DNA from: Chromohalobacter canadensis
GTDB lineage: Bacteria > Pseudomonadota > Gammaproteobacteria > Pseudomonadales > Halomonadaceae
Reading direction: 5' to 3'
Assembly (NCBI RefSeq): GCF_034479555.1
Contig: NZ_CP140151.1
Location: 3,348,001 to 3,412,000, forward strand
DNA: 64,000 bases
Shown here: piece after piece, positions 1-64,000 of the stretch
Numbering within the stretch: position 1 is the stretch's first letter
Layout: each line of letters starts with the position of its first letter
Position numbers and translations under genes: made by a program
The notes under the pieces: generated by a model
The model's database searches: none
What the model saw: the letters and a program-made list of their open reading frames with translations, nothing else
What the model was told of the DNA's origin: nothing

Positions 1-759
1 GGTTTCCATCGACTCGCGCAGGTCGAAGGTCGTCTGATCGATCTGCGCCTGGGTGTCCTCGCGCAGACGCATCATGTGATCGCCCAGGGCGTTGAGCTGG
101 TGCCCCAGCGTTGCCAGTTCACGCGCGCCACGAGGCGCAAGGCGGGCGCTGTAATCGCCGCCGTTGAGGCGTTCGAGCAGGTCGATCTGATGTTGTAGCG
201 GCCTGGTCAAACGGCGGCTCAGCGGGTAGACGACCAAGAACAGCAGCAGGCCCAGCACCAATCCGGCCATGCCGTGGCCGGCTAGTTGGCGATAAAAAGC
301 CAGCGTCAGCGCCGTGGTCCCCAGATCGACATCGAGCCAGTAGGCTGTGGCCTCGTCCGGCGCATCCTGATCCGTATTGACCGTGCCCAAGGGTTGCAGC
401 CAGCGCCAGCGTTGCGCGTTCTCCTGCAAGGTGCCCTGGGCCGGCATCGGCCGGTCGGGGGCGTGCTGCGTTTCGCCGAGGCTGAGCACGGGGTCGCCAT
501 CTTCGTCGCGAATGCTGACGGCGTCGATCTCATCGATATCCAGCAGGCGTTGGGCCAGTTGGCGGAGATGTTCGTCACGCGCTTCATCGAGCGCCAGCGT
601 AAAAGCCGGCGCCAGCGTCGTGGTGACATCGGCGATGCGCGTGGCGAGTGCCTGACGCGCCTCCTGGCGTCCGGCATAGATGTCATACGTCCCATAGGCG
701 ATCCCCACGCCCAGTGGCAGACCCAGCAATAAAAGCAGCAAGCGCAGCCTTAGTGACAT
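1..759 (-). CDS. gacS: GacS/BarA-type hybrid sensor histidine kinase, N-terminal part (cut by window edge)
   Basis: The 253 visible codons encode a basic start and a first membrane segment (LLLLLLGLPLGVGIAYG), a periplasmic stretch of about 130 residues, a second membrane segment (LVLGLLLFLVVYP) and then a HAMP linker (SRRLTRPL) leading into a coiled coil. The kinase core would lie outside the window. The start ATG follows GGGAGCGG. Divergent placement next to cysM-rlmD-relA-mazG matches gacS/barA of pseudomonads and halomonads. In those organisms the GacS/GacA pair activates transcription of CsrA-sequestering small RNAs; a candidate of that kind lies at 16.9 kb. The identity rests on architecture and synteny, because no catalytic motif is visible. 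Confidence 0.8.
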   Translation of the reverse strand, partial: MSLRLRLLLLLLGLPLGVGIAYGTYDIYAGRQEARQALATRIADVTTTLAPAFTLALDEARDEHLRQLAQRLLDIDEIDAVSIRDEDGDPVLSLGETQHAPDRPMPAQGTLQENAQRWRWLQPLGTVNTDQDAPDEATAYWLDVDLGTTALTLAFYRQLAGHGMAGLVLGLLLFLVVYPLSRRLTRPLQHQIDLLERLNGGDYSARLAPRGARELATLGHQLNALGDHMMRLREDTQAQIDQTTFDLRESMET

Positions 760-907
760 TCCGACCGCTCCCTTCGTGTTCATCATCGGCAGTATGCCAC
801 ACTCAGTGGGTTCGCCTGTCGCTGACGGGCCGTCCCGGATATAATTGGACGCATTGAATAGTCGACGAATGCGTTTTGATGCGACGCGCATCGCAAAGGA
901 TGAACCC

Positions 908-1804
908 ATGCAATTTCCCACTCTCGCGGATGTGGTCGGCCACACGCCGCTGGTCCGTTTGACCCGGCTGCAGGCAGGGCGTAACAACACGTTATTGGCC
1001 AAGCTCGAGGGCAACAATCCGGCGGGCTCGGTCAAGGACCGCCCGGCGCTCTCGATGCTTGGAGAAGCCGAGGCACGTGGCGAGATCAGCCCCGGCGATA
1101 CCCTGATCGAAGCAACCTCGGGCAACACCGGCATCGCACTGGCCATGGCGGCGGCGATCAAGGGATACCGCATGACCTTGATCATGCCCGAGAGCGCTTC
1201 CAGCGAGCGCAAGCAGGCGATGGCCGCTTATGGCGCGACGTTGATCGAGGTCAGTAAGGATGCGGGCATGGAAGGCGCGCGCGACCTGGCGGACGAGATG
1301 ATCGCGCGTGGCGAGGGTAAGCCGCTCAACCAGTTCGCCAATACCGACAATCCCTTGTCTCACTATCGCACCACCGGGCCGGAGCTCTGGGAGCAGACCG
1401 GCGGGCAAATTACCCATTTCGTCAGCTCGATGGGCACCACCGGCACCATCATGGGTGTCTCGCAGTATCTCAAGGAACGCCGCGACGACATTCAGATTGT
1501 CGGCCTGCAACCCGCCGATGGCGCCAGTATCGCCGGCATTCGACGCTGGCCGCATGAGTACTTGCCGCGCATTTTCGATGCCTCGCGGGTCGACGTCACG
1601 TTGGATATCGGCCAGCAGGAAGCCGAGGAGCATATGCGTTTGCTCGCCCGCGAAGAAGGCATTCTGGCAGGTGTCTCCTCCGGCGGCGCGCTGGCGGGAG
1701 CGTTGCGCATCGCCGAGCAGGTGGAAAACGCGGTGATCGTGTTCATCGTCTGCGATCGTGGCGACCGTTACCTGTCCACCGGCCTTTTCGCCCCGGAGCG
1801 CTAA
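908..1804 (+). CDS. cysM: cysteine synthase B (O-acetylserine sulfhydrylase B)
   Basis: The 298-residue product is a fold-type II PLP enzyme that makes cysteine from O-acetylserine and sulfide; CysM enzymes can also use thiosulfate. The PLP lysine lies in NPAGSVKDR near residue 43, the substrate loop is EATSGNTGIA, and the phosphate-binding glycine loop is SSMGTTGTI. A longer reading begins at 845, but the ATG at 908 follows AAAGGAT and gives the usual family length. rlmD begins one base after the stop codon, so the two are probably cotranscribed. Confidence 0.95.
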   Translation: MQFPTLADVVGHTPLVRLTRLQAGRNNTLLAKLEGNNPAGSVKDRPALSMLGEAEARGEISPGDTLIEATSGNTGIALAMAAAIKGYRMTLIMPESASSERKQAMAAYGATLIEVSKDAGMEGARDLADEMIARGEGKPLNQFANTDNPLSHYRTTGPELWEQTGGQITHFVSSMGTTGTIMGVSQYLKERRDDIQIVGLQPADGASIAGIRRWPHEYLPRIFDASRVDVTLDIGQQEAEEHMRLLAREEGILAGVSSGGALAGALRIAEQVENAVIVFIVCDRGDRYLSTGLFAPER

Positions 1805-1805
1805 G

Positions 1806-3233
1806 ATGGCGATGCTGGGCAAACGGCGCCCACCGCGCGCCGCCACGGGTCGAGTGCGTCGGGAAAGCGGGGCACATGCGCCACCCCGTGGCGAGGCGGC
1901 AGATACGTTGACCATCGAGCGCTTGGCGCATGATGGGCGCGGCGTGGCACGCGACCCGCATGGCAAGACGGTGTTCGTCGATCAGGCGCTCCCCGGCGAG
2001 CGTGTGCGCATCGCCGTGCATCGTCAGCGCAAGCGCTTCGACGAGGCGCATGTCGTCGAGTGTCTCGAACCTTCCCCACAGCGGGTGACACCGCCTTGCA
2101 TGTATTACGGGCGTTGCGGCGGTTGTGACTTGCAGCACTTGGCACTCGAGGAGCAGCGCACTCATAAGCAGCGTACGCTCGAAGAATTGTTCACGCGTCA
2201 GGGGCTCGACCTCCCCGCGATGCAACGCTTGGTCGGCGAGGGGCTGGGCTATCGGCGTCGTGCGCGCCTGGGCGTCAAATGCGATGCCGAGGGAACGCCG
2301 CATCTCGGGTTTCGCGCCCGGGGCAGTGAACACTTGGTCGACATCGATCACTGCATGGTGCTCGAGCCCATACTGGCGGACTTGATCGCCCCGCTGCGCG
2401 AATGCCTGACCACGCTGGAGGCGCCGCGACGCGTCGGTCACATCGAACTGCTCGCCACGGCCGAAGGCGCCTGTGTGGTGATACGTCAGTTGCGCGATGT
2501 CCCCGGGGACGAAACCCGCTGGCAACGTTTCGCCGCCGAACGCGACATCACGCTGATCTGGCAGGTGGGGCGCGATTCGCCCACGCAACGCTGGCTGCAC
2601 GCGCCGTTTGGCGAGACGCTGCATGTCACGCTGGCGCTGGACGACACCACCTTGCAACTAGGATGCGCGCCGGGCGATTTCCTACAAATCAACGCCGAGG
2701 TTAATGCCCAACTAGTGCGCACGGCGCTACGCTGGCTTGCACCTCAAGGGCACGAACGGGTGCTCGACCTGTTCGCTGGCGTAGGTAATTTCACCTTGGC
2801 GTTATCGCCGCATGTGGCCGCGATCAGCGGCATTGAAGGCAGCCCGGCGATGGTTGAGCGCCTTGCCGACAACGCGCGCCGTGCCGGCTTGCACCATGTC
2901 GAGGCACATCAGGCCGATCTGGCCACGCGCATGCCCGATGTCGAAAATGTCGATTGGGTCGTGCTCGACCCACCGCGTGGCGGTGCCGAAGCGCTGTGCC
3001 GGGGGCTCGCCGAGCATCCGGTGGAAAAGGTGCTGTATGTTTCGTGCGATCCTGCTGCGCTGGCGCGGGATACGGCACATCTTGTGCAAGGTGGCTACCG
3101 CATCGAACGTGCCGCGGTGGTCGATATGTTTCCGCATACCGCGCACTTGGAGTCCATGCTGTTACTGACCCGCGAGGTATCGCGCGGTCGGTCCATGTCC
3201 GCAGAAAGGGAAGATCATGGTCAAGGTCCGTGA
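1806..3233 (+). CDS. rlmD: 23S rRNA (uracil-1939-C5) methyltransferase
   Basis: RlmD (RumA) methylates U1939 of 23S rRNA using SAM. An N-terminal TRAM-like segment (about residues 28-85) precedes the iron-sulfur cluster cysteines in CMYYGRCGGCD, a central RNA-binding part, and a Rossmann methyltransferase domain with DLFAGVGNFTL. The nucleophile motif is VLYVSCDP and the preceding DPPRGG is intact. The length of 475 residues is slightly above the E. coli enzyme because of a basic N-terminal extension; a start two codons later (1812) is equally possible. The 3' end overlaps relA by 17 bases, suggesting coupled translation. Confidence 0.95.
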   Translation: MAMLGKRRPPRAATGRVRRESGAHAPPRGEAADTLTIERLAHDGRGVARDPHGKTVFVDQALPGERVRIAVHRQRKRFDEAHVVECLEPSPQRVTPPCMYYGRCGGCDLQHLALEEQRTHKQRTLEELFTRQGLDLPAMQRLVGEGLGYRRRARLGVKCDAEGTPHLGFRARGSEHLVDIDHCMVLEPILADLIAPLRECLTTLEAPRRVGHIELLATAEGACVVIRQLRDVPGDETRWQRFAAERDITLIWQVGRDSPTQRWLHAPFGETLHVTLALDDTTLQLGCAPGDFLQINAEVNAQLVRTALRWLAPQGHERVLDLFAGVGNFTLALSPHVAAISGIEGSPAMVERLADNARRAGLHHVEAHQADLATRMPDVENVDWVVLDPPRGGAEALCRGLAEHPVEKVLYVSCDPAALARDTAHLVQGGYRIERAAVVDMFPHTAHLESMLLLTREVSRGRSMSAEREDHGQGP

Positions 3234-5469
3234 AGACCAACCGTTGACGCCGGCCGGCGAGGTCGATATCGCATTGTGGTTGAAGCGCCTCCAGGATGAT
3301 GTCGTGCTGCGCGATATCGAGGAGATGCGCCAGGCCTGCGAACTTGCCCGGCATCTGGCCTATAACGCCGAGAAACCTCACCACAACTGGGCCGAACCGG
3401 CCTCTAGCTTCCGCACCGGTCTGGAAATGGCCGATATTCTCGGCGAACTCAAGCTCGATCAGTCGATTCTCGAGGCGGCGGTACTGTACCGCGTGGTACG
3501 CGAGGGGTTGATCACGCTGGAGGCCATCGAAAAGCGCTTCGGCGCGGAAGTGGCTTCGCTGATCGACGGCGTGTTGCACATGGCTGCGATCAGCCAACTG
3601 CAGGCGCCACGCCAGGGGTTATCGCAGCACAACCAGCAGGAAAATCTGCGCAAGATGCTGGTGGCGATGGTCGACGACGTACGCGTGGCCTTGATCAAGA
3701 TTGCCGAACGTACCTGTGCGCTGCGCATGGTGCGCGACGCGCCGCGCGACAAGCGTCTGCGGGTGGCGCGCGAGGTCTTCGATATCTACGCGCCGCTGGC
3801 ACACCGCCTGGGTATCGGGCAGCTCAAGTGGGAGCTCGAGGACCTGTCGTTCCGCTATCTGCAAGAGAGCGACTATAAGGCCATCGCCAAGCAGCTGGCC
3901 GAGAAACGCCTCGACCGCGACCGCTACATCCATGACGTGGTGGAAACCATCAAGGGGCTGCTCGATCAGCAAGGCATCAAGCAATACGATGTCGACGGCC
4001 GTGCCAAGCATATCTACTCGATCTGGCGCAAAATGCAGCGCAAGCACATCGACTTCTCGCAGGTCTACGACGTGCGCGCGGTGCGCATTCTGGTGCCGGA
4101 AGTCGCCGACTGCTACACCGCGCTGGGCATCGTGCATTCGAGCTGGCATCACGTGCCGCATGAATTCGACGATTACATCGCCAACCCCAAGCGCAATGGC
4201 TACCAATCGCTGCACACGGCGGTGATCGGCCCCGAGAACAAGGTGCTGGAGATCCAGATCCGTACCTTCTCCATGCATGAGGAGGCCGAGCTCGGTGTCT
4301 GTGCCCACTGGCGTTACAAGGGGCACGATGTCGACTCGAAAAGCCGTAGCTACGAGGAGAAGATCGCCTGGCTGCGCCAGGTGCTCGAATGGCAGGAGGA
4401 AGTCGGCGAGCTGGGCGACCTGCGCGAGGGCCTTTCCAGCGACGTGGCGCCGGATCGTATCTACGTCTTCACCCCGGATGGCCATGTCATCGACATGCCC
4501 AAGATCGCCACGCCCATCGACTTCGCCTACCGCGTGCATACCGAGGTTGGTCATCTGTGTCGGGGCGCCAAGGTCGATGGCCGCATCGTACCGTTGACGT
4601 ATCAGCTCGAGACCGGGCAGCAGGTCGAGATTCTCACCGCCACCAAGGGCGGGCCGAGCCGCGACTGGCTCAATCCCAACCTGGGTTTCGTCAAGACCTC
4701 GCGGGCGCGGGCCAAGATCCAGGCATGGTTCAAGTACCAGGCGCGCAGTCAGAACATCGAGGAAGGTCGCACCCTGTTCGAGAAGGCGTTTCGGCGCTTG
4801 GACATCGAGGGCGTAGATTTCGACGCCTTGGCGCAAGCCGTCAATTACCAGACGGTCGACGACATGTATGCCGCTATCGGCGGCGGTGACCTGCGCATCG
4901 GACAGGTGTTGCACCAAGCGCAGCAACTTTTCGGCGATACCGACGATCAGGAGCAGCTCGACCGCCTGTTGGCCAAGCCCGGTCGCTCGTCCAAAGCGGC
5001 GGTGGACGACATCACCGTGCTGGGCGTCGGTAATCTCAAGACCTCGATGGCCAATTGCTGCCACCCGGTACCCGGCGATCAGATCGTCGGCTATATCACC
5101 CAAGGGCGTGGTGTGACCATCCATCGCCAGGATTGCCCCAATATCCTGCAACTACGTGCCGAGGAGCCGCGCCGCATCGTCGATGTCGAGTGGGGCAATG
5201 CCAGCGCTCAGTACCCGGTGGATATCGAGATCGAAGCCTGGGACCGTTCGGGATTGCTGCGTGATGTCACGCATATTCTCACCAGTGATCGCATCAATGT
5301 GCTGTCGGTCAATACGCTGACCGATAAGCACGATAACCTGGCGCGTATGAAGATCACCCTGGAAGTCGATGGCCTCGAGGCCTTGGAGCGCATCTTTTCG
5401 CGAATTCAGCAGCTCCCCAACGTCATCGACGTCAAGCGGCTGCGCAGTGGAGGAGGCAAGACGGCATGA
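3217..5469 (+). CDS. relA: GTP pyrophosphokinase RelA ((p)ppGpp synthetase I)
   Basis: RelA makes (p)ppGpp on ribosomes carrying uncharged tRNA. The order is an HD-like pseudo-hydrolase domain (about 30-190), the synthetase domain with YDVRAVRILV and NGYQSLHTAV (about 250-350), TGS (about 410-470, RIYVFTPDG), a linker containing a Cys-His pair (MANCCHPVPGD), and a C-terminal ACT domain (about 670-745). In the hydrolase domain the usual ADRLHN-type motif reads AERTCA, so hydrolysis is expected to be lost, as is typical of RelA rather than SpoT. The 750-residue length is normal. The stop overlaps the mazG start (ATGA). Confidence 0.96.
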   Translation: MVKVREDQPLTPAGEVDIALWLKRLQDDVVLRDIEEMRQACELARHLAYNAEKPHHNWAEPASSFRTGLEMADILGELKLDQSILEAAVLYRVVREGLITLEAIEKRFGAEVASLIDGVLHMAAISQLQAPRQGLSQHNQQENLRKMLVAMVDDVRVALIKIAERTCALRMVRDAPRDKRLRVAREVFDIYAPLAHRLGIGQLKWELEDLSFRYLQESDYKAIAKQLAEKRLDRDRYIHDVVETIKGLLDQQGIKQYDVDGRAKHIYSIWRKMQRKHIDFSQVYDVRAVRILVPEVADCYTALGIVHSSWHHVPHEFDDYIANPKRNGYQSLHTAVIGPENKVLEIQIRTFSMHEEAELGVCAHWRYKGHDVDSKSRSYEEKIAWLRQVLEWQEEVGELGDLREGLSSDVAPDRIYVFTPDGHVIDMPKIATPIDFAYRVHTEVGHLCRGAKVDGRIVPLTYQLETGQQVEILTATKGGPSRDWLNPNLGFVKTSRARAKIQAWFKYQARSQNIEEGRTLFEKAFRRLDIEGVDFDALAQAVNYQTVDDMYAAIGGGDLRIGQVLHQAQQLFGDTDDQEQLDRLLAKPGRSSKAAVDDITVLGVGNLKTSMANCCHPVPGDQIVGYITQGRGVTIHRQDCPNILQLRAEEPRRIVDVEWGNASAQYPVDIEIEAWDRSGLLRDVTHILTSDRINVLSVNTLTDKHDNLARMKITLEVDGLEALERIFSRIQQLPNVIDVKRLRSGGGKTA

Positions 5470-6308
5470 GAGAGGCATCCGCGCGTTACGGGCTCGACGA
5501 TCTTTTGAGGTTGATGGCGGTGTTGCGAGACACCGATCAAGGTTGCCCCTGGGACGTCAAGCAGGACTGGGACAGCATCGTCCCGCACACCCTGGAAGAA
5601 GCCTACGAGGTGGCCGATGCCATCGAGCGCCGCGCCTTCGACGAGCTGCCCGGCGAGTTGGGCGATTTACTGTTTCAGGTCGTCTACTACAGCCAGTTTG
5701 CGCGAGAAGAAGGGCGCTTCGATTTTCACGATGTCGTCGACGTGCTGACCGCCAAGATGGTGGCGCGCCATCCGCATGTTTTCCCCGAAGGAACGCTTGA
5801 ATCGCGGCGTCCGGTCGGTGTGTCGGCCGACGAGGTCGAGACGGCGGGCGTCAAGGCTCGCTGGGAGGCCCTCAAGGCGCAGGAGCGCGAGACGCGCCAG
5901 GCGGTATCGGTACTCGATGATGTGCCGCGCACGCTGCCCGCTCTGTCGCGTGGCGCCAAGCTCTCCAAACGCGCCGCGCGGGTCGGCTTCGAGTGGCCCG
6001 ATGCCCAAGGCGTGTATGACAAGATCCGCGAGGAGCTGGCGGAAGTCGAGGAAGCCGCGGATCATCAAGATGCCGATCATGTACGCGAGGAAATCGGCGA
6101 CTTGCTGTTCGCCGTCACCAATCTGGCAAGGCGCTTCGATGTCGATCCCGAGCGCGCGCTACGCGAAGCCAACGGCAAGTTCGAGCGCCGCTTTCGTCAT
6201 GTAGAAAGTGCGCTGGCGGAGCGGGGCTATTCTCTCGAGGCCTCCTCCCTCGACGAAATGGAGCGTCACTGGCAAGCCGCCAAGCGCGGCGAAACCTCGG
6301 TGTCCTGA
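5466..6308 (+). CDS. mazG: nucleoside triphosphate pyrophosphohydrolase MazG
   Basis: The 280-residue protein has two MazG all-alpha domains, each with EExxE-type metal sites (TLEEAYEVADA near residue 40 and EELAEVEEAADH near 185). MazG hydrolyses NTPs to NMP and pyrophosphate and in E. coli lowers ppGpp levels under starvation. Its position directly behind relA, with an ATGA overlap, fits that role. The N-terminal signature CPWDVKQ is standard. No mazEF genes lie nearby. Confidence 0.95.
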   Translation: MREASARYGLDDLLRLMAVLRDTDQGCPWDVKQDWDSIVPHTLEEAYEVADAIERRAFDELPGELGDLLFQVVYYSQFAREEGRFDFHDVVDVLTAKMVARHPHVFPEGTLESRRPVGVSADEVETAGVKARWEALKAQERETRQAVSVLDDVPRTLPALSRGAKLSKRAARVGFEWPDAQGVYDKIREELAEVEEAADHQDADHVREEIGDLLFAVTNLARRFDVDPERALREANGKFERRFRHVESALAERGYSLEASSLDEMERHWQAAKRGETSVS

Positions 6309-6415
6309 GAGGGAACATCCGTTGTGGGTGTCGGCGTGCCCGGGTAATGTAGTCAAGACAACAACTTGCCATGTCGGTCACTGCGGTGACCGGCACATCC
6401 ACCACGGAGGGCATC

Positions 6416-9067
6416 ATGAGTCACGACTTGCATGAATCGCTGCGCGACAACGTCCGCATCCTCGGCGATAGCCTAGGGCGCACCATTGCCGATGACCTGG
6501 GCGATGGCTTCGTCGATAAGATCGAGACCATTCGCAGCCTGGCCAAGCAAGGGCGCCAGGAAGACAGCGAAGGCCGCCGTGAATTGATCGAATACCTGCG
6601 CGCGCTGCCCGAGCAGGATTTGCTGCCGGTGACGCGTGCCTTCAACCAGTTTCTCAACTTCTCCAATATCGCCGAGCAGCATTACCGCGCGCGCTTTCGT
6701 CGTGTCGAGGACTACAAGCCCGGCACTCAGCCCGATCTCGGCGAGTTGTTCGAGCGTATTCGCAGCGCCGGCCATGCGCCGCGCAAGTTGGTCGAGACGT
6801 TGGCCGCCATGCGCGTGGAGCTGGTGCTCACCGCGCATCCCACCGAGGTCATCCGGCGCACGCTGATCCGCAAGTACGACGCTATAGACGAGTGCCTGAC
6901 CACCATGGAAGGCGCCACTGAGCGCGAGGAGATTGCTGGCCGCGCGCGGGGCCGGCTCGAGGAACTGATCAGCCAGGCCTGGCACACCGACGAGATTCGC
7001 CACGAGCGCCCGACCCCGGTGGACGAAGCCAAATGGGGCTTCGCGGTGATCGAGAATTCGTTGTGGCAAGCGGTGCCCGATTTCCACCGTGAGCTCGACG
7101 ATCTCTTGTTGGCCTCCGCCGGTGAACGCTTACCGCTGGATGCCGCGCCGCTGCGTTTCGCGTCGTGGATGGGCGGCGACCGCGACGGCAACCCCAACGT
7201 CACCGGGCGGGTCACCGAGGAGGTCCTGCTGCTGGGTCGCTGGATGGCCGCCGATCTCTACGCGCGTGACCTGTTGCGCCTCAAGTCCGAGCTCTCGATG
7301 TGGAAGGCCAACAGCGCGTTGCGCGCCGAGGTCGGCAGTGACCCGGAGCCGTATCGGGCCTTGCTCAAGCGCTTGCTGGCGCGGGTCGAGGCGACGCGCG
7401 ACTGGGCCAAGGCGCGTCTCGACGGGCGCCCCTTCGACACCGATATCCCGATCATCGAAACGCGCGATCAGCTCTATGCGCCGCTGTTGTCCTGCTATCG
7501 CTCGTTGTGCGACATGGGCCTGGATACCATCGCCAATGGTAGCCTGCTGGATACCCTACGGCGCGTGGCGGTGTTCGGTGTCTCGCTGACCAAACTGGAT
7601 ATCCGCCAGGAATCCAGCCGCCATGCCCAGGTCTTCGACGAGCTCAGTGAATGCCTGGGCCTGGGCCGCTACCGCGAGTGGGATGAAGAGCAGCGACAGG
7701 CGTTCCTGCTCGAAGAACTGGAATCGCCACGTCCGTTGATTCCCCGGCGCTGGGACTGCTCGGCGGAAACCCGCGAGGTCATTGACACCTTCCGGGTCAT
7801 CGCCCGCGAACACCGCGAGGCGCTGGGTACTTATGTCATCTCCATGGCGGGGCAGCCGTCCGATGTGCTGGCGGTAGCGCTGTTGATGAAGGAAGTCGGT
7901 GGCGACATGCATCTCCCTATCGCGCCGCTGTTCGAGACCCTCGACGACCTCAATCGCGCTGGTGATGTCATCGCGCGATTGTTGTCGTTGCCCGGTTATC
8001 GACGCATGGCCGGCGATGGCCAGGAAGTCATGATCGGCTATTCGGACTCGGCCAAGGACGCCGGCCAGTTGGCTGCTGCCTGGGCACAGTACCGCGCCCA
8101 GGAGCAATTGGTCGGCATCTGCCGCGAGCACGGCGTCGCGTTGACGCTATTCCATGGGCGTGGCGGTACCGTGGGGCGTGGCGGCGGTCCGGCGCATGCG
8201 GCGATTCTCTCGCAGCCGCCGGGCTCCGTGAACGGTAGCCTGCGGGTCACCGAGCAGGGTGAAATGATCCGCTTCAAGTTCGGTCAGCCGGACATCGCCC
8301 TGCGTTCCATGGAAATCTATGCCTGTGCAGTGCTCGAAGCCACACTGCTGCCGCCGCCCGATCCCGAACCGGTGTGGCGCGAGGAAATGGACCGGCTGTC
8401 CGATATCGCGCATCGTGCCTATGTCGGCGTGGTGCGCGAGGATCCCGATTTCGTGCCGTATTTCCGCTCGGTGACGCCGGAAAGTGCGCTCGGCCGTCTG
8501 CCGCTGGGGTCGCGTCCCGCGAAGCGTCGCCAGGAGGGCGGCGTAGAATCGTTGCGCGCGATTCCCTGGATCTTTGCCTGGACCCAGACCCGGCTGATGC
8601 TGCCGGCCTGGCTGGGCAGTGGCGAAGCCTTCGCCACGCGTCTCGCCGAACCAGACGGCCGCGAGCGCTTGCGCGACATGCGCGCACGTTGGCCGTTCTT
8701 CGGCACCTATCTGGATATGCTCGAGATGCTGCTGGCCAAGGCCGACCCCGACATTGCCGCCTATTATGAGCGCCGCCTGGTCGACGAGCCGGCGCTGCAA
8801 GCCTTGGGCAAATCGCTGCGCCAGCGCTTGTCACATCTGGAAACGGCGCTGCTGGATATCCTCGATCAAGATGAACTGCTCGAGCACACGCCGTTGATTC
8901 GCCAAGCCATCGAGGTCCGAAACCCCTATATCGATCCCTTGCATGGCCTACAGGCGGAGCTTCTACAGCGTAACCGCGACGCCGACGGTGCGATCAGTCC
9001 CGAGCTGTCGCGGGCGCTGATGGTGACCATGGCGGGTATCGCGGCGGGTCTGCGCAATACCGGGTGA
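6416..9067 (+). CDS. ppc: phosphoenolpyruvate carboxylase
   Basis: The 883-residue enzyme adds bicarbonate to PEP to give oxaloacetate, refilling the TCA cycle. Key motifs are intact: the catalytic histidine in LTAHPTEVIRR (about residue 141), GYSDSAKDAG, and the arginine-rich loop FHGRGGTVGRGGGP. The C terminus ends in NTG as in the family. The ATG at 6416 was chosen because CGGAGG lies eight bases upstream; an in-frame start at 6371 would add a non-conserved tail. It stands alone after mazG. Confidence 0.96.
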   Translation: MSHDLHESLRDNVRILGDSLGRTIADDLGDGFVDKIETIRSLAKQGRQEDSEGRRELIEYLRALPEQDLLPVTRAFNQFLNFSNIAEQHYRARFRRVEDYKPGTQPDLGELFERIRSAGHAPRKLVETLAAMRVELVLTAHPTEVIRRTLIRKYDAIDECLTTMEGATEREEIAGRARGRLEELISQAWHTDEIRHERPTPVDEAKWGFAVIENSLWQAVPDFHRELDDLLLASAGERLPLDAAPLRFASWMGGDRDGNPNVTGRVTEEVLLLGRWMAADLYARDLLRLKSELSMWKANSALRAEVGSDPEPYRALLKRLLARVEATRDWAKARLDGRPFDTDIPIIETRDQLYAPLLSCYRSLCDMGLDTIANGSLLDTLRRVAVFGVSLTKLDIRQESSRHAQVFDELSECLGLGRYREWDEEQRQAFLLEELESPRPLIPRRWDCSAETREVIDTFRVIAREHREALGTYVISMAGQPSDVLAVALLMKEVGGDMHLPIAPLFETLDDLNRAGDVIARLLSLPGYRRMAGDGQEVMIGYSDSAKDAGQLAAAWAQYRAQEQLVGICREHGVALTLFHGRGGTVGRGGGPAHAAILSQPPGSVNGSLRVTEQGEMIRFKFGQPDIALRSMEIYACAVLEATLLPPPDPEPVWREEMDRLSDIAHRAYVGVVREDPDFVPYFRSVTPESALGRLPLGSRPAKRRQEGGVESLRAIPWIFAWTQTRLMLPAWLGSGEAFATRLAEPDGRERLRDMRARWPFFGTYLDMLEMLLAKADPDIAAYYERRLVDEPALQALGKSLRQRLSHLETALLDILDQDELLEHTPLIRQAIEVRNPYIDPLHGLQAELLQRNRDADGAISPELSRALMVTMAGIAAGLRNTG

Positions 9068-9096
9068 GTGCTGTTTCGTCTTGCGCCGAGCGCTTG

Positions 9097-10275
9097 TCAT
9101 GACGGATAGGCGGGTGTCAGCAGCGCCCGTGTCAGCATGCCGCCGACGAGGCCCCAGAACGCGGCGCCGACACCCAGTAGCGTCACCCCCGAGGCGGTGA
9201 TGAGAAAGGTGACTAGCGCCGCGTCGCGGTGGGCCGCGTCGTGCAGGGCGTTATGCAGGCTACCGCCGATGGTGGTCAATAGCGCCAGCCCCGCGATGGC
9301 GAGAATCAAGGGGCCAGGCAGGGCGGCAAACAGCGTGCCGATAGAACCGCCGAAGAGTCCCGCCAGCAAGTAGAACGCCCCTGCGCAAGCGGCGGCCATG
9401 TAGCGCCGTTCGGGGTCGGGATGCGCCTCGGGTCCCATGCAGATGGCGGCGGTGATCGCCGCCAGGCAGATCGAGAAACCGCCCAATGGCGCCAATATTA
9501 GCGTCGCCAACCCCGTACAGGCGATCAACGGCGATACCGGTGGCGTATAGCCCGCCGCGCGCAAAGTCGCCACGCCCGGCGCGTTCTGAGACGCCATGCT
9601 GACCACGAATAGCGGAATACCCACGCCGATCAGTGATGACAGCGTAAAGCGTGGCGCGACCGGTTCGGGCATATCGATGGCCAGCGTGACCTGCGTCGTG
9701 TCGATGCCGCCTTGCAGTCCGGCGACGGCCAAACCCGCCAGCAGGACACCCAGTACCGCATAGCGGGGGCAATAGCGCCGCCCCAACAGATACGCGATGC
9801 ACATGGCACCCACCAGGGTGAGGTTATCCTCGAGGGAAGCGAACGCCTCGAGCCCGAAACGTAGCAGCACCCCGCCCAGCATGGCAGCGGCAAGGGCATG
9901 CGGAATGCGTTCCATGAGCCGCGCGAATATCCCCGTTGCTCCACATATCACCATCAGCGCGCCCGAGAACAGGAACACGCCGATGGCCTCGGCGAGCGTA
10001 TAGTCGCCAAGGCTCGTTGCCAGTAGCGCCGCGCCGGGAGTCGACCAGGCAGTCAGCACCGGCACGCGATAATAAAGCGACAGCCCCAACGAAGTGACGC
10101 CCATGCCCAGTCCCAACGTGCTCAGCCAGCCGCCGATCTGCGCAGGGCTGGCGCCGGCGGCCTCGGCCGCCTGAAAGACGATCACCGCTGAACTGGCGTA
10201 GCTCACCAGCACGGCTACGAATCCCGCCACGATTGCCGAGACGGAAAAATCGCGTAGGAAAAAAGGCTGACCCAT
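9097..10275 (-). CDS. BenE-family transporter (benzoate/H+ symporter family)
   Basis: The 392-residue protein is almost entirely hydrophobic with about 11-12 predicted membrane segments and the BenE-type N terminus (FLRDFSVSAIVAGFVAVLVS). Family members import benzoate or related compounds with protons, but no aromatic catabolic gene is adjacent, so the substrate is open. An earlier in-frame start exists at 10359; the ATG at 10275 follows AAGGAG and gives the family length. The gene diverges from an XRE-cupin regulator (10425) across a 149-bp gap containing a perfect palindrome. Confidence 0.85.
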   Translation of the reverse strand: MGQPFFLRDFSVSAIVAGFVAVLVSYASSAVIVFQAAEAAGASPAQIGGWLSTLGLGMGVTSLGLSLYYRVPVLTAWSTPGAALLATSLGDYTLAEAIGVFLFSGALMVICGATGIFARLMERIPHALAAAMLGGVLLRFGLEAFASLEDNLTLVGAMCIAYLLGRRYCPRYAVLGVLLAGLAVAGLQGGIDTTQVTLAIDMPEPVAPRFTLSSLIGVGIPLFVVSMASQNAPGVATLRAAGYTPPVSPLIACTGLATLILAPLGGFSICLAAITAAICMGPEAHPDPERRYMAAACAGAFYLLAGLFGGSIGTLFAALPGPLILAIAGLALLTTIGGSLHNALHDAAHRDAALVTFLITASGVTLLGVGAAFWGLVGGMLTRALLTPAYPS

Positions 10276-10316
10276 GGTGGCTCCTTGCCCCGGCAGTCGG
10301 ATGATTTTGGCGTGTT

Positions 10317-10332
10317 GTGCGTTATAACGCAC
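10317..10332. promoter_or_regulatory. 16-bp perfect palindrome between benE-like gene and its regulator
   Basis: GTGCGTTATAACGCAC is a perfect 16-bp palindrome, 41 bp before the transporter start and 92 bp before the regulator start. It is the best candidate operator for the XRE-cupin protein. A direct repeat of TTAATC (spacing 15 bp, near 10361-10381) also lies in the gap. Function is inferred from symmetry and position only. Confidence 0.5.
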
Positions 10333-10424
10333 GATAGCAGCGCCGACGATGACGTACAATTAATCTGCAGTGCATTAATCCACGGTGCAGTCATTCCAAG
10401 GACGGTTTTTCGGAGGTCAGGGAC

Positions 10425-10982
10425 ATGCAGGAACCGACACCGCACATCGCCGCGACACTCAAGACACTGCGCGCCGCGCAAGGTTGGAGCCTGGATCGGG
10501 CATCTCGCGCCACGGGCGTCAGCAAGGCGATGCTGGGGCAGATCGAACGTGGTGAGTCGAGTCCCACCGTGGCGACGTTATGGAAAATCTCAGGTGGATT
10601 CCGAGTGTCGTTCTCGCTTTTCTTCGAACAGGCTTCGGTCGAGGGCGGCCCCCCGAACAACGCCGCCACGGCGGTACTGGAAGACGCTGCTGCCGGCATG
10701 ACGGTGACCCCGCTCTTCGCTTTCGACCCGGCCCTGCGCTTCGAGATGTTCTTGATCGAGCTGGCACCGGGCGCGTGTAGCGAGTCATCGCCCCACGAGC
10801 GTGGCGTGGTCGAGCACGTCGTGGTACTCGAAGGCGTGCTGGATTTGGGTCTCGATGGGACGTGGGACACGCTCGGCACTGGCGAGGCACGCCGTTTTGC
10901 CGCAGACCGCGAGCATGGCTATCGCAACCCTGGCGATCATGCGGTGCGCTTTCACGACATCATTCATTACCCGCAGGTTTAG
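10425..10982 (+). CDS. XRE-family transcriptional regulator with C-terminal cupin domain
   Basis: The 185-residue protein has an N-terminal helix-turn-helix (about 10-65, with LDRASRATGVSKAMLGQIE) and a C-terminal cupin fold (about 110-180, with HERGVVEHVVVLEG) that would bind a small effector. Such regulators usually control an adjacent transporter or catabolic gene; here the divergent BenE-type transporter is the obvious target. RBS GGAGGTC lies upstream of the ATG. Its 3' end overlaps the convergent amidase gene by 23 bp. Confidence 0.9.
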   Translation: MQEPTPHIAATLKTLRAAQGWSLDRASRATGVSKAMLGQIERGESSPTVATLWKISGGFRVSFSLFFEQASVEGGPPNNAATAVLEDAAAGMTVTPLFAFDPALRFEMFLIELAPGACSESSPHERGVVEHVVVLEGVLDLGLDGTWDTLGTGEARRFAADREHGYRNPGDHAVRFHDIIHYPQV

Positions 10983-11853
10983 CCTCGGGCCGGTATTTTT
11001 CCAGCAGCGCCCAGAGAATGGCGGCGCTGTGTGCATCCGGATAGCCGTCATGGCGTGTGGGGCGAAAGTGCATCTGAAACGCGCGTAAGGTGTCATGGGT
11101 GAGCGCGTCGAAGCGGCCGGTGACATCCACGGGATAACCGTACGCTACCAGTGCGCGCTGCCATTGGATGAGCGAGGGCGGCGATGTCATGAAGCGCCTC
11201 TGGTAGGCCATGACGCGCTCCGTCTCCGGCCAGGCTCCGATGCCCGCGCGATACAGGCGATACCAGGGAAAGCGCGGGCCGGGGTCGATCTTGCGCTGTG
11301 GTGCGATATCGGCGTGTCCCACGACATCCACTGGGTCGATGTCGTGGCGCTCGATTATATCGCGCGCCAGGGCAATGAGCGTGTCGATCTGTGCCGCGGG
11401 GTAGGGCGTCCAGGTACGTCCATGGGGCGTGTCGCGTGGCCCTCGGTTGACGATCTCGATGCCGATGGAGGTGTCATTGAGGTTCGAACGCGATCCCCAG
11501 GCGCTAGCCCCGGCATGCCAGGCGCGTCGCGATTCATCGACTAGTTGATAAACCCTCGGCGTTGCCTCGCGCGTCACCAAATAGTGTGAGCTTACGCGCG
11601 GTCCCGTCAGAGTGCGGAGCGAACGCCGTGCATTGCTGTCGGTGTAATGCAGTACCAAGTGGCGCACGCGACTGCTCTGTGCCGTGGACTGATAAGAATG
11701 ATCGACTCGGTAGCCGTCACGCGACTCGGTTGTCGGTGTGCCGCTGCACGCCGTCAGCGTGAACAGGCAAATGACAATGAGGCAGGCCAGCGGAAGGCAA
11801 GGCGCGGGTAGCCGCCAGCGCGCTGGGTGCGAATGAAAGCATGGCGTCGGCAT
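10960..11853 (-). CDS. N-acetylmuramoyl-L-alanine amidase, AmiD-like outer-membrane lipoprotein
   Basis: The 297-residue protein starts with a lipoprotein signal (lipobox LTAC, Cys36), followed by an Amidase_2 domain (about 60-215) and a C-terminal peptidoglycan-binding-like helical part (about 225-285). Zinc ligands are visible as His in VLHYTD, His in VGHADI and Asp in DPGPRFPW. AmiD-type enzymes cleave the amide between MurNAc and the stem peptide in cell-wall turnover. The cytoplasmic homologue AmpD lacks the signal peptide, which is why AmiD is preferred. It lies 24 bp downstream of the DUF3307 gene on the same strand. Confidence 0.88.
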   Translation of the reverse strand: MPTPCFHSHPARWRLPAPCLPLACLIVICLFTLTACSGTPTTESRDGYRVDHSYQSTAQSSRVRHLVLHYTDSNARRSLRTLTGPRVSSHYLVTREATPRVYQLVDESRRAWHAGASAWGSRSNLNDTSIGIEIVNRGPRDTPHGRTWTPYPAAQIDTLIALARDIIERHDIDPVDVVGHADIAPQRKIDPGPRFPWYRLYRAGIGAWPETERVMAYQRRFMTSPPSLIQWQRALVAYGYPVDVTGRFDALTHDTLRAFQMHFRPTRHDGYPDAHSAAILWALLEKYRPEAKPAGNE

Positions 11854-11877
11854 GGCGGCGTCTCCGGCGTTGACGTA

Positions 11878-12618
11878 TTACAGTGCGGCATACCAGTGGG
11901 CGATCAATATGCCCAGGGTGAGCGTCAATGAGAAGCTCAGCATGGTGCCCAGCAAAACGTACTCGGTGAGCTTGCGGTCGCGATCCTCACGCAAATCGCC
12001 GAAACGCAATACCGATTTGGCGGCCAGTAAGAAGCCAATGGGCACGAGTTGATCGGCCAGCACGAAGGTTAGCACTAGAAACCGCTCGAGCATGCCGATC
12101 CGCGCGCCCGCATCGGCGAGCGTACCGCTGTTGTCCACGCCATGGCTCCAGCGCCGCATGATCAGGGCGATGAGAATCGAGAACGGCCGCATGACGATCA
12201 AATACGCCAAGGCCACCAGCAGGGTTCGAGGGTGCAATAGCCATGCAACGGCGTGGCCGAGCCAAGCGCCGTCACTGACCAGCCATGCCCAGATGATAAC
12301 GAGCACGCTGACATGTAGGGCTTGGTCGATGACGAAGTAACGCACGTGTTCGGCCGGGGCGTGGCTCTTGAAAGCATCGATGACGAGATGCGTGACGGCG
12401 ATGAAAGCCGCTCCCAACGAGGCGGTGGCAAGGGATTGAGAGCTGATGAATACCAGCCAAGTCAATGCGCCATGCACGCCGGCATGCAAGTAAAGAGCTC
12501 GGGAACGTTGGCGACGAGCGTTCTTGTCGCGAACCCAGGCAGCGCTCTGGAGTAGAAAGTCACCGGCCAGGTGCGCGATCAGCAACAGCAACAGCGTGGT
12601 CAAGGAAGAGCCAATCAT
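11878..12618 (-). CDS. DUF3307 membrane protein
   Basis: The 246-residue integral membrane protein has about six to seven hydrophobic segments; the N terminus MIGSSLTTLLLLLIAHLAGD with DFLLQ is typical of the DUF3307 family (PF11750). Biochemical function is unknown to me. The start at 12618 overlaps the satD stop (ATGA), so the pair is translationally coupled. DUF3307 and SatD genes commonly occur together, suggesting a joint function. The pair sits behind a LexA-like box, so it may be SOS-regulated. Confidence 0.8.
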   Translation of the reverse strand: MIGSSLTTLLLLLIAHLAGDFLLQSAAWVRDKNARRQRSRALYLHAGVHGALTWLVFISSQSLATASLGAAFIAVTHLVIDAFKSHAPAEHVRYFVIDQALHVSVLVIIWAWLVSDGAWLGHAVAWLLHPRTLLVALAYLIVMRPFSILIALIMRRWSHGVDNSGTLADAGARIGMLERFLVLTFVLADQLVPIGFLLAAKSVLRFGDLREDRDRKLTEYVLLGTMLSFSLTLTLGILIAHWYAAL

Positions 12619-13265
12619 CGTGAAGACTCCATGATGGCGGCAATACGTTGCTCGACATGCGCGAGATACTCCTCGATCAGCGGCCAACGTGCGGCGTGCA
12701 AGCGTTGGTGGATAGTCGATTGCGCACGCCCGAGGCGTTTGGCCAAGGCTTTCTGGGTTTCGGCATGCTGCAGTTGCCAGTACATTACTTCAGCGGCGTT
12801 ATGGGTCCAGCCCTGGAGGGTGGCATCGGCGAAACGCGTTAACAGGGCCAGGGTGTCATCGGGTTCGGGCAATGACAGCGCAAAGCGCGTATCGCCCTCG
12901 CTCAAGGCATCCAAAGCCTGGCCGGAGCGCACGTAAACCTCGCCGTTGGCCGAGGCGAAACGCCCCGCTTCGGGTAAATGCCCCAGGCCGACGGCCACGG
13001 CGATGCGGGCATCCCAGGTCTCGCGCCGAGAAGGGGAGTGCCGTATCAACGCGGCACGGGTCAGCACGGCAGCCGTCATGGCTTGCGCGGGCGAGCGCAG
13101 GGCGACTTGAAAGCCATCGCCACGGTAGCGGTCCACGCATGCTCCGTATTGCGATTCGAGGAGCCCTAGTGCGTCCTCGAGCGCTTGATCGAGCCTCGTG
13201 TGGTCCTTGATGCGGCGTGACCCGACGATGTCGCCGGTCAATACGCCGAGCGGGGTTTTATCCAT
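12615..13265 (-). CDS. SatD-family protein with C-terminal HTH-like segment
   Basis: The 216-residue protein begins with the SatD-type motif GVLTGDIVGSRRI and contains YRGDGFQVALRSP, which resembles a nucleotide-cyclase-like fold. The C terminus (about 170-205, KRLGRAQSTIHQRLHAAR) looks like a helix-turn-helix. SatD was named from a streptococcal acid-tolerance/secretion locus, but its activity is not established. The start follows AAAAGGCG. About 108 bp upstream is a near-consensus LexA box. First gene of a two-gene unit with DUF3307. Confidence 0.8.
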   Translation of the reverse strand: MDKTPLGVLTGDIVGSRRIKDHTRLDQALEDALGLLESQYGACVDRYRGDGFQVALRSPAQAMTAAVLTRAALIRHSPSRRETWDARIAVAVGLGHLPEAGRFASANGEVYVRSGQALDALSEGDTRFALSLPEPDDTLALLTRFADATLQGWTHNAAEVMYWQLQHAETQKALAKRLGRAQSTIHQRLHAARWPLIEEYLAHVEQRIAAIMESSR

Positions 13266-13372
13266 ATTTTTTATCGCCTTTTAATACGATATATGGCAAT
13301 AATAGTATAATAATTCGATAATTCTAGCAGATCGTAAAATAACTGGATTAGGTGCTAGGCGTGATATCTTTT

Positions 13373-13392
13373 AACTGTAATTATATACAGTA
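13373..13392. promoter_or_regulatory. LexA-type SOS box
   Basis: The site has the core CTGT-N8-ACAG (13375-13390) with an AT-only centre and flanking A/T bases, closely matching the enterobacterial LexA consensus. It sits 108 bp upstream of the SatD start on the minus strand. On the plus strand it faces only a 96-bp stretch with a possible 15-codon ORF (13450-13497, after GGGAG). The likely target is the SatD-DUF3307 operon; the match is seen in the sequence and the regulation is inferred. Confidence 0.6.
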
Positions 13393-13487
13393 TATTAGGC
13401 ATGCCAACCCCGCAAGGTGCCACTGTGTGGTAGAGCGGGAGTTAGGGTCATGCTGTGCGTCGCCCTGGCGTTCATGGCCGGGCGCTA

Positions 13488-14432
13488 TCAGTCCTGAGTA
13501 TCGATCGCCTCGGCAGGGGGCTCGATAGCCTCGGTGGGGGACGAGAGCATGCGCGCCTGGGTGGTATTGCGGCCCTGGGCCTTGCAGGCATATAGGGCTT
13601 CATCGGCGCAGGCAATCATGTCGTCGATGTCTGCACCGACGCCGGGAGGGCTCGTCACGACCCCCACGCTGACGGTCACTACTTCGGCGGTGGGCGAGTA
13701 CTCATGAGGGATCCCCATGGCCTGGATCATGCCACGCATGGCATCGGCCAAACGCCAGGCCTCTTGGCTTGGGGTGTCGATGAGCAAGACGAGAAACTCC
13801 TCGCCGCCCAAACGAACGACGATGTCTGTTTCACGACGGAAGGTATCGCGCAATACGCCCGAGATCTGCACCAGGCACTGATCGCCGGCCGGGTGGCCGT
13901 AATGATCGTTGTAAAGCTTGAAGTGATCGACGTCCATCATCAGCACCGACACCGTACAGTCGAGACGACGCGTCAGCGGTAGAGCAACATCGAGACGGTT
14001 TTCCAGCATGCGGCGATTGCCCAGTTTCGTGAGCGGATCGACCAGCGACTGTTCCAGCAACTGGGCATTGTGTATCTTGAGGTCTTCGACCAAGTGCTGG
14101 AATTGGCGTGCCAGCTCGCCGACTTCATCAGAGCGTTCGGTGAGATAGGTCGTCATCATGAGGTGGGTATTGTCACCCTCATGGAGTCGGCGAGCATGCT
14201 CCGAGAGACGCCGCATGGGGCTCAGTAAATCCCGGTCGATTCTCACCAGTACGCAACCCACCCCCAGCGGTATCAGGAGCGACAGCGCAATGGCCTGAAT
14301 GAACCAAGGCCAGTGTGAAGCACCGATTCCCCAGCTCAGCAAGATGGTGGTCACACACGCCAGCACACTCAGGCGTACCCACTGCCTCTTGAAGGTAAGT
14401 GGTTGTTTTCCCTGCGTCGATATTATAGACAT
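13488..14432 (-). CDS. membrane diguanylate cyclase (HAMP-GGDEF)
   Basis: The 314-residue protein has two N-terminal membrane segments (about 20-60) with almost no periplasmic loop, a HAMP domain (about 65-125, LLSPMRRLSEHARRL) and a GGDEF domain (about 135-295). The active-site signature is GGEEF (VRLGGEEFLVLL), compatible with cyclase activity, so it should make c-di-GMP from two GTP. I do not see a clear RxxD inhibitory site immediately before it. It is transcribed away from the LexA box and has no obvious operon partner. Confidence 0.92.
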   Translation of the reverse strand: MSIISTQGKQPLTFKRQWVRLSVLACVTTILLSWGIGASHWPWFIQAIALSLLIPLGVGCVLVRIDRDLLSPMRRLSEHARRLHEGDNTHLMMTTYLTERSDEVGELARQFQHLVEDLKIHNAQLLEQSLVDPLTKLGNRRMLENRLDVALPLTRRLDCTVSVLMMDVDHFKLYNDHYGHPAGDQCLVQISGVLRDTFRRETDIVVRLGGEEFLVLLIDTPSQEAWRLADAMRGMIQAMGIPHEYSPTAEVVTVSVGVVTSPPGVGADIDDMIACADEALYACKAQGRNTTQARMLSSPTEAIEPPAEAIDTQD

Positions 14433-14706
14433 TAGTATCCATGCCGTTTTTTATGAAGCGGTCAGTCTAAACAGTCAATCGATGTAAATAAAGGTATCAT
14501 ATAAGTAAAGCAAAATTAATTTTCATGAGTTGATGTGGATCATTTTAAACAGACGTTTAATAAAAGCGTTATATCAACTATGACATTGAAGTTGCGTTTC
14601 ACTTTTAAAGTATCGGTTCAATTTGTGGGGGAGGAAGGAGTGGAGTGGATACATGATAAGGCATGTCTGACATGCTCGGGTCCACTTGGCGTGAAGCATG
14701 GCGCAT
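14433..14706. other. intergenic region upstream of the diguanylate cyclase gene
   Basis: AT-rich stretch between the cyclase start and the porin terminator. It presumably holds the cyclase promoter; I saw no convincing gene, RNA or extended repeat. Confidence 0.4.
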
Positions 14707-14735
14707 AAAAAAGCCCCGCTGCTGGTGAGCGGGGC
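14707..14735 (-). terminator. Rho-independent terminator of the porin gene
   Basis: Stem GCCCCGCT/AGCGGGGC (14713-14720 and 14728-14735), 7-nt loop, followed on the minus strand by six T. It ends 32 bp after the porin stop. Confidence 0.9.
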
Positions 14736-14766
14736 GATAAAACGTCAGCTAGTCAAGAAAGAGCTC

Positions 14767-16098
14767 TTAGAAGTTGAGACCGAAGTTGGTCTGCACGCTG
14801 GTGTGCCAGCCATCATCGATCGGTGAGCCGAAGTAGTTGAGTGCGTTCTTGTTGGAAACGACACTGAACCAGGCATAGTAGGGCCCGGCCGTGACCTTCA
14901 TACCCAGATCGTTGAGCATCGGATCATCGACGTTACCGTAACCGCCATTGACTGGCGAGTAATCGTCTGCCGGGCTGATATAGCTGAAGTCGTTGTAGAA
15001 GTAGAGGTTATCGATGTCACCCCAGTTGACGTTCATGCTGTAGCCTAGGCTGGCGGAATACATCTGGCCTTCGGCGGGGATCAGGTAGTTGAAGCCGAAT
15101 GCACCAATTTGCATAACATCATCGGAGATACCGCTATTGGCAGGATTCTCGGCGTCGTATTCGTAAGCGGTGGCCTGCAGTTGCGTCAGCCAGGAGCCGT
15201 AGCTACCGTTCAAGCCCACGGCGGCCTGCCAGTTGCTGCCGCTGTCGTGAGTGTAATTGTTGTAGAGCTGACCGCCCTTGGCCGAGAAGTTGATCTCGGT
15301 GGTGTAGTCAGTGCCCTGGCCGAAGGTATAGGCGACACGGCCGGCGAGCTGGTTTTCTGCCGTATTACCTTGGCGTGTGGGGTTGCCATCCTCATCTACC
15401 GGAGTTTCGCCAATGGGGTTGGCACCGTAGTGCTCGTTGCCGTCACCCAACTGGTCGCTCTTGAAGAAGGCCAGCGAGGTATCCCAGGCGCCCTGGCTAT
15501 GATCCCACTTGATACCGGCGTTCTGGTTGTCATTGAAGCCGGCGAGATACGGCAGGTTGCCATACCAACCCAGGTAGCCGTAATCCATGTTGCCGAACGG
15601 CGTCTGGACCAGGCCCACCTTGACGGTGTCGTTGTCGCTGGCCTGATAGCCCATCCAGCCCTTCTTGAGGAACTGGTAGCCATCGTAGAAGCGATATTCG
15701 AACGAATATAAGAAGTCGCCGTGCTGACCGTCGACGCCGAGGGTGAACTTGCCGAAGTTCATGTCGCCGCCAGTGTCCTTGTCGACCTGGTCCCAGTCGT
15801 TATAAACGCCTTTCATCTGAAGGGTACCGCTGAACTGCGAGTTCTGGATCGACTCGATCAGTGAGCGGTTTTCCTCGGCGAGGTCACGCGTCTGCGCGGT
15901 ATCCTGGCCGCTGTCGGCAGTCGTGGTCGACTGCTGAGCGTCGAGTTGCTGCTCCATACGCTCGACTTGCGCGCGTAGAGCATCCAACTGGCGCTGCATG
16001 GCCTCGGTGTCTTGTTGTGCCAATGCCGGCGCAGCAAAAGCCAGTGTGCCGGTAACGCCCATGGCGAGGCCGGCTGCCTTGAATGATAGTTGTGCCAC
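14767..16098 (-). CDS. outer-membrane porin with N-terminal coiled coil (DcaP/OprO-like)
   Basis: The 443-residue product starts with a signal peptide (cleavage after APALA), then a short coiled coil (MQRQLDALRAQVERMEQQL), then a beta-rich barrel rich in aromatic and acidic residues and ending in Phe (FGLNF), the outer-membrane assembly signal. A coiled coil ahead of the barrel recalls trimeric DcaP-type porins. The GTG start at 16098 was chosen because ACGGAG lies just upstream and it gives a clean signal peptide; an ATG start at 16272 would add 58 unlikely residues. The strongly acidic composition fits a halophile. Substrate unknown. Confidence 0.85.
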   Translation of the reverse strand: MAQLSFKAAGLAMGVTGTLAFAAPALAQQDTEAMQRQLDALRAQVERMEQQLDAQQSTTTADSGQDTAQTRDLAEENRSLIESIQNSQFSGTLQMKGVYNDWDQVDKDTGGDMNFGKFTLGVDGQHGDFLYSFEYRFYDGYQFLKKGWMGYQASDNDTVKVGLVQTPFGNMDYGYLGWYGNLPYLAGFNDNQNAGIKWDHSQGAWDTSLAFFKSDQLGDGNEHYGANPIGETPVDEDGNPTRQGNTAENQLAGRVAYTFGQGTDYTTEINFSAKGGQLYNNYTHDSGSNWQAAVGLNGSYGSWLTQLQATAYEYDAENPANSGISDDVMQIGAFGFNYLIPAEGQMYSASLGYSMNVNWGDIDNLYFYNDFSYISPADDYSPVNGGYGNVDDPMLNDLGMKVTAGPYYAWFSVVSNKNALNYFGSPIDDGWHTSVQTNFGLNF

Positions 16099-16558
16099 TT
16101 TTTTTCTCCGTTTCCTGCTTAGGGTCGTGAGTCGTCGGATGGGCTGGGTAGCCCTTGCGAACTGACGCCAGGGAAACGCTGAATCGCTTGCTCTAGATGA
16201 GCACACAACGCCATGCCATGCACGAAGACGCGCCCCAGAAAACGAGGGCGGTTCCCATGCTTCGCGAGCCATGCGTTGGATATGATTCAGGCGTTCCCTT
16301 GATTGCCTTTATTTTCGTTATGAGCAGCATCATACCTAAATCTTGCCGTTACATAAATAGGTGTTATGGAATGGCAGGGGATTCCCCGTATGAGCGCTTA
16401 TGAAGGGCTCTAAAAGCATTTCGCAGGGGGGGGGGCAAACGATCGTGAGATGACGCTGAGCGCTCGATTGACGATAATGCCTCACCAACCCACGCCTGAT
16501 GAACAGAAGGGCGAGTGTGGTGAGGAAGCAAGCAGACAACATGGACAAGGAGAACGAG
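16099..16558. other. intergenic region between porin and small lipoprotein gene
   Basis: Contains the porin 5' leader. A possible minus-strand -10 (TATGAT, read from 16334 down to 16329) with a weak -35 (TTTATG) 17 bases earlier would give a leader of over 200 nt. A run of ten G (16426-16435) lies 123 bp before the lipoprotein start. No coding region is supported. Confidence 0.35.
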
Positions 16559-16759
16559 ATGCGCCAAGTATGGCTAATGGCGATTCTAGTAGGCGGTATC
16601 GGAGCAAGCGTGTCGGCGTGCAGTTACACGCCCGCGCGTATCGACCCCGAGCCCGTTGTTGAAGTCGGTGATGGACACCATGACCACGATGAGCGACATG
16701 AACATGGGCATGGCGGTGATTTCTGTCCGCCCGGACAAGCCAAGAAAGGCAACTGCTGA
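16559..16759 (+). CDS. small histidine-rich lipoprotein, function unknown
   Basis: The 66-residue product has a signal peptide (WLMAILVGGIGASVSAC) with a lipobox ending at Cys21, then a mature part full of His and Asp/Glu (GHHDHDERHEHGHGGD) and two C-terminal cysteines (FCPPGQAKKGNC). The composition suggests metal binding (zinc, copper or nickel) at the envelope. AAGGAG lies nine bases before the chosen ATG; an ATG at 16541 in the same frame is possible but would push the signal peptide inward. I do not recognise a named family. No metal transport gene is adjacent. Confidence 0.65.
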   Translation: MRQVWLMAILVGGIGASVSACSYTPARIDPEPVVEVGDGHHDHDERHEHGHGGDFCPPGQAKKGNC

Positions 16760-16840
16760 AGCGCGATGTATTGTGGGCGGCCATCTAAAGCTCGTTATAG
16801 CAGCTCCCGCGTGGTCGTTTCGTGGTGACCGTTTTCAGCA

Positions 16841-16995
16841 TCATAAAAACGCCATGGTCGGTTATTCCGACCATGGCGTAAGATTCCGCGCTCCTTTGGC
16901 GTCTTCCTGACGCACCGGTGCTTTACCGGTTCCCGTGAGCCTCCTAGCTCAGCATGCTTCCTTAACGCGCTTAACGACAGTGTCCCTTGTCTGAC
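16841..16995 (-). ncRNA. candidate CsrA/RsmA-sequestering small RNA (CsrB/RsmZ type)
   Basis: Read on the minus strand, this non-coding stretch contains eight GGA triplets within about 120 nt, many in ANGGA-like contexts. Two sit in the loops of short perfect stems, the arrangement CsrA/RsmA prefers: TGAGC-TAGGAG-GCTCA (16936-16951) and GCGTC-AGGAA-GACGC (16899-16913). A further stem, GACA/TGTC (16976-16991), exposes AGGGA, and another (ACCGG/CCGGT, 16914-16930) has no GGA. The RNA ends in a 12-bp GC-rich terminator with a GGA in its loop and a T run. In relatives such RNAs are switched on by GacS/GacA and titrate CsrA. The 5' end is approximate; I found no clear GacA box or sigma-70 promoter. 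Confidence 0.72.
16845..16878 (-). terminator. Rho-independent terminator of the candidate sRNA
   Basis: A 12-bp perfect stem, CGCCATGGTCGG/CCGACCATGGCG (16850-16861 and 16867-16878), with a 5-nt loop. On the minus strand it is followed by TTTTTA, so it terminates a leftward transcript although no minus-strand protein gene precedes it. Confidence 0.88.
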
Positions 16996-17069
16996 GACCA
17001 ATGGCCTGCTGAGCCATGCATCGCCACTGCCGCCTATGTGACAATGTCGCGTCACGGATGTGACGTTTT

Positions 17070-17121
17070 CATGGCTGCTTTTGATGGCCGCTTCTAATGG
17101 CCACTTCTAATGGCCACTTCT
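17070..17121. repeat. four imperfect tandem 13-bp repeats
   Basis: Four head-to-tail copies of a 13-mer resembling AATGGCCACTTCT; the last two are identical and the first two carry two to five changes. They lie between the 5' side of the candidate sRNA (about 75 bp away) and the antiporter start (48 bp away), so they could be iterated regulator sites for either. Confidence 0.75.
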
Positions 17122-17169
17122 GTTAATATCCCGCACTTTTGATACAACACACTCAACGGGAACAAGGCA

Positions 17170-18516
17170 ATGAATGCGGTTATTTTGGCCGTTCTGGTCA
17201 TGGTGGGGCTCGCACTAGCGCGAGTATCGGTAGTGTTTGCGCTTATCGTGGGCGCTTTGGTGGGCGGCCTGGTCGGTGGTCTGGGGCTCGAGGACACGCT
17301 GGCTGCGTTCAACGATGGCGTGGGAGGCGGCGCCAAGGTGGCGCTAGCCTACGCAACGCTAGGTGCATTCGCGGTGGCGATTTCACGCTCAGGACTGCCC
17401 GACATGCTGGCGCAACGTCTGATTAGTCTGCTCGGGCACGAGGCATCACACAAACGCCAAAAGGCGGTGAAGTACATACTGCTGGGCGCGCTGCTATTAG
17501 TAGCGATTTCATCGCAAAACTTGATTCCCGTGCATATTGCCTTCATTCCTATCCTCATACCGCCATTGCTCAAGATCATGAATTCGCTGCGTCTTGACCG
17601 CCGCGCGGTGGCCTGCGTTTTGACGTTCGGTTTGACGGCGCCCTATATGTTGTTGCCGGTCGGGTTCGGAGCAATCTTTCTCAACGATATCCTGTTGGCC
17701 AATATCAACTCGGCGGGTGAAGCCGTGGGACTCGAAGTGACGCGTGGCATGGTGCCGCTCGCCATGGGAATTCCTGTTGCTGGCATGGCGCTAGGGCTTT
17801 TGGTAGCTGTTTTCTATTCTTATCGCAAGCCCCGTGATTATGAAACGCGCGATGTCGTGACCAGTAATGTCCCGCATCATTCCGGTGAGGTTAGTCTCCA
17901 CACTCGTGGTTTGGTAATGGCTGTCGTGGCCATCGTCGCGGCCTTGTCTATTCAATTGTATAGCGGCTCGATGATCATGGGCGGTCTCGTCGGTTTTGCC
18001 CTATTGTCGCTGGGTGGCATCTTCAGATGGCGTGAAGCCGATGACCTCTTCACCAGCGGAATGCGCATGATGGCGCTTATTGGCTTCATCATGATTACGG
18101 CGGCGGGGTTTGCCTCGGTCATGCAAGCCACGGGTGAGATCGACACGCTGGTCGAAAACGCCTTTGCCATTATCGGCGATCATCAAGGCCTTGCCGCATT
18201 GATCATGCTGCTGGTCGGCCTGTTCATTACGCTGGGAATCGGCTCGTCGTTCTCGACGATTCCCATCATTGCCGCGATCTATGTCCCACTAGCCGTGCAA
18301 TTCGGCTTCTCGCCCATGGCCACGGTGGCACTGGTAGGCACCGCCGCGGCGTTGGGGGATGCCGGCTCGCCGGCCTCCGACTCGACGTTGGGGCCGACTT
18401 CGGGACTCAACGTCGATCGCCAACACGACCACATCTGGGACTCGGTCGTCCCCACCTTTTTACATTACAACATCCCGCTCATCGTCTTCGGCTGGCTGGC
18501 GGCAATGTGGCTTTAA
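17170..18516 (+). CDS. Na+/H+ antiporter-family membrane protein (COG2056, NhaC-like)
   Basis: The 448-residue polytopic protein has about 11-12 membrane segments. The conserved late motif [15 protein letters not shown] (about residue 395) and the short N terminus are typical of the COG2056 branch of the ion transporter superfamily, annotated either as Na+/H+ antiporters or as histidine-type amino acid transporters. In a halophile a sodium-extruding role is attractive, but the substrate cannot be assigned from sequence. The ATG follows GGAACAAGG. It appears monocistronic. Confidence 0.82.
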
Positions 18517-18695
18517 ATGGGGGCATTGCTTTGAAAGTGAGACAGGCTAATGTCGATCTGCTTGCTTGAAAGCGAATTAACGGCAACTCGGAAAGGCGAA
18601 GGTTGCGATAGGTAAATAAAAAATAAGGTGGGGCTTGGCAATAAGCGAATAAATGGCGATAATATGGACACATCCCAACTGTCTAGAGGTAAAGA

Positions 18696-19073
18696 ATGTC
18701 TCTGTTGAGCGAGTACATGAAAAAGGAACAGCTGCTAAAGCAACTCAGCGAAGAGTTGCAGCAGCTGGAACAGGACCAGCGCCTGACATCTGAGCTGGAA
18801 TTCAAGGAAAAGCTCGAAACCTTGATGAAAGAGTACGACAAGACGCCTGCTGCCGTTATCGAGCTGCTTGATCCGCAGCCTGCTTCTCGTACTGCGTCGT
18901 CGTCTCAGGCGAGCACCGGCGGACGCCGCAAGCGTAAGCTGAAGATCTACAAGAACCCCAACACCGGTGAAGTGGTGGAAACGCGGGGTGGTAACCAGAA
19001 GACGCTCAAGGCGTGGAAAGACCAACACGGCAACGATACCGTCGAGTCTTGGTTGGTACGCGTCGAGGACTAA
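18696..19073 (+). CDS. mvaT: MvaT-family H-NS-like xenogeneic silencer
   Basis: The 125-residue protein matches MvaT/MvaU: an N-terminal coiled-coil oligomerisation half (about 1-60, LEFKEKLETLMKEYDKT), a basic linker (GGRRKRKLK) and the C-terminal AT-hook-like DNA-binding domain (YKNPNTGEVVETRGGNQKTL and LKAWKDQHG). It would bind AT-rich DNA and repress acquired genes, possibly including the AT-rich polysaccharide genes at 49-64 kb. A strong terminator follows. A second protein resembling only the N-terminal half is encoded at 21187. Confidence 0.93.
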   Translation: MSLLSEYMKKEQLLKQLSEELQQLEQDQRLTSELEFKEKLETLMKEYDKTPAAVIELLDPQPASRTASSSQASTGGRRKRKLKIYKNPNTGEVVETRGGNQKTLKAWKDQHGNDTVESWLVRVED

Positions 19074-19140
19074 GCGTCCTTTGAGGACAAGCGCTTTCCA
19101 GCGAAAGTGGTTGAGTCCTCCTCAGGTACATTGTGCGGAA

Positions 19141-19172
19141 AAGGCTGATGCTCGAGCATCAGCCTTTTTTAT
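19141..19172 (+). terminator. Rho-independent terminator of mvaT
   Basis: A 26-bp perfect palindrome (19141-19166; arms AAGGCTGATGCTC) followed by further T residues. Confidence 0.9.
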
Positions 19173-19480
19173 TTGCCATGTACTGGGCTAATGAATCGTC
19201 AAAAGCGGCGTGCGAAAGCCACTTCGCCCAGCGAATGAGTATCGTGAGTTTCGCGGTTGATCGATGACCCTTGGCTAGCCCGTTTCAATAGACATCGGCT
19301 TGATAGCTTGGCTGGAGCGCAGCTCAACACAAGAGGCATAACGGAATGGCACAAAAGGCGCCACGGGCGTCTACGCTAGTTGATGAGGCCTCGGGTAAAA
19401 GGATGAAAGGCTTCTCATCAACAGCAGGAGGCCGTAAACATGGCAATGGGAGTTAGTAAGGCCAGGTTTGGCTAGGGCTT
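19173..19480. other. intergenic region upstream of the EAL gene
   Basis: Holds an inverted repeat TTGATGAG/CTCATCAA (near 19379 and 19416) and a possible 11-codon leader ORF (ATG at 19440, stop at 19473). I looked for c-di-GMP riboswitch hallmarks and did not find them. Confidence 0.35.
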
Positions 19481-20920
19481 TTGTTGGTGCTGGCGATCCT
19501 CTCGCTGGGAGAGGCTTGGCTCACATTCGCCTTGGCATTGGCCGCGCTTGTCATGGCAGGCCTCGCCATCTGGCTGGCGCGGTGGCGCGAACGCAAGCAG
19601 CGTTTGAAGCGCCAAGCCTTGCGTAATGACCTGGTGACCGATCTGCCGGGGCGCGTACTCCTCGAACGACACCTGCAACGCTTCATGGACGATGCCTACG
19701 CCGTCTCGCTTTATTACCTGGCGTTCGACGCTTTGCGCCACCTGCGTGCCCAGTTCGGGGGCGAATGCGCCGACCTGGCGGCGCAGGGCATCGCCGAACG
19801 TCTGCGCGATACCTGCGGCGGCGTGTGTTATCCGGCGCGTCTCTCGGACGACGTCTTCGCGGTCACGGCCTCCGGCGCGCAAGATCCCCTGGCGATGGCT
19901 GCGCGTTATCAGGAAATGCTCCACGCGCCCATCGAGGTCCATGGTGTGCCGCACCGGCTCGAACTACGCATCGGGGGTGCCGTGTCGCCCGAGCATGGCA
20001 AGACGCCCACGGCGTTGTTGCAAGCCGCGCAGGATGCCGCCGACCAAGTACTGGCCAGCGCCGGGGCCGAGCCGCAGCTATTCAAGCTCGACCTGCTCAA
20101 GACATCCGAGCGTCGGCGTTTCCTGGCGGAGACGTTGGCCGATGCCCTGGAGCAGGAGTCCCCGTTCTTCGAACTGTACCTGCAACCCCAATACCGTCTC
20201 GCCAATCGGCAACTAGTGGGCGCCGAAGCCTTGATTCGTTGGCAGCACGACGCGTTCGGCACTATATCGCCCGGTGAATTCATTCCTGTGGCCGAAGCCA
20301 GCCACCAGATCGTGCCGCTGGACGAAAAAGTGTTCGACACCATGCTCGCTTGGTTGGCACGTCACGAACTGCCGCATACGCAGGGCCTGGTATGGGCGAT
20401 CAATCTATCGATACGTCATTTCGACGACCATCGTTTCACCGACTGGCTACTGGAACGCTGCCAGCATTACGGCGTTCCCCCACAATGCATCGAGCTCGAG
20501 GTTACCGAGCACGTCGCCACGCAAGACCTTTCTCAAGTACGTCAAATCATGCGCACCTTGCGTCTGCACGGCTTTGGGCTGGTGCTGGATGATTTCGGCG
20601 CCGGCTATACCTCGTTGCGTTTCTTGAAGGAACTGCCGTTCACTAAGGTTAAGCTCGATAAAGTCTATATCGATGCCATCGCCGAGGATGAGCGCAGCCA
20701 ATTGCTGGTCAAGGGCATCATCGATCTGGCGCGGGGGCTAGGGTTGACTGTCGTCGCCGAAGGGATAGAAACTCAGGAACAGATGGATGTCCTACGCGGG
20801 CTGGGTTGCCCCGTTGGTCAAGGCTATCTATTGGGACGGCCGCGGCCCGCCGAGTCCTTCCTGTGGCGGCTGTCACAGCGCCAAGACACGTTACCAGCGC
20901 GCTCCGCGCGCACGCGCTAG
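19481..20920 (+). CDS. degenerate GGDEF - EAL cyclic-di-GMP phosphodiesterase
   Basis: The 479-residue protein has an N-terminal membrane segment (about 1-35), a degenerate GGDEF domain (about 50-205; the signature position reads LSDDV, so cyclase activity is not expected) and an EAL domain (about 215-465). The EAL catalytic set appears intact: AEALIRW, INLS, EVTEH, LDDFGAGYTSL, KLDKVYID and VVAEGIE. It should hydrolyse c-di-GMP to pGpG. The start is uncertain: the frame opens with TTG at 19481, with TTG or GTG in the next two codons and a weak RBS. Confidence 0.87.
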   Translation: MLVLAILSLGEAWLTFALALAALVMAGLAIWLARWRERKQRLKRQALRNDLVTDLPGRVLLERHLQRFMDDAYAVSLYYLAFDALRHLRAQFGGECADLAAQGIAERLRDTCGGVCYPARLSDDVFAVTASGAQDPLAMAARYQEMLHAPIEVHGVPHRLELRIGGAVSPEHGKTPTALLQAAQDAADQVLASAGAEPQLFKLDLLKTSERRRFLAETLADALEQESPFFELYLQPQYRLANRQLVGAEALIRWQHDAFGTISPGEFIPVAEASHQIVPLDEKVFDTMLAWLARHELPHTQGLVWAINLSIRHFDDHRFTDWLLERCQHYGVPPQCIELEVTEHVATQDLSQVRQIMRTLRLHGFGLVLDDFGAGYTSLRFLKELPFTKVKLDKVYIDAIAEDERSQLLVKGIIDLARGLGLTVVAEGIETQEQMDVLRGLGCPVGQGYLLGRPRPAESFLWRLSQRQDTLPARSARTR

Positions 20921-21186
20921 CTGCTGTACGCCAATTCAGTGAGTGCGGCGCATGGCGCATACAGCGCATAAAGAAACGTAGGGATTGAACTTCGCAGATT
21001 TGGCATCATCTATAATACTGGGCCGAGTCAACGCCAAGCGATTTAGACATCGCCTATTCAGAGCAACCGTTTTTCCGCGTTACCTATCTGTGTGACTCGT
21101 TGCCGTACGTCGAGCGTCTCCGGTATACCTGACCGAAGCCGTGTTATTACGCTTTTGAACCGCTACATCGTGATTTCAATATTTCC

Positions 21187-21450
21187 ATGAAAAACAATCG
21201 TCAAGCCGCATCACGCCATATGGATGAGCGTGAAAAGCTCCGCAAGTTTCGTGAACTCGATGACGCCTTCGCCACGGCTCTCCAAGAGCTCGATGGCGGC
21301 GGCGCAAGCAATGAAGATGCCACGCCCCAAGAGCCGCCGTTCGAGGAACGCCTGCAGGCGCTGATGCAGGAATACAACCAATCCAGCCAAAGCGTCGCCA
21401 CGCTGATGCGTACCATCGTCGAGATCGGTCACGCGTCACGCGAAGCGTAG
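21187..21450 (+). CDS. small protein resembling the MvaT oligomerisation domain only
   Basis: The 87-residue protein is highly charged and helical. Its central part (FEERLQALMQEYNQSSQSV) aligns by eye with the oligomerisation segment of the window's own MvaT (FKEKLETLMKEYDKTPAAV), but nothing corresponds to the C-terminal DNA-binding motif. A dominant-negative or co-factor role, as described for truncated H-NS relatives, is an inference. A TATAAT at 21011-21016 suggests a leader of about 165 nt. It lies about 2.1 kb downstream of mvaT and 240 bp before a cold-shock gene. Confidence 0.65.
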   Translation: MKNNRQAASRHMDEREKLRKFRELDDAFATALQELDGGGASNEDATPQEPPFEERLQALMQEYNQSSQSVATLMRTIVEIGHASREA

Positions 21451-21689
21451 TGACATATCGCTCGGGGCGCGCCACTGGCGCGCTGGGAAGGCACGACGAG
21501 AACACACGAGAAAGAGTTGACAGCGTCCCCACAAAGGTCCAAGCTTAGCGAAGTAGGTTAGCAAGTGGCATACCGTCAGTAGTAATCGATGTCTTCGAGA
21601 GCCTGGTGTATCGCTAATTTGTTTTACCCACTGCAACTCGGGTAAATACCCGGCAATTGAAAGCGCAATGCGTGTAAAGGATATCGAAA

Positions 21690-21893
21690 ATGGCAACTGG
21701 TACAGTTAAGTGGTTCAACGACGCTAAAGGTTTCGGCTTTATTTCTCCGGACGACGGCGGCGATGACCTCTTTGCCCACTTCTCCGAAATTCAGGCTGAA
21801 GGCTTCAAGTCTCTGCAGGACGGTCAAAAGGTCTCTTTTGACGTCACTCAGGGCAAGAAAGGCCTTCAGGCGTCTAACATCAAGCCCGAGTAA
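21690..21893 (+). CDS. cold-shock protein (CspA family)
   Basis: The 67-residue single cold-shock domain carries both RNA-binding motifs: [11 protein letters not shown] (RNP1) and DLFAHFS (RNP2). Such proteins act as RNA chaperones or antiterminators. The start follows AAAGGATAT. The long gap to the previous gene (239 bp) would allow the extended 5' leader typical of cold-shock mRNAs. A strong terminator follows 37 bp after the stop. Whether it is cold-induced cannot be read from the sequence. Confidence 0.93.
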
Positions 21894-21930
21894 CTTCGCG
21901 TTTGATTCGAAGTTGCAAAGCTTCGCATAA

Positions 21931-21960
21931 CAGGGCCCGCTTCGGCGGGCCCTGTTGCGT
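21931..21960 (+). terminator. Rho-independent terminator of the cold-shock gene
   Basis: Stem CAGGGCCCGC/GCGGGCCCTG with a TTCG tetraloop (21931-21954), followed by a T-rich tail (TTGCGTTT). It may also serve the convergent gene at 21977. Confidence 0.85.
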
Positions 21961-21976
21961 TTGGGGTAGCGGTTGA

Positions 21977-22642
21977 TCAACGGCTGCTCGGCAGCGACTC
22001 CAGCCACTTGCGTATACGCTTCTGGTGCCAGCGACGCGAGACCCGGTGGGTATCGAACGTAGTGGGCACGATCAAACAATCGTTATTCTCTTCGTTGGGA
22101 TCGAGCTCGCTCTTCTCCAGCATGAAGGTCCGGTACGCGCCCAATGGGCGGTCTTCGCTACCGTAGATCGCGACCAGCCGAATCTCCAGCATTCTCAGCA
22201 TTTCATCTTCGAGCGTCAGCGTGTTCCTGTCGATGTTGAGCTCGTGTCCCTCGGCGATGTGATCGATGATCTCCCTAAACGAACACACCTGATGGTAATC
22301 GCCCGAGGCCAGTGGCCCCTGGCGCGTGGCATGCTGCTCGCTACCCCCTTGCCCGCTGTCGTCTGACCGGGTGTAATCGGTCAGGTCGCAGTGATATTCG
22401 CCCTTGGACGTGTGCAACACCCCCATGACATTCGAGACGAAGATCGCCTCCGAACTCATGTTGCTGATCAGGCACATGCCGTCCGGCGACTTGCTGCGCC
22501 CGCGGTTGATGATGATGCGTGGCCGCCGCTGGCGCGCAAAGCCCAGGTAAAGAAGCTGCGCATAAAAAAGCCACACACCCAAGGTGCAGAAACTCGCGAT
22601 TGCGCTCAGTGCACCGCTGTTGTTGTTGAGCCACTCGAGCAT
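21977..22642 (-). CDS. hypothetical protein with one N-terminal membrane anchor
   Basis: The 221-residue protein has one hydrophobic segment (about 10-35, AIASFCTLGVWLFYAQLLYL) followed by a soluble part with no motif I recognise. The pattern is reminiscent of small anchored proteins whose soluble part is beta-rich (IIINRGRSKSPDGMCLISNM). GGAGAGC precedes the ATG. Codon use fits the backbone, so it is probably a real gene. It is convergent with the cold-shock gene; function unknown. Confidence 0.7.
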   Translation of the reverse strand: MLEWLNNNSGALSAIASFCTLGVWLFYAQLLYLGFARQRRPRIIINRGRSKSPDGMCLISNMSSEAIFVSNVMGVLHTSKGEYHCDLTDYTRSDDSGQGGSEQHATRQGPLASGDYHQVCSFREIIDHIAEGHELNIDRNTLTLEDEMLRMLEIRLVAIYGSEDRPLGAYRTFMLEKSELDPNEENNDCLIVPTTFDTHRVSRRWHQKRIRKWLESLPSSR

Positions 22643-22690
22643 TCCTTGCTCTCCTTATAGATGGTAAGTAAACGGTATTGCTTGGAAAAA

Positions 22691-22726
22691 GAAAAACGCT
22701 GCCTGACAGTATCGTCCGGCAGCGTT
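22691..22726 (-). terminator. minus-strand terminator with no obvious upstream gene
   Basis: Stem AACGCTGCC/GGCAGCGTT (22695-22703 and 22718-22726), extended by GAC/GTC across a single mismatch, followed on the minus strand by a T-rich run (TTTTTC). It ends 48 bp upstream of the 22642 start, so it would end a leftward transcript from within the gap. Confidence 0.7.
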
Positions 22727-22758
22727 CGACTGTAGCGAGTCTAGCAAAAAGCCACTGA

Positions 22759-22804
22759 CTACGCTGAATAGGTGGTGCTGGCTACGCTGAATAGGTGGCG
22801 CTGG
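22759..22804. repeat. two-copy 23-bp tandem repeat
   Basis: Two adjacent 23-mers beginning CTACGCTGAATAGGTGG, differing at one base. They probably arose by slippage; no function is evident. Confidence 0.8.
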
Positions 22805-23072
22805 TCTTCCTGACCACGAACCGCGTCCTGGCGGGCGCCTAACTCGGAGATCGCTCGTCACAAACGATGACTGCGACCTTTGTGGCCGCCTTATATGCCG
22901 GCCTGTGTCGTTCGGGTCAGGTGATGCTATGAGGCTAAGCGCTTTCATGCACTCAGAGCAAAAGAAAATTCGTAACGTATTAACACCGATATTTAGTATT
23001 GTTAACGAGATGTAAGAACACGCAAGAAGGCTGCATCTTAACGTAATAAATGGCGTCGGGTTAAAAAATGTT

Positions 23073-24197
23073 ATGAACACAGCCTTTGCCTTCAATCTGC
23101 GCGAGGTCAATGGGGCGCTGGGCGATCTCGGGACCTTGCTGCCGTTGATGCTGGGGAGCATCGCCATCGGTGGGCTAGCGCCCGTGCCGGTAGTGCTGGG
23201 GTTTGCCGTCTTTTATCTAGGCACGGCGTTGTACTATCGTCTGCCGATTCCCGTGCAGCCCATGAAGGCCGTGGCGGCCGTCATATTGACGGCGGGTATG
23301 TCGCCGCTGGAACTGGCCATCGCCGGGGCGATGATCGGCGTGGTGTTATTGATCCTGGGACTGACCGGCTGGATCGCACGCCTCAACCGCTTGATCCCGC
23401 AATCCGTATTGGCCGGGCTGCAACTGGGGTTGGGGGCGCTGCTGGCCTTGACCAGCCTCACGCTGATGGCCGAGCAAGCCTGGATAGGCATTGCCACGCT
23501 CAGCGTGCTGTTGATAGCGATGCGCTTTCCGCGCTGGCCCTCCGTCGTGCTGGCGTTATTGACGGCTTGGGGGTTGGGATATTTCCAGGCCGCGAGCGCG
23601 CCGCTCATCGACACCGGCACCGCGTGGTTCCCCGCGCTGGCGAGCTGGCCGGACATGCAAAGTATCGAGCGTGCCATGTCGATGCTGGTATTGCCGCAAC
23701 TCTCATTGACCGTCACCAACGCCATCGTATTGACCACGCTCGTCGCCGGCGATTACTTCGGCGAGCGTGCCACGCATGTCACGCCAGCGCGTCTTTCGAT
23801 CTCCACCGGTCTGGCCAACCTTGTGCTGACGCCGTTCGGCGCCTTGCCGATGTGTCACGGTGCCGGAGGCCTGGCGGCGCATTACCGCTTCGGCGCGCGT
23901 ACCGGTACCGCGCCGCTACTACTGGGCGGCGCGTTGCTGGCCGTGGCATGTTTGCCACCGCAGTGGGGGCTAGGATTGCTCGCGGGTATTCCCAGTGCCG
24001 GATTGGGCGCCTTGCTGCTCGTCGCTGCCTGGCAGCTTGCCATCACCAAGCGACTGTTCGACAGCAAGCCCTCATGCTGGCCGGTGATCGCCGCGACCGC
24101 CGTGGTGACGGTCGCGCTGGATCCTTTCTGGGGGCTCATCGCCGGCGGCATCGCCGAATGGGCGAGGATCAGGTGGCATCGCCATCGCCACGCTTGA
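23073..24197 (+). CDS. putative molybdate/sulfate permease (MOT1-like, SulP-related)
   Basis: The 374-residue protein has about ten membrane segments. The N terminus (FNLREVNGALGDLGTLLPL) and the loop PIPVQPMKAVAA are hallmarks of the MOT1 branch related to SulP anion transporters; plant MOT1 proteins move molybdate. No STAS domain is present, as usual for this branch. Molybdate is the likelier substrate by family, with sulfate possible. The 3' end overlaps the convergent CNNM gene by 29 bp. Confidence 0.8.
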   Translation: MNTAFAFNLREVNGALGDLGTLLPLMLGSIAIGGLAPVPVVLGFAVFYLGTALYYRLPIPVQPMKAVAAVILTAGMSPLELAIAGAMIGVVLLILGLTGWIARLNRLIPQSVLAGLQLGLGALLALTSLTLMAEQAWIGIATLSVLLIAMRFPRWPSVVLALLTAWGLGYFQAASAPLIDTGTAWFPALASWPDMQSIERAMSMLVLPQLSLTVTNAIVLTTLVAGDYFGERATHVTPARLSISTGLANLVLTPFGALPMCHGAGGLAAHYRFGARTGTAPLLLGGALLAVACLPPQWGLGLLAGIPSAGLGALLLVAAWQLAITKRLFDSKPSCWPVIAATAVVTVALDPFWGLIAGGIAEWARIRWHRHRHA

Positions 24198-25197
24198 GGC
24201 GCTTCACCCAGCGTTGCTTGGCGTAGCGTCGCAGGTTCTCGACGTTGTCCGTCTCGTCGACGATGTCCTGGCCGAGAATTGTCTCGATGACGTCCTCCAG
24301 CGTGATCAGCCCCACCCAGGTGCCATGCTCGTCGTAAACCACGCGCATGTGGCCGTGGTCCTTGAGCATTGCGGTGAAGACATGCTCGACGTTATCCGTC
24401 TCGTGCAGCGCCTCGATAGGGTGCATTAGTGCCTTCATGGTCTGCTCATCCTCGGCGTGATAAGTATCCGCCTTATGGATGTAGCCAATCGCCTGCTCAC
24501 CGCCGTCCATCACCGGAAAGCGCGTGAACTGCATCTTGCCGAACTGTTCGTCGAACTCCGCCACGCTGAGATCCGGCGGCACTGAAACGCACACCGTACG
24601 TGGCGTCATCACGCTTTTCACGCGGATCTCATGCAGATTGAGGATATTGACGATGGCCCGCGTTTCGTCGCTATCCAGCGCCTTCTCGTCCAGGCCGATG
24701 CGTGCCAGCGCCTTGATCTCGCCGCGCATGTCGACATCGTGCTCCGACTTGCCGATGCGGTTGGTGATCCGCTCGGAAAGCCAGATGAACGGCGTCAGCA
24801 CGAAGATCATCACCCGCAGGATAGGCGGCAGCAGCGGGGCGAGGGCACGCCAGTAGCTCGCACCGATGGTCTTGGGAATGATCTCCGAAACGACCAGGAT
24901 CGCCAGCGTCATCACCGCCGAGGCAATCGCCACGTGGGAATCGCCGAAGACCACCGCCACCTTCGCGCCCACGCCCGTCGCGCCCACGGTATGCGCGATG
25001 GTATTGAGCGTGAGGATCGCCGCCAGCGGACGGTCGATGTTGGACTTCAACCTGGAAAGGGAAGCATGCAGCTTCGGGCGATCATCCTTCAACTGCGCAA
25101 TGTAGCTCGGGGTCAGCGACAGCAGCGCCGCCTCGAGGATGGAACACAGAAATGAAAACCCGATGGAAAGCAGGGCAAAGGCCGCAAGGAGGACCAT
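24169..25197 (-). CDS. CNNM/CorC-family membrane protein (DUF21 plus CBS pair)
   Basis: The 342-residue protein has an N-terminal DUF21 membrane domain (about 1-170, with EIIPKTIGA) and a tandem CBS domain (about 195-320, VMTPRTVCVSV and GLITLEDVIETILGQ). The family is linked to magnesium or cobalt efflux and is often labelled hemolysin-like. The C-terminal CorC_HlyC domain is absent, so this is the short form. The N terminus MVLLAAFALLSIGFSF is a normal start. Convergent overlap with the permease gene may allow antisense effects. Confidence 0.86.
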   Translation of the reverse strand: MVLLAAFALLSIGFSFLCSILEAALLSLTPSYIAQLKDDRPKLHASLSRLKSNIDRPLAAILTLNTIAHTVGATGVGAKVAVVFGDSHVAIASAVMTLAILVVSEIIPKTIGASYWRALAPLLPPILRVMIFVLTPFIWLSERITNRIGKSEHDVDMRGEIKALARIGLDEKALDSDETRAIVNILNLHEIRVKSVMTPRTVCVSVPPDLSVAEFDEQFGKMQFTRFPVMDGGEQAIGYIHKADTYHAEDEQTMKALMHPIEALHETDNVEHVFTAMLKDHGHMRVVYDEHGTWVGLITLEDVIETILGQDIVDETDNVENLRRYAKQRWVKRLKRGDGDAT

Positions 25198-25382
25198 GAA
25201 GACTCTTGGTTGAGAATGGAGCGCTCATTTATCCAGTCCCGAAGAAGGCTGTCAATCCATGCGTGAGGCGTTTTTCGACGGTGAGTGGCGGGGTGGGTGT
25301 AGCGAGCCTTATCTATCGCTTTTTCCTTGTCAAAATTATTTATTGGGGGTACATTAAAGAAAGAAGGATAATCCAATGAGGT

Positions 25383-25682
25383 ATGCCAATGATCGCGAAA
25401 AAAGACGATTCAAAGACTACTTGGATTGATCCCGATGATGCTCCAGAGCTCGACGACGATTGGTTTGAGGGAGCTTATCAGTACGAGGATGACAAGCTGG
25501 TCAAGCGTGGCCGTGGGCGACCGCCCCTGGCGCATAAGAAGATGCCGGTAAAGGTGCGGTATGACCAAGACGTTATCGACGCCTTCCGGGAATCCGGCCC
25601 TGGCTGGCAAACTCGCATGAATAAAGCCCTTCGCCAGTTTCTGGCCGAGCATGACATCAACGAGCTGGATAGGCGTCAGTGA
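25383..25682 (+). CDS. BrnA-like antitoxin (orphan)
   Basis: The 99-residue product has an acidic N-terminal part (DPDDAPELDDDWFEGAYQ), a basic RGRGRPP linker and a ribbon-helix-helix C terminus (VRYDQDVIDAFRESGPGWQ) typical of BrnA/COG3514 antitoxins. Such proteins usually follow a BrnT toxin gene. The 185 bp upstream contain no BrnT reading frame on either strand, so the toxin seems lost. Start is ambiguous between 25383 and 25389; an out-of-frame ATG at 25376 has the better RBS. It marks the left edge of the toxin-antitoxin region. Confidence 0.75.
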   Translation: MPMIAKKDDSKTTWIDPDDAPELDDDWFEGAYQYEDDKLVKRGRGRPPLAHKKMPVKVRYDQDVIDAFRESGPGWQTRMNKALRQFLAEHDINELDRRQ

Positions 25683-25954
25683 TTGGCGTAAGGCATGGTG
25701 GCAGCGCCGGGCATCGCTAGTGGAGCTTGCCGCCATTTTGAGTCGATTTTTAACGCCGTATGGGCGAGCGCAGGCATTTTTCAGACAAAGCGTAGAAAGC
25801 GTAGCTGAGCCGTCCAGTCACCTTGCCGACTAGCCACTCTACCCATGGTATGCCACGCGGGGCGCGAGAAGCTGCTCGGGCAGACGTCTTGCTTTAAACT
25901 GCAAGGAAATGAGTTTCGCTATAAATGAATACTTCACACCAAGAGGTGATCGGC

Positions 25955-26236
25955 ATGCAAGCATATCCTCCGATTGATAAGGAAACCTTGCGCGCAGAGC
26001 TCAAGCGCGAGCTGCGTTCTGACTTCCTGCAGGATATCCGCATCGAATCCGGCATCGATAGCTCCGGCGAAGAGGCGGTCTGGGTCTGGCTCGTCGTGGA
26101 TGAAGGTGCGATGGGAAGCCAAAAAAACAAGAGCAAGGTCAAAGACATCAGGGAAAGCATCTACCGGACGTTTTCTGAACGCGCCCCCGGCGTCTTTCCT
26201 TATATCCGACTGGATAACCCCCAAGTGTCAGCCTGA
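25955..26236 (+). CDS. hypothetical protein, 93 residues
   Basis: Small soluble protein with a helical charged N terminus (IDKETLRAELKRELRSDFLQ) and a beta-rich middle (AVWVWLVVDEG). The ATG at 25955 is preceded by GAGGTG; an in-frame ATG at 25925 would add ten residues. I do not recognise the family. Its size and place among antitoxin genes make a toxin-antitoxin accessory possible, but nothing in the sequence proves it. No partner follows before cysQ. Confidence 0.55.
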   Translation: MQAYPPIDKETLRAELKRELRSDFLQDIRIESGIDSSGEEAVWVWLVVDEGAMGSQKNKSKVKDIRESIYRTFSERAPGVFPYIRLDNPQVSA

Positions 26237-26361
26237 AGCGCCGCAATACCCGACAATACCGCACCTTTATTCTCGCCTTGGCCTTTCACCCCAGTTGGTC
26301 GCGCGCCTGATGCTCCTTTAGCAGCTCGATTCTTTTAGTTTTGTACGAACCAGGAAGCCCG

Positions 26362-27198
26362 ATGACCGATTTCATTACCGACTCCACGCGCAACCGCCTT
26401 ATCGAGGGCGTCCACGTCGCCGGCCAGGAGATCATGGCGATCTACCGTCGTGACTTCGCCATCGAAGAAAAGGCCGACGCCAGCCCGCTCACCGAAGCGG
26501 ATATGGCCTCGCACCACGCCCTGGTCGGGTTGCTGGAAGCCATCACTCCCAAGGTGCCGATTCTCTCCGAAGAATCCGCCGAGATCCGCTACGAGACCCG
26601 CCAAAAATGGCAGCGTTACTGGCTGATCGACCCGCTGGATGGCACCAAGGAATTCATCAGCCACAATGGCGAGTTCACACTCAATGTCGCCCTGGTGGAA
26701 GAAGGCGTGCCGGTATTCGGCATCGTCCACGCGCCCGCGCTCGAAAGCGGCCCCGCGACCTGGTGGGGCCAGCACGGGCAGGGCGCCTACAAGCGCGAGA
26801 ACGGCAGTGACGACCAACCGATTCACGCCCGCGCATTGCCTGACCCCCAGGCCGAGCCCTGGAAGATCATCGGCAGCCGCCGCCATGGCGCAGAAATCTT
26901 CGAAGCCTTCTGCCAGCGCCTACCCGCGCATGAATGCGTCTCCATGGGCAGCTCGTTGAAGCTGTGCCTGGTCGCCGAAGGCAATGCCGATCTCTACCCG
27001 CGCCTCGCCCCCACCAGCGAATGGGACACCGCCGCCGCCCAAGCCGTCGTCACCGCCGCTGGTGGCCAAGTGCTCAATGTCGAGACGCTTGAACCGCTGC
27101 GCTGCAACCAACAAGACAGCGTGCTCAACCCGTTCTTCATCGTCTGCGGCCAGCGCGACCAACGCTGGGAAAACGCCCTGCGCGAAAGCATCGCCTAA
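26362..27198 (+). CDS. cysQ: 3'(2'),5'-bisphosphate nucleotidase CysQ
   Basis: The 278-residue member of the inositol-monophosphatase superfamily dephosphorylates PAP to AMP, removing the by-product of PAPS use. Metal-site motifs are EES (LSEESAE), DPLDGTKEF and WDTAAAQAVV near the C terminus. The ATG at 26362 follows CAGGAAG. The role connects with cysDNC (39-42 kb) and the sulfotransferase at 56 kb, although the genes are not adjacent. The last 21 bases and following 14 bases are repeated 4,000 bp downstream. Confidence 0.92.
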   Translation: MTDFITDSTRNRLIEGVHVAGQEIMAIYRRDFAIEEKADASPLTEADMASHHALVGLLEAITPKVPILSEESAEIRYETRQKWQRYWLIDPLDGTKEFISHNGEFTLNVALVEEGVPVFGIVHAPALESGPATWWGQHGQGAYKRENGSDDQPIHARALPDPQAEPWKIIGSRRHGAEIFEAFCQRLPAHECVSMGSSLKLCLVAEGNADLYPRLAPTSEWDTAAAQAVVTAAGGQVLNVETLEPLRCNQQDSVLNPFFIVCGQRDQRWENALRESIA

Positions 27199-27212
27199 CC
27201 CGGGCCACGAGC
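27178..27212 (+). repeat. cysQ 3'-end direct repeat, left copy
   Basis: This 35-bp stretch covers the end of cysQ, its stop codon and 14 bp beyond. It recurs at 31178-31212 with three mismatches. The offset is exactly 4,000 bp. Confidence 0.8.
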
Positions 27213-27236
27213 GGCGGGATGCGGGCTACAATATTG

Positions 27237-27285
27237 CTCGAAGCTCGAAGCTCGAAGCTCGAAGCTCGAAGCTCGAAGCTCGAAG
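27237..27285. repeat. seven perfect tandem CTCGAAG heptamers
   Basis: Seven uninterrupted 7-bp units (49 bp) between cysQ and the first HEPN gene. In the frame GAAGCTC the unit fits the KAAGNNN pattern of the heptamer arrays around cysD (38.7-40.3 kb). Confidence 0.95.
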
Positions 27286-27374
27286 CCGCTCTTCACAGCG
27301 CCCCGAACCTGGCGCTCGAAGCCCGAAAAACTTGAACGGTCGCCTGCTGCGACAAACGACCCAAGGGGATGACA

Positions 27375-27779
27375 ATGGCGGACGATATCCGCTGGCAACA
27401 GCGATTTGCCAATTACATCAATGCGTTTGCTCAACTGGAACAAGCTGTCGAGGCGTATGGCGACACGACGCTGGATATCATCAAGGAGGGTGTCATCCAG
27501 CGTTTCGAGTTCACTCACGAGCTCGCCTGGAAGGTGATGAAGGATTACCTGGAGCATGAAGGTATTCAAAACGTGACGGGATCACGCAGCGCAGCCCGGC
27601 ATGCCTTCAACATCGGCCTGCTGGAAGACGGCCAAGCCTGGATGGATATGATAGAAACCCGTAACCATACGGTGCATGCGTATCGTCACAGCATCCTGGA
27701 AACTGAATTCAAGAACATCGTCGAACGCTACTATCCGGCATTGAAGCAGTTTCGAGAGACGATGGAGCGCCAACGATGA
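27375..27779 (+). CDS. HEPN-type nucleotidyltransferase substrate-binding protein (HI0074 family)
   Basis: The 134-residue all-helical protein belongs to the HI0074 family (PF08780). A HEPN-type motif is present as RNHTVHAY near residue 96. It pairs with the following HI0073-type nucleotidyltransferase in a toxin-antitoxin module, where the HEPN protein is probably the RNase toxin and the transferase inactivates it; this is inferred from the related HepT-MntA system. The ATG at 27375 was chosen because AAGGGG is seven bases upstream; the ATG at 27369 is too close. The stop overlaps the next gene (ATGA). Confidence 0.88.
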   Translation: MADDIRWQQRFANYINAFAQLEQAVEAYGDTTLDIIKEGVIQRFEFTHELAWKVMKDYLEHEGIQNVTGSRSAARHAFNIGLLEDGQAWMDMIETRNHTVHAYRHSILETEFKNIVERYYPALKQFRETMERQR

Positions 27780-28096
27780 CGTTTGGCTTGCCAGAGAATA
27801 CGGTCGAGGCCATTCGTCGGGCACTGTCTGAATGCCCTGGCGTCGAAAAGGCCGTTATCTATGGATCGAGAGCCAAAGGCACGTTCCGCCCCGGCTCCGA
27901 TATCGACCTGGCACTGTATGGTAATGTTTCCGAGGCTGATGTTTCCGCACTTATGGACCGCCTCGACGAGCTCAACACTCCTTATTTGTTCGACATCGTG
28001 CGTTATCACGATATCGATAATGAAGCCCTACGCGAGCATATCGAGAGGGTTGGCCAGAGATTCGATGCGATCCATTCACCGTATCACCCTCGCTAA
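27776..28096 (+). CDS. MNT-type minimal nucleotidyltransferase (HI0073 family)
   Basis: The 106-residue protein has the minimal nucleotidyltransferase signature YGSRAKGTFRPGSDIDLAL (residues about 25-43), with the GS pair and DxD aspartates intact, and a third Asp later (LFDIVRY). It should transfer AMP or another nucleotide to its HEPN partner. It is translationally coupled to the HEPN gene upstream. A 685-bp duplicated segment begins just before its stop codon. Confidence 0.88.
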   Translation: MTFGLPENTVEAIRRALSECPGVEKAVIYGSRAKGTFRPGSDIDLALYGNVSEADVSALMDRLDELNTPYLFDIVRYHDIDNEALREHIERVGQRFDAIHSPYHPR

Positions 28097-28771
28097 AGCT
28101 GGCGGGATAACGCTGCCACGAGCAACGAGCCGAACGCCTTGCAGAGATGAACACCATGCGCCTGACTGACAGCCAACGACACACCATCCGGCAGCTCGTC
28201 ACCGACGAGCTCGGTTTGGGCAGCACGGTAAAGCTTTTCGGCTCACGGCTGGATGATAGCGCCCGTGGCGGCGATATCGACCTGTTCGTTGAGGTTGACG
28301 CGCCGGTGGAGCATCCCGCACAGCTCGCCGCTCGGCTCAGTGTGCGTATCATGCGCGCCATGCACGGGCGCAAGGTGGATGTGCTGCTGAGTGCTCCGAA
28401 TCTCAATGAGCAGACGATACACAAGCTGGCACGGGAACAAGGCGAGTGTCTATGAATAACAGTTCTATGAATGACAGTCCCATGAACGGCCGCCCTATGA
28501 ACGACAATCTTGCGGAGCGCTTGCGCTTCCTGAAACGCGTGGTCGGGCGTGAGATCCACCATCTTCGCTACTCATCGGATAGCGTGTTTGCCACGCCGTT
28601 CACCGAAGAGCATGCCGCCAGGCTGGGTGAAGATGAGACTTTGGCAGAGAAGGTGGTAGCCTACACCAGCCGGTTCTGTCGACTTCAGGATACGACCGGC
28701 GACAAACTGCTTCCTCTTTGGCTACGTGCCTTGGGCGAGAAGACAGGGGCCGTCGCCGACAACCTGGATCG
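28087..28771 (+). repeat. 685-bp duplicated MNT-HEPN segment, first copy
   Basis: Nearly identical to 31925-32609 (offset 3,838 bp, no indels noticed). It spans the 5' flank, the whole MNT gene and about two thirds of the HEPN gene, and ends abruptly inside the HEPN gene. Confidence 0.9.
28147..28455 (+). CDS. MNT-type minimal nucleotidyltransferase (MntA-like), copy 1
   Basis: The 102-residue protein has the catalytic motif FGSRLDDSARGGDIDLFVE (about 30-48) with both DxD aspartates. It is of the MntA-like type that pairs with DUF86/HepT HEPN toxins. The copy at 31985 differs at very few positions (for example L/P at residue 22). Here the partner HEPN gene is truncated, so this transferase may have nothing left to modify except the product of the second copy. 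Confidence 0.85.
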   Translation: MNTMRLTDSQRHTIRQLVTDELGLGSTVKLFGSRLDDSARGGDIDLFVEVDAPVEHPAQLAARLSVRIMRAMHGRKVDVLLSAPNLNEQTIHKLAREQGECL

Positions 28772-28844
28772 TCTCGAACCTGGCCCTCGAAGCCCGCAGC
28801 GTAGAACAATAGCGATGCCGAAATCATCACGTGATATCCTATAG
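28452..28844 (+). pseudogene. truncated HEPN toxin gene (copy 1)
   Basis: Compared with the intact copy at 32290, this gene matches up to DNLDR (about 28771) and then runs into unrelated sequence that encodes a chance tail (LEPGPRSPQ...). The lost part includes the RNQMIH catalytic motif. The start overlaps the MNT stop (ATGA). The 5' end contains four in-frame ATG codons at 15-base spacing. It is a recombination remnant and should have no RNase activity. Confidence 0.85.
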
Positions 28845-28858
28845 ATATATCAAGTGAT
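28827..28858. promoter_or_regulatory. imperfect palindrome upstream of the Xre-RES operon (candidate operator)
   Basis: TCAC-G-TGATATC and GATATATCA-A-GTGA flank a short CTATA centre, 15 bp before the antitoxin start. Antitoxins of this family autoregulate from such dyads; assignment is by position. Confidence 0.5.
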
Positions 28859-28872
28859 GGAAGGAGGCGGCC

Positions 28873-29325
28873 ATGTCCAGCACGATCAAAGAGTATCGTC
28901 CCAAAGCAGTGGATCGGAAGAAGGGCTTCTGGCAGACCCTGGGCTTGCCTTCTCGAGGGCCAAAACTGCATGAAGCGCTGAGCGAAGGCGTTCCCTACGA
29001 GGTCTACACAAATCTCGCCGCTGTGTCTGGCCTGGAAAGCCAAGAGCTGGCGCGGTATGTCGTCATCTCCTCGGCCACCTTGCAGCGGAGAGCGAAAGCA
29101 GGCCACTTCAAGCGCGACGAAGGCGACCGTCTGTATCGTTTTGCTGAAGTCTACAAAAGTGCCGTCGACCTGTTCGAGGGAGACCGGCAGCGGGCCAACA
29201 CCTGGCTGCTCAACCCGGTGCGTGGGCTAGGGGGCCAGCGTCCAGTCGAGATGATTGCGACGACCGCGGGGGCGGAAGCCGTGCTGGACCTTATCGGGCG
29301 GCTTGAGCACGGCGTTTTCGCATGA
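28873..29325 (+). CDS. Xre/MbcA/ParS-type antitoxin of a RES toxin pair
   Basis: The 150-residue protein has an N-terminal HTH-like region (about 60-100, LARYVVISSATLQRRAKAG) and the C-terminal toxin-binding domain of the DUF2384 family (about 100-145, ALDLFEGD-like NTWLLNPVRGLGGQRPVEM). It should neutralise the following RES toxin and repress the operon through the dyad just upstream. Preceded by GGAGGCGG. The stop overlaps the toxin start. This pair is unrelated in sequence to the minus-strand RES pairs further along. Confidence 0.9.
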   Translation: MSSTIKEYRPKAVDRKKGFWQTLGLPSRGPKLHEALSEGVPYEVYTNLAAVSGLESQELARYVVISSATLQRRAKAGHFKRDEGDRLYRFAEVYKSAVDLFEGDRQRANTWLLNPVRGLGGQRPVEMIATTAGAEAVLDLIGRLEHGVFA

Positions 29326-29786
29326 GCACGATACAAGGATACCGTCTCGTCAAGCGTAAGTGGCTCAAGAGCGCCTTCGATGGCGAAGGCGCCCGTTTAT
29401 ACGGTGGGCGGTGGAACAGCAAAGGAAAAGCTTGCGTATATCTCGCGAGTACGGAGTCGCTGGCCATCCTCGAAGTGATGGTGCATCTCAACGACTACCG
29501 CCTATTGGAAGACTATGCGCTGCTCGAGGTGATGTTTTATGAAGATGACCTCATGCAGCTTCCAGAGGATGGGCGACCGGACGATTGGATGGTTGAGCCA
29601 GCGCCATCGTCTACCGCTGAGGTCGGCGACGGTTGGTTGGAAAGTCAGTCGAGTCTGGTGCTGGCCATACCGAGTGTCGTCGTGCCCAGGGAAACGAATT
29701 ATCTCGTTAACCCGGAGCACCCCGGCTTCAAGGCGATGGTCGAGAGCGCCAAGGAAATGGCATTTACCCCGGATAAACGCCTCTGA
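29322..29786 (+). CDS. RES-domain toxin
   Basis: The 154-residue RES protein carries RLYGGRWNSKG near residue 26 (conserved Arg), YLASTESLAILE (conserved Glu) and VPRETNYLVNPEHP near the C terminus (conserved Asn). RES toxins such as MbcT and Res degrade NAD+. All conserved positions that I know are present, so it is probably functional. It is translationally coupled to the antitoxin (ATGA). Confidence 0.9.
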   Translation: MSTIQGYRLVKRKWLKSAFDGEGARLYGGRWNSKGKACVYLASTESLAILEVMVHLNDYRLLEDYALLEVMFYEDDLMQLPEDGRPDDWMVEPAPSSTAEVGDGWLESQSSLVLAIPSVVVPRETNYLVNPEHPGFKAMVESAKEMAFTPDKRL

Positions 29787-29855
29787 CGTTTTTCTCGAAT
29801 ACCAGAGCGCGTACTACGAGCAACGAGCGAGGCTGCCGCCCACAGTGCCTGGCAA

Positions 29856-30197
29856 TCAAGGATGCTGTTGCAGGTAGTCGTTCAGCGCCTGGCGTGTGAG
29901 GTCGTTGAGCGAGATGCCGTGCTGCGAGGCTGAAACGGCGGCGGCCAGGTGTAGGTCGTGGCCGACGCGCACGTTGAAAGACCCCTTGCACGGCGTCTCG
30001 GGCGTCTCGCCGAGTTGCTCGCAGGTGGCGAGATAGTCATCGACGGCTTCGCGAAACGCGGCTTCCAATTCCGCCACCGTCTCGCCTTCGTAACTGACCA
30101 AGGCTCGAACGAACTGTAGCTTGCCGAACAGGCAATTGTCTTCGGTGCTGACGTCGATAGAGCCGTAGTAGCCCCGGTACTTCAAAAGTTTTTCCAT
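29856..30197 (-). CDS. hicB: HicB-family antitoxin (orphan)
   Basis: The 113-residue protein has the HicB fold: YYGSIDVS and FVRALVSYEGETVAELEAAF, then a C-terminal ribbon-helix-helix (ISLNDLTRQALNDYLQQ). HicB neutralises a HicA double-stranded-RNA-binding toxin normally encoded next to it. No HicA frame is visible on either side; upstream lies a 23-codon ORF and a RES remnant. The first 15 bases of the gene also occur at 33679-33693, fused to a HigB fragment. Probably a solitary antitoxin. Confidence 0.8.
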   Translation of the reverse strand: MEKLLKYRGYYGSIDVSTEDNCLFGKLQFVRALVSYEGETVAELEAAFREAVDDYLATCEQLGETPETPCKGSFNVRVGHDLHLAAAVSASQHGISLNDLTRQALNDYLQQHP

Positions 30198-30268
30198 TAG
30201 ATCAGCCCTCCTGAGCGTAGCTGCTCGCTGAACGGCACGCTCTGGTGCGCTTCGAGTCGCACTAACAT
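30197..30268 (-). other. 23-codon ORF between RES remnant and hicB (copy 1)
   Basis: Its stop overlaps the hicB start (TAATG) and a good RBS (AGGAGGG) lies at its 3' end for hicB. The same ORF occurs at 33693-33764 with two changes (AHQ to SRQ). I do not recognise the peptide; it may be a leader for hicB or part of a lost gene. Confidence 0.4.
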
Positions 30269-30275
30269 GTTCACG

Positions 30276-30507
30276 TCACTCCCAGGAACTCGAGTCTTTG
30301 GGAAGCAGCCCATTGGGATCATGGACCTTTAGCATATCGCCTTCTCAGCGCGGTGGCTTCTTCGAGGGCCAGATAAAGTGCCGGTACCCCAGGGCGGTTC
30401 AGTCGACCACCATGTTCACCTGCACCGGCTCCGCTAGTAGGAGCAAATGCCCATCTAGGCACATGGACACGATAAGCCTCTGTTGCAAACCGCAGACGCT
30501 GGATCAT
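30276..30507 (-). pseudogene. RES toxin gene with large internal deletion (copy A)
   Basis: The first 50 codons match RES copy B (RVHVPRWAFAPTSG, YLALEEATAL). The sequence then jumps to the very end of the gene (reading ...HDPNGLLPKDSSSWE in another frame). About 300 bp including most of the catalytic domain are missing, and the join is out of frame. The start overlaps the antitoxin remnant stop (ATGA). It cannot make an active toxin. Confidence 0.85.
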
Positions 30508-30695
30508 CCGGTGACCCCGGCTTTGAGCGACTGTACATAGCGCACCAGATCATCAGTGCGGCCAGCACTCACCAGTTGCTCGGGGGTTTGATAGTCGAAA
30601 GGCGGTATCGGCTCATTGCGGAACCAGAATAGAGCGTCCGGCAGGTTGCCATTGATATCCGCGGCCACCCCCAGCACGCGGATGGCATCGCGTAG
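30504..30695 (-). pseudogene. C-terminal remnant of an Xre-ParS-type antitoxin gene (copy A)
   Basis: These 63 codons are almost identical to the C-terminal part of the intact antitoxin at 34308-34739 (LRDAIRVLGVAADINGNLP onward). Identity stops at 30695, where a RelE-type fragment on the other strand begins. The DNA-binding half is gone, so this is a recombination scar. Confidence 0.85.
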
Positions 30696-30696
30696 C

Positions 30697-30765
30697 AAGA
30701 TCGTCGACGATGAGCTGGTGATTCTGGTGTTGGACATCGGCCCCAGAGGAGACATTTACAAATGA
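30697..30765 (+). pseudogene. C-terminal remnant of a RelE/ParE-type toxin
   Basis: The last 22 codons before the stop read KIVDDELVILVLDIGPRGD followed by IYK, the typical end of RelE toxins. The stop overlaps the next ATG (ATGA), as in intact relE-antitoxin pairs. Everything upstream is replaced by the antitoxin remnant on the opposite strand. Confidence 0.75.
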
Positions 30766-31169
30766 ACGCACAGATCATTGAACGGGAAGGGCGGCCAGAA
30801 TAAGCCGTCATTCCTTATGACGAATGCCGGGAGCTGTTGCACAAGGCTGAAGAGCTGGATGACGTGACAGCTTTTGATCATGCGACGCGCGAGCTGGCAG
30901 AGGGACGTGACGAGCTGGTGCCGGCAGAGGTGGTCGACCGGCTGCTTGCCGGGGAGAACCCCGTCAAGGTCTGGCGCGAACACCGCCGCTTGACCCAGGC
31001 CGCGCTGGCCGAGCCGGCTGGCGTATCCCAGTCGTACGTCGCCATGATCGAGCGCGGGGACCGAACCGGGCGTATCGAGGCACTGCGCAGGATCGCCGAT
31101 GTGCTCGGCGTGAGCCTGGATGACCTGCATGACGACGTACTGCGGGAAGACGAAGCAAGTGGGCCATAG
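30762..31169 (+). pseudogene. XRE-type antitoxin gene with in-frame stop at codon 14
   Basis: Read from the ATG at 30762 the frame gives MNAQIIEREGRPE, then TAA (30801), then AVIPYDECRELLHKAEELDD and on into an HTH domain (about 85-135, TQAALAEPAGVSQSYVAMIE). Family members continue through this point with an aromatic residue, so the TAA is a nonsense mutation. Re-initiation at 30837 could still give a 110-residue protein that keeps the HTH. Its toxin survives only as the 22-codon tail. Confidence 0.75.
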
Positions 31170-31177
31170 AGATCGCC

Positions 31178-31212
31178 TTGCGCGAAAGCGTCGCCTAACC
31201 CGAGCCACGAGC
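31178..31212 (+). repeat. cysQ 3'-end direct repeat, right copy
   Basis: 32 of 35 bases match 27178-27212, including the codons for the last residues of CysQ and its stop, with no cysQ gene in front. Period-7 sequence (CACGAGC, TGCGAGC, TACGAGC and similar units) runs from here to about 31250. Confidence 0.8.
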
Positions 31213-31317
31213 TAAAAGCTGCGAGCTACGAGCGGCGGGCTACGAGCGACAATGCCGCCCGAAGCCCGAAGCAAATACGTCAAACTAGGGATGTTTTGTA
31301 ATCTTTTAGTTTACACA

Positions 31318-31336
31318 TGTAGCCAAATAGGCTACA
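31318..31336. promoter_or_regulatory. perfect dyad upstream of higBA (candidate HigA operator)
   Basis: TGTAGCC-AAATA-GGCTACA, a perfect 7-bp inverted repeat ending 9 bp before the higB ATG in an AT-rich promoter-like stretch. Autoregulation by HigA is inferred. Confidence 0.65.
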
Positions 31337-31345
31337 CTTACTCTA

Positions 31346-31621
31346 ATGATCAAGACGTTCAAAAACAAGGCCCTAGCGACGCTTTGGGAAACCGGTACAT
31401 CCAAAATCGACAAGCGTATGCATAGGCGCATTCTTATCCGCTTGGCTGTGATCAACGAAGCTGCCAGCGTCGAAGATATCAACCTACCAGGTTATAAGTT
31501 TCATGCTTTGCAGGGCTTCAACCCAAAGCGCTACACCGTACATGTGAACGGTCCTTGGTGCCTCACTTTTGAATTTGAGGCCGGCAACGCTTATCAAGTT
31601 AATTTTGAGCAATACCACTGA
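31346..31621 (+). CDS. higB: HigB-family toxin (RelE-like mRNA interferase)
   Basis: The 91-residue protein begins with the HigB signature (MIKTFKNKALATLWETGTS) and contains LQGFNPKRYTVHVNGPWCL and ends VNFEQYH. HigB toxins cleave mRNA on the ribosome. The toxin-first gene order and the 18-bp spacing to higA are standard. All family landmarks are present and no frameshift is seen. A perfect dyad overlaps the promoter region. Confidence 0.92.
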   Translation: MIKTFKNKALATLWETGTSKIDKRMHRRILIRLAVINEAASVEDINLPGYKFHALQGFNPKRYTVHVNGPWCLTFEFEAGNAYQVNFEQYH

Positions 31622-31639
31622 CTAAAAGGTGAAGCCACC

Positions 31640-31948
31640 ATGGCTATTACTGCGAAGCAAAACCCCGACCGCTGCCCGCCGCACCCTGGCGAGGTGATCG
31701 AAGACATGCTGGAAGATATGGACTACAGCAAGGGCGATATTGCCCAGATGCTGGGCATTTCACGTCAGCAGCTGCACGCCATTCTCGCCACACGCAAGCC
31801 TGTCTCACCACAAACAGCCGCGCGGCTCGGCAAGCTGTTTGGTAACGGTCCGGGCCTGTGGCTACGGCTCCAGGCGGCCTATGACGCCTGGCATGCCGAG
31901 CGCGAAGTAGACGTCAGCGCGGTGCCCTCGCTAAAGCTGGCGGGATAA
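31640..31948 (+). CDS. higA: HigA-family antitoxin
   Basis: The 102-residue HTH protein has CPPHPGEVIEDMLEDM and MLGISRQQLHAILATRKPVS, typical of HigA. It neutralises HigB and represses the operon. The final residues (about PSLKLAG) are encoded by the start of the 685-bp duplicated MNT-HEPN segment, so the natural C terminus was probably replaced when that segment landed here. The core fold is intact, so function is likely kept. Confidence 0.9.
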   Translation: MAITAKQNPDRCPPHPGEVIEDMLEDMDYSKGDIAQMLGISRQQLHAILATRKPVSPQTAARLGKLFGNGPGLWLRLQAAYDAWHAEREVDVSAVPSLKLAG

Positions 31949-32609
31949 CGCTGCCACGAGCAACGAGCCGAACGCCTTGCAGAGATGAACACCATGCGCT
32001 TGACTGACAGCCAACGACATACCATCCGGCAGCTCGTCACCGACGAGCTTGGTCCGGGCAGCACGGTAAAGCTTTTCGGCTCACGGCTGGATGATAGCGC
32101 CCGTGGCGGCGATATCGACCTGTTCGTTGAGGTTGACGCGCCGGTGGAGCATCCCGCACAGCTCGCCGCCCGGCTCAGTGTGCGTATCATGCGCGCCATG
32201 CACGGGCGCAAGGTGGATGTGCTGCTGAGTGCTCCGAATCTCAATGAGCAGACGATACACAAGCTGGCACGGGAACAAGGCGAGTGTCTATGAATAACAG
32301 TTCTATGAATGACAGTCCCATGAACGGCCGCCCTATGAACGACAATCTTGCGGAGCGCTTGCGCTTCCTGAAACGCGTGGTCGAGCGTGAGATCCACCAT
32401 CTTCGCTACTCATCGGATCGCGTGTTTGCCGCGCCGTTCACCGAGGAACTTGCCGCCAGGCTGGGTGAAGATGAGGCATTGGCAGAGAAGCTGGAAGCCT
32501 ACACCAGCCGATTCTGCCGACTTCAGGACACGACCGGCGATAAACTGCTTCCGCTTTGGCTACGTGCCCTGGGCGAGAAGACTGGGGCCGTTGCCGACAA
32601 CCTGGATCG
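31925..32609 (+). repeat. 685-bp duplicated MNT-HEPN segment, second copy
   Basis: Pairs with 28087-28771. Its left end lies inside the higA reading frame and its right end inside the intact HEPN gene, so this copy continues into the complete gene while the first does not. Confidence 0.9.
31985..32293 (+). CDS. MNT-type minimal nucleotidyltransferase (MntA-like), copy 2
   Basis: This 102-residue near-identical twin of the gene at 28147 keeps the motif FGSRLDDSARGGDIDLFVE. MntA-type enzymes AMPylate a tyrosine on the cognate HEPN toxin and so silence it. The intact HEPN partner follows with an ATGA overlap, making this the functional member of the two copies. Confidence 0.88.
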   Translation: MNTMRLTDSQRHTIRQLVTDELGPGSTVKLFGSRLDDSARGGDIDLFVEVDAPVEHPAQLAARLSVRIMRAMHGRKVDVLLSAPNLNEQTIHKLAREQGECL

Positions 32610-32811
32610 CGCCGAAAAGCTTGGTGTGCTCGATTCTGCCGACAAGTGGCTCGAGATTCGTCAGACACGTAATCAAATGATCCATGAATACATCGAATCC
32701 CCTCAGGTGCTGGCCGACGCGCTTAATACAGCACATGACTATCAGGAAACGCTCATGGCGTTTGCCCATGCCATGCTCAGTGATGCCAAGCGGAGAAACT
32801 TGCTTGAGTAA
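32290..32811 (+). CDS. HEPN-domain toxin (DUF86/HepT-like)
   Basis: The 173-residue helical protein has the HEPN RNase motif RNQMIH (Rx4H) around residue 135, followed by EYIES. It also opens with an unusual N-terminal stretch of four MNxxx pentapeptides encoded by 15-bp repeats, giving four possible in-frame start codons. Together with the upstream transferase it forms a HepT-MntA-type toxin-antitoxin pair. The truncated copy at 28452 shares the first 107 residues. Confidence 0.87.
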   Translation: MNNSSMNDSPMNGRPMNDNLAERLRFLKRVVEREIHHLRYSSDRVFAAPFTEELAARLGEDEALAEKLEAYTSRFCRLQDTTGDKLLPLWLRALGEKTGAVADNLDRAEKLGVLDSADKWLEIRQTRNQMIHEYIESPQVLADALNTAHDYQETLMAFAHAMLSDAKRRNLLE

Positions 32812-32924
32812 GCTGGCGCCGCGAGTTATTACGTAGCCGGCGCTCGAAGCCCGCCGCCTAGTACGAGATGCATCCAACGGTTCTTCGCTGGTTAGAGTAG
32901 ACCAAAGGTACACGAGGAAAATTG

Positions 32925-33119
32925 ATGATGAGTACCTCACTAGACCCTATCGTCTCGGAGTTCGAGACGCAGGAGCAAGCCGACCGTTACGACCGGTGGT
33001 TTCGTGAGCGCATTCAGCAAAGCCTCGACGACCCGCGCCCCAACGTCCCCCATGACGAAGCGATGGCGCGTATCCGGGCCATGATCGAGTCCAAGAAGCA
33101 CCGGCATGCTAACGGTTGA
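32925..33119 (+). CDS. RelB/StbD-like antitoxin
   Basis: The 64-residue acidic protein (DPIVSEFETQEQADRYDRWF, then ARIRAMIESKK) resembles RelB-type antitoxins that precede RelE/ParE toxins. GAGG lies upstream of the ATG codons at 32925 and 32928. The toxin gene that overlaps its 3' end is only a short remnant, so the antitoxin stands alone. Confidence 0.75.
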   Translation: MMSTSLDPIVSEFETQEQADRYDRWFRERIQQSLDDPRPNVPHDEAMARIRAMIESKKHRHANG

Positions 33120-33177
33120 GTGGCGTGCTTGGACGTACTCCACGCTCGCCGGGAATATCCCTAGCCGTCAACGGTGA
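33106..33177 (+). pseudogene. N-terminal remnant of a ParE/RelE-type toxin
   Basis: The frame starts MLTVEWRA, the usual beginning of ParE-type toxins, 14 bp inside the antitoxin gene. It loses any family resemblance after about eight residues and stops after 23 codons. The rest of the toxin is absent. Confidence 0.65.
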
Positions 33178-33324
33178 TGCACCGGGCTGGCGCTCCAGTT
33201 TCTCTCGCCTTCGACGGTCGTTACTGGTGTCCGGATTTAGTGGTTGATCGACACAGTCAAAGGGCGCCGTTGTGGCGCCCTACCCATAATCCATTTGGCT
33301 TGGGGAAATTTTCTCAAACCACGC

Positions 33325-33615
33325 TTACGCCAGCTTGGCGAAGCGCTCGATGTCCGGCTGGGCGCGGTGTTCGGCCTGCCACAAGTCGTAATCGCCTTGT
33401 ACCGCCAGCCAGGTACGCGCCTGGCCGATGCCGGCCCGTTCCAGGCGAACGGCGAGGTCGGGGCTAATCGGCGCCCGCCCGTGTAGAATCCGTGACAGGG
33501 TTTCCCGCGCCAGCCCCAGACGGCGAGCCATTTCCGTTACGCTGATGTCCAGCGCTGGCAACACATCTTCGCGCAGCGTCTCACCGGGGTGCGGGGGATT
33601 GTGCATGTGGGCCAT
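33325..33615 (-). CDS. HigA-family antitoxin (orphan)
   Basis: The 96-residue HTH protein reads NPPHPGETLREDVLPALDI and LGLARETLSRILHGRAPISP, clear HigA features, and ends DIERFAKLA. Its HigB partner survives only as a 24-codon fragment immediately upstream. The protein is complete and could still repress its own promoter or interact with other HigB toxins. It is not close in sequence to the HigA at 31640. Confidence 0.88.
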   Translation of the reverse strand: MAHMHNPPHPGETLREDVLPALDISVTEMARRLGLARETLSRILHGRAPISPDLAVRLERAGIGQARTWLAVQGDYDLWQAEHRAQPDIERFAKLA

Positions 33616-33618
33616 GTG

Positions 33619-33693
33619 TCACCTCAGACGCTTGGCGTGGTCGGTGCGAATTCCCTTGGTAGTGCCTGTTTCGAAGTTCAAAAGTTTTTCCAT
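33619..33693 (-). pseudogene. chimeric remnant: hicB start fused to a HigB fragment
   Basis: The first 15 bases equal the start of hicB at 30197. The frame then reads FETGTTKGIRTDHAKRLR and stops 3 bp before the higA ATG. The pattern FxxGTTKGI...HAKRLR is the N-terminal part of HigB toxins. The short shared stretch AAAAACTTTTGAA marks the recombination point. The 24-residue product cannot be a toxin. Confidence 0.75.
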
Positions 33694-33764
33694 TAGATCA
33701 GCCCTCCTGAGCGTAGCTGCTCGCTGAACGGCACGCTCTGGCGCGATTCGAGTCGCACTAACAT
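33693..33764 (-). other. 23-codon ORF next to RES copy B (copy 2)
   Basis: Same peptide as at 30197-30268 with two residue changes, again just after a RES gene end and just before a hicB-type start. Its retention in both copies marks it as part of the duplicated block. Confidence 0.4.
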
Positions 33765-33771
33765 GTTCACG

Positions 33772-34311
33772 TCACTCCCAAGAACTTGAGTCTTTGGGAA
33801 GCAGCCCATTGGGATCATGGACCTTTAACATATCGTCCTCTTCCAGTGATTCAGGGTAGATGACCAAGTTGGTGCCAGCAGGATTGGCTTGCGAAGGGAA
33901 GAGAATGCCTGAACTGCCCGCAGCGAGGGCAATATCGCCGAGAAGCCAGGAAGGGGGCTCAATATGGTCGTTAAACCATAGTCTGCGCCAATCACAGTGG
34001 AGCTCTTGCCAGAATCTCGTCCCAGTCCTCGTTGTACCCTCTGCTGAAGTCTACGACGTGGCGTATCCTGACTTCGTAGCTCACGATGAGCCCTGGCGGC
34101 ATCAAACTTGAAAGCTGCTTGTATTCAGCCAACGCGGTGGCTTCTTCGAGAGCCAGGTAAAGTGCCGGTACCCCAGGGCGGTTCAGTCGACCACCATGCT
34201 CACCCGCACCGGCTCCGCTAGTAGGAGCGAATGCCCACCTAGGCACATGGACACGATAGGCCTCTGTTGGACACGATAGGCCTCTGTCTCAAACCGCAGG
34301 CGCTGGATCAT
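33772..34311 (-). pseudogene. RES toxin gene with a 20-bp duplication and a second frameshift (copy B)
   Basis: Three reading frames together give a complete RES protein: MIQRLRFETEAYRV, then after a 20-bp tandem duplication the frame with PRWAFAPTSGAGAGEHGGRL and YLALEEATALAEYKQ, then after a one-base indel near 34020 the frame with WQELHCDWRRLWFNDHIEPP and NPAGTNLVIYPESL. The duplication (34249-34288) disrupts codons 15-22. The start overlaps the antitoxin stop (ATGA). As it stands no full-length toxin can be made. Confidence 0.85.
34249..34288. repeat. 20-bp tandem duplication inside RES copy B
   Basis: Two adjacent copies of GGACACGATAGGCCTCTGTT (the last base differs in the second). RES copy A has a single unit, so the duplication is a recent slippage event that shifts the frame. 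Confidence 0.9.
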
Positions 34312-34739
34312 CCGGTGACCCCGGCTTTAAGCGACTGTACATAGCGCACCAAGTCATCAGTGCGGCCAGCACTCACCAGTTGCTCGGGGGTTTGATAGTC
34401 GAAAGGCGGTATCGGCTCATTACGGAACCAGAATAGAGCGTCCGGCAAGTTGCCATTGATATCCGCAGCTACCCCCAGCACGCGGATGGCATCGCGTAGA
34501 AAGCTTTGCAGCTTTTCGGCCCCTTGGCCCCGAGTGATGGTGGATCGATGCACGTGGGCGCGGCTGGCAAGTGTCTGAATATCCATGCGCAGGGCACTGG
34601 CAAACAATCGTGGACTGATGACCGGCTCGCCTTCTGCACGTGCCGAGGCTTTCAGGTCCTCAACGAAACGTGCATACGATGCCGGTGCGTGATACTCAGC
34701 CGGGTCGGGCAAGGGGTCTTTCAGAACTTCAGCGGTCAT
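34308..34739 (-). CDS. Xre/MbcA/ParS-type antitoxin (intact, partner broken)
   Basis: The 143-residue protein has a helix-turn-helix (about 50-90, ALRMDIQTLASRAHVHRST) and the C-terminal domain (RDAIRVLGVAADINGNLPD, FWFRNEPIPPFD). It is the antitoxin of the RES pair whose toxin at 33772 is frameshifted. Its C-terminal 63 residues are duplicated at 30504. Its start lies 22 bp from an inverted repeat that probably serves as its own operator. Confidence 0.87.
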   Translation of the reverse strand: MTAEVLKDPLPDPAEYHAPASYARFVEDLKASARAEGEPVISPRLFASALRMDIQTLASRAHVHRSTITRGQGAEKLQSFLRDAIRVLGVAADINGNLPDALFWFRNEPIPPFDYQTPEQLVSAGRTDDLVRYVQSLKAGVTG

Positions 34740-34760
34740 GGGAAGCGCCTCGCAACGAAT

Positions 34761-34791
34761 ATGCTACGTAATTGCTACTTCCATGTAGCAT
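34761..34791. promoter_or_regulatory. inverted repeat upstream of the antitoxin (candidate operator)
   Basis: ATGCTAC (34761-34767) and GTAGCAT (34785-34791) form a dyad with an extra GCTAC between them. It starts 22 bp upstream of the antitoxin ATG on the minus strand. Confidence 0.5.
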
Positions 34792-34840
34792 AGCATTGTC
34801 GGTCATAGTGTGCAGGATGTGGGCGCTCGAGGCCCGAAGC

Positions 34841-36229
34841 CTATCCTTTCCCCTTCGACGGCCGCTCCAGCAAGGGCTCCAGCGCTTGCAAGCAGGCGAC
34901 GATCTCCTCCTCGCTGTTGTAATGGCTCACCGACAAGCGCGTGGCCGCCTCGTACCCGAAGGGCGCGAGCAAGCGCTCGGCTTCGGGCGAGTGCAAAAGC
35001 TGGGCACTGATCCCCGTGGCCGCGAGCCACTGCACCACCTCCCACGCCTCGATTCCCCGCACATCGAAGGCCAGGGTGCCGTCTCGCCATCGCGCATGCG
35101 GCGCGCCGATCACCCGCACGCGGGGATGCCCCTGCAAGCCGCAGCGGGAAAGCGGGGGCGTGGTGGTGGTAGTGGTAATGGTGGCGCCCGTCGTCGGCAT
35201 GCCATCATCGACGCCATGCAACAGGCGCTGCAGCAAGGCCCGCTCATGGGCCCGAATGGCCTCGCTCGCCGCTACAAGGCGCGGGCGCCGGGGAATGGCC
35301 GTGGAGAAATATCCGCCCAGCCAATCCAGGTACGCCACCCACTCGGTGATACTCGCCAACACTGCGGGTTCCTCATCCCGATGCGGCGGCATCAGGCCGC
35401 TCGGCGGTGCATCGCGCATGGCCAGACACAACCGCCGCGACAGCCACGCAAATCCCTGACGAGGGCGGCAGAAGAGCGCTTCAGACCCCACCACATAAGC
35501 ATCGACCTCCCACTGCGCCACATCCAGCGGCCCATGCGCGGCGTGATGCGCCCCCAGCACCAGAATGAAACAAGAGGGCGCGACCTCGCGTATGGTGCGG
35601 GCAATCGCGGCCACATCCTGGCGAATGCCGGTGACGGGGCAGGTATGCACGAGCGTGGCAACACACGTCTCGGGCATCACGCAGCGGGCGTAATCGAGCG
35701 TTTCCAGTCGACCGGTCAGCGGGTTCACCGGCACCGTGGCGGTGCTCAGCCCCCGCTGCCTGGCGTGCAGCGCAATAGCCGTAGTCTCATCACTAGACGC
35801 CAGCGCCGTGGTTACCACATGGTTCTTCGGGGGAATCGCCTCCAGCGCCAGGGCCAACACCCGCGCCCAGCACTCATCCACGCTGGGCGCTCGCCACAAG
35901 CCGCCATGCGTCGCGCCTAGCAAAGTCTCGAGATCCTCCCAGCCGTGGGTGGCCACCGCTGCCTGGGCTGAATACCCCGGTGCATCCGCCTCCAGCGGCG
36001 CCGGCAAACTCGCCAGCTCCGCGCCCACCTGCACCGCCGCCTTCAAAGCCAGCGGCTCCCCGGCGGCGTTCAAGTGGATGCGCCTGCCATCAACGGGGCA
36101 GTGGTCGACGTAATAGAAGTGCGACCGTACCTGATTGAGCAACCGGGGCGGCAGGCTGATCGCCTGGTCGCACGTTGCCGCGCTGTGGTCTTGCCTTGCA
36201 TGTGCCGCGCCTGGCATCGCCATTCTCAA
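34841..36229 (-). CDS. class V aminotransferase-fold protein lacking the PLP lysine
   Basis: The 462-residue protein follows the class V (cysteine desulfurase-like) layout: VTTALASSDETTAIALHAR, VATLVHTCPVTGIRQDV, then a strand (FILVLGAHHAAHG) where the PLP-contacting Asp would be, and AYVVGSEALFCRPRQGFAWL where the family has a His-Lys pair. Both the Asp and the Lys appear to be missing. The C-terminal domain is recognisable (VRVIGAPHARWRD, LSVSHYNSEEEI). A run of six Thr marks a slippery codon repeat. It may be a non-catalytic relative. It lies alone, downstream of no operon. Confidence 0.65.
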   Translation of the reverse strand: MRMAMPGAAHARQDHSAATCDQAISLPPRLLNQVRSHFYYVDHCPVDGRRIHLNAAGEPLALKAAVQVGAELASLPAPLEADAPGYSAQAAVATHGWEDLETLLGATHGGLWRAPSVDECWARVLALALEAIPPKNHVVTTALASSDETTAIALHARQRGLSTATVPVNPLTGRLETLDYARCVMPETCVATLVHTCPVTGIRQDVAAIARTIREVAPSCFILVLGAHHAAHGPLDVAQWEVDAYVVGSEALFCRPRQGFAWLSRRLCLAMRDAPPSGLMPPHRDEEPAVLASITEWVAYLDWLGGYFSTAIPRRPRLVAASEAIRAHERALLQRLLHGVDDGMPTTGATITTTTTTPPLSRCGLQGHPRVRVIGAPHARWRDGTLAFDVRGIEAWEVVQWLAATGISAQLLHSPEAERLLAPFGYEAATRLSVSHYNSEEEIVACLQALEPLLERPSKGKG

Positions 36230-36877
36230 CCGCCCCCTAAGCTAACGTAACCAAAAGGATCGTAAAATTAGCGACTATTGGTTAAGTTAAGCACATAGAA
36301 GCATCCGCTGCATTAGATAAAGGCGAATCGCGGTGCGGATCGCTGGCATGACGATTCTGGTAACGAATCCTTACTTCCCTTAATATGGACGACGCGCGGC
36401 CGAGACCGCGTTTTTTTGTGCCCTTATATTAGATAGTTGACTAACAATGGTGAGCGCAGAGATTGCCCTACACTGTATGGGGAGGTAAGGGAATGGCGTT
36501 CAGCCCCCATCGTGTGTGGAAAAAACGACACAAGGGGCGTCGTTAATAGGCGACAATTTTTCCTAAATGCACACAAATTTCAACGCCATAACGCTAGAGG
36601 CCTCTCGGGGACTTGCATAGAATGGCTCCATCTCGGCGCGATCAGGAAGATGGCGCAGTCACGCGGCCTGCGTGACCACAACAGCGATACTACGGCGTGT
36701 CGTGAGGAAAGGGATTCACTATCTGCGGCCGTGCTTGGGTACGGCATCTCTTTCTTGGCATTACCTAATAGTGGCTGCACGACACTCAAGGGCCTTGGGA
36801 AGACGCCCGGAACAATCCTCGGGCGGTAGCGTGTCCAAACGTAGTTTTATTTGAATCCTCTTTATTCGGCATATGGG
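36230..36877. other. long intergenic region upstream of the SLC13 gene
   Basis: The 648-bp gap holds a plus-strand terminator (36395-36417) and a strong palindrome GTCACGC/GCGTGAC (36658-36676). Open frames exist but show no family features or RBS. The palindrome could be a regulator site for the permease; I see no recognised riboswitch. Confidence 0.45.
36395..36417 (+). terminator. plus-strand Rho-independent terminator without an upstream gene
   Basis: Stem CGCGG/CCGCG with a 6-nt loop and seven T residues. The nearest gene to the left is on the other strand, so a short untranslated RNA starting between 36230 and 36390 may end here. Confidence 0.7.
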
Positions 36878-38644
36878 ATGGAACCTGCAGCACTCACCAC
36901 GTTAGTCCTCATCTTTTCCGTCCTTGCCTGTCTTGCGCTTACCCGAGTCGCCCCCGATGTCGTACTGATGGGGGCGCTGGCGTTTCTGGTGGTGAGCGGT
37001 ATTCTCACGCCCAGCGAAGCGTTGGCGGGGTTCGCCAACCCCGGCGTGATGACCATCGCCACGCTTTACGTGGTCGCGGCGGGGCTGAAGGAAACCGGCG
37101 CCATTCAGTGGCTGGCGCATCGCCTGCTCGGCCAGCCCCGACGTTTGCGTCAGGCGCAGTTGCGCGTGTTGCTTCCGGCCTCGGGGCTGAGCGCCTTCAT
37201 GAACAACACCACCGTGGTGGCCATGTTTATCCCGGCCATTCAGGAATGGGCGGCGCGCTTGCGGTTGCCGACCTCCAAATTGCTGCTGCCGCTCAGCTAC
37301 GCCTCGATACTCGGGGGCACCTGCACGCTGATCGGCACCAGCACCAACCTGGTGGTGGATGGCCTGCTGCAGAGCGAGCGGGGCATCGCGCTGCACATGT
37401 TCGAGCTGGCCTGGGTAGGCGTGCCGCTGGTGGTCATCGCCGGGGGTTTCCTCTACCTGATGGCGGACCGCCTGCTGCCCAACCGCCAGGGGGCGCTGGA
37501 ACAGCTCGAACAGGCGCGGGAATACGCCGTGGAAGTCCGCGTGATTCCGCAAGGCCCCCTGGAAGGCAAAAGCATTGCTGATGCGGGCCTGCGTAGCCTG
37601 GCGCATGGTTACCTGGCGGACATCGAGCGTGGCGGCGAGCTGATGACCGCCGTGCCGCCGGAGACCAAGCTGCAGGCCGATGACATTCTCGTCTTCGTCG
37701 GTGCCCCCGAATGCGCCCGTGAGTTGCGCCGTGTCCACGGCCTGCGCCCGGCCAACGGCGACGTGCGCAAGCTGGATATCGCGCACCACCGGCGCTGCCT
37801 GGTCGAGGCCGTGATCGGCCCGGACTTCACCGGGATCGAACAGACGGTGCGCGAATCGCGTTTTCGCTCGCGCTATCAGGCGGTGATCCTCTCCATTTCT
37901 CGCCATGGCCGCCGGTTGCCTGGCAAGTTGGGGGATATCCGTCTTCAGGTGGGCGATACGCTATTGATGGAAACCGCCCAGGAATTCGTCTCGCAATACC
38001 AGTACCGCAAGGACTTCCTGCTCGTCAGCGCGCTCAACGACTCCACGCCGCCGGATTTTCGCAAGGCGCCCTGGGCGTTGGGTATTCTCGGCGCCATGGT
38101 GCTGGTCAGCGCCACGGGGCTGTTGAGCATTCTCGAGGCCGCGTTTCTGGCCGGCGGCGCCATGCTGCTCACGCGCTGCGTCACGGCGAGCAAGGCACGG
38201 CGCTATCTGGAGCTTTCGGTGCTCATCGTCATCGCCGCCTCGTTCGCGCTGGGCAGCGCCATGGACAAGACCGGTGCCGCGAGCCAGATCGCGCAATGGC
38301 TACTCCTGATGGACGGCCTCTCGCCCTGGATGGCCCTGGCCATGGTCTATGCCCTGACCGTCATCTTCACCGAGCTGATCACCAATAACGCCGCCGCCGT
38401 GTTGATGTTCCCGGTAGCCACCGCCGTGGCCGAGCAACTGGGCGTGAGTATCATGCCCTTCGCCATCGGCATCATGTTCGCCGCCTCGGCCAGCTTCATG
38501 ACCCCGCTGGGCTACCAGACCAACCTCATGGTCCTCGGCCCCGGCGGTTATCGTTTCGTGGATTACCTGCGCCTAGGCGCCCCCATGAGCCTATTGGTCG
38601 GTGTCATCGCCATTGGGCTTATACCGCTGGTGTGGGGATTTTGA
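36878..38644 (+). CDS. SLC13-type permease with two TrkA-C domains (likely sulfate/anion uptake)
   Basis: The 588-residue protein has two bundles of membrane segments (about 5-190 and 390-585) separated by two TrkA_C (RCK_C) domains (about 205-290 and 300-380). SLC13-type signatures are visible: [22 protein letters not shown] and a second [12 protein letters not shown]. Proteins of this layout next to cysD and cysN often carry sulfate or related anions. The ATG at 36878 was chosen; a TTG nine codons earlier is in frame. No cysteine or sulfate ABC genes are nearby, so this may be the local sulfate entry route. Confidence 0.82.
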
Positions 38645-38653
38645 ACAAAGGTG

Positions 38654-38861
38654 GAAGAGCGCCGCTTCGCGGCTGGAAGCTAGAAGAGGGAAGTCCCCGG
38701 CTTCGCCGGGAGATGGAAGAACGCCGCTTCGCGGCTGGAAGAAGACAGAAGGAAGAGGGCAGAAGCAAAACAAAGAAGACGGGGGTGGCCGTTGGTTTTC
38801 CTTCCTTCTTATGTCTTCCCTCTTATGTCTTACGTCTTCCTTCTTATTTCTTACTTCTTCA
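38654..38861. repeat. gene-less pair of inverted 7-nt repeat arrays upstream of cysD
   Basis: The left arm (to about 38790) is purine-rich with KAAGNNN-type units (GAAGCTA, GAAGAGG, GAAGACA and similar) and three TTCG-loop hairpins (GCCGC-TTCG-CGGC twice, CCCGGC-TTCG-CCGGG-like once). The right arm (38801-38861) is the pyrimidine complement with a clean period of 7 (TTCCTTC, TTATGTC, TTCCCTC, TTATGTC, TTACGTC and so on). The arms could pair. No ORF with support lies between them. Confidence 0.75.
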
Positions 38862-38915
38862 GTCTCTGGCTTTCAAATCGCCTTAACACCCGTTTCTAAC
38901 AACCAAGGTTTTCAG

Positions 38916-39833
38916 ATGTCTGAGATAACTCCCGAACGCCAGACCCACCTCAAACAGCTTGAGGCGGAGTCGATCCATATCATCCGCGAGGTGGCCGCCG
39001 AATTCGCCAACCCGGTGATGCTGTATTCCATCGGCAAGGATTCGTCGGTGATGCTGCATCTGGCACGTAAGGCGTTTTACCCCGGCACGCCGCCGTTCCC
39101 GCTGATGCACGTCAACACCACCTGGAAGTTTAAGGAAATGATCGAGTTTCGCGACCGCATGGCCGCGGAGGTCGGGATGGAGTTGATCGAGCACATCAAC
39201 GAGGAAGGCCGGGCCGCCGGCATCAATCCCTTCGATCACGGCAGCGCCAAGTACACCGATATCATGAAGACCCAGGCGCTCAAGCAAGCCTTGGACAAGC
39301 ATGGCTTCGATGCCGCCTTCGGCGGCGCGCGCCGCGACGAGGAAGCCTCGCGCGCCAAGGAACGCGTCTACTCCTTCCGTGACAAGCACCACCGCTGGGA
39401 CCCCAAGAACCAGCGCCCGGAGCTGTGGAACATCTACAACGGCAAGGTAGAGAAGGGCGAGTCGATTCGCGTCTTCCCGCTTTCCAACTGGACCGAGCTG
39501 GATATCTGGCAGTACATCTACCTGGAATCGATCCCCATCGTCCCGCTGTACTACGCCGCCCCGCGCCCGGTGGTCGAGCGTGATGGCATGCAGGTCATGG
39601 TCGATGACGAGCGCCTGCCGCTCGAAGAAGGCGAAGTCCCCGAAGAGAAATGGGTCCGCTTCCGCACCCTGGGCTGCTACCCGCTCACCGGCGCCGTGGA
39701 ATCCACCGCCGCCACGCTGCCCGAGATCATCCAGGAAATGCTGCTGACCAAGACCAGCGAACGCTCCGGCCGCGCCATCGACAAAGACCAAGTCGGGTCC
39801 ATGGAACGCAAGAAGCGGGAGGGGTACTTCTAA
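38916..39833 (+). CDS. cysD: sulfate adenylyltransferase subunit 2
   Basis: CysD is the ATP-pyrophosphatase-type catalytic half of ATP sulfurylase. The 305-residue protein has the PP-loop [28 protein letters not shown] and the C-terminal [12 protein letters not shown], all standard. With CysN it forms adenosine 5'-phosphosulfate from ATP and sulfate, driven by GTP hydrolysis. The ATG at 38916 follows CCAAGG. Its stop codon lies inside a 12-bp perfect stem. The gene is normally directly followed by cysN; here a four-helix-bundle gene intervenes. Confidence 0.95.
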
Positions 39834-39854
39834 CGCGCCGGAGGCGCGTTAGAA
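39828..39854. repeat. 27-bp palindrome overlapping the cysD stop codon
   Basis: Perfect 12-bp stem TTCTAACGCGCC with a 3-nt loop (GGA). The cysD stop TAA lies in the left arm. It is followed directly by the left heptamer array of the inserted four-helix-bundle module and may be its outer boundary or a termination signal. Confidence 0.8.
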
Positions 39855-39889
39855 AGACGGAAGAACGAAGTTAGAAGAGGGAAGAGGGC
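39855..39889. repeat. left heptamer array of the four-helix-bundle module
   Basis: Units GAAGAAC, GAAGTTA, GAAGAGG, GAAGAGG run up to the ATG of the next gene, so the repeat itself supplies its purine-rich RBS. Confidence 0.75.
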
Positions 39890-40243
39890 ATGGACTTTGA
39901 GCAGTTGGATGTCTGGAAGCGGTCGGCACGCTTATCTGCTGATCTCTATCGCCACTTCAGCGATTCCCGCGATTTCGGCTTCAAGGACCAGATCACCCGT
40001 TCAGGTCTTTCCGTGCCCAGTAATATTGCTGAAGGCATGACAAGGCCAACCGTCAAAGACCGGGTCAAGTTTCTTCATATCGCCAAGGGGTCGTGTGCCG
40101 AGTTGCGGACCCAGATCTACATCGGTATGGAAATCGACTACATCACGAGAGACAAAGGGCGCCAATGGGTAGCGGAAACCAAAGAGATCGCCGCCATGTT
40201 AACGGGCCTGACGCGTAGGCAAGCCGACTTTGACGTGGGGTGA
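39890..40243 (+). CDS. four-helix-bundle protein (S23/IVP family) inserted between cysD and cysNC
   Basis: The 117-residue protein matches the family first known from intervening sequences of 23S rRNA: LDVWKRSARLSADLY, FGFKDQITRSGLSVPSNIAEG, and LRTQIYIGMEIDYI. Relatives include Avd of diversity-generating retroelements, but no reverse transcriptase is present here. The proteins form pentameric helical barrels that bind nucleic acid. The gene is framed by inverted heptamer arrays and breaks up the otherwise conserved cysD-cysN pair, so it looks like a mobile passenger. Confidence 0.88.
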   Translation: MDFEQLDVWKRSARLSADLYRHFSDSRDFGFKDQITRSGLSVPSNIAEGMTRPTVKDRVKFLHIAKGSCAELRTQIYIGMEIDYITRDKGRQWVAETKEIAAMLTGLTRRQADFDVG

Positions 40244-40249
40244 TGGGGT

Positions 40250-40285
40250 TTCTTCCCTCTTCCTTCTTATCTCTTATATCTAAGG
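40250..40285. repeat. right heptamer array of the four-helix-bundle module
   Basis: Period-7 pyrimidine units TCTTCCC, TCTTCCT, TCTTATC, TCTTATA, TCTAAGG. Their complement has the same KAAGNNN pattern as the left array, so the two arms are inverted. The last unit provides the AAGG near the cysNC start. Confidence 0.8.
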
Positions 40286-40292
40286 TTTCGTT

Positions 40293-42206
40293 ATGTCACA
40301 CCAATCGAATTTGATCGCTGACGATATTCAGAGCTACCTGCACGAGCATGAGAACAAAGACCTGCTGCGCTTCATCACCTGCGGCAGCGTCGACGATGGC
40401 AAATCGACCCTGATCGGGCGCCTGCTGCACGACTCCAAGATGATCTACGAGGATCAGCTGGCGGCGATCACCCAGGCCTCCAAGACCAGCGGCACCACCG
40501 GCGATAAGGTCGATCTGGCGCTGTTGGTCGACGGCTTGCAGTCCGAGCGTGAGCAGGGCATCACCATCGATGTCGCCTATCGGTACTTCTCCACCGACAA
40601 GCGCAAGTTCATCATCGCCGACACCCCCGGGCATGAGCAGTACACCCGCAACATGGCGACCGGCGCCTCCACGGCCAGCCTCGCGGTGATCCTCATCGAC
40701 GCCCGTCACGGTGTGCAGACCCAGACCCGGCGGCACAGCTTCATCGCCGATCTGCTGGGCATCCAGCACCTGGTGATCGCGGTCAACAAGATGGACCTGG
40801 TCGATTATTCCCAGGCGCGCTTCGACGAGATCGTCGCCGAGTACCGGGACTTCGCTGCCAAGCTCAACGCGCCGGACATTCACTTCGTACCGCTGTCCGC
40901 GCTGGAAGGCGACAACGTCGTCAACAAGAGCGAGGCCATGAGCTGGTACGACGGCCCGGCGCTGCTCAATCTGCTGGAGACCGTCGAGGTCACTTACGAC
41001 CGGAACCTGACGGATCTGCGCTTGCCGGTGCAGTACGTCAATCGCCCACACCTCGACTTCCGCGGCTATTGCGGCACGCTCGAGGCTGGCATCCTGCGGC
41101 CCGGCCAGCGCGTCAAGGTACTGCCCTCCGGCAAGTCCTCCACGGTGGCGCGCATCGTCACCTTCGACGGCGACCTCGAGGTGGCCTATCCGGGACAGGC
41201 GATCACCGTCACGCTCGACGACGAGATCGACATCTCGCGGGGCGACTGGCTGGTCGCTGCCAACGCCGAGGTGCCGCTGGCCGATGCCTTCGAGGCGGAC
41301 ATCGTGTGGATGCACGACACCGCGCTGGAGCCCGGCCGGTTGTATGACCTCAAGCTCGCCACGCGGGACCTGGCGGGCAAGATCAGCCGGATCGACTACC
41401 AGACCGACGTCAACACGCTCGAGCATCACGCCGCCGAGACGCTGAATCTCAACGCCATCGGCCGCTGCCGTGTCGAAGTGGCCGGCACGCTGCCGGTGGA
41501 CGATTACCGCGTGAGCCCCGGTACCGGCAGCTTCATCGTCATCGACCGACTGACCAACGTCACCGTGGGCGCGGGCATGGTGCATCGGCATTTGGAAAGC
41601 GAGCCGCCCTACGAATACCGCACCCACGACAGCAAGGCCGAGGTGGTGTGGAACCGCTCCAGCGTGACACCCGAGATGCGCGCGCACATCAAGGGGCATG
41701 CCGGCAAGTGCATCTGGTTCACTGGGCTTTCCGGCTCGGGGAAATCCACCCTGGCCAACGCGCTGGAAGTCGAACTCAACCGGCGCGGCTACCACACCAT
41801 GCTGCTGGACGGTGACAACATTCGCCACGGGCTGTGCAAAGACCTCGCCATGAGCGAAGCCGACCGCACCGAGAACATCCGCCGGGTAGGGGAGATCGCC
41901 AAGCTGTTCGCCGATGCCGGCATCATCGTGATTACTGCCTTCATCTCGCCGTTCCGCTCCGACCGCGATACCGCCCGTGCGCTGTTCGACGACGGCGACT
42001 TCATCGAGGTACATGTCGACACACCGCTGGATATCTGCGAGCAGCGCGATCCCAAGGGGCTCTACGAAAAGGCCCGCCAAGGCAAGATCAAGGACTTCAC
42101 GGGGATCAATAGCCCTTACGAGGTGCCTAGGGCAGCCGAGGTCAAGATCAATACTGAGACGCTTAGCCAACAAGAGATCATTAGTCGGCTGCTTAAAGTG
42201 CTTTGA
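40293..42206 (+). CDS. cysNC: bifunctional sulfate adenylyltransferase subunit 1 / adenylylsulfate kinase
   Basis: The 637-residue fusion has an N-terminal EF-Tu-like GTPase (about 20-240; [33 protein letters not shown]), beta-barrel domains (about 245-445) and a C-terminal APS kinase (about 465-635; P-loop GLSGSGKST near 478, [18 protein letters not shown]). It makes APS with CysD and phosphorylates it to PAPS. PAPS feeds both sulfite production and sulfotransferases; a sulfotransferase lies 14 kb downstream. The start follows TAAGG. Confidence 0.95.
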
Positions 42207-42286
42207 TCTCCTTCTTAATTTTCTTCGATAAAGCATATAATTAAAGACCTACCACTAATAATCCGGGAACTGAAAAGGAGAACTAA

Positions 42287-43276
42287 ATGCAGAGTGTTAC
42301 CGCTGGGACGGTACCGGAAGGCACCAACATAAACGCTAAAGCTAACCAACTGATTTTGGTTAACCTGTCAAGTATGGGGGGGGAGGACTGGTTAGAGGCT
42401 ATGCGTGATGCCGGACAGCCTTGGCATGAAGAGCTCATTGATGACTTGTCCCAAGTAAAAGCGCTGCTACAGTCGCAACCAAGGTTCCATGCATTGATCT
42501 GTTACGACTCTTCTGAGCGTCAGATAGCCAACTGTCTTGGAAAAGGCCGAGCACCCTCCCAGGCATTGGCGAATTGGACGAACCAGACTGACGCATTGCT
42601 GGAGCTTTATCGGGAGCATTATCAACGCATTACCTTGGTGACACAGGAAGACTTCGAGGCCGAGCCGAAAGCGCTATGTGAGCAACTCTCGACGCGTAGC
42701 GGTATAGCGTTGGGGCGAGTCGATCCTGCAAAACCCGCGAACACGGCCGAAACCGACCCAGTGCATCAGTCACAACGGGCCATGTACCTCCTGTTGGCAC
42801 GGCAGGCACTCGAGCATCCACCAGCCAAGCGGCTTTTGCAGGAGTTGGAAGCGAGCTCTCTTCCTCTTGATAATTCGACTGATTTATTGGAATGGCTGGA
42901 CGGCACCTACGATCTTCTCAAACAGTCGTCAGGGAGCAGTACTGAATACGAAGAACTAAAGAACAAGCTGGAGGACGTGCAGCAGGAAAACGATCTAGTG
43001 ATCGAGCAACTGCATAAGACACAGGAAGAGCTAGAACAATACTTGTTAGGTAACAAGAACGGCGGGCAGAAAGTCGAGAAGCTTGAGCGTAATATCCAGC
43101 AGAAGAATGAAAAGCTTCACAGCTTCTCGCAGAAGAATAAGTGGTTGAGGGGACAGCTGGAGACAAAGAAAAAAGAGTTGAACTCCCTGCGTAGCTCCAA
43201 ATCATGGGCGCTGACAGCACCTCTGCGCAAGGTTATGCATATCTTCAATGGAAAGAAAAACAAAGGGGCAGCCTGA
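42287..43276 (+). CDS. polysaccharide-locus protein with C-terminal coiled coil, function unknown
   Basis: The 329-residue protein starts with a globular part of about 200 residues (LILVNLSSMGGEDWLEAMRD) whose layout, including an opening strand and a QEDFEAEP stretch, is faintly sulfotransferase-like. A long coiled coil follows (about 215-300), and the end reads SSKSWALTAPLRKVM, a motif often seen at the end of coiled coils in bacterial glycan-assembly proteins. GGAG precedes the ATG. It opens the polysaccharide region and its stop overlaps the next gene (TGATG). Confidence 0.6.
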   Translation: MQSVTAGTVPEGTNINAKANQLILVNLSSMGGEDWLEAMRDAGQPWHEELIDDLSQVKALLQSQPRFHALICYDSSERQIANCLGKGRAPSQALANWTNQTDALLELYREHYQRITLVTQEDFEAEPKALCEQLSTRSGIALGRVDPAKPANTAETDPVHQSQRAMYLLLARQALEHPPAKRLLQELEASSLPLDNSTDLLEWLDGTYDLLKQSSGSSTEYEELKNKLEDVQQENDLVIEQLHKTQEELEQYLLGNKNGGQKVEKLERNIQQKNEKLHSFSQKNKWLRGQLETKKKELNSLRSSKSWALTAPLRKVMHIFNGKKNKGAA

Positions 43277-43751
43277 TGGAGCAGCAGCACCTGATATCGG
43301 CACTGGATAAAGTGGATGGCACGATTATGCATCTCGGCGCCGGCGAATGCCGCGAGCTCCAGACCTATCTGGCAACCGCAGCCGAGCAGATCGTACTGGT
43401 AGAGCCAGATCCCGAAGCGGCCCAGTCTCTGCGTCAACGTACCCACAAAGAGCCAAGGGTAACGGTGATCGAAGTGGCAGTCGCGGCGAAAGGGGGCGAA
43501 GCCACACTGTATCGTTATAATGCGAGTGGCCAAGCGACCCTGCACGCGCTGAAAAAAGCGCCTAATCGGTGGCCAGGATTACGCCAGCTTGCTAACTCAC
43601 CAGTAAAGACGCTTAGTTTGGATCAGCTACTCACCCAGGTAACCTTGGCGGATGATAAGCAGCACTGGTTAGTGGTCGAGGTCCCCGGTGAAGAACAACA
43701 AGTGCTGCACGCCATGCGTGAGCATGCATTGTCACAACGGTTTGGATACCT

Positions 43752-45433
43752 CCTGAATCCGTGAGACCAGCCCCCAGAAATGCTTCTAACCTACTGAACT
43801 GCATGGCAATATAGCGAATATCGCCATTCACCCAGACAGTGCCATGCCCAACGTCAAGTTCCGCGCCAGTCGCCGCACCCTCACCAGCCACGCCGGGCTG
43901 TCCATCATCGGGCAATGCTTCGAGATCGCTGGCGTCGACAGCATCGACAGCCGCTTCCCCACCACGCTGGGCATGCGCACCAGTGACGTGATCAAGAGCT
44001 ACCTGGGCCTGCTGTGTCTGGGCATGAGCGACTATGACGCTGTCGAGAACTTCCGCCGCGACAAGCCCTTCCAACAACTGCTGACCCTGCAGAAGGTGCC
44101 GAGCGCGGCGACGCTGCGACAGCGGCTGGAGAAACTTGCCGCCAACGACCTGCAGGCGCGCACCGCCACCTGGTCCACGACCCTGCTGTCACTGATCGAA
44201 GCACCGATCACCGCCGAGACGACGCACGTCTGCCTGGACATCGACACCTTCGTCATGGACAACAGCAACTCGAAGAAGGAAGGCGTCTCGCGGACCTACC
44301 AGAAGGTCGATGGCTACACCCCGATCGCCGCCTATCTGGGCAACGAAGGGTGGTGCCTGGGTCTGGAACTGCGGCCTGGCAAGCAGCACACCATGAAGGA
44401 GAGCAACGCCTTTCTGGAGCGGGTACTGCCTCGCGCCCAAGGCCTGACCAAGCAACCGATCCTGTTACGCGAGGACAGCGGCTTCGACAGCCAGGCGCAC
44501 CTGGCGCTTCTCGAACAGCAGCGCCAGGTCTTTGCCGACGAGGGGCGCCGGCTCGACTATGTCGTCAAATGGAACCCGCGCGGCTCGGCCACGGCGGATC
44601 AGGATACCTGGTTGGCTGTGGCGGCGGACTACTGGGAAGAGCTGCGTCCTGGCAAGCGCCAGGCGCTGTGGACGCAGACCGTCTCGATCCACGACGACAA
44701 CAAGACCGAATACGTCGTCCAACGCGTGATGCGCCTGGTAGAGCGCACCGCCGATCGCGATGGCCAGTTGCTGCTCGAACCGGACTATGAGTTGGAAGGC
44801 TGGTGGACCAGCCTGGACGAGGCGCCGGAGGCGGTGATCAAACGCTACCAGGCGCATGCCACCCACGAGCAATTCCACAGTGAGATCAAGACCGATCTCG
44901 ACCTGGAGCGGCTGCCGTCGGGCAAGTTCGCCACCAACGATCTGATCCTGCACCTCGCCCAGCTGGCCTACAACATCCTGCGGCTGATGGGGCAGCTGGG
45001 CATGACCGGCGAGCTGAGCCCGGTGCGCCATCCCGCCAAGCGGCGCCGGATCCGCACCGTGCTACAAGAGCTGGTGCATCGTGCGGCGCTCGTGATTCAC
45101 AAGGCGCGGCAGATCATCCTCGACTTCGGGCAGGACATCGGACGCATGACGGTGTTGAACACCTTGCGAAGCCGCCTGCGCTATCCCCGAGGCACGCCAT
45201 GCTGATCGTCTGTCGGACAAAGGCACCACGCAGAGAGCTGACGGTCATCGGCAGCCAGTATCAGCGTGCCCGGCGGGTAGAAATGCCTGTCAAAATGGGC
45301 TGCTCTCGTCGGTCAGCGTCGCCATGGTTGGTCCTCCCCGGTATGCGTTCAGCGGTTGAGACGGAATCGGCGGTCAGAAAATGCTCGCTGGCGGTGATAG
45401 GGGAAGTGTCGGCGCTGGCTTCACGGAATCAGG
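43752..45433 (+). mobile_element. IS1380-family insertion sequence
   Basis: 1,682 bp. The terminal inverted repeats begin CCTGAATCCGTGA on the left and, read inward on the other strand, CCTGATTCCGTGA on the right, continuing with related CCAGC sequence. A 5-bp direct repeat TACCT flanks the element (43747-43751 and 45434-45438). One transposase gene. The clean target duplication and restorable host frame indicate a recent simple insertion. Confidence 0.92.
43844..45205 (+). CDS. IS1380-family DDE transposase
   Basis: The 453-residue transposase shows the family pattern: LDIDTFVMDNSNSKKEGV (first Asp region), LLREDSGFDSQAHL (second Asp), and QFHSEIKTDLDLERLPSG (Glu region), with LAYNILRLMG near the end. 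It is full length with no frameshift, so the element may be active. GC content matches the backbone rather than the AT-rich neighbours. Confidence 0.93.
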   Translation: MPNVKFRASRRTLTSHAGLSIIGQCFEIAGVDSIDSRFPTTLGMRTSDVIKSYLGLLCLGMSDYDAVENFRRDKPFQQLLTLQKVPSAATLRQRLEKLAANDLQARTATWSTTLLSLIEAPITAETTHVCLDIDTFVMDNSNSKKEGVSRTYQKVDGYTPIAAYLGNEGWCLGLELRPGKQHTMKESNAFLERVLPRAQGLTKQPILLREDSGFDSQAHLALLEQQRQVFADEGRRLDYVVKWNPRGSATADQDTWLAVAADYWEELRPGKRQALWTQTVSIHDDNKTEYVVQRVMRLVERTADRDGQLLLEPDYELEGWWTSLDEAPEAVIKRYQAHATHEQFHSEIKTDLDLERLPSGKFATNDLILHLAQLAYNILRLMGQLGMTGELSPVRHPAKRRRIRTVLQELVHRAALVIHKARQIILDFGQDIGRMTVLNTLRSRLRYPRGTPC

Positions 45434-45854
45434 TACCTTTCCCTAGCCATTGGTAGCCTGACGCCACAGATGGAACAGACGCGACTCGTACTGCTCCAGA
45501 CCTTGGAAGAGATCGGCTATCGGCTGGAACACGTGCTGACACAGTCTGATCAACTGGTTTACCACGCTACAAGCGTTGGGCAGGCATCGCGTGATTTGAA
45601 AAAGGCCCTTGAAGCAGCGGAAAGAGATCGCCAACGGCTTGAGAAACTGCAGACCAGCAACAGTGAATTACAGCAGGAAAATCGCCAGCTAAAAGCAGAA
45701 AACGAGGAAATTCATCAGCGTCAGCAACAGCTAGAAGAAGAGCTGCGTAAAGCGGAGGTCCAAGTCGAATTGATCAAAGAGTTATTTCTCAACGAAGGCG
45801 AAGCCCTGGAAAAAACACCAGATCGAGAAGAAACGCAAGAAAAGGATGCGTGAC

Positions 45855-46937
45855 ATGGCCAAGACGTTTCTTGTCACTGGCGGCGCTGGTTTTATCGGAT
45901 CGGCAGTCGTGCGTGAGTTAATCGCCAGCACTGGCCATCGCGTGGTGAACGTCGACAAGCTGACCTATGCCGGCAACTTGGAATCTTTGGAAGCCGTGTC
46001 CGAGAGCCCTCGCTATAGCTTCATCCAGGCCGACATTGGCGATGCCCAAGCGATGCACCAAGCTTTCGAGCATCACCAGCCCGATGTTGTGATGCATCTA
46101 GCTGCCGAGAGCCACGTAGACCGTTCTATCGATGGCCCGGCCGAGTTCATCCAGACCAATGTGGTGGGCACCACGGTGTTGCTGGAGGCCGCGCGCAGTT
46201 ATTGGAAGGGTCTGCAGGAGCAGAATCCGGCCAAAGCTGAGGCTTTTCGCTTCCACCATATTTCCACCGACGAAGTGTATGGTGACCTGGATGGGCCAGA
46301 AGGCTTCTTCACCGAAACAACCTCTTATTCCCCCAGTTCTCCGTATTCAGCCAGCAAGGCTGGGTCCGATCACTTGGTGCGTGCCTGGCAGCGAACCTTT
46401 GGCCTGCCGACCCTTATCACGAATTGTTCCAACAATTACGGTCCTTACCACTTCCCCGAAAAACTGATCCCGTTGATGATCCTCAATGGGCTGGATGGTA
46501 AATCGTTGCCCGTCTACGGCAATGGACAGCAGGTTCGCGACTGGCTTTACGTGGAAGACCATGCGCGTGCGTTGATTAAAGTCGCGTCAGAAGGAACGGT
46601 AGGCGAGACCTACAACATCGGTGGTCATAACGAGAAGACCAATCTCGAGGTCGTCGAAACGTTATGCCAGCTGTTGGATGAGCTCGTGGGCACCGCACAC
46701 CTCAAGCCTGGTACCTCGCATCTGGAGCTCATTACTTTCGTGACGGATCGTCCTGGCCACGACCTGCGCTACGCGATTGATGCCGGCAAAATCGAGCGTG
46801 AACTCAGCTGGCGCCCACAAGAGACTTTCGAAAGCGGCCTGCGTAAAACGGTACAGTGGTATTTGAGCAATGAGACTTGGTGGCGACGCGTGCAGGATGG
46901 CAGCTATCAAGGCCAACGTTTGGGGATGGGAGCTTAA
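45855..46937 (+). CDS. rmlB: dTDP-glucose 4,6-dehydratase
   Basis: The 360-residue extended SDR enzyme catalyses the second step of dTDP-L-rhamnose synthesis. The NAD-binding loop is [15 protein letters not shown], the catalytic triad includes YSASK, and the family signature [15 protein letters not shown] is intact. The start at 45855 follows AAAAGGA; an ATG three codons earlier overlaps the previous gene. It heads an rmlBDAC cluster. Confidence 0.96.
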
Positions 46938-46945
46938 GTCCAGCG

Positions 46946-47824
46946 ATGAATATTTTTTTAACGGGAGCAAATGGCCAAGTTGGCTTCGAACTTGAGCGTC
47001 AACTCTCACTTCTAGGCCATGTATTGGCGCCTAAGCGCCAGGAGCTGGACCTTTCAGACGCTGAAGCAGTAGAGACTTGGTTGAAAAGCAACCGCCCTGA
47101 ATTAATCGTCAACGCGGCTGCCTATACAGCAGTGGATAAGGCGGAAAGCGAGCCAACTTTGGCCCAGCGCTTGAATGTCGAGCTTCCAGCACAGCTTGCG
47201 GCTTACTGTGCCGATCACCAGATACCGTTGGTGCATTATTCCAGCGATTATGTATACCCAGGCGATGGTGAGCAGTACTGGCAAGAAAGCAGCGAGCCGC
47301 GACCTTTGAGCGTTTACGGCCAGACCAAGCTCGAAGGTGACCGGGCTATCGAGGCCAGCGGATGCCGGCACCTGATCTTCCGCACTAGCTGGATTTACAG
47401 TGCCCGTGGCAATAACTTCATGAAAACCATGCTGCGCCTGGGGCGTGAGCGTGAGGCTCTTTCCGTCGTGGCGGACCAGATCGGCGCCCCGACCCCGGCT
47501 CGCTTGATCGCTCAGGTAACCAGCCTGGCCTTAGAGCAGCAACTTTCCAGCGGGATTTATCATCTAGCCCCACGCGGTGAGACCAGTTGGTGCGGTTTTG
47601 CGCGCGAGATCTTTCGCTTGGCGGCTTCTCACGGCGAGCAGCTCGCGATATCGCCCGAAATGGTCGATGCGATTCCTACCGCTAATTACCCAACGCCGGC
47701 TGCTCGCCCACTCAACTCGCGGCTTGCGCTGGAAAAGCTGGAGCGTGAGCTTGAGCGAAAGCTGCCTGAGTGGCAACCCCAATTGGCGCTAACGCTAAAA
47801 GAACACCTGGTTGGATCAAGCTGA
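46946..47824 (+). CDS. rmlD: dTDP-4-dehydrorhamnose reductase
   Basis: The 292-residue SDR enzyme performs the last step of dTDP-L-rhamnose synthesis. It has [29 protein letters not shown] and the catalytic [11 protein letters not shown]. The start at 46946, eight bases after the rmlB stop, gives the right Rossmann N terminus; a longer in-frame reading is rejected because it overlaps rmlB. A 61-bp gap separates it from rmlA. Confidence 0.95.
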
Positions 47825-47885
47825 TCGTTATCAGGTTCTCCAATTCACTCAACACTACTTTCATTATTCGCTAGGGGAATGTGGC

Positions 47886-48758
47886 ATGGCGCGCAAGGGC
47901 ATCATTCTTGCCGGTGGTTCCGGTACCCGTCTGCACCCCATCACTCGGGGTGTTTCCAAGCAGTTACTGCCTATCTATGACAAGCCGATGATCTATTATC
48001 CGATCTCGGTGCTGATGCTGGCAGGCATTCGTGAAATTCTCATCATCTCCACTCCGGAAGATCTTTCGCAATATGAGAAGCTATTGGGAGGCGGTGAAGA
48101 GTTCGGTTTGAGCTTGGAGTATGCCGTGCAGCCGACGCCGGACGGTCTGGCGCAAGCCTTCATCATCGGAGAAGATTTCATCGGTGATGATGCAGTTTGT
48201 TTGGTGCTAGGTGACAATATCTTTCACGGCCAACATTTCTCCGATCAGCTTAAGCGAGCCAGCGAGCAAGCCAACGGTGCGACGGTATTCGGTTACTTGG
48301 TCAAGGACCCCCAGCGTTTTGGGGTAGTTGAGTACGATGAGCAAGGTAAGGCTATTTCAATCGAAGAAAAGCCTGACGAGCCGAAATCTGAATACGCCGT
48401 AACGGGGCTTTACTTTTATGACAACGATGTGGTGGACATCGCCAAGACTGTTGAGCCATCGGAACGTGGTGAGCTGGAAATCACCAGCATAAACAACACG
48501 TATCTACAGCGCGGCGACTTGACGGTAGAACGACTGGGGCGTGGCTTCGCCTGGTTGGATACCGGCACCCACGATAGTCTACTGGAAGCCTCGCAATACG
48601 TGCAGACCATAGAGCATCGCCAAGGTCTAAAGGTAGCCTGTCTAGAAGAAATCGCCTGGCAAAATGACTGGATCACCAAGGAACAGCTTGTGAATTCAGC
48701 TGAGGCGCTTAAAAAGACTGAATATGGACAGTACCTCCTGCGTCGTGTTGGGGCATAG
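47886..48758 (+). CDS. rmlA: glucose-1-phosphate thymidylyltransferase
   Basis: The 290-residue enzyme makes dTDP-glucose from dTTP and glucose-1-phosphate. Signature residues [19 protein letters not shown] are intact, and the family's allosteric dTDP-rhamnose site segment near the C terminus ([12 protein letters not shown]) is present. The ATG at 47886 follows GGGGAATG. Pgm, encoded at 58.3 kb, supplies its substrate. Confidence 0.96.
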
Positions 48759-48796
48759 CACTCAATCTATTCCAAGTTTATAAGAGGAACAGCGTA

Positions 48797-49351
48797 ATGC
48801 AGTTTCAGCCTCTGGAAATACCTGATGTCGTTCTGATGACGCCCAAAGTCTTTGGCGACGAGCGAGGCTTTTTCATGGAGACCTTCCGTCAAAGTGAATT
48901 TGAAGAACACTGTGGTGCTTATACCTTCGTACAAGAAAATCACAGTAAATCCAAACAAGGCATTCTACGTGGGCTACACTACCAGTATGAAAAGCCCCAA
49001 GGTAAGTTGGTGCGTGTCACGCAAGGCGAAGTTTATGATGTTGCTGTAGATATGCGCCAGAGTAGTCCGACATTTGGAAAATGGGTGGGAGTTCACCTGA
49101 GTGCTGAAAACAAGCAGTTACTGTGGGTTCCACCGGGTTTTGCTCACGGCTTCTACGTGATCAGCGAGAGCGCTGAGTTTCAATACAAATGTAGTGACTA
49201 CTACAATCCTGGTGATGAATGCTCTCTACAGTGGAACGAGTCCATTTTAAAAATTGACTGGCCTCTGGTGCATGGTCATAAACCGCAGCTTTCCACTAAA
49301 GATGAAGCGGGGCAGGCGATGGAATGGGAAAAATGCCCGAAGTTTATCTAA
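48797..49351 (+). CDS. rmlC: dTDP-4-dehydrorhamnose 3,5-epimerase
   Basis: The 184-residue cupin-fold epimerase has LRGLHYQYEKPQGKLVRV and WVPPGFAHGFYVIS with the catalytic histidine in GLHY. It carries out the third step of dTDP-rhamnose synthesis. GAGGAAC precedes the ATG. Base composition is already lower in GC than rmlA, marking the transition into the AT-rich part of the locus. Confidence 0.96.
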   Translation: MQFQPLEIPDVVLMTPKVFGDERGFFMETFRQSEFEEHCGAYTFVQENHSKSKQGILRGLHYQYEKPQGKLVRVTQGEVYDVAVDMRQSSPTFGKWVGVHLSAENKQLLWVPPGFAHGFYVISESAEFQYKCSDYYNPGDECSLQWNESILKIDWPLVHGHKPQLSTKDEAGQAMEWEKCPKFI

Positions 49352-49366
49352 GCGAGTAACCAAGTT

Positions 49367-51145
49367 ATGTATCAAGCCATTTCAGATCCCAGAAAATATA
49401 TAAAAAATATAACAAGTATGTATTGGCACGCGATTAATTTGTGGCAAGCAGGGGACTGGGAGGCTTTAAAAGAGCTGGATGCTGATCAGCTGGATAATGA
49501 GTATGAAAAGCAGGATGTTCAGCTTTTCAAGCTGGTTGCTTATCTGCAGAACAATGAAGTGATACAAGCAAAGAAGCTATTGCGCGAAAAATTTGGGAAG
49601 TCATCCGTTCCTTTGCGACGAGCGGTGTTAGCTTCCGTTTACAATGTCTTGGGAAAAGCTAGAGCTTTACAAGACAATCGAGCTAAAGCAGAAGAGCACT
49701 ACATAGCTGCACTCAATCTGAGCGGTGGTATTAATCTACCACTGTCTGTTTACAAAACACGTGTGCTAGAACAAAACGCACAGGTAGGGTTAGACGAAAA
49801 AACCACAGAAATTCAATGTGAACGATTAAGTGTTGAGCTTGAACATACACAAAACAGACCCTTTAATGAGGACTTGACATTTTGTTTATGGCTCAACCTG
49901 AGAAGCTGGCCTCAAGAGTGGACGCAAATAGTAGGAAAATTGAAAACTGACACTGAAAATGAATTTTGCTTGCGGATAAAAAATAAATACGAAGGCCAAT
50001 TTTACTGCGGGAAAAAAGGGAAGGCAGTAGTATTAAATTCTTGGGCTCCAAATGATTCGTTTAAGTTGAATAGATGGGTGCATCTAGCTGTTGTAAAAGA
50101 GAGCGATAAAAATAGTCGACTATACGTGGACGGGATTATTCGTTCTGAAAGAGACATTTCAGGGATGGGAGGTGCAGATATTGTTGCTAGCAAAGTAGAA
50201 CTTTTAGGAAATAAGAATTCTGGCCGCTCCCTAGATGCTAATGTTCAAAAATTTTATCTATATGATAGAGCCCTGTCATCTTCTGATATCTGCCAATTGA
50301 TGAGAGAGCTACCGCCAAAATTAAATATGGATCATGCTGAGGGTGAAATAAGCTACACGGACAACATTCTGCCAATGGATAATTTAGCCCTTAAGCGTGC
50401 TATGCAGATCAGATCTTCAGCGGCTTCTCGTGTTCGTTCACTGGATTACCACAAACTCATCGATGCGCTGCCAGGTAAGATGCTCACTCTGGTTGTTGTA
50501 GGTGCTAATGATGGCAAGTACAACGATCCACTTTTTGAGTATGTGCGCACTACTAAAAGAGATACCCAACTGCTATTGGTTGAGCCACAATCTCAATTAA
50601 TTACCTACCTTAAAGAAAACTACGCCTTTCATCCGAATGCACATATTGTTAACTGTGCTATTGAGGGAAAAGGACAGCTTACACTGTACCGCGTTAAATC
50701 AGAATACTGGAAAGAGTTGAATGTACCTTATGCCAGAGAAAGGAAATGGCCGATCTATAGGGCTCCCAGCGGAGTAACATCTGCTAATAAAAATCATGTC
50801 AAACAGTGGCTGAAAAAGCATCTTGCAGCTGAAAGCCTAGAAGATGCCATTGAAGAAGTGATTGTTCCTTGCGAATCGCTGTGTACCTTGCTTAAAGAAA
50901 AAGGATTTAGTCGAGAGATCGATCTTTTGCAAATTGATACAGAAGGTTTTGATGATGCCATCATTTACTCAACCTTATCTGATGGAATAAAGCCTAAAAT
51001 TATTTATTTTGAAGCGAATCATTTTAGTTTTTCCAGTGTTCAGAGGTTATACAAATTTCTGGAAGAATGTGGTTATCGTGTTTTTCAAGCCGCTGAGAAT
51101 GCTATTGCATTGGCTGAAGATGTTGATTTTTGTTACGAATATTAA
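49367..51145 (+). CDS. fusion protein: helical repeat - LamG-like - FkbM methyltransferase
   Basis: The 592-residue protein has three parts. Residues about 1-130 are helical and TPR-like (LFKLVAYLQNNEVIQAKKLL). Residues about 140-320 form a LamG/concanavalin-like domain (FCLWLNLRSWPQEW, WVHLAVVKESDKNSRLYVDG, YDRALSSSDI). Residues about 365-590 form an FkbM-type methyltransferase (TLVVVGANDGKYNDPLFEYV, LLLVEPQSQLI, IDLLQIDTEGFDD). It may methylate a sugar while the LamG part binds glycan. The gene is AT-rich compared with the backbone. Weak RBS. Confidence 0.8.
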   Translation: MYQAISDPRKYIKNITSMYWHAINLWQAGDWEALKELDADQLDNEYEKQDVQLFKLVAYLQNNEVIQAKKLLREKFGKSSVPLRRAVLASVYNVLGKARALQDNRAKAEEHYIAALNLSGGINLPLSVYKTRVLEQNAQVGLDEKTTEIQCERLSVELEHTQNRPFNEDLTFCLWLNLRSWPQEWTQIVGKLKTDTENEFCLRIKNKYEGQFYCGKKGKAVVLNSWAPNDSFKLNRWVHLAVVKESDKNSRLYVDGIIRSERDISGMGGADIVASKVELLGNKNSGRSLDANVQKFYLYDRALSSSDICQLMRELPPKLNMDHAEGEISYTDNILPMDNLALKRAMQIRSSAASRVRSLDYHKLIDALPGKMLTLVVVGANDGKYNDPLFEYVRTTKRDTQLLLVEPQSQLITYLKENYAFHPNAHIVNCAIEGKGQLTLYRVKSEYWKELNVPYARERKWPIYRAPSGVTSANKNHVKQWLKKHLAAESLEDAIEEVIVPCESLCTLLKEKGFSREIDLLQIDTEGFDDAIIYSTLSDGIKPKIIYFEANHFSFSSVQRLYKFLEECGYRVFQAAENAIALAEDVDFCYEY

Positions 51146-51162
51146 AAGAGCTAAGGGGTTTT

Positions 51163-53364
51163 ATGAGTTATCTAAAAAAAGGGAATTCTGCTTTCAGGAA
51201 CCAACAGCTTAAAGAAGCTGTAAATCTATATGAAAAGGCGGCAGAAGAAAACCCAGCGGTATCTTTTTTTTCTGATTTTAATATAAAATTGGCAAGAAGA
51301 AAGATAGCATCGACTTCTTTTTCATTTCCAAGTAAAAGAGAGTTAGTCAGTACGAATGAAGTTTTAGGCCAAAATTTAGTAAATAATATTGAGTATTACT
51401 CAAAAAACCATCCTGCGGCACCTTACCTACTAAACCATCAGCTTTACACTGTAGATATAGTTATACCTGTTTATAATGCGCTTGAAGATGTTAAGCGCTG
51501 TCTTGAGTCTGTAGTTAAGCATACAGATAATTTCAGAATTACGACCTATATCGTAGATGATGCGTCAGAGGAAAATACCACCGCTTTTCTACGAAGCTTT
51601 TGTAAACAGCACAAAGGCTTTGAGCTAATTGAACATAAGAAGAACTGTGGTTATACCAAAACCGTTAATGATGGGTTGAAAGCTTCTAAATCGGACTATG
51701 TAGTTACGTTGAATAGTGATGCCATTGTTACCAAAGGCTGGTTACAAGGGTTAGTACGTTGTATGAGAACAGGTGACAGGCTAGGTATTGTTGGTCCCTT
51801 ATCGAATGCTGCAAGCTGGCAGAATGTACCGGCGCTCTATGATAAAAATAACCAGTTTGCTGTCAATGAATTACCTCATGATATGACACCAAATGATATG
51901 GCGGAATTGGTGCTAAAAGTATCTAATCACCTTTATCCGCGTGTACCATTTGTTAATGGCTTCTGTTTCATAATTACTAAGGAAGTTATTGAAAAAATAG
52001 GATATCTGGATGAGGCCACGTTCCCGACTGGTTATGGAGAAGAGAATGATTACTGCCTGCGCGCTGCCCAAGCGGGGTTTGAGTTAGCCATAGCGGACGA
52101 TACATACGTCTTTCACGCTAAATCGAAAAGTTTTGGCCATGAAAAGCGTAAGGAATATTCCAAGAAGGGTTCAGCCAGCCTGAAAGCGAAGCATGGTGAC
52201 GAGAAGGTGAACAGCTTAGCTGGCCAAATTCGGGATATGAAGGTTTTTCAAAATATTCGCGATAAGGTTGAAAATGGACTAGCGTTTAGAAACACATGTA
52301 AAGAATACTCTGATCCCCTGCAAAAAAGAGTTCTATTTTTACTGCCCGTGTCTGGTGGCGGTGGTGGGGTCCATTCTATTGTGCAGGAAACCATAGGGAT
52401 GCGTCGAATCGGGGTGAAGGCTAATATAGCTGTACCCCAAAAGCATCGCCATAAATTTTTGAAAGTTTATGAGGATGTTGAAGATCGGGAAGATATTTTT
52501 TTAGGGTTTGAAGATACAGATTTGATTGATATCTCAGGGGGGTATGACGTAATCATTGGGACTATTTACACTTCGATGAAGCTCGTGGAAAAGATAAGCC
52601 AAGTAAATAAGGAAATAATACCAGCCTACTATATCCAAGATTATGAACCACTTTTTTCGGAGCCTGGAAGTAACTCTTGGAAAGAAGCCTACGATTCTTA
52701 TAAGCTATTGCCCCACGCTATATTGTTCGCCAAAACGGACTGGATATGTGAGAAAATTTTTGACGTTCATGGTGTGAAAGTTAAAAAAGTTTCTCCAAGT
52801 ATAGATCATGATATTTATCACCCTGATGTATCTGCTAAGGCCAAAGCTGGTTTGAGCGATAAGCTCGTTATGTCAGCCATGATCAGACCAAAAACCCCTC
52901 GGCGTGGTGCTGAACGAACCATGCAATTCTTGAAAAATTTGTTCGATGAAATGAACGAAAATATTCATATTGAGATATTTGGTTGTGAGGAAAGTGATCC
53001 ACGGTTTCAAAAATTGGAGCGCGATTTTACATATCACAATTATGGTGTGTTGACCCGTGAAGGAGTCGCTTCTATATTGAAACGCTCAGATTATTTTGTA
53101 GATTTTTCTGATTACCAGGCTTTTGGGCGTACTGGATTAGAAGCAATGGCATGTGGTGCTGCAGTTATGATTACTAAATTCGGCGGGGTAGAAGAGTACG
53201 CTCAGGATAATAGTAACTGCATGCTTTGTGACGTATTTAGCGAAGCTTACGGTCGTTTTGACTTTAATCGTTTATCCTCTGTTATGAAGAAAAATGCTAT
53301 TTTAACCGCCTCGGAATACTCAGTGCATAAAGCTTCTGTAACTATATTAAATGCGCTTGCGTAA
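51163..53364 (+). CDS. two-domain glycosyltransferase (GT2 plus GT4-like)
   Basis: The 733-residue protein begins with a short helical repeat segment, then a GT2 domain (about 85-330; VDIVIPVYNALEDVKRCLES, DDAS, LNSDAIVTKGW as the DxD-type region, GYGEENDYCLRA) and a GT4-like domain (about 385-730; LPVSGGGGGVHSIVQE, AMIRPKTPRRGAER, FGRTGLEAMACGAAVMITKF). It could add two sugars in succession to the surface glycan. The start at 51163 follows AAGGGG. AT-rich. Confidence 0.85.
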   Translation: MSYLKKGNSAFRNQQLKEAVNLYEKAAEENPAVSFFSDFNIKLARRKIASTSFSFPSKRELVSTNEVLGQNLVNNIEYYSKNHPAAPYLLNHQLYTVDIVIPVYNALEDVKRCLESVVKHTDNFRITTYIVDDASEENTTAFLRSFCKQHKGFELIEHKKNCGYTKTVNDGLKASKSDYVVTLNSDAIVTKGWLQGLVRCMRTGDRLGIVGPLSNAASWQNVPALYDKNNQFAVNELPHDMTPNDMAELVLKVSNHLYPRVPFVNGFCFIITKEVIEKIGYLDEATFPTGYGEENDYCLRAAQAGFELAIADDTYVFHAKSKSFGHEKRKEYSKKGSASLKAKHGDEKVNSLAGQIRDMKVFQNIRDKVENGLAFRNTCKEYSDPLQKRVLFLLPVSGGGGGVHSIVQETIGMRRIGVKANIAVPQKHRHKFLKVYEDVEDREDIFLGFEDTDLIDISGGYDVIIGTIYTSMKLVEKISQVNKEIIPAYYIQDYEPLFSEPGSNSWKEAYDSYKLLPHAILFAKTDWICEKIFDVHGVKVKKVSPSIDHDIYHPDVSAKAKAGLSDKLVMSAMIRPKTPRRGAERTMQFLKNLFDEMNENIHIEIFGCEESDPRFQKLERDFTYHNYGVLTREGVASILKRSDYFVDFSDYQAFGRTGLEAMACGAAVMITKFGGVEEYAQDNSNCMLCDVFSEAYGRFDFNRLSSVMKKNAILTASEYSVHKASVTILNALA

Positions 53365-53394
53365 CTGTATTTTATTAAATTAAAAGGTGTTTTG

Positions 53395-54342
53395 ATGTGT
53401 GATGATAGGCTATTGGTTTACGTATTTGCTGACAAAGAATACGAAATTTTTGTGCTTCCTTATATTTTCTTTTCGTTAAAATATAATAAAGATGCCATTG
53501 TGGAAGTTGTTCTTGACGATCATGATTCCCCTTTGTTGAAATCGTGTCGAGGGGTTGAAGTTTTATATGAGCTTTATGGTGATAGGTTTGTTATTAGAAA
53601 AAGCCAGCTAACTGGCCGAAATTATATCAATTTAAATGCAAGAAGGTTTGTTGAAGAGCCTGAGAGTGTTGCAAAATATATATATATTGGTGATATTGAT
53701 ATCATGATTATGGATGATATCAAGTCAAAGCATCTGGATCTTATCAAAGAGCATAAAATCCCATTTTCTAATATAATAAGAAACCCTGAAGACAGTAAAA
53801 AACGACTAACGGGACTACATTTCTCAGAATATAATAAATTATATCCACTTCCTGATCTTTCCGATCTAGATCTTCTTAGGAATAATGACGAGCATTTGTT
53901 ATATTTGATTGTAAGTCGAAAAGGTTATATGGTTCCAGCCGACTTTAGGGAACGGCCAGAATTAGGTGTTCATATGTCTCTTTCTAGGGACCCGCTGGGA
54001 AGAACAAGCGGGCCTAAACAACAAACATATCAGCGAAAAAGTATTGGTTGGGGTGGGAGTGGGTATTATCAAGAGTTCCAAGAAACTATCACTGCCAGTG
54101 ACTTTAAGGTTCTTGAGGATCACCTCGACGTAAGGTTTAAACTATTTGTTCTTATTTTAGAGTCAATTATTAAAGAAAGGTTTGATGACCTTGCTAAATT
54201 TGGGCTTGGATATTTAGTCGATAGGTCAGCTTTTATTCAAAGCGATATGTATAAATTAAAGGATGTTTTAAAATATAACTATGGCATTGAGGAAATGCTT
54301 GCATTCCCCTTGAGGAAGGAAATTAAAAGTTCTGTAAAATGA
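53395..54342 (+). CDS. putative GT-A glycosyltransferase
   Basis: The 315-residue protein starts LLVYVFADKEYEIFVLPYIF and carries a DxD motif in YIGDIDIMIMDD (about residue 100), which resembles the sugar-nucleotide site of GT8-like enzymes. No closer family is recognised. The ATG at 53395 follows AAAAGGTG. It is among the most AT-rich genes in the window, and an IS3-family element starts 30 bp after its stop. Confidence 0.6.
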   Translation: MCDDRLLVYVFADKEYEIFVLPYIFFSLKYNKDAIVEVVLDDHDSPLLKSCRGVEVLYELYGDRFVIRKSQLTGRNYINLNARRFVEEPESVAKYIYIGDIDIMIMDDIKSKHLDLIKEHKIPFSNIIRNPEDSKKRLTGLHFSEYNKLYPLPDLSDLDLLRNNDEHLLYLIVSRKGYMVPADFRERPELGVHMSLSRDPLGRTSGPKQQTYQRKSIGWGGSGYYQEFQETITASDFKVLEDHLDVRFKLFVLILESIIKERFDDLAKFGLGYLVDRSAFIQSDMYKLKDVLKYNYGIEEMLAFPLRKEIKSSVK

Positions 54343-54427
54343 TGTTCACTTCCAGTAAGCAGAGAAAATGTTGAAGTGACCCCCTCCACAGCTGCACAGG
54401 CTATAGTGCAGTCACCAGGAGGAGAAG

Positions 54428-54740
54428 ATGAACGACGACACCCCCAATCAAGCGATGGACCGCGAAGCGCAAAGCGTCTGTGGTCATGGACATCTTCAAG
54501 GGCAAGACCACGGTCGCTGAGGTCGCGCGACAGCATGACCTCACCGTCTCCGAGGTCGAAAGCTGGATCGATGAAGCCCAGCGCAACATGGAGAACGGGG
54601 TCAAGGCCCGTCCCAAGGATATCCGCGAGCAATACGAGTCCGACTTGCGGGAAACCAAGGAGGCGCTGGGCGAGGCCCGCTTGCAGATCTACGCACTAAA
54701 AAAGTGGCGTCTCCTGCTCGACAAGGACGAGAACTCGTAA
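54428..54740 (+). pseudogene. IS3-family OrfA with a frameshift near its start
   Basis: From ATG 54428 the frame reads MNDDTP and then, after a one-base shift in the run ACCCCCAA (about 54440-54447), continues IKRWTAKRKASVVMDIFKG and on through an HTH (TVAEVARQHDLTVSEVESW) to a leucine-rich coiled coil. A shorter product from 54480 or 54486 would keep the HTH. The OrfA-like start at 55654 (MRDNLPINRWTVK) in the remnant supports this reading. The slippery A6G at 54698-54704 lies near the end, for fusion with OrfB. Confidence 0.75.
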
Positions 54741-55540
54741 GGTCGTTGCAGGCGGAAATGGCCCAGGAAGGCCACGTGGTATCACTGGCCAAACTTTGCC
54801 GCTGGTTGGGCTTCCCACGGCGAAGTCTGTATTACCGGCCAAAGGCCCGGCCTCGTGTCGTTAATACGGAACTGACGGCCCGGGTGACGCTGGAACGCTT
54901 TCCTAGCTACGGCTATCGTCGGCTGGCGTGCGTGCTGGGTGAGAACCGCAAGCCGGTCCAGCGCATCCTGCAGCTCAAGGGCTGGCAGGTGCGCAAGCGA
55001 CCGCAGGGCTTCCGACCTCGCGCCAGAAGCTTGCCGTCGATCACCTCACGGCCAGATGAGCGCTGGGCCACGGATCTCACCCACGTGTGGTGCGGTAAGG
55101 ATCGGCGGGCCAGCCTGGCGGTCATCATCGACTGTTGCACGCGTGAGATCCTCGGTTGGCGGTTATCGGACAATGGTAACAGCAAGACAGCGGAGGCCGC
55201 CTTGGAGGAAGCACTGATTTATCGGCTGGGGGCGCTGGGACGCGTTCAGCAACCGCTGGCACTTCGCTCCGACAACGGGCTCATTTTCAGTAGCCGCCAC
55301 TACACGGGCACGGTAAAGGCCTATGGCCTCACGCAGGAGTTCACGACGCCGTATACACCGGAACAGAACGGGCTCGTGGAGCGCTTCTTCCGGTCCTTGA
55401 AGGAGGAGTGCATCTGGCTTCATCGTTTCGAATCGCTGGGCCAAGTCAGGGTCGTGATCCATCGCTGGATCCGGTACTACAACGAAGAGCGGCCACATCA
55501 GTCTCTGGACTACGTGGCCCCCGAGCACACCCCGCATTAA
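54704..55540 (+). CDS. IS3-family OrfB transposase (DDE integrase core)
   Basis: The 278-residue frame has an HTH_21-like start (LCRWLGFPRRSLYYRPK) and an rve core with D in WATDLTHVW, D in LRSDNGLIF and E in GLVERFFRSL, ending with HQSLDYVAPEH. It lies in the -1 frame relative to OrfA and is probably made by programmed frameshifting at AAAAAAG (54698-54704). Catalytic residues are intact. Confidence 0.9.
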   Translation: MASPARQGRELVRSLQAEMAQEGHVVSLAKLCRWLGFPRRSLYYRPKARPRVVNTELTARVTLERFPSYGYRRLACVLGENRKPVQRILQLKGWQVRKRPQGFRPRARSLPSITSRPDERWATDLTHVWCGKDRRASLAVIIDCCTREILGWRLSDNGNSKTAEAALEEALIYRLGALGRVQQPLALRSDNGLIFSSRHYTGTVKAYGLTQEFTTPYTPEQNGLVERFFRSLKEECIWLHRFESLGQVRVVIHRWIRYYNEERPHQSLDYVAPEHTPH

Positions 55541-55597
55541 CGGCGTAGGGTGTGCAGAAACTAAGGGGGGGGGGGGCATTACAATGTGTTGCTATGG

Positions 55598-55850
55598 TGA
55601 AGTGCCCCTCTCCAAAGTTGCATAGGATATAGAGAAGCCATCAAAAGGACAGGATGCGCGACAACCTTCCCATCAATCGATGGACCGTGAAGCCGCAAGG
55701 CCGCCAAGGTCATCGATATCTTCAAAGGTAATATCACAGTTGGTGAGGTGGCCCCAGTATGATCTCGCTGTCTCCCAGATTGAAAGCTGGATTGAAGAAG
55801 CCCTACGCAGCATGGAGAACGGGTTTAAAACCTTTCTTAAGGATATGTAG
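55598..55850 (+). mobile_element. left-end remnant of a related IS3-family element
   Basis: Begins with TGAAGTGCCCCTCTCC, matching the left end at 54372, followed by a decayed OrfA (MRDNLPINRWTVK, later VSQIESWIEEALRSMENGF) with frameshifts. Homology stops about 100 bp before the sulfotransferase gene. Confidence 0.75.
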
Positions 55851-55952
55851 GCGTTCAGAAAGCAAAGGGCATACATTTTCTATATCGGCTACTAAGTAAA
55901 TACTCTATTTTTACTCAAAGTATACATCCGCAGTGCAATAAGGGACGTTCTT

Positions 55953-56741
55953 ATGCAAAAACCTAATTTTTTATGTATTGGTGCCCAGAAGTCTGGTACT
56001 ACATGGCTTCACCATTGGTTTTCACAGAGAGAAGATTTGTACGTACCCTCAAAAAAAGAGCTAATGTTCTTTGACGTAGAGGCAAATTATAGGAAAGGAA
56101 GTGAGTGGTATTATAATTTTTTCGAAGATGTTAAAAAAGAGACAGTAATCGGAGAAGTTACTCCAGGCTATATGTGGGTCTCTTCCAGTTATCCTGAATG
56201 GAATCCTCCAAGTGAATTTAGGCAGGCTATACCAGAAAGGATTTACGCGAACCTGGGTCCTAATGTAAAAATTGTGGCAATCTTGCGTAATCCCATTGAT
56301 AGGGCAATGAGCGCATTTATGCACCATAAAAAGAAAAATCGTATAAATGAGTCAGAAAGATTTTTTGATGTTGCCCATAAATTTGGCATCGTGCATATGG
56401 GTTTTTATTATGCCCATCTTTTAAGATATCTTGAGACTTTCTCCAGTAATAACATCCATGTGGTTAGTTACGAAGAGTTCTTTTCTAACTCCGAGGCTAG
56501 GCGTGATCTGTCAAAGTTCCTAACAGGGATTGCGGATGATGGCAGTCAATACCTTGCCAAAGGTGTTCATAGAGGGCTTGGATTTACTAGGGGCGTGAAT
56601 GGTGTAATGGATAATCAGGAAAACAAAATAGCCGACCGGACTGATATAGAAAAATTGACAAGTCTCTATAGTGATGATGTTGCACATCTAAGAGAGCAGT
56701 TCAAAATTGACACAAGTAAATGGCATGAATTTAAGGGCTAA
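55953..56741 (+). CDS. PAPS-dependent sulfotransferase
   Basis: The 262-residue protein has the PAPS 5'-phosphosulfate loop GAQKSGTTWLHHWF at residues 8-21 and the 3'-phosphate motif RNPIDRAMSAFMHH near residue 115, as in heparan-sulfate sulfotransferase-like bacterial enzymes. It should transfer sulfate to a sugar of the polysaccharide. PAPS comes from CysD and CysNC and the PAP product is removed by CysQ, all in this window. AT-rich; flanked on both sides by IS3 remnants, suggesting it arrived as a mobile cargo. RBS AAGGGACG. Confidence 0.9.
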   Translation: MQKPNFLCIGAQKSGTTWLHHWFSQREDLYVPSKKELMFFDVEANYRKGSEWYYNFFEDVKKETVIGEVTPGYMWVSSSYPEWNPPSEFRQAIPERIYANLGPNVKIVAILRNPIDRAMSAFMHHKKKNRINESERFFDVAHKFGIVHMGFYYAHLLRYLETFSSNNIHVVSYEEFFSNSEARRDLSKFLTGIADDGSQYLAKGVHRGLGFTRGVNGVMDNQENKIADRTDIEKLTSLYSDDVAHLREQFKIDTSKWHEFKG

Positions 56742-56774
56742 AGAAAACTCATGTAAACTATCCCTTTTTTTGAG

Positions 56775-57070
56775 GTGCACAGGCTATACTGTAATCAGGA
56801 GGACAGAAAGAATGAGCGCCGGGCCATGGATCTCACTCACGCAGGAGTTTACGACGCCGTATACACCGGAACGAGCATGGGCCCGTCGAGCGCTTTTTTG
56901 ATCCTTGAAAGCAGATGTATCTGGCTGCTCTATTTCGAATCGCTGGGCCAAGCCATGGTCGTAATTAACCGCTGGGCCAAATACTACAATGACTAAAAGC
57001 TACATAAGTCTCTGCATATATGGCACCTCGAGCATGCCCAGCTTAACTGCGCAGAGTGTGAAGAACCAGT
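56775..57070 (+). mobile_element. internally deleted IS3-family remnant
   Basis: Starts with left-end-like sequence (TGCACAGGCTATACTG) and then jumps to the last third of OrfB (LTQEFTTPYTPE, then frameshifted pieces matching the region of RFFRSLKEE and VVIHRWIRYYN), ending with decayed right-end sequence. It lies just downstream of the sulfotransferase gene. Confidence 0.75.
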
Positions 57071-57127
57071 GGGATATGTAGAAGCTTGAAGCTTATACGT
57101 TACTGCGAAAGAACTAAGGAGTTGTAA

Positions 57128-58294
57128 GTGAAAGTCGCTATTGCCGGTACTGGCTATGTAGGCCTGTCCAACGCCATGCTGTTGGCGCAGCACAATGAGG
57201 TCGTTGCTCTAGACATTGTGCCTGAAAAGGTGGAGTTGCTTAATGACAAGCAATCTCCCATCGAGGATGCGGAAATCTCTGAATTTCTCGCCAATCGTGA
57301 ACTGAACTTTACGGCGACTTTGGATAAAGAACAGGCGTATCGTGATGCCGACTACGTGGTGATCGCTACGCCGACGGATTATGATCCGGAGACTAACTAC
57401 TTCAATACGTCTAGTGTCGAAGCCGTCATCCAGGATGTGATGAGCATCAATCCTCAAGCGGTGATGGTGATCAAGTCCACGGTGCCGGTTGGATACACGG
57501 TTGAAGCTTGTGAAAAGTTCGGCACTCAGAATCTGATGTTTTCTCCGGAATTTCTGCGTGAAGGTAAGGCGCTATTCGATAACCTGCATCCTTCGCGCAT
57601 TATCGTTGGGGAGCGCTCTGAGCGTGCCGAGACCTTTGCCGGCTTGCTGAAACAAGGCGCAGTAAAAGAAGACGTGGCAGTGTTATTCACCAATAGCACT
57701 GAGGCAGAAGCAATCAAGTTGTTCGCCAATACCTACCTGGCGATGCGCGTGGCCTACTTCAACGAGCTGGATACCTACGCCGAGACCCATGGCCTGGACG
57801 CGCGTCAGATCATCGAGGGGGTAGGGTTGGACCCACGTATCGGTAGCCACTATCACAATCCTAGCTTTGGCTATGGCGGGTATTGCCTGCCCAAAGATAC
57901 CAAGCAGCTATTGGCCAATTACGATGAAGTACCCAACAATATTATCCAGGCCATCGTCGAGGCTAACCGTACCCGCAAAGACTTCATCGCGGAGTCCGTG
58001 CTGCGCCGTAATCCCAAAGTGGTGGGTGTTTACCGGCTGATCATGAAGTCAGGCTCCGATAACTTCCGTGCCAGCGCAATGCAGGGTGTGATGAAGCGCA
58101 TCAAAGCCAAGGGCATTGAAGTGGTCGTTTTTGAACCTGCGCTGGAAGAGAAGACCTTCTTCGGCTCACGGGTGGTTCATGAATTGGAGACTTTCAAATC
58201 CGAGGTGGATGTGATTCTCGCTAACCGCATGGTGGAAGAGCTGAGCGATGTGGCTGAGAAGGTGTATACGCGTGATTTGTTTGGGAGTGATTGA
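57128..58294 (+). CDS. ugd: UDP-glucose 6-dehydrogenase
   Basis: The 388-residue enzyme oxidises UDP-glucose to UDP-glucuronate in two NAD+-dependent steps. The N-terminal loop is [14 protein letters not shown], the catalytic cysteine is in [14 protein letters not shown] (about residue 258), and [12 protein letters not shown] is the NAD site. The start is GTG at 57128 with AAGGAG upstream. Glucuronate would give the glycan acidic sugar units. GC content returns to backbone-like levels here. Confidence 0.95.
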
Positions 58295-58297
58295 CAA

Positions 58298-59908
58298 ATG
58301 GTAGAGGGCGAAACGGCGATATCAGTCGAGGCTGTCGTGAGGGCGTTTCATGAAGTCAGGCCCCATCCAGAGAAGGTGGAACAGCGGGTTAGCTTCGGCA
58401 CCTCAGGGCACCGTGGCAGCTCTCTCGTGGGATCTTTCAATGCGAGCCATATCAGCGCTATCGCTCAGTCGGTCGTCGACTATCGCCAGAAGGCGGGCTA
58501 TAGCGGTCCTCTGTTTCTGGGACATGACACGCATGCGCTGTCTCAACCTGCTTGGGAGATCACGCTTGAGGTGTTGATTGCCAATGGCGTGGACGTTTGT
58601 GTCGATGGTCAGGAGGGCGTGGTAGCGACGCCCTTGGTCAGTCGGGCCATTCTGCAATTTAATGCCGAGCATGACTCACAGCGCGCGGATGGGTTGATTA
58701 TTACGCCTTCACATAATCCTCCTGAGGACGGGGGGATTAAGTATAATCCCGCCCATGGGGGGCCTGCAGAGGGAGAGGTGACGGCTTGGATTGAGCGTCA
58801 GGCCAACGTCTACCTCACTCAAGACTTGCAGGGGGTGAAGCGGATACCGTTGGCCAAGGCGCGTGAGCGTGCTCGGCCCTACGATTTCGTCGAGACCTAT
58901 GTGGCAGGGCTTGACCAGGTGGTGGACATGACCGCGATTGCCGCGTCAGGTCTGAAGTTGGGCGTGGACCCCATGGGGGGTACGGCGCTACCGATTTGGC
59001 AGGCAATAGCGGAACGCTACAGCCTGGATGTCTCCATCGTGAACGATCAGCAATCCCCTGATTTTGCGTTTATGCCACCGGATCATGATGGCAAGATCCG
59101 CATGGATTGTTCTAGCACGGCTGCTATGGTCAACCTGCTGGCCATGAAGAACGATTTCGACTTGGCTTTTGGCAATGACCCGGATGCCGATCGCCATGGC
59201 ATCGTCGATGCCAATGGTTTGATGAATCCCAATCATTTTCTGGCGGTGGCCATCGATTACCTGTTAGCGCACCGTGATGGTTGGTCTGCTGAGTTGCAGG
59301 TCGGCAAGACACTTGTGTCTTCCGCCATCATTGACCGCGTGGTGGTAGGGCGAAAGCGCGCTATATATGAGGTGCCGGTGGGATTCAAATGGTTCGTGGA
59401 AGGTCTGTATCAGGGATGGCTGGCATTTGGCGGGGAAGAAAGCGCTGGTGCTAGTTTCCTGACCCAGGATGGGCGGCCATGGTCTACGGACAAGGATGGC
59501 ATCATTCTCTGCCTTCTCGCGGCTGAGAGTATGGCAGTAACGGGCAAGTCGCCGAGTCAGGCGTACCAAGTGCTTACTCAGCGATACGGTATACCTTTTT
59601 ATCAGCGGCTGGATGCCCCTTGTAGCGCTGAGCAGAAAGCCGCCTTCAAACGCTTGAGCTCGGATCTTTTTGAAGGTGCGACTCTCGCTGGTGATGCCAT
59701 TGAAGATATTCTGGTGGCGGCTCCCGGCAATCACGCACCGATTGGCGGCGTCAAAGTCGTCACTGCCCGTGGCTGGTTTGCCGCTCGCCCTAGCGGTACA
59801 GAGTACCTTTACAAGATTTACGCCGAGAGCTTTGTAAGTGAGCAGCATTTGAAGACCTTGGTTGATGAGGCTCAGCGGTTTCTTGATCAGGCGTTGACGA
59901 CCTCATGA
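58298..59908 (+). CDS. pgm: phosphoglucomutase (alpha-D-glucose phosphate-specific)
   Basis: The 536-residue mutase interconverts glucose-6-phosphate and glucose-1-phosphate. The sequence contains SFGTSGHRGSS, the phosphoserine loop TPSHNPPEDGG, the metal loop NDPDADRHG, the sugar loop GGEESAGASF and the phosphate-binding RPSGTEYLYKIY. It begins three bases after the ugd stop, and its stop overlaps the next gene (ATGA). It supplies precursor to both the rml and UDP-glucose routes. Confidence 0.95.
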   Translation: MVEGETAISVEAVVRAFHEVRPHPEKVEQRVSFGTSGHRGSSLVGSFNASHISAIAQSVVDYRQKAGYSGPLFLGHDTHALSQPAWEITLEVLIANGVDVCVDGQEGVVATPLVSRAILQFNAEHDSQRADGLIITPSHNPPEDGGIKYNPAHGGPAEGEVTAWIERQANVYLTQDLQGVKRIPLAKARERARPYDFVETYVAGLDQVVDMTAIAASGLKLGVDPMGGTALPIWQAIAERYSLDVSIVNDQQSPDFAFMPPDHDGKIRMDCSSTAAMVNLLAMKNDFDLAFGNDPDADRHGIVDANGLMNPNHFLAVAIDYLLAHRDGWSAELQVGKTLVSSAIIDRVVVGRKRAIYEVPVGFKWFVEGLYQGWLAFGGEESAGASFLTQDGRPWSTDKDGIILCLLAAESMAVTGKSPSQAYQVLTQRYGIPFYQRLDAPCSAEQKAAFKRLSSDLFEGATLAGDAIEDILVAAPGNHAPIGGVKVVTARGWFAARPSGTEYLYKIYAESFVSEQHLKTLVDEAQRFLDQALTTS

Positions 59909-61347
59909 TGCGGCCAACTGGCGGTACTGCGTTGCAGAAAGGCAACGCCGCTTTGCGCGAGGGCAGTCCTCAGGATGCCATACAGCATTATTTGCAAGCG
60001 ATGTCACGTCATGAGGGTGATATCTCCCCCTTTGTGAGTATGCTGGAGGGCAATCTCGAGTTGGCACGACAACACTACCGGCAACGGCGTCGTGAAGCTC
60101 GGCATCGAGGTAGTCCTCAACGGGTGGCGGTCTGTGGCTGGGAGCTTGCCCACAACCCTGCTGGCCGGGTGCTTACCTTAGTCGACATTTATCGACGGGC
60201 AGGCGCTAAGGTGGAAATTATCGGTTCGATTTTCCCACGGTGGGGGCGTGAACCATGGCCACCCATGCGCGGCATGGCGACGCCTTGCCATACGTTGTTG
60301 GTGGAAGATGAGGCGAACTTCATCAGTCACGCATTGCAATTGGTGGCGAAGCACCCCTACGATCTCGTGCATCTCTCAAAGCCACGCTTCCCAAACTTGG
60401 TGTTCGGGTTACTGTATGAATTGGTATGGGGCGCCAAGGTGGTGTGGGATATCGATGACGAGGAGCTAGGTTTCGTGCAGGCAACCGACTCCTTGTCATT
60501 GCAGCAGGCGCTGGATGGCCGGGGCCGGTTGCCGCCACTAGAGAAGCTTCATAATACCTTCTGGACACGCCTGGCAGTGGGCCAGACCTCGCGTTTTGCA
60601 GCGGTAACGGTGTCGAACCCTGCACTGCAAGCGCGATATGGTGGCGAAATCATTCCGCATGTCCGAGACGAGACACGCTTCGTCCCTAGCAAGGCTCGTA
60701 GGGCGATTGCCCGACGGCGGTGGGGAGTGCCAGAGCATGACAAAGTGGTACTGTTCTTTGGTACGCCGCGTAAGCACAAAGGGCTTTTGGCGACAGCACG
60801 AGCTATTGCCTCCCTTGGTAGAGATGACCTTTGGTTCGTGATTGTAGGCGATTTCCCCGACGCTTCTCTCAAAGAGGAGCTGCTCTCGATAGACGGTGTG
60901 CAGTACCGTTTTATCGGCGGCCAGCCCTATCAGAGCATTCCAGATATCGTCGCGTTGGGTGATTATACGGTTCTACTGCAAGAGTCCAGCTCTTTGGTGG
61001 CGCAGTATCAACTTCCAGCGAAACTGGTAGATGCCCTGGCGATGGGGCTAGTGGTTTTTGCGCAGGTGACACCATCAACACAGTGGTTGGCCGACCGAGG
61101 CGCTATTGTCCCAGTGACTGCTGATACGCTTGGAAGTATATTGGCTTCCAACATAGAAGGATCTGGTTGTAACGCTGGCCAGGATGTTGAGAATCGAGGG
61201 TTCTTTGAAAAAGAATTGAGCTTGAATAAAGGAGTGGATGTGATTGTTCCAGTCGCTAGGTTCGCTGAAAGTGGCGCTTCAAATACGAGCTGGAAAGGTC
61301 AATTAACGAATCTTTATTCTGGCGACATTGCTGGGTTTTTAACTTGA
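59905..61347 (+). CDS. glycosyltransferase with TPR-like N terminus (GT4-like)
   Basis: The 480-residue protein has a short TPR-like start (LQKGNAALREGSPQDAIQHY), then a GT-B fold: VAVCGWELAHNPAGRVLTLV (N-terminal Rossmann), KVVWDIDDEELG, and the C-terminal Rossmann domain with VVLFFGTPRKHKGLLATARA and LPAKLVDALAMGLVVFAQV. The E-X7-E type motif is partly visible in LQESSSLVAQYQ. Overlaps pgm by four bases. GC content declines toward its 3' end. Confidence 0.8.
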   Translation: MMRPTGGTALQKGNAALREGSPQDAIQHYLQAMSRHEGDISPFVSMLEGNLELARQHYRQRRREARHRGSPQRVAVCGWELAHNPAGRVLTLVDIYRRAGAKVEIIGSIFPRWGREPWPPMRGMATPCHTLLVEDEANFISHALQLVAKHPYDLVHLSKPRFPNLVFGLLYELVWGAKVVWDIDDEELGFVQATDSLSLQQALDGRGRLPPLEKLHNTFWTRLAVGQTSRFAAVTVSNPALQARYGGEIIPHVRDETRFVPSKARRAIARRRWGVPEHDKVVLFFGTPRKHKGLLATARAIASLGRDDLWFVIVGDFPDASLKEELLSIDGVQYRFIGGQPYQSIPDIVALGDYTVLLQESSSLVAQYQLPAKLVDALAMGLVVFAQVTPSTQWLADRGAIVPVTADTLGSILASNIEGSGCNAGQDVENRGFFEKELSLNKGVDVIVPVARFAESGASNTSWKGQLTNLYSGDIAGFLT

Positions 61348-61365
61348 GTTGTATGGAATATATTC

Positions 61366-62244
61366 TTGAGCGAGGTGGTTTTGGTGTCTTACTCGTTAAA
61401 TAAAATCAAGTTTGCTAGCCCAAGTAAAGTTGATCTCTCGTCTTTGGATTCGCTCTCCAGAGTTTCTTATAGTGATATTTTTTCGCATAGACCTGCCGAG
61501 CCTTGTGTCTCTGTTAAAACCGTAGAGGGCCATCGCTACGACTTCATACTGTCACCCAAAAAAAGTGATAAGCTATTTGTTGTTTTTAGCGGTTATGTTG
61601 ATAGAAAAAAATTAAGCCCACCTGTGTTCCAACGCTGGAAGTGGGCGGAACGTTTCCCTGGTAATGTGCTTTATGTATCAGACCCATCATTATACTTAAA
61701 TGAGACACTGTCTTTAGGCTGGTACATAGGGACTGAAAAGGTTGATCATTTAAAAAACATATCTGCTATTGTTATGGAAATAGCGAACCATTTAGGAGTA
61801 AAAAACTCAGGTATCATTGGATACGGGTCTAGCGGTGGCGGATACGCATCAATGCGGCTGGCCGATTTTATACCTGAAATGACTAGCATTGCCATAAACC
61901 CGCAAACAGAAATAAAGAAATATTCAAAGGTGACGGTGAATAGTTTCTTAAGAGCCTGTTTTGATAAAAAGTATGATGATTTTGACTTTAGCTTACATTC
62001 TTCACGTTTCAACTTGATGTACGATGCGAACAGCTTAAAAGAAAAACGAGTAATTTTGGTTCAAAATACTGTAGACACTAACCACTATACTAATCACTAC
62101 CTTCCGTATTGTGCAATGCGCGGCTACGATGGAACGACGCCTATAAAGTCAGAGAAATTCAATACGCTCCTTTTTGAGCATAAAGAAGGGCATTCAGGGA
62201 CAGAGACGAAAGCCGTTTTTAGCGAAATAATGGGCCTGCTTTAG
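61366..62244 (+). CDS. putative alpha/beta-hydrolase-fold esterase or related glycan-modifying protein
   Basis: The 292-residue protein contains a nucleophile-elbow-like motif (IIGYGSSGGGYASMRLADF, Ser near residue 150), an upstream LFVVFSGYVDRKKL strand typical of hydrolases, and late His and Asp candidates (HKEGHSGTETK). Similar proteins in polysaccharide loci are deacylases or acyl-transfer helpers; the substrate is unknown. The start is uncertain: TTG at 61366 or GTG at 61384 after GAGGTGG. AT-rich. Confidence 0.6.
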   Translation: MSEVVLVSYSLNKIKFASPSKVDLSSLDSLSRVSYSDIFSHRPAEPCVSVKTVEGHRYDFILSPKKSDKLFVVFSGYVDRKKLSPPVFQRWKWAERFPGNVLYVSDPSLYLNETLSLGWYIGTEKVDHLKNISAIVMEIANHLGVKNSGIIGYGSSGGGYASMRLADFIPEMTSIAINPQTEIKKYSKVTVNSFLRACFDKKYDDFDFSLHSSRFNLMYDANSLKEKRVILVQNTVDTNHYTNHYLPYCAMRGYDGTTPIKSEKFNTLLFEHKEGHSGTETKAVFSEIMGLL

Positions 62245-62263
62245 CAGAGTCAAGGTGGTCGAT

Positions 62264-63121
62264 ATGTTGTTTAAAAGCAAAGTTCGTAAACGTGTCTATT
62301 TTGTGATGCGCTATAGCATTCTTTCCAGAGAGAAGAAGGGCTGGAATATTGGACGAGAACAAGAATTTGAGGAGTATAAAAGGCTGCTTTTTGAACAAAA
62401 CAGGCTTGACTGTCATTATAATATTTTCTCGAAATATGTTGTCCCTAGTTTGGAAAAACAAAGTGCAGGCCTATCTGACGTAAAGCTTTTGGTTTATACG
62501 TCGAAAGATTTACCAGAAAAAGCGAGGCGAGATTTAAATGCCACAGTGAGGGACAAAACATGGATAGAGGTGATAGACTTAGATCCAGAAGATAAATTTT
62601 TTGATAAAGTCAGGGACTATATCGAAAAAGACAATAAGGGGAAAAATTCCACCATAGCCACTGTTCGTTTAGATGATGACGATTTTCTCGCGACTGATTA
62701 TTTAAAAATGCTCTGGAAATATGTCAGGGAAGACTTTGTCGGGTTCAGTGTCACATTTCCTGCCGGATTTATTTGTAGGTTAGATAAAGAAAATTACAAG
62801 CTGACAGAAAGTTTGTCGATGAAAGTGCCTAAGACGGCTTCGAGCTTAGCTTACATTTCGAGTTACGATGGTGTGAGTGGTAAGTTTAAGTCAAAATTCT
62901 CACATATCTATGCGGTCGGAAATCATACGAAAGTAGACAGCAAAAGCGCTATGATAGCTGATTATTCGGCGCCAGCCTATGTGAGAACGAGTTACGATGA
63001 GCAGGATACGCGTGATGCCAATTTTGTGAAACTCAAAGAAAAGTCACCGTCAGCTAAGAGTGCTGAGTTAATAAAAAGATTTAATCTGACGGATAAAGAT
63101 TTCGCTCCTGAGCATAATTAA
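62264..63121 (+). CDS. putative rhamnosyltransferase (PF11316-like GT-A)
   Basis: The 285-residue protein starts with a basic region and RYSILSREKKGWNIGREQEF, and has TVRLDDDDFLATDYLKML (about residue 140), which is the DxD-like motif of the putative rhamnosyltransferase family. Given the rml genes upstream, dTDP-rhamnose is a reasonable donor. The ATG at 62264 follows AAGGTGG. AT-rich. Confidence 0.7.
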   Translation: MLFKSKVRKRVYFVMRYSILSREKKGWNIGREQEFEEYKRLLFEQNRLDCHYNIFSKYVVPSLEKQSAGLSDVKLLVYTSKDLPEKARRDLNATVRDKTWIEVIDLDPEDKFFDKVRDYIEKDNKGKNSTIATVRLDDDDFLATDYLKMLWKYVREDFVGFSVTFPAGFICRLDKENYKLTESLSMKVPKTASSLAYISSYDGVSGKFKSKFSHIYAVGNHTKVDSKSAMIADYSAPAYVRTSYDEQDTRDANFVKLKEKSPSAKSAELIKRFNLTDKDFAPEHN

Positions 63122-63173
63122 GACAAAGCCTTTGATTTTTTAGTTATCTGTTTTCTAGTCTTGAGTATTTTTG

Positions 63174-64000
63174 ATGAATATTATCCGTCACTGTGTAACG
63201 TTAGCCTTTCAATGTACTCCTCAGTCTCTTAGGCACTTTTTGCGAGACCGACTTTCGCAAGAAAAAGTAGATAAAATTAAAGGTTTGGTTCTTAAGAAAC
63301 AAGTTAATGAGTTTCAAAAGCAAAAAAACCGTGCGCGTAAGCTAGAAGATAAACTCTGGGGGGGGTTCTCTACCCAGGCGCTATTAGATTTACATGAACT
63401 GCGTGACGACACAGAAGCTAAGTTACATGTAAGGGTGTACGCAGCTTGGGCTCTGGCAAGATGGTTTGCTTGTAAGGAGGATTATGAAAGCGCACTTCAG
63501 CATGCAGTGTTAGTACGTGAATGGTGCACTTGGAAACCCTTCGATCTTGCTCAAGCATTACTAGAGGTAGACTGCTTAGTTAATCTTGGCCGACATGAAG
63601 AGGCAAGAGCTGTCGCGGGTACGGCCTTGGAATATCGTCCGGGTAATACCCAACTGGTGCTTGCCCTAGCTAACACATATATATCAAATGACGATAACGA
63701 GCGCTTGAGCATTATTAACAAAATTTACATGCAGCAAGGCTTTGATGAGATATCAATTAGGCAACAAGAAAAACCATTAGGAATGGGAAACATAGCGGCG
63801 GCTACTGGAAAGCCTGTTGCAGTTGCAAGCAGAGAATGCCCAAAAGTTACCATAATCATGCCTGTTTATAAGGCTGAAGAAACGTTACATATTGCAGTAG
63901 ATAGCTTGCTTGGACAATCTTGGGAAAATTTAGAAATTTTAATTGTTGATGATTGTAGTCCAGATGATACGTTTTCTGTAGCTAGAGAATATGAGAAGAT
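63174..64000 (+). CDS. GT2-family glycosyltransferase with helical N terminus, 3' part cut by window edge
   Basis: The visible 275 codons encode a helical TPR-like region (about 60-180; ALQHAVLVREWCTW, HEEARAVAGTALEY) and then the start of a GT2 domain (VTIIMPVYKAEETLHIAVDS, ILIVDDCSPDDT near residue 260). The arrangement recalls the bigger glycosyltransferases at 51163 and 59905. The catalytic DxD would lie outside the window. No strong RBS is visible before the ATG. AT-rich. Confidence 0.8.
   Translation, partial: MNIIRHCVTLAFQCTPQSLRHFLRDRLSQEKVDKIKGLVLKKQVNEFQKQKNRARKLEDKLWGGFSTQALLDLHELRDDTEAKLHVRVYAAWALARWFACKEDYESALQHAVLVREWCTWKPFDLAQALLEVDCLVNLGRHEEARAVAGTALEYRPGNTQLVLALANTYISNDDNERLSIINKIYMQQGFDEISIRQQEKPLGMGNIAAATGKPVAVASRECPKVTIIMPVYKAEETLHIAVDSLLGQSWENLEILIVDDCSPDDTFSVAREYEK

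Follow-up and report, generated by a model that had tools for sequence, protein, structure and literature searches.

A candidate CsrA-titrating small RNA of Chromohalobacter canadensis, with a Pho-type promoter pattern in most of its homologues

Does the short intergenic stretch at 16841-16995 encode an RNA that titrates CsrA and, if so, which signal would turn it on? An earlier note, made from the letters of the window (the whole 64-kb stretch of DNA analysed here), proposed a CsrB/RsmZ-type regulatory RNA on the minus strand and pointed to a GacS-like kinase in the same window as belonging to the usual activator of such RNAs.

Architecture of the RNA and covariation of its stems

The minus strand of 16841-16995 carries the eight GGA triplets that had been counted in it (first bases 16985, 16961, 16944, 16933, 16907, 16894, 16887 and 16868, the last inside the terminator hairpin). 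GGA counting, which the earlier note had suggested, places this well above background: dinucleotide shuffles of the same stretch contain 4.0 GGA on average and reach at least eight in 15 of 2000 cases. Among segments of similar size from both strands of the 64 kb, taken at a 5-base step and including the overlapping segments of the locus itself, 27 of 25538 have at least eight.

The locus lies between two plus strand ORFs. The one at 16499-16759 encodes a small lipoprotein-like protein (recognised as a lipoprotein by eye; a family search gave no result), and the one at 17170-18516 is a Na+/H+ antiporter gene (Pfam PF03553 and PF13726) that is divergent from the RNA. A run of about 10 G is present at 16420-16440 (plus strand), between the porin-like and the lipoprotein-like genes. 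A minus strand ORF that traverses the RNA locus, an 86-aa frame with a GTG start (16795-17055), was considered as a small protein gene and rejected as implausible because it reads through the terminator. The description of the stretch as non-coding holds.

A 180-nt segment folds with a z-score of -3.3, and 1 of 200 shuffles folds equally well. In sum, the RNA is composed of five hairpins and a 12-bp terminator (Table 1); at the 5' side it may extend as much as about 40 nt beyond the modelled end. Two GGA had been placed in loops of perfect 5-bp stems; both hairpins are real and covary (hairpins 3 and 5, the former in its 5-bp form being TGAGC-UAGGAG-GCUCA). The single GGA assigned to a weaker stem is found in the imperfect hairpin 2, and hairpin 1 adds a fourth GGA-bearing structure to the earlier three. 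The terminator, with its T run, is as described.

Table 1. Coordinates of the RNA and of the elements upstream of it
Feature	Position	Strand	Remark
Candidate Csr/Rsm-type small RNA, modelled extent	16845..16995	minus	model R1 positions 1-151
Hairpin 1, GACA-AGGGACAC-UGUC, GGA in loop	16976..16991	minus	cross-genus conservation highest here
Hairpin 2, imperfect, loop AAGGA	16951..16971	minus	weakest helix, 75.7% of cells paired
Hairpin 3, GAGC-UAGGAG-GCUC, GGA in loop	16937..16950	minus	both-side changes in 4/4 pairs across genera
Single-stranded stretch, one GGA (first base 16933)	16930..16936	minus	
Hairpin 4, CCGGU-AAAGC-ACCGG, without GGA	16915..16929	minus	
Hairpin 5, GCGUC-AGGAA-GACGC, GGA in loop	16899..16913	minus	both-side changes in 5/5 pairs across genera
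Single-stranded spacer, two GGA (first bases 16894, 16887)	16885..16898	minus	
Intrinsic terminator, 12-bp stem and TTTTT	16845..16878	minus	
Site at which 11 bp of the nearest congeners are missing	17021..17038	minus	removes their -10 element TACAAC
Pho-type half-site 3, TGTCAC	17038..17043	minus	in most homologues the counterpart is followed by 10 bp and a -10 element
Pho-type half-site 2, TGACGC (degenerate)	17049..17054	minus	
Pho-type half-site 1, CGTCAC	17060..17065	minus	

Paired substitutions are seen in the stems. Nine congeneric copies show both-side changes at 9 of 37 pairs, with 97.0% of alignment cells pairing; none of 500 shuffles attains the observed value for four of the five covariation measures, and the fifth (further pair types) is attained by 301 of 500. 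For 41 homologues (40 distinct), both-side changes occur at 28 of 37 pairs, 92.3% of cells pair, and the covariation score is 0.353 versus 0.126 in shuffles and at most 0.080 with the partner slid, in an alignment that was fitted to the structure model and is therefore biased in favour of the structure. The best evidence comes from hairpins 3 and 5, where all pairs covary. In hairpin 2 the innermost pair fails to form in 24 of 31 cells, and hairpin 1 changes on both sides at one of its four pairs (A-U to G-C, in 7 rows), with variable bases around its GGA. By a permissive count (4-bp stems, G-U allowed, and the 3' part missing for L070, L071, L072 and L097), each of the 41 RNAs has 2 to 6 GGA-bearing hairpins, and a loop GGA recurs in most. 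Related halomonads have thus kept the GGA loops, a point raised by the earlier note, together with covariation in the stems. Alignment A1 (three distant genera, plain MAFFT) was misaligned mid-length and was left out of the pair counts; alignment A4 replaced A3, six rows of which were reverse-strand or terminator-only matches and were dropped.

Family resemblance and distribution

At the gathering threshold, no Rfam family matches in the 64-kb window. The PrrB_RsmZ model (RF00166) aligns to 16848-16971 over model positions 1-133 with 40.0 bits (E 6.3e-8), so that membership by score fails against the gathering score of 44; the copy of a congener (G002) reaches 40.8 bits. Features of PrrB_RsmZ that the RNA does have are GGA loops on covarying stems and an intrinsic terminator at the 3' end. 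The CsrB model (RF00018) has no match in the genome at E<=10, and RsmY (RF00195) has none at the RNA locus, its 20 genome places being weak (best 21.1 bits versus 57). Rfam comparisons, which had been proposed for this locus, therefore give a sub-threshold resemblance to RsmZ, and nothing for RF00018 or RF00195 at the locus. The assignment to a CsrB/RsmZ type is upheld by the architecture, the full-length RF00166 match and the covariation, less the sub-threshold score.

We conclude that the RNA is very probably a Csr-type sponge. It would work like RsmZ, but is filed neither as a formal RF00166 member nor as a GacA-activated Rsm RNA because its score stays below the gathering value and its upstream regions lack a GacA box above chance (see below).

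Of the nine other genomes of the genus, eight have the RNA by DNA search, at 81-97% identity (Chromohalobacter beijerinckii, C. canadensis, C. nigrandesensis, C. moromii, C. sarecensis, C. marismortui, C. israelensis and C. sp. 11-W); the same search did not find it in the remaining one, G004. A covariance model (R1), built from the nine Chromohalobacter copies, recovers full-length homologues in 41 of 151 genomes of the family and in 9 of 24 genera, with E<=4.5e-7 as the limit. The other 110 genomes have no match at this threshold, with strict filters that may lose weak matches. The genome studied here holds a single copy, as the other four of five R1 matches are its terminator read backwards and three weak ones. 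With RF00166, 41 of 58 relatives have a match at E<=10 and one is over the cut-off, a tally that was not used for the distribution because strict filters missed the window's own copy. A pattern scan gave 16 matches, three of them in Bacteroidota or Lachnospiraceae MAGs.

GacA boxes and Pho-type repeats upstream

The genome encodes one identified CsrA gene and one GacA/UvrY over the curated cut-off. The GacS-like kinase reported at the start of the window is indeed there: a GacS/BarA-like gene, of which only the N-terminal part falls in the window (43.5 bits versus a BarA model cut-off of 890), beside cysM-, rlmD-, relA- and mazG-like ORFs. The order over 1-6308 is gacS/barA-like, cysM, rlmD, relA, mazG, where rlmD and mazG were named by eye and cysM by its general domain.

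The GacA upstream activating sequence, TGTAAG-N6-CTTACA, was taken from excerpts of PMC4950607 and used as a ruler. Over 300 nt upstream of the 41 homologues it scores 7.37/12 versus 7.31 in shuffles, with p<=0.05 in 2 of 41; over 500 nt, the values are 7.63 versus 7.52, with 0 of 41 at p<=0.05 and none above 9. Boxes with at most three mismatches occur at 10 places in the whole window versus 13.4 expected. Genome-wide, 29 places have at most two mismatches versus 60 for a backward control, so the box is not enriched, and none of the 29 precedes the window RNA. Only one of them combines a site outside long frames with GGA-dense downstream sequence (11 GGA in 160 nt).

This place marks a second GGA-rich candidate RNA, here RNA B, between eno and fdxA-mutS (G000:C1, about 2228060-2228230; locus L175:1501-1860 = G000:C1:2227872-2228231), with the GacA box TGTAAGATAATTCCTACA at 2227872. 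It is present in all 10 genomes of the genus, G004 included, and has 10-12 GGA in 185 nt, the box forming a conserved island at about -170. In each of the ten genomes, the GacA ruler gives 10-11/12 upstream of RNA B, a score equalled by 0 or 1 of 200 shuffles, and the Pho ruler (described below) gives 11-12 there, at chance (equalled by 30-129 of 200 shuffles). RNA B is near-invariant within the genus, so covariation is not usable, and the Csr-type models of Rfam have no match to it at E<=10. At 4 of 13 other RF00166-match loci, the GacA ruler also reaches 10-11. Outside the genus, G012 has an RF00166-like RNA (39 bits) with 11/12 GacA matches that adjoins fdxA and mutS. A further genus has two RF00166-like places about 0.8 kb apart (G030:C1:2912210 and 2912991, L035), with 10/12 GacA matches before the second. 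In one 510-nt stretch (L048, G035), a GacA box of 11/12 and a Pho ruler score of 16 occur together; the Pho-like part may be inside a long GGA-rich RNA.

Inspection of 30 homologue upstreams revealed a different arrangement: a constant distance separates TGTCAY from a -10-like hexamer, and more half-sites follow 11 and 22 bp upstream, as in a Pho box. We scored it with a Pho ruler (TGTCAY-N5-TGTCAY-N10-TATAAT; 18 positions, 180 nt upstream, 300 shuffles each). The mean for the 41 upstreams is 13.80/18 versus 9.92 in shuffles and 10.95 on the reverse strands, which themselves exceed the shuffles, and p<=0.05 is reached in 35 of 41. The ruler was chosen after inspection of 30 of the 41 upstreams; 9 of the 11 fetched after the pattern was formed pass it. 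Scores of at least 13 are found in 33 of 41 true upstreams versus 2 of 932 other segments of the same loci, mostly coding, and in 0 of 10 RNA B upstreams, which provide an intergenic control. By genus, the passes are g1 8/9, g14 0/1, g11 7/7, g19 4/8, g21 2/2, g20 10/10, g12 1/1, g5 2/2 and g8 1/1; the six failures are the window's own locus (L070), L079, and four of genus g19 (L085, L093, L139, L140). Next to the proximal TGTCAY the half-site is often degenerate, and the array continues with a third one. At 8 of 41 loci (L070, L080, L082, L083, L084, L090, L091, L095), another half-site is found closer to the RNA, 11 or 22 bp downstream of the best-scoring register, which leaves the precise register uncertain. 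Upstream of the repeats in the window, tandem GGCCAT-type repeats occupy 17070-17125, and their copy number varies among congeners (by eye).

The ruler was calibrated on phoB promoters of the family, which score 15-17 in 15 of 15 genomes and 17 in the genome studied here (TGTCAT-gaagt-TGTCAC-attagcgcgt-TGTAAT). For L151 and L160, where the ORF start was misplaced (9, 10), the 250 nt before the match were rescored (16, 17). Promoters of PstS were rejected as a calibration set, since only 4 of 22 genomes have a PstS (TIGR00975) over the cut-off and their promoters are mixed (ruler 10-14), and phoB was used instead; the sole strong site on that side (17/18) precedes a weak PstS-like match, L125. 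All 15 genomes also encode a PhoB that scores above the cut-off of its model.

Sequence patterns upstream of the homologues thus do not bear out GacS/GacA as the direct activator of the window RNA: for the GacA box they score like shuffles, and most have a Pho-type promoter. The box for which the earlier note suggested a search is carried by RNA B.

The window's own copy is an exception to the promoter pattern. It scores only 12/18, equalled by 24 of 300 shuffles, because the -10 element seen in the congeners is lost with the 11 deleted bp; at the ruler's -10 distance there is only CATAGG. The deletion (also noted at 17021-17043) is one repeat period long and brings half-sites 1 and 2 to the old distance.

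Proposed regulation, alternatives and known systems

CsrA/RsmA proteins recognise GGA presented in the loops of hairpins. Because the genome has one CsrA and GGA loops bind CsrA, titration of CsrA is the simplest reading. From the architecture, covariation, distribution and promoter pattern we predict that the RNA is transcribed as an untranslated molecule of about 150 nt, the several GGA-loop hairpins of which would bind CsrA dimers; sequestration of CsrA would release the mRNAs that it controls. Phosphorylated PhoB would bind the 11-bp-spaced TGTCA half-sites, which would take the place of a -35 element and end 10 bp short of the -10. CsrA control would then be relieved directly when phosphate is limiting, and this would be the physiological role of the RNA. 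We judge it likely that the RNA is a CsrA sponge and, jointly, that across the family its promoter is of the Pho type and regulated by PhoB. It seems somewhat likely that the Pho regulon of nine genera includes a CsrA-sponge RNA while a second sponge, at eno-fdxA, answers to GacS/GacA in Chromohalobacter. The two sponges would have split inputs, PhoB for the window RNA and GacA for RNA B, and share one target protein.

Several other explanations were weighed. If the RNA were a conventional RsmZ/CsrB-type RNA on which GacS/GacA acts via a degenerate or distant GacA site, its resemblance to RF00166 would follow, as would the presence of a GacS/BarA-like gene in the window and of GacA in the genome. 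However, the 300 and 500 nt upstreams of 41 homologues look like shuffles to a ruler that picks up the GacA box of RNA B throughout the genus (10/10 genomes), and 0 of 29 box places in the genome studied here precede the RNA, which makes this explanation improbable. The repeats could also be read by one or more other response regulators of the OmpR family, which can use spaced direct repeats; the frequent degeneracy of the half-site beside the proximal one, the third half-site that extends the array, and further PhoB-like proteins in these genomes (about 205-229 bits, under the PhoB cut-off of 296) are compatible with such a regulator. We nevertheless consider a sponge under such control unlikely, given that half-site, 11-bp period and 10-bp distance to the -10 are those of the phoB promoters in 15 of 15 family genomes.

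The repeats lie between the RNA and the antiporter gene (17170, plus strand) in the window and at 19 of 41 loci, and might serve that gene instead. Against this, 19 of 22 loci without an adjoining antiporter match pass the Pho ruler (17 of 19 without L093, L096 and L097, which have possible antiporter-like sequence), as do 16 of 19 loci with it, and the spacing to the -10 runs in the direction of the RNA. The flanks available for this comparison were 0.4-1.5 kb; L093 has a 49-residue match, and L096 and L097 an antiporter-like start by eye. Because passes are similar with and without this neighbour, the Pho site travels with the RNA, and service to the antiporter is very unlikely indeed. At L075 (G003, C. 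moromii), no antiporter match adjoins the RNA, the upstream sequence resembles a transposase end by eye, and Pho-type repeats are kept. Finally, in the species of the window the RNA may be a decaying, little-expressed copy with a damaged promoter, as loss of the congeners' -10 and the presence of CATAGG alone at the ruler distance would suggest. This remains compatible with Pho control at the level of the family. We regard decay as possible, although doubtful, since the RNA is intact and 97% identical to two congeners, its helices are kept, and deletion of a single repeat period resets half-sites 1 and 2 to the old distance.

For Chromohalobacter the analysis yields two candidate RNAs of this kind, one of which has homologues in nine genera. 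In excerpts of a review, the table gives the RNA partner of Gac/CsrA in Halomonas anticariensis as Unknown (PMC7366521). If true, a direct Pho-box input would place decisions controlled by CsrA under the influence of phosphate status at the RNA level, and two sponges with one target protein would merge phosphate and Gac signals. The split promoters make this division between phosphate and Gac easy to test.

Phosphate and Csr are discussed together in other contexts, as judged from excerpts of the papers cited here. In E. coli, phosphate starvation and CsrB are discussed as linked via ppGpp and BarA/UvrY, not PhoB (PMC10191379), and a ChIP-seq table lists a PhoB site at csrA without marked expression change (PMC10294691). 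The excerpted text on PhoB ChIP-seq in P. aeruginosa does not mention rsmY/rsmZ as PhoB targets (PMC6610081). CsrB and Pho transcripts, mostly of Vibrio, rose together in a marine bloom, with no direct link drawn in the part seen of that source (PMC3840354). Among the open-licence literature matches listed, as excerpted, there is no report of a Pho-box-driven Csr RNA, nor is there one among the matches listed for Halomonas or Chromohalobacter with GacA, CsrA, CsrB or RsmZ.

Among known systems, RsmZ/PrrB of Pseudomonas (RF00166) shares with the window RNA the order of GGA hairpins, a single-stranded AGGGA spacer and an intrinsic terminator, and the covariance match is full-length at 40 bits. 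Unlike RsmZ, it is below the gathering score, lacks a GacA box, has a Pho-type promoter and is not beside fdxA. Pseudomonas rsmZ adjoins fdxA and rpoS, and in Chromohalobacter it is RNA B, not the window RNA, that occupies the fdxA-side place. CsrB and CsrC of Escherichia and Vibrio are GGA-rich titration RNAs with a terminator. The window RNA is likewise GGA-rich and terminated, but the CsrB model is much longer, at 356 positions, and a search of the genome with RF00018 gives no match at E<=10. According to excerpts of PMC6262261, the activator of CsrB/CsrC is UvrY/VarA, and csrB copies of Vibrio tasmaniensis are differentially regulated. RsmW of P. aeruginosa is similar in that it, too, is of the Csr type and has no good GacA site close by, whereas the regulators predicted for its promoter are RhlR, Fur and IHF, not PhoB (PMC4950607, in excerpt). 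The excerpted text and table of PMC10294691 describe PhoB sites of E. coli as direct repeats with strict spacing to the core promoter, the phoA site being TGTCATAAAGTTGTCACG. The repeats upstream of the RNA resemble such Pho box promoters (phoA, phoB) in the 11-bp spacing of their TGTCA half-sites and in the 10-bp distance to the -10; they differ in that the middle half-site is often degenerate, a third one is present upstream, and the product driven here would be a regulatory RNA.
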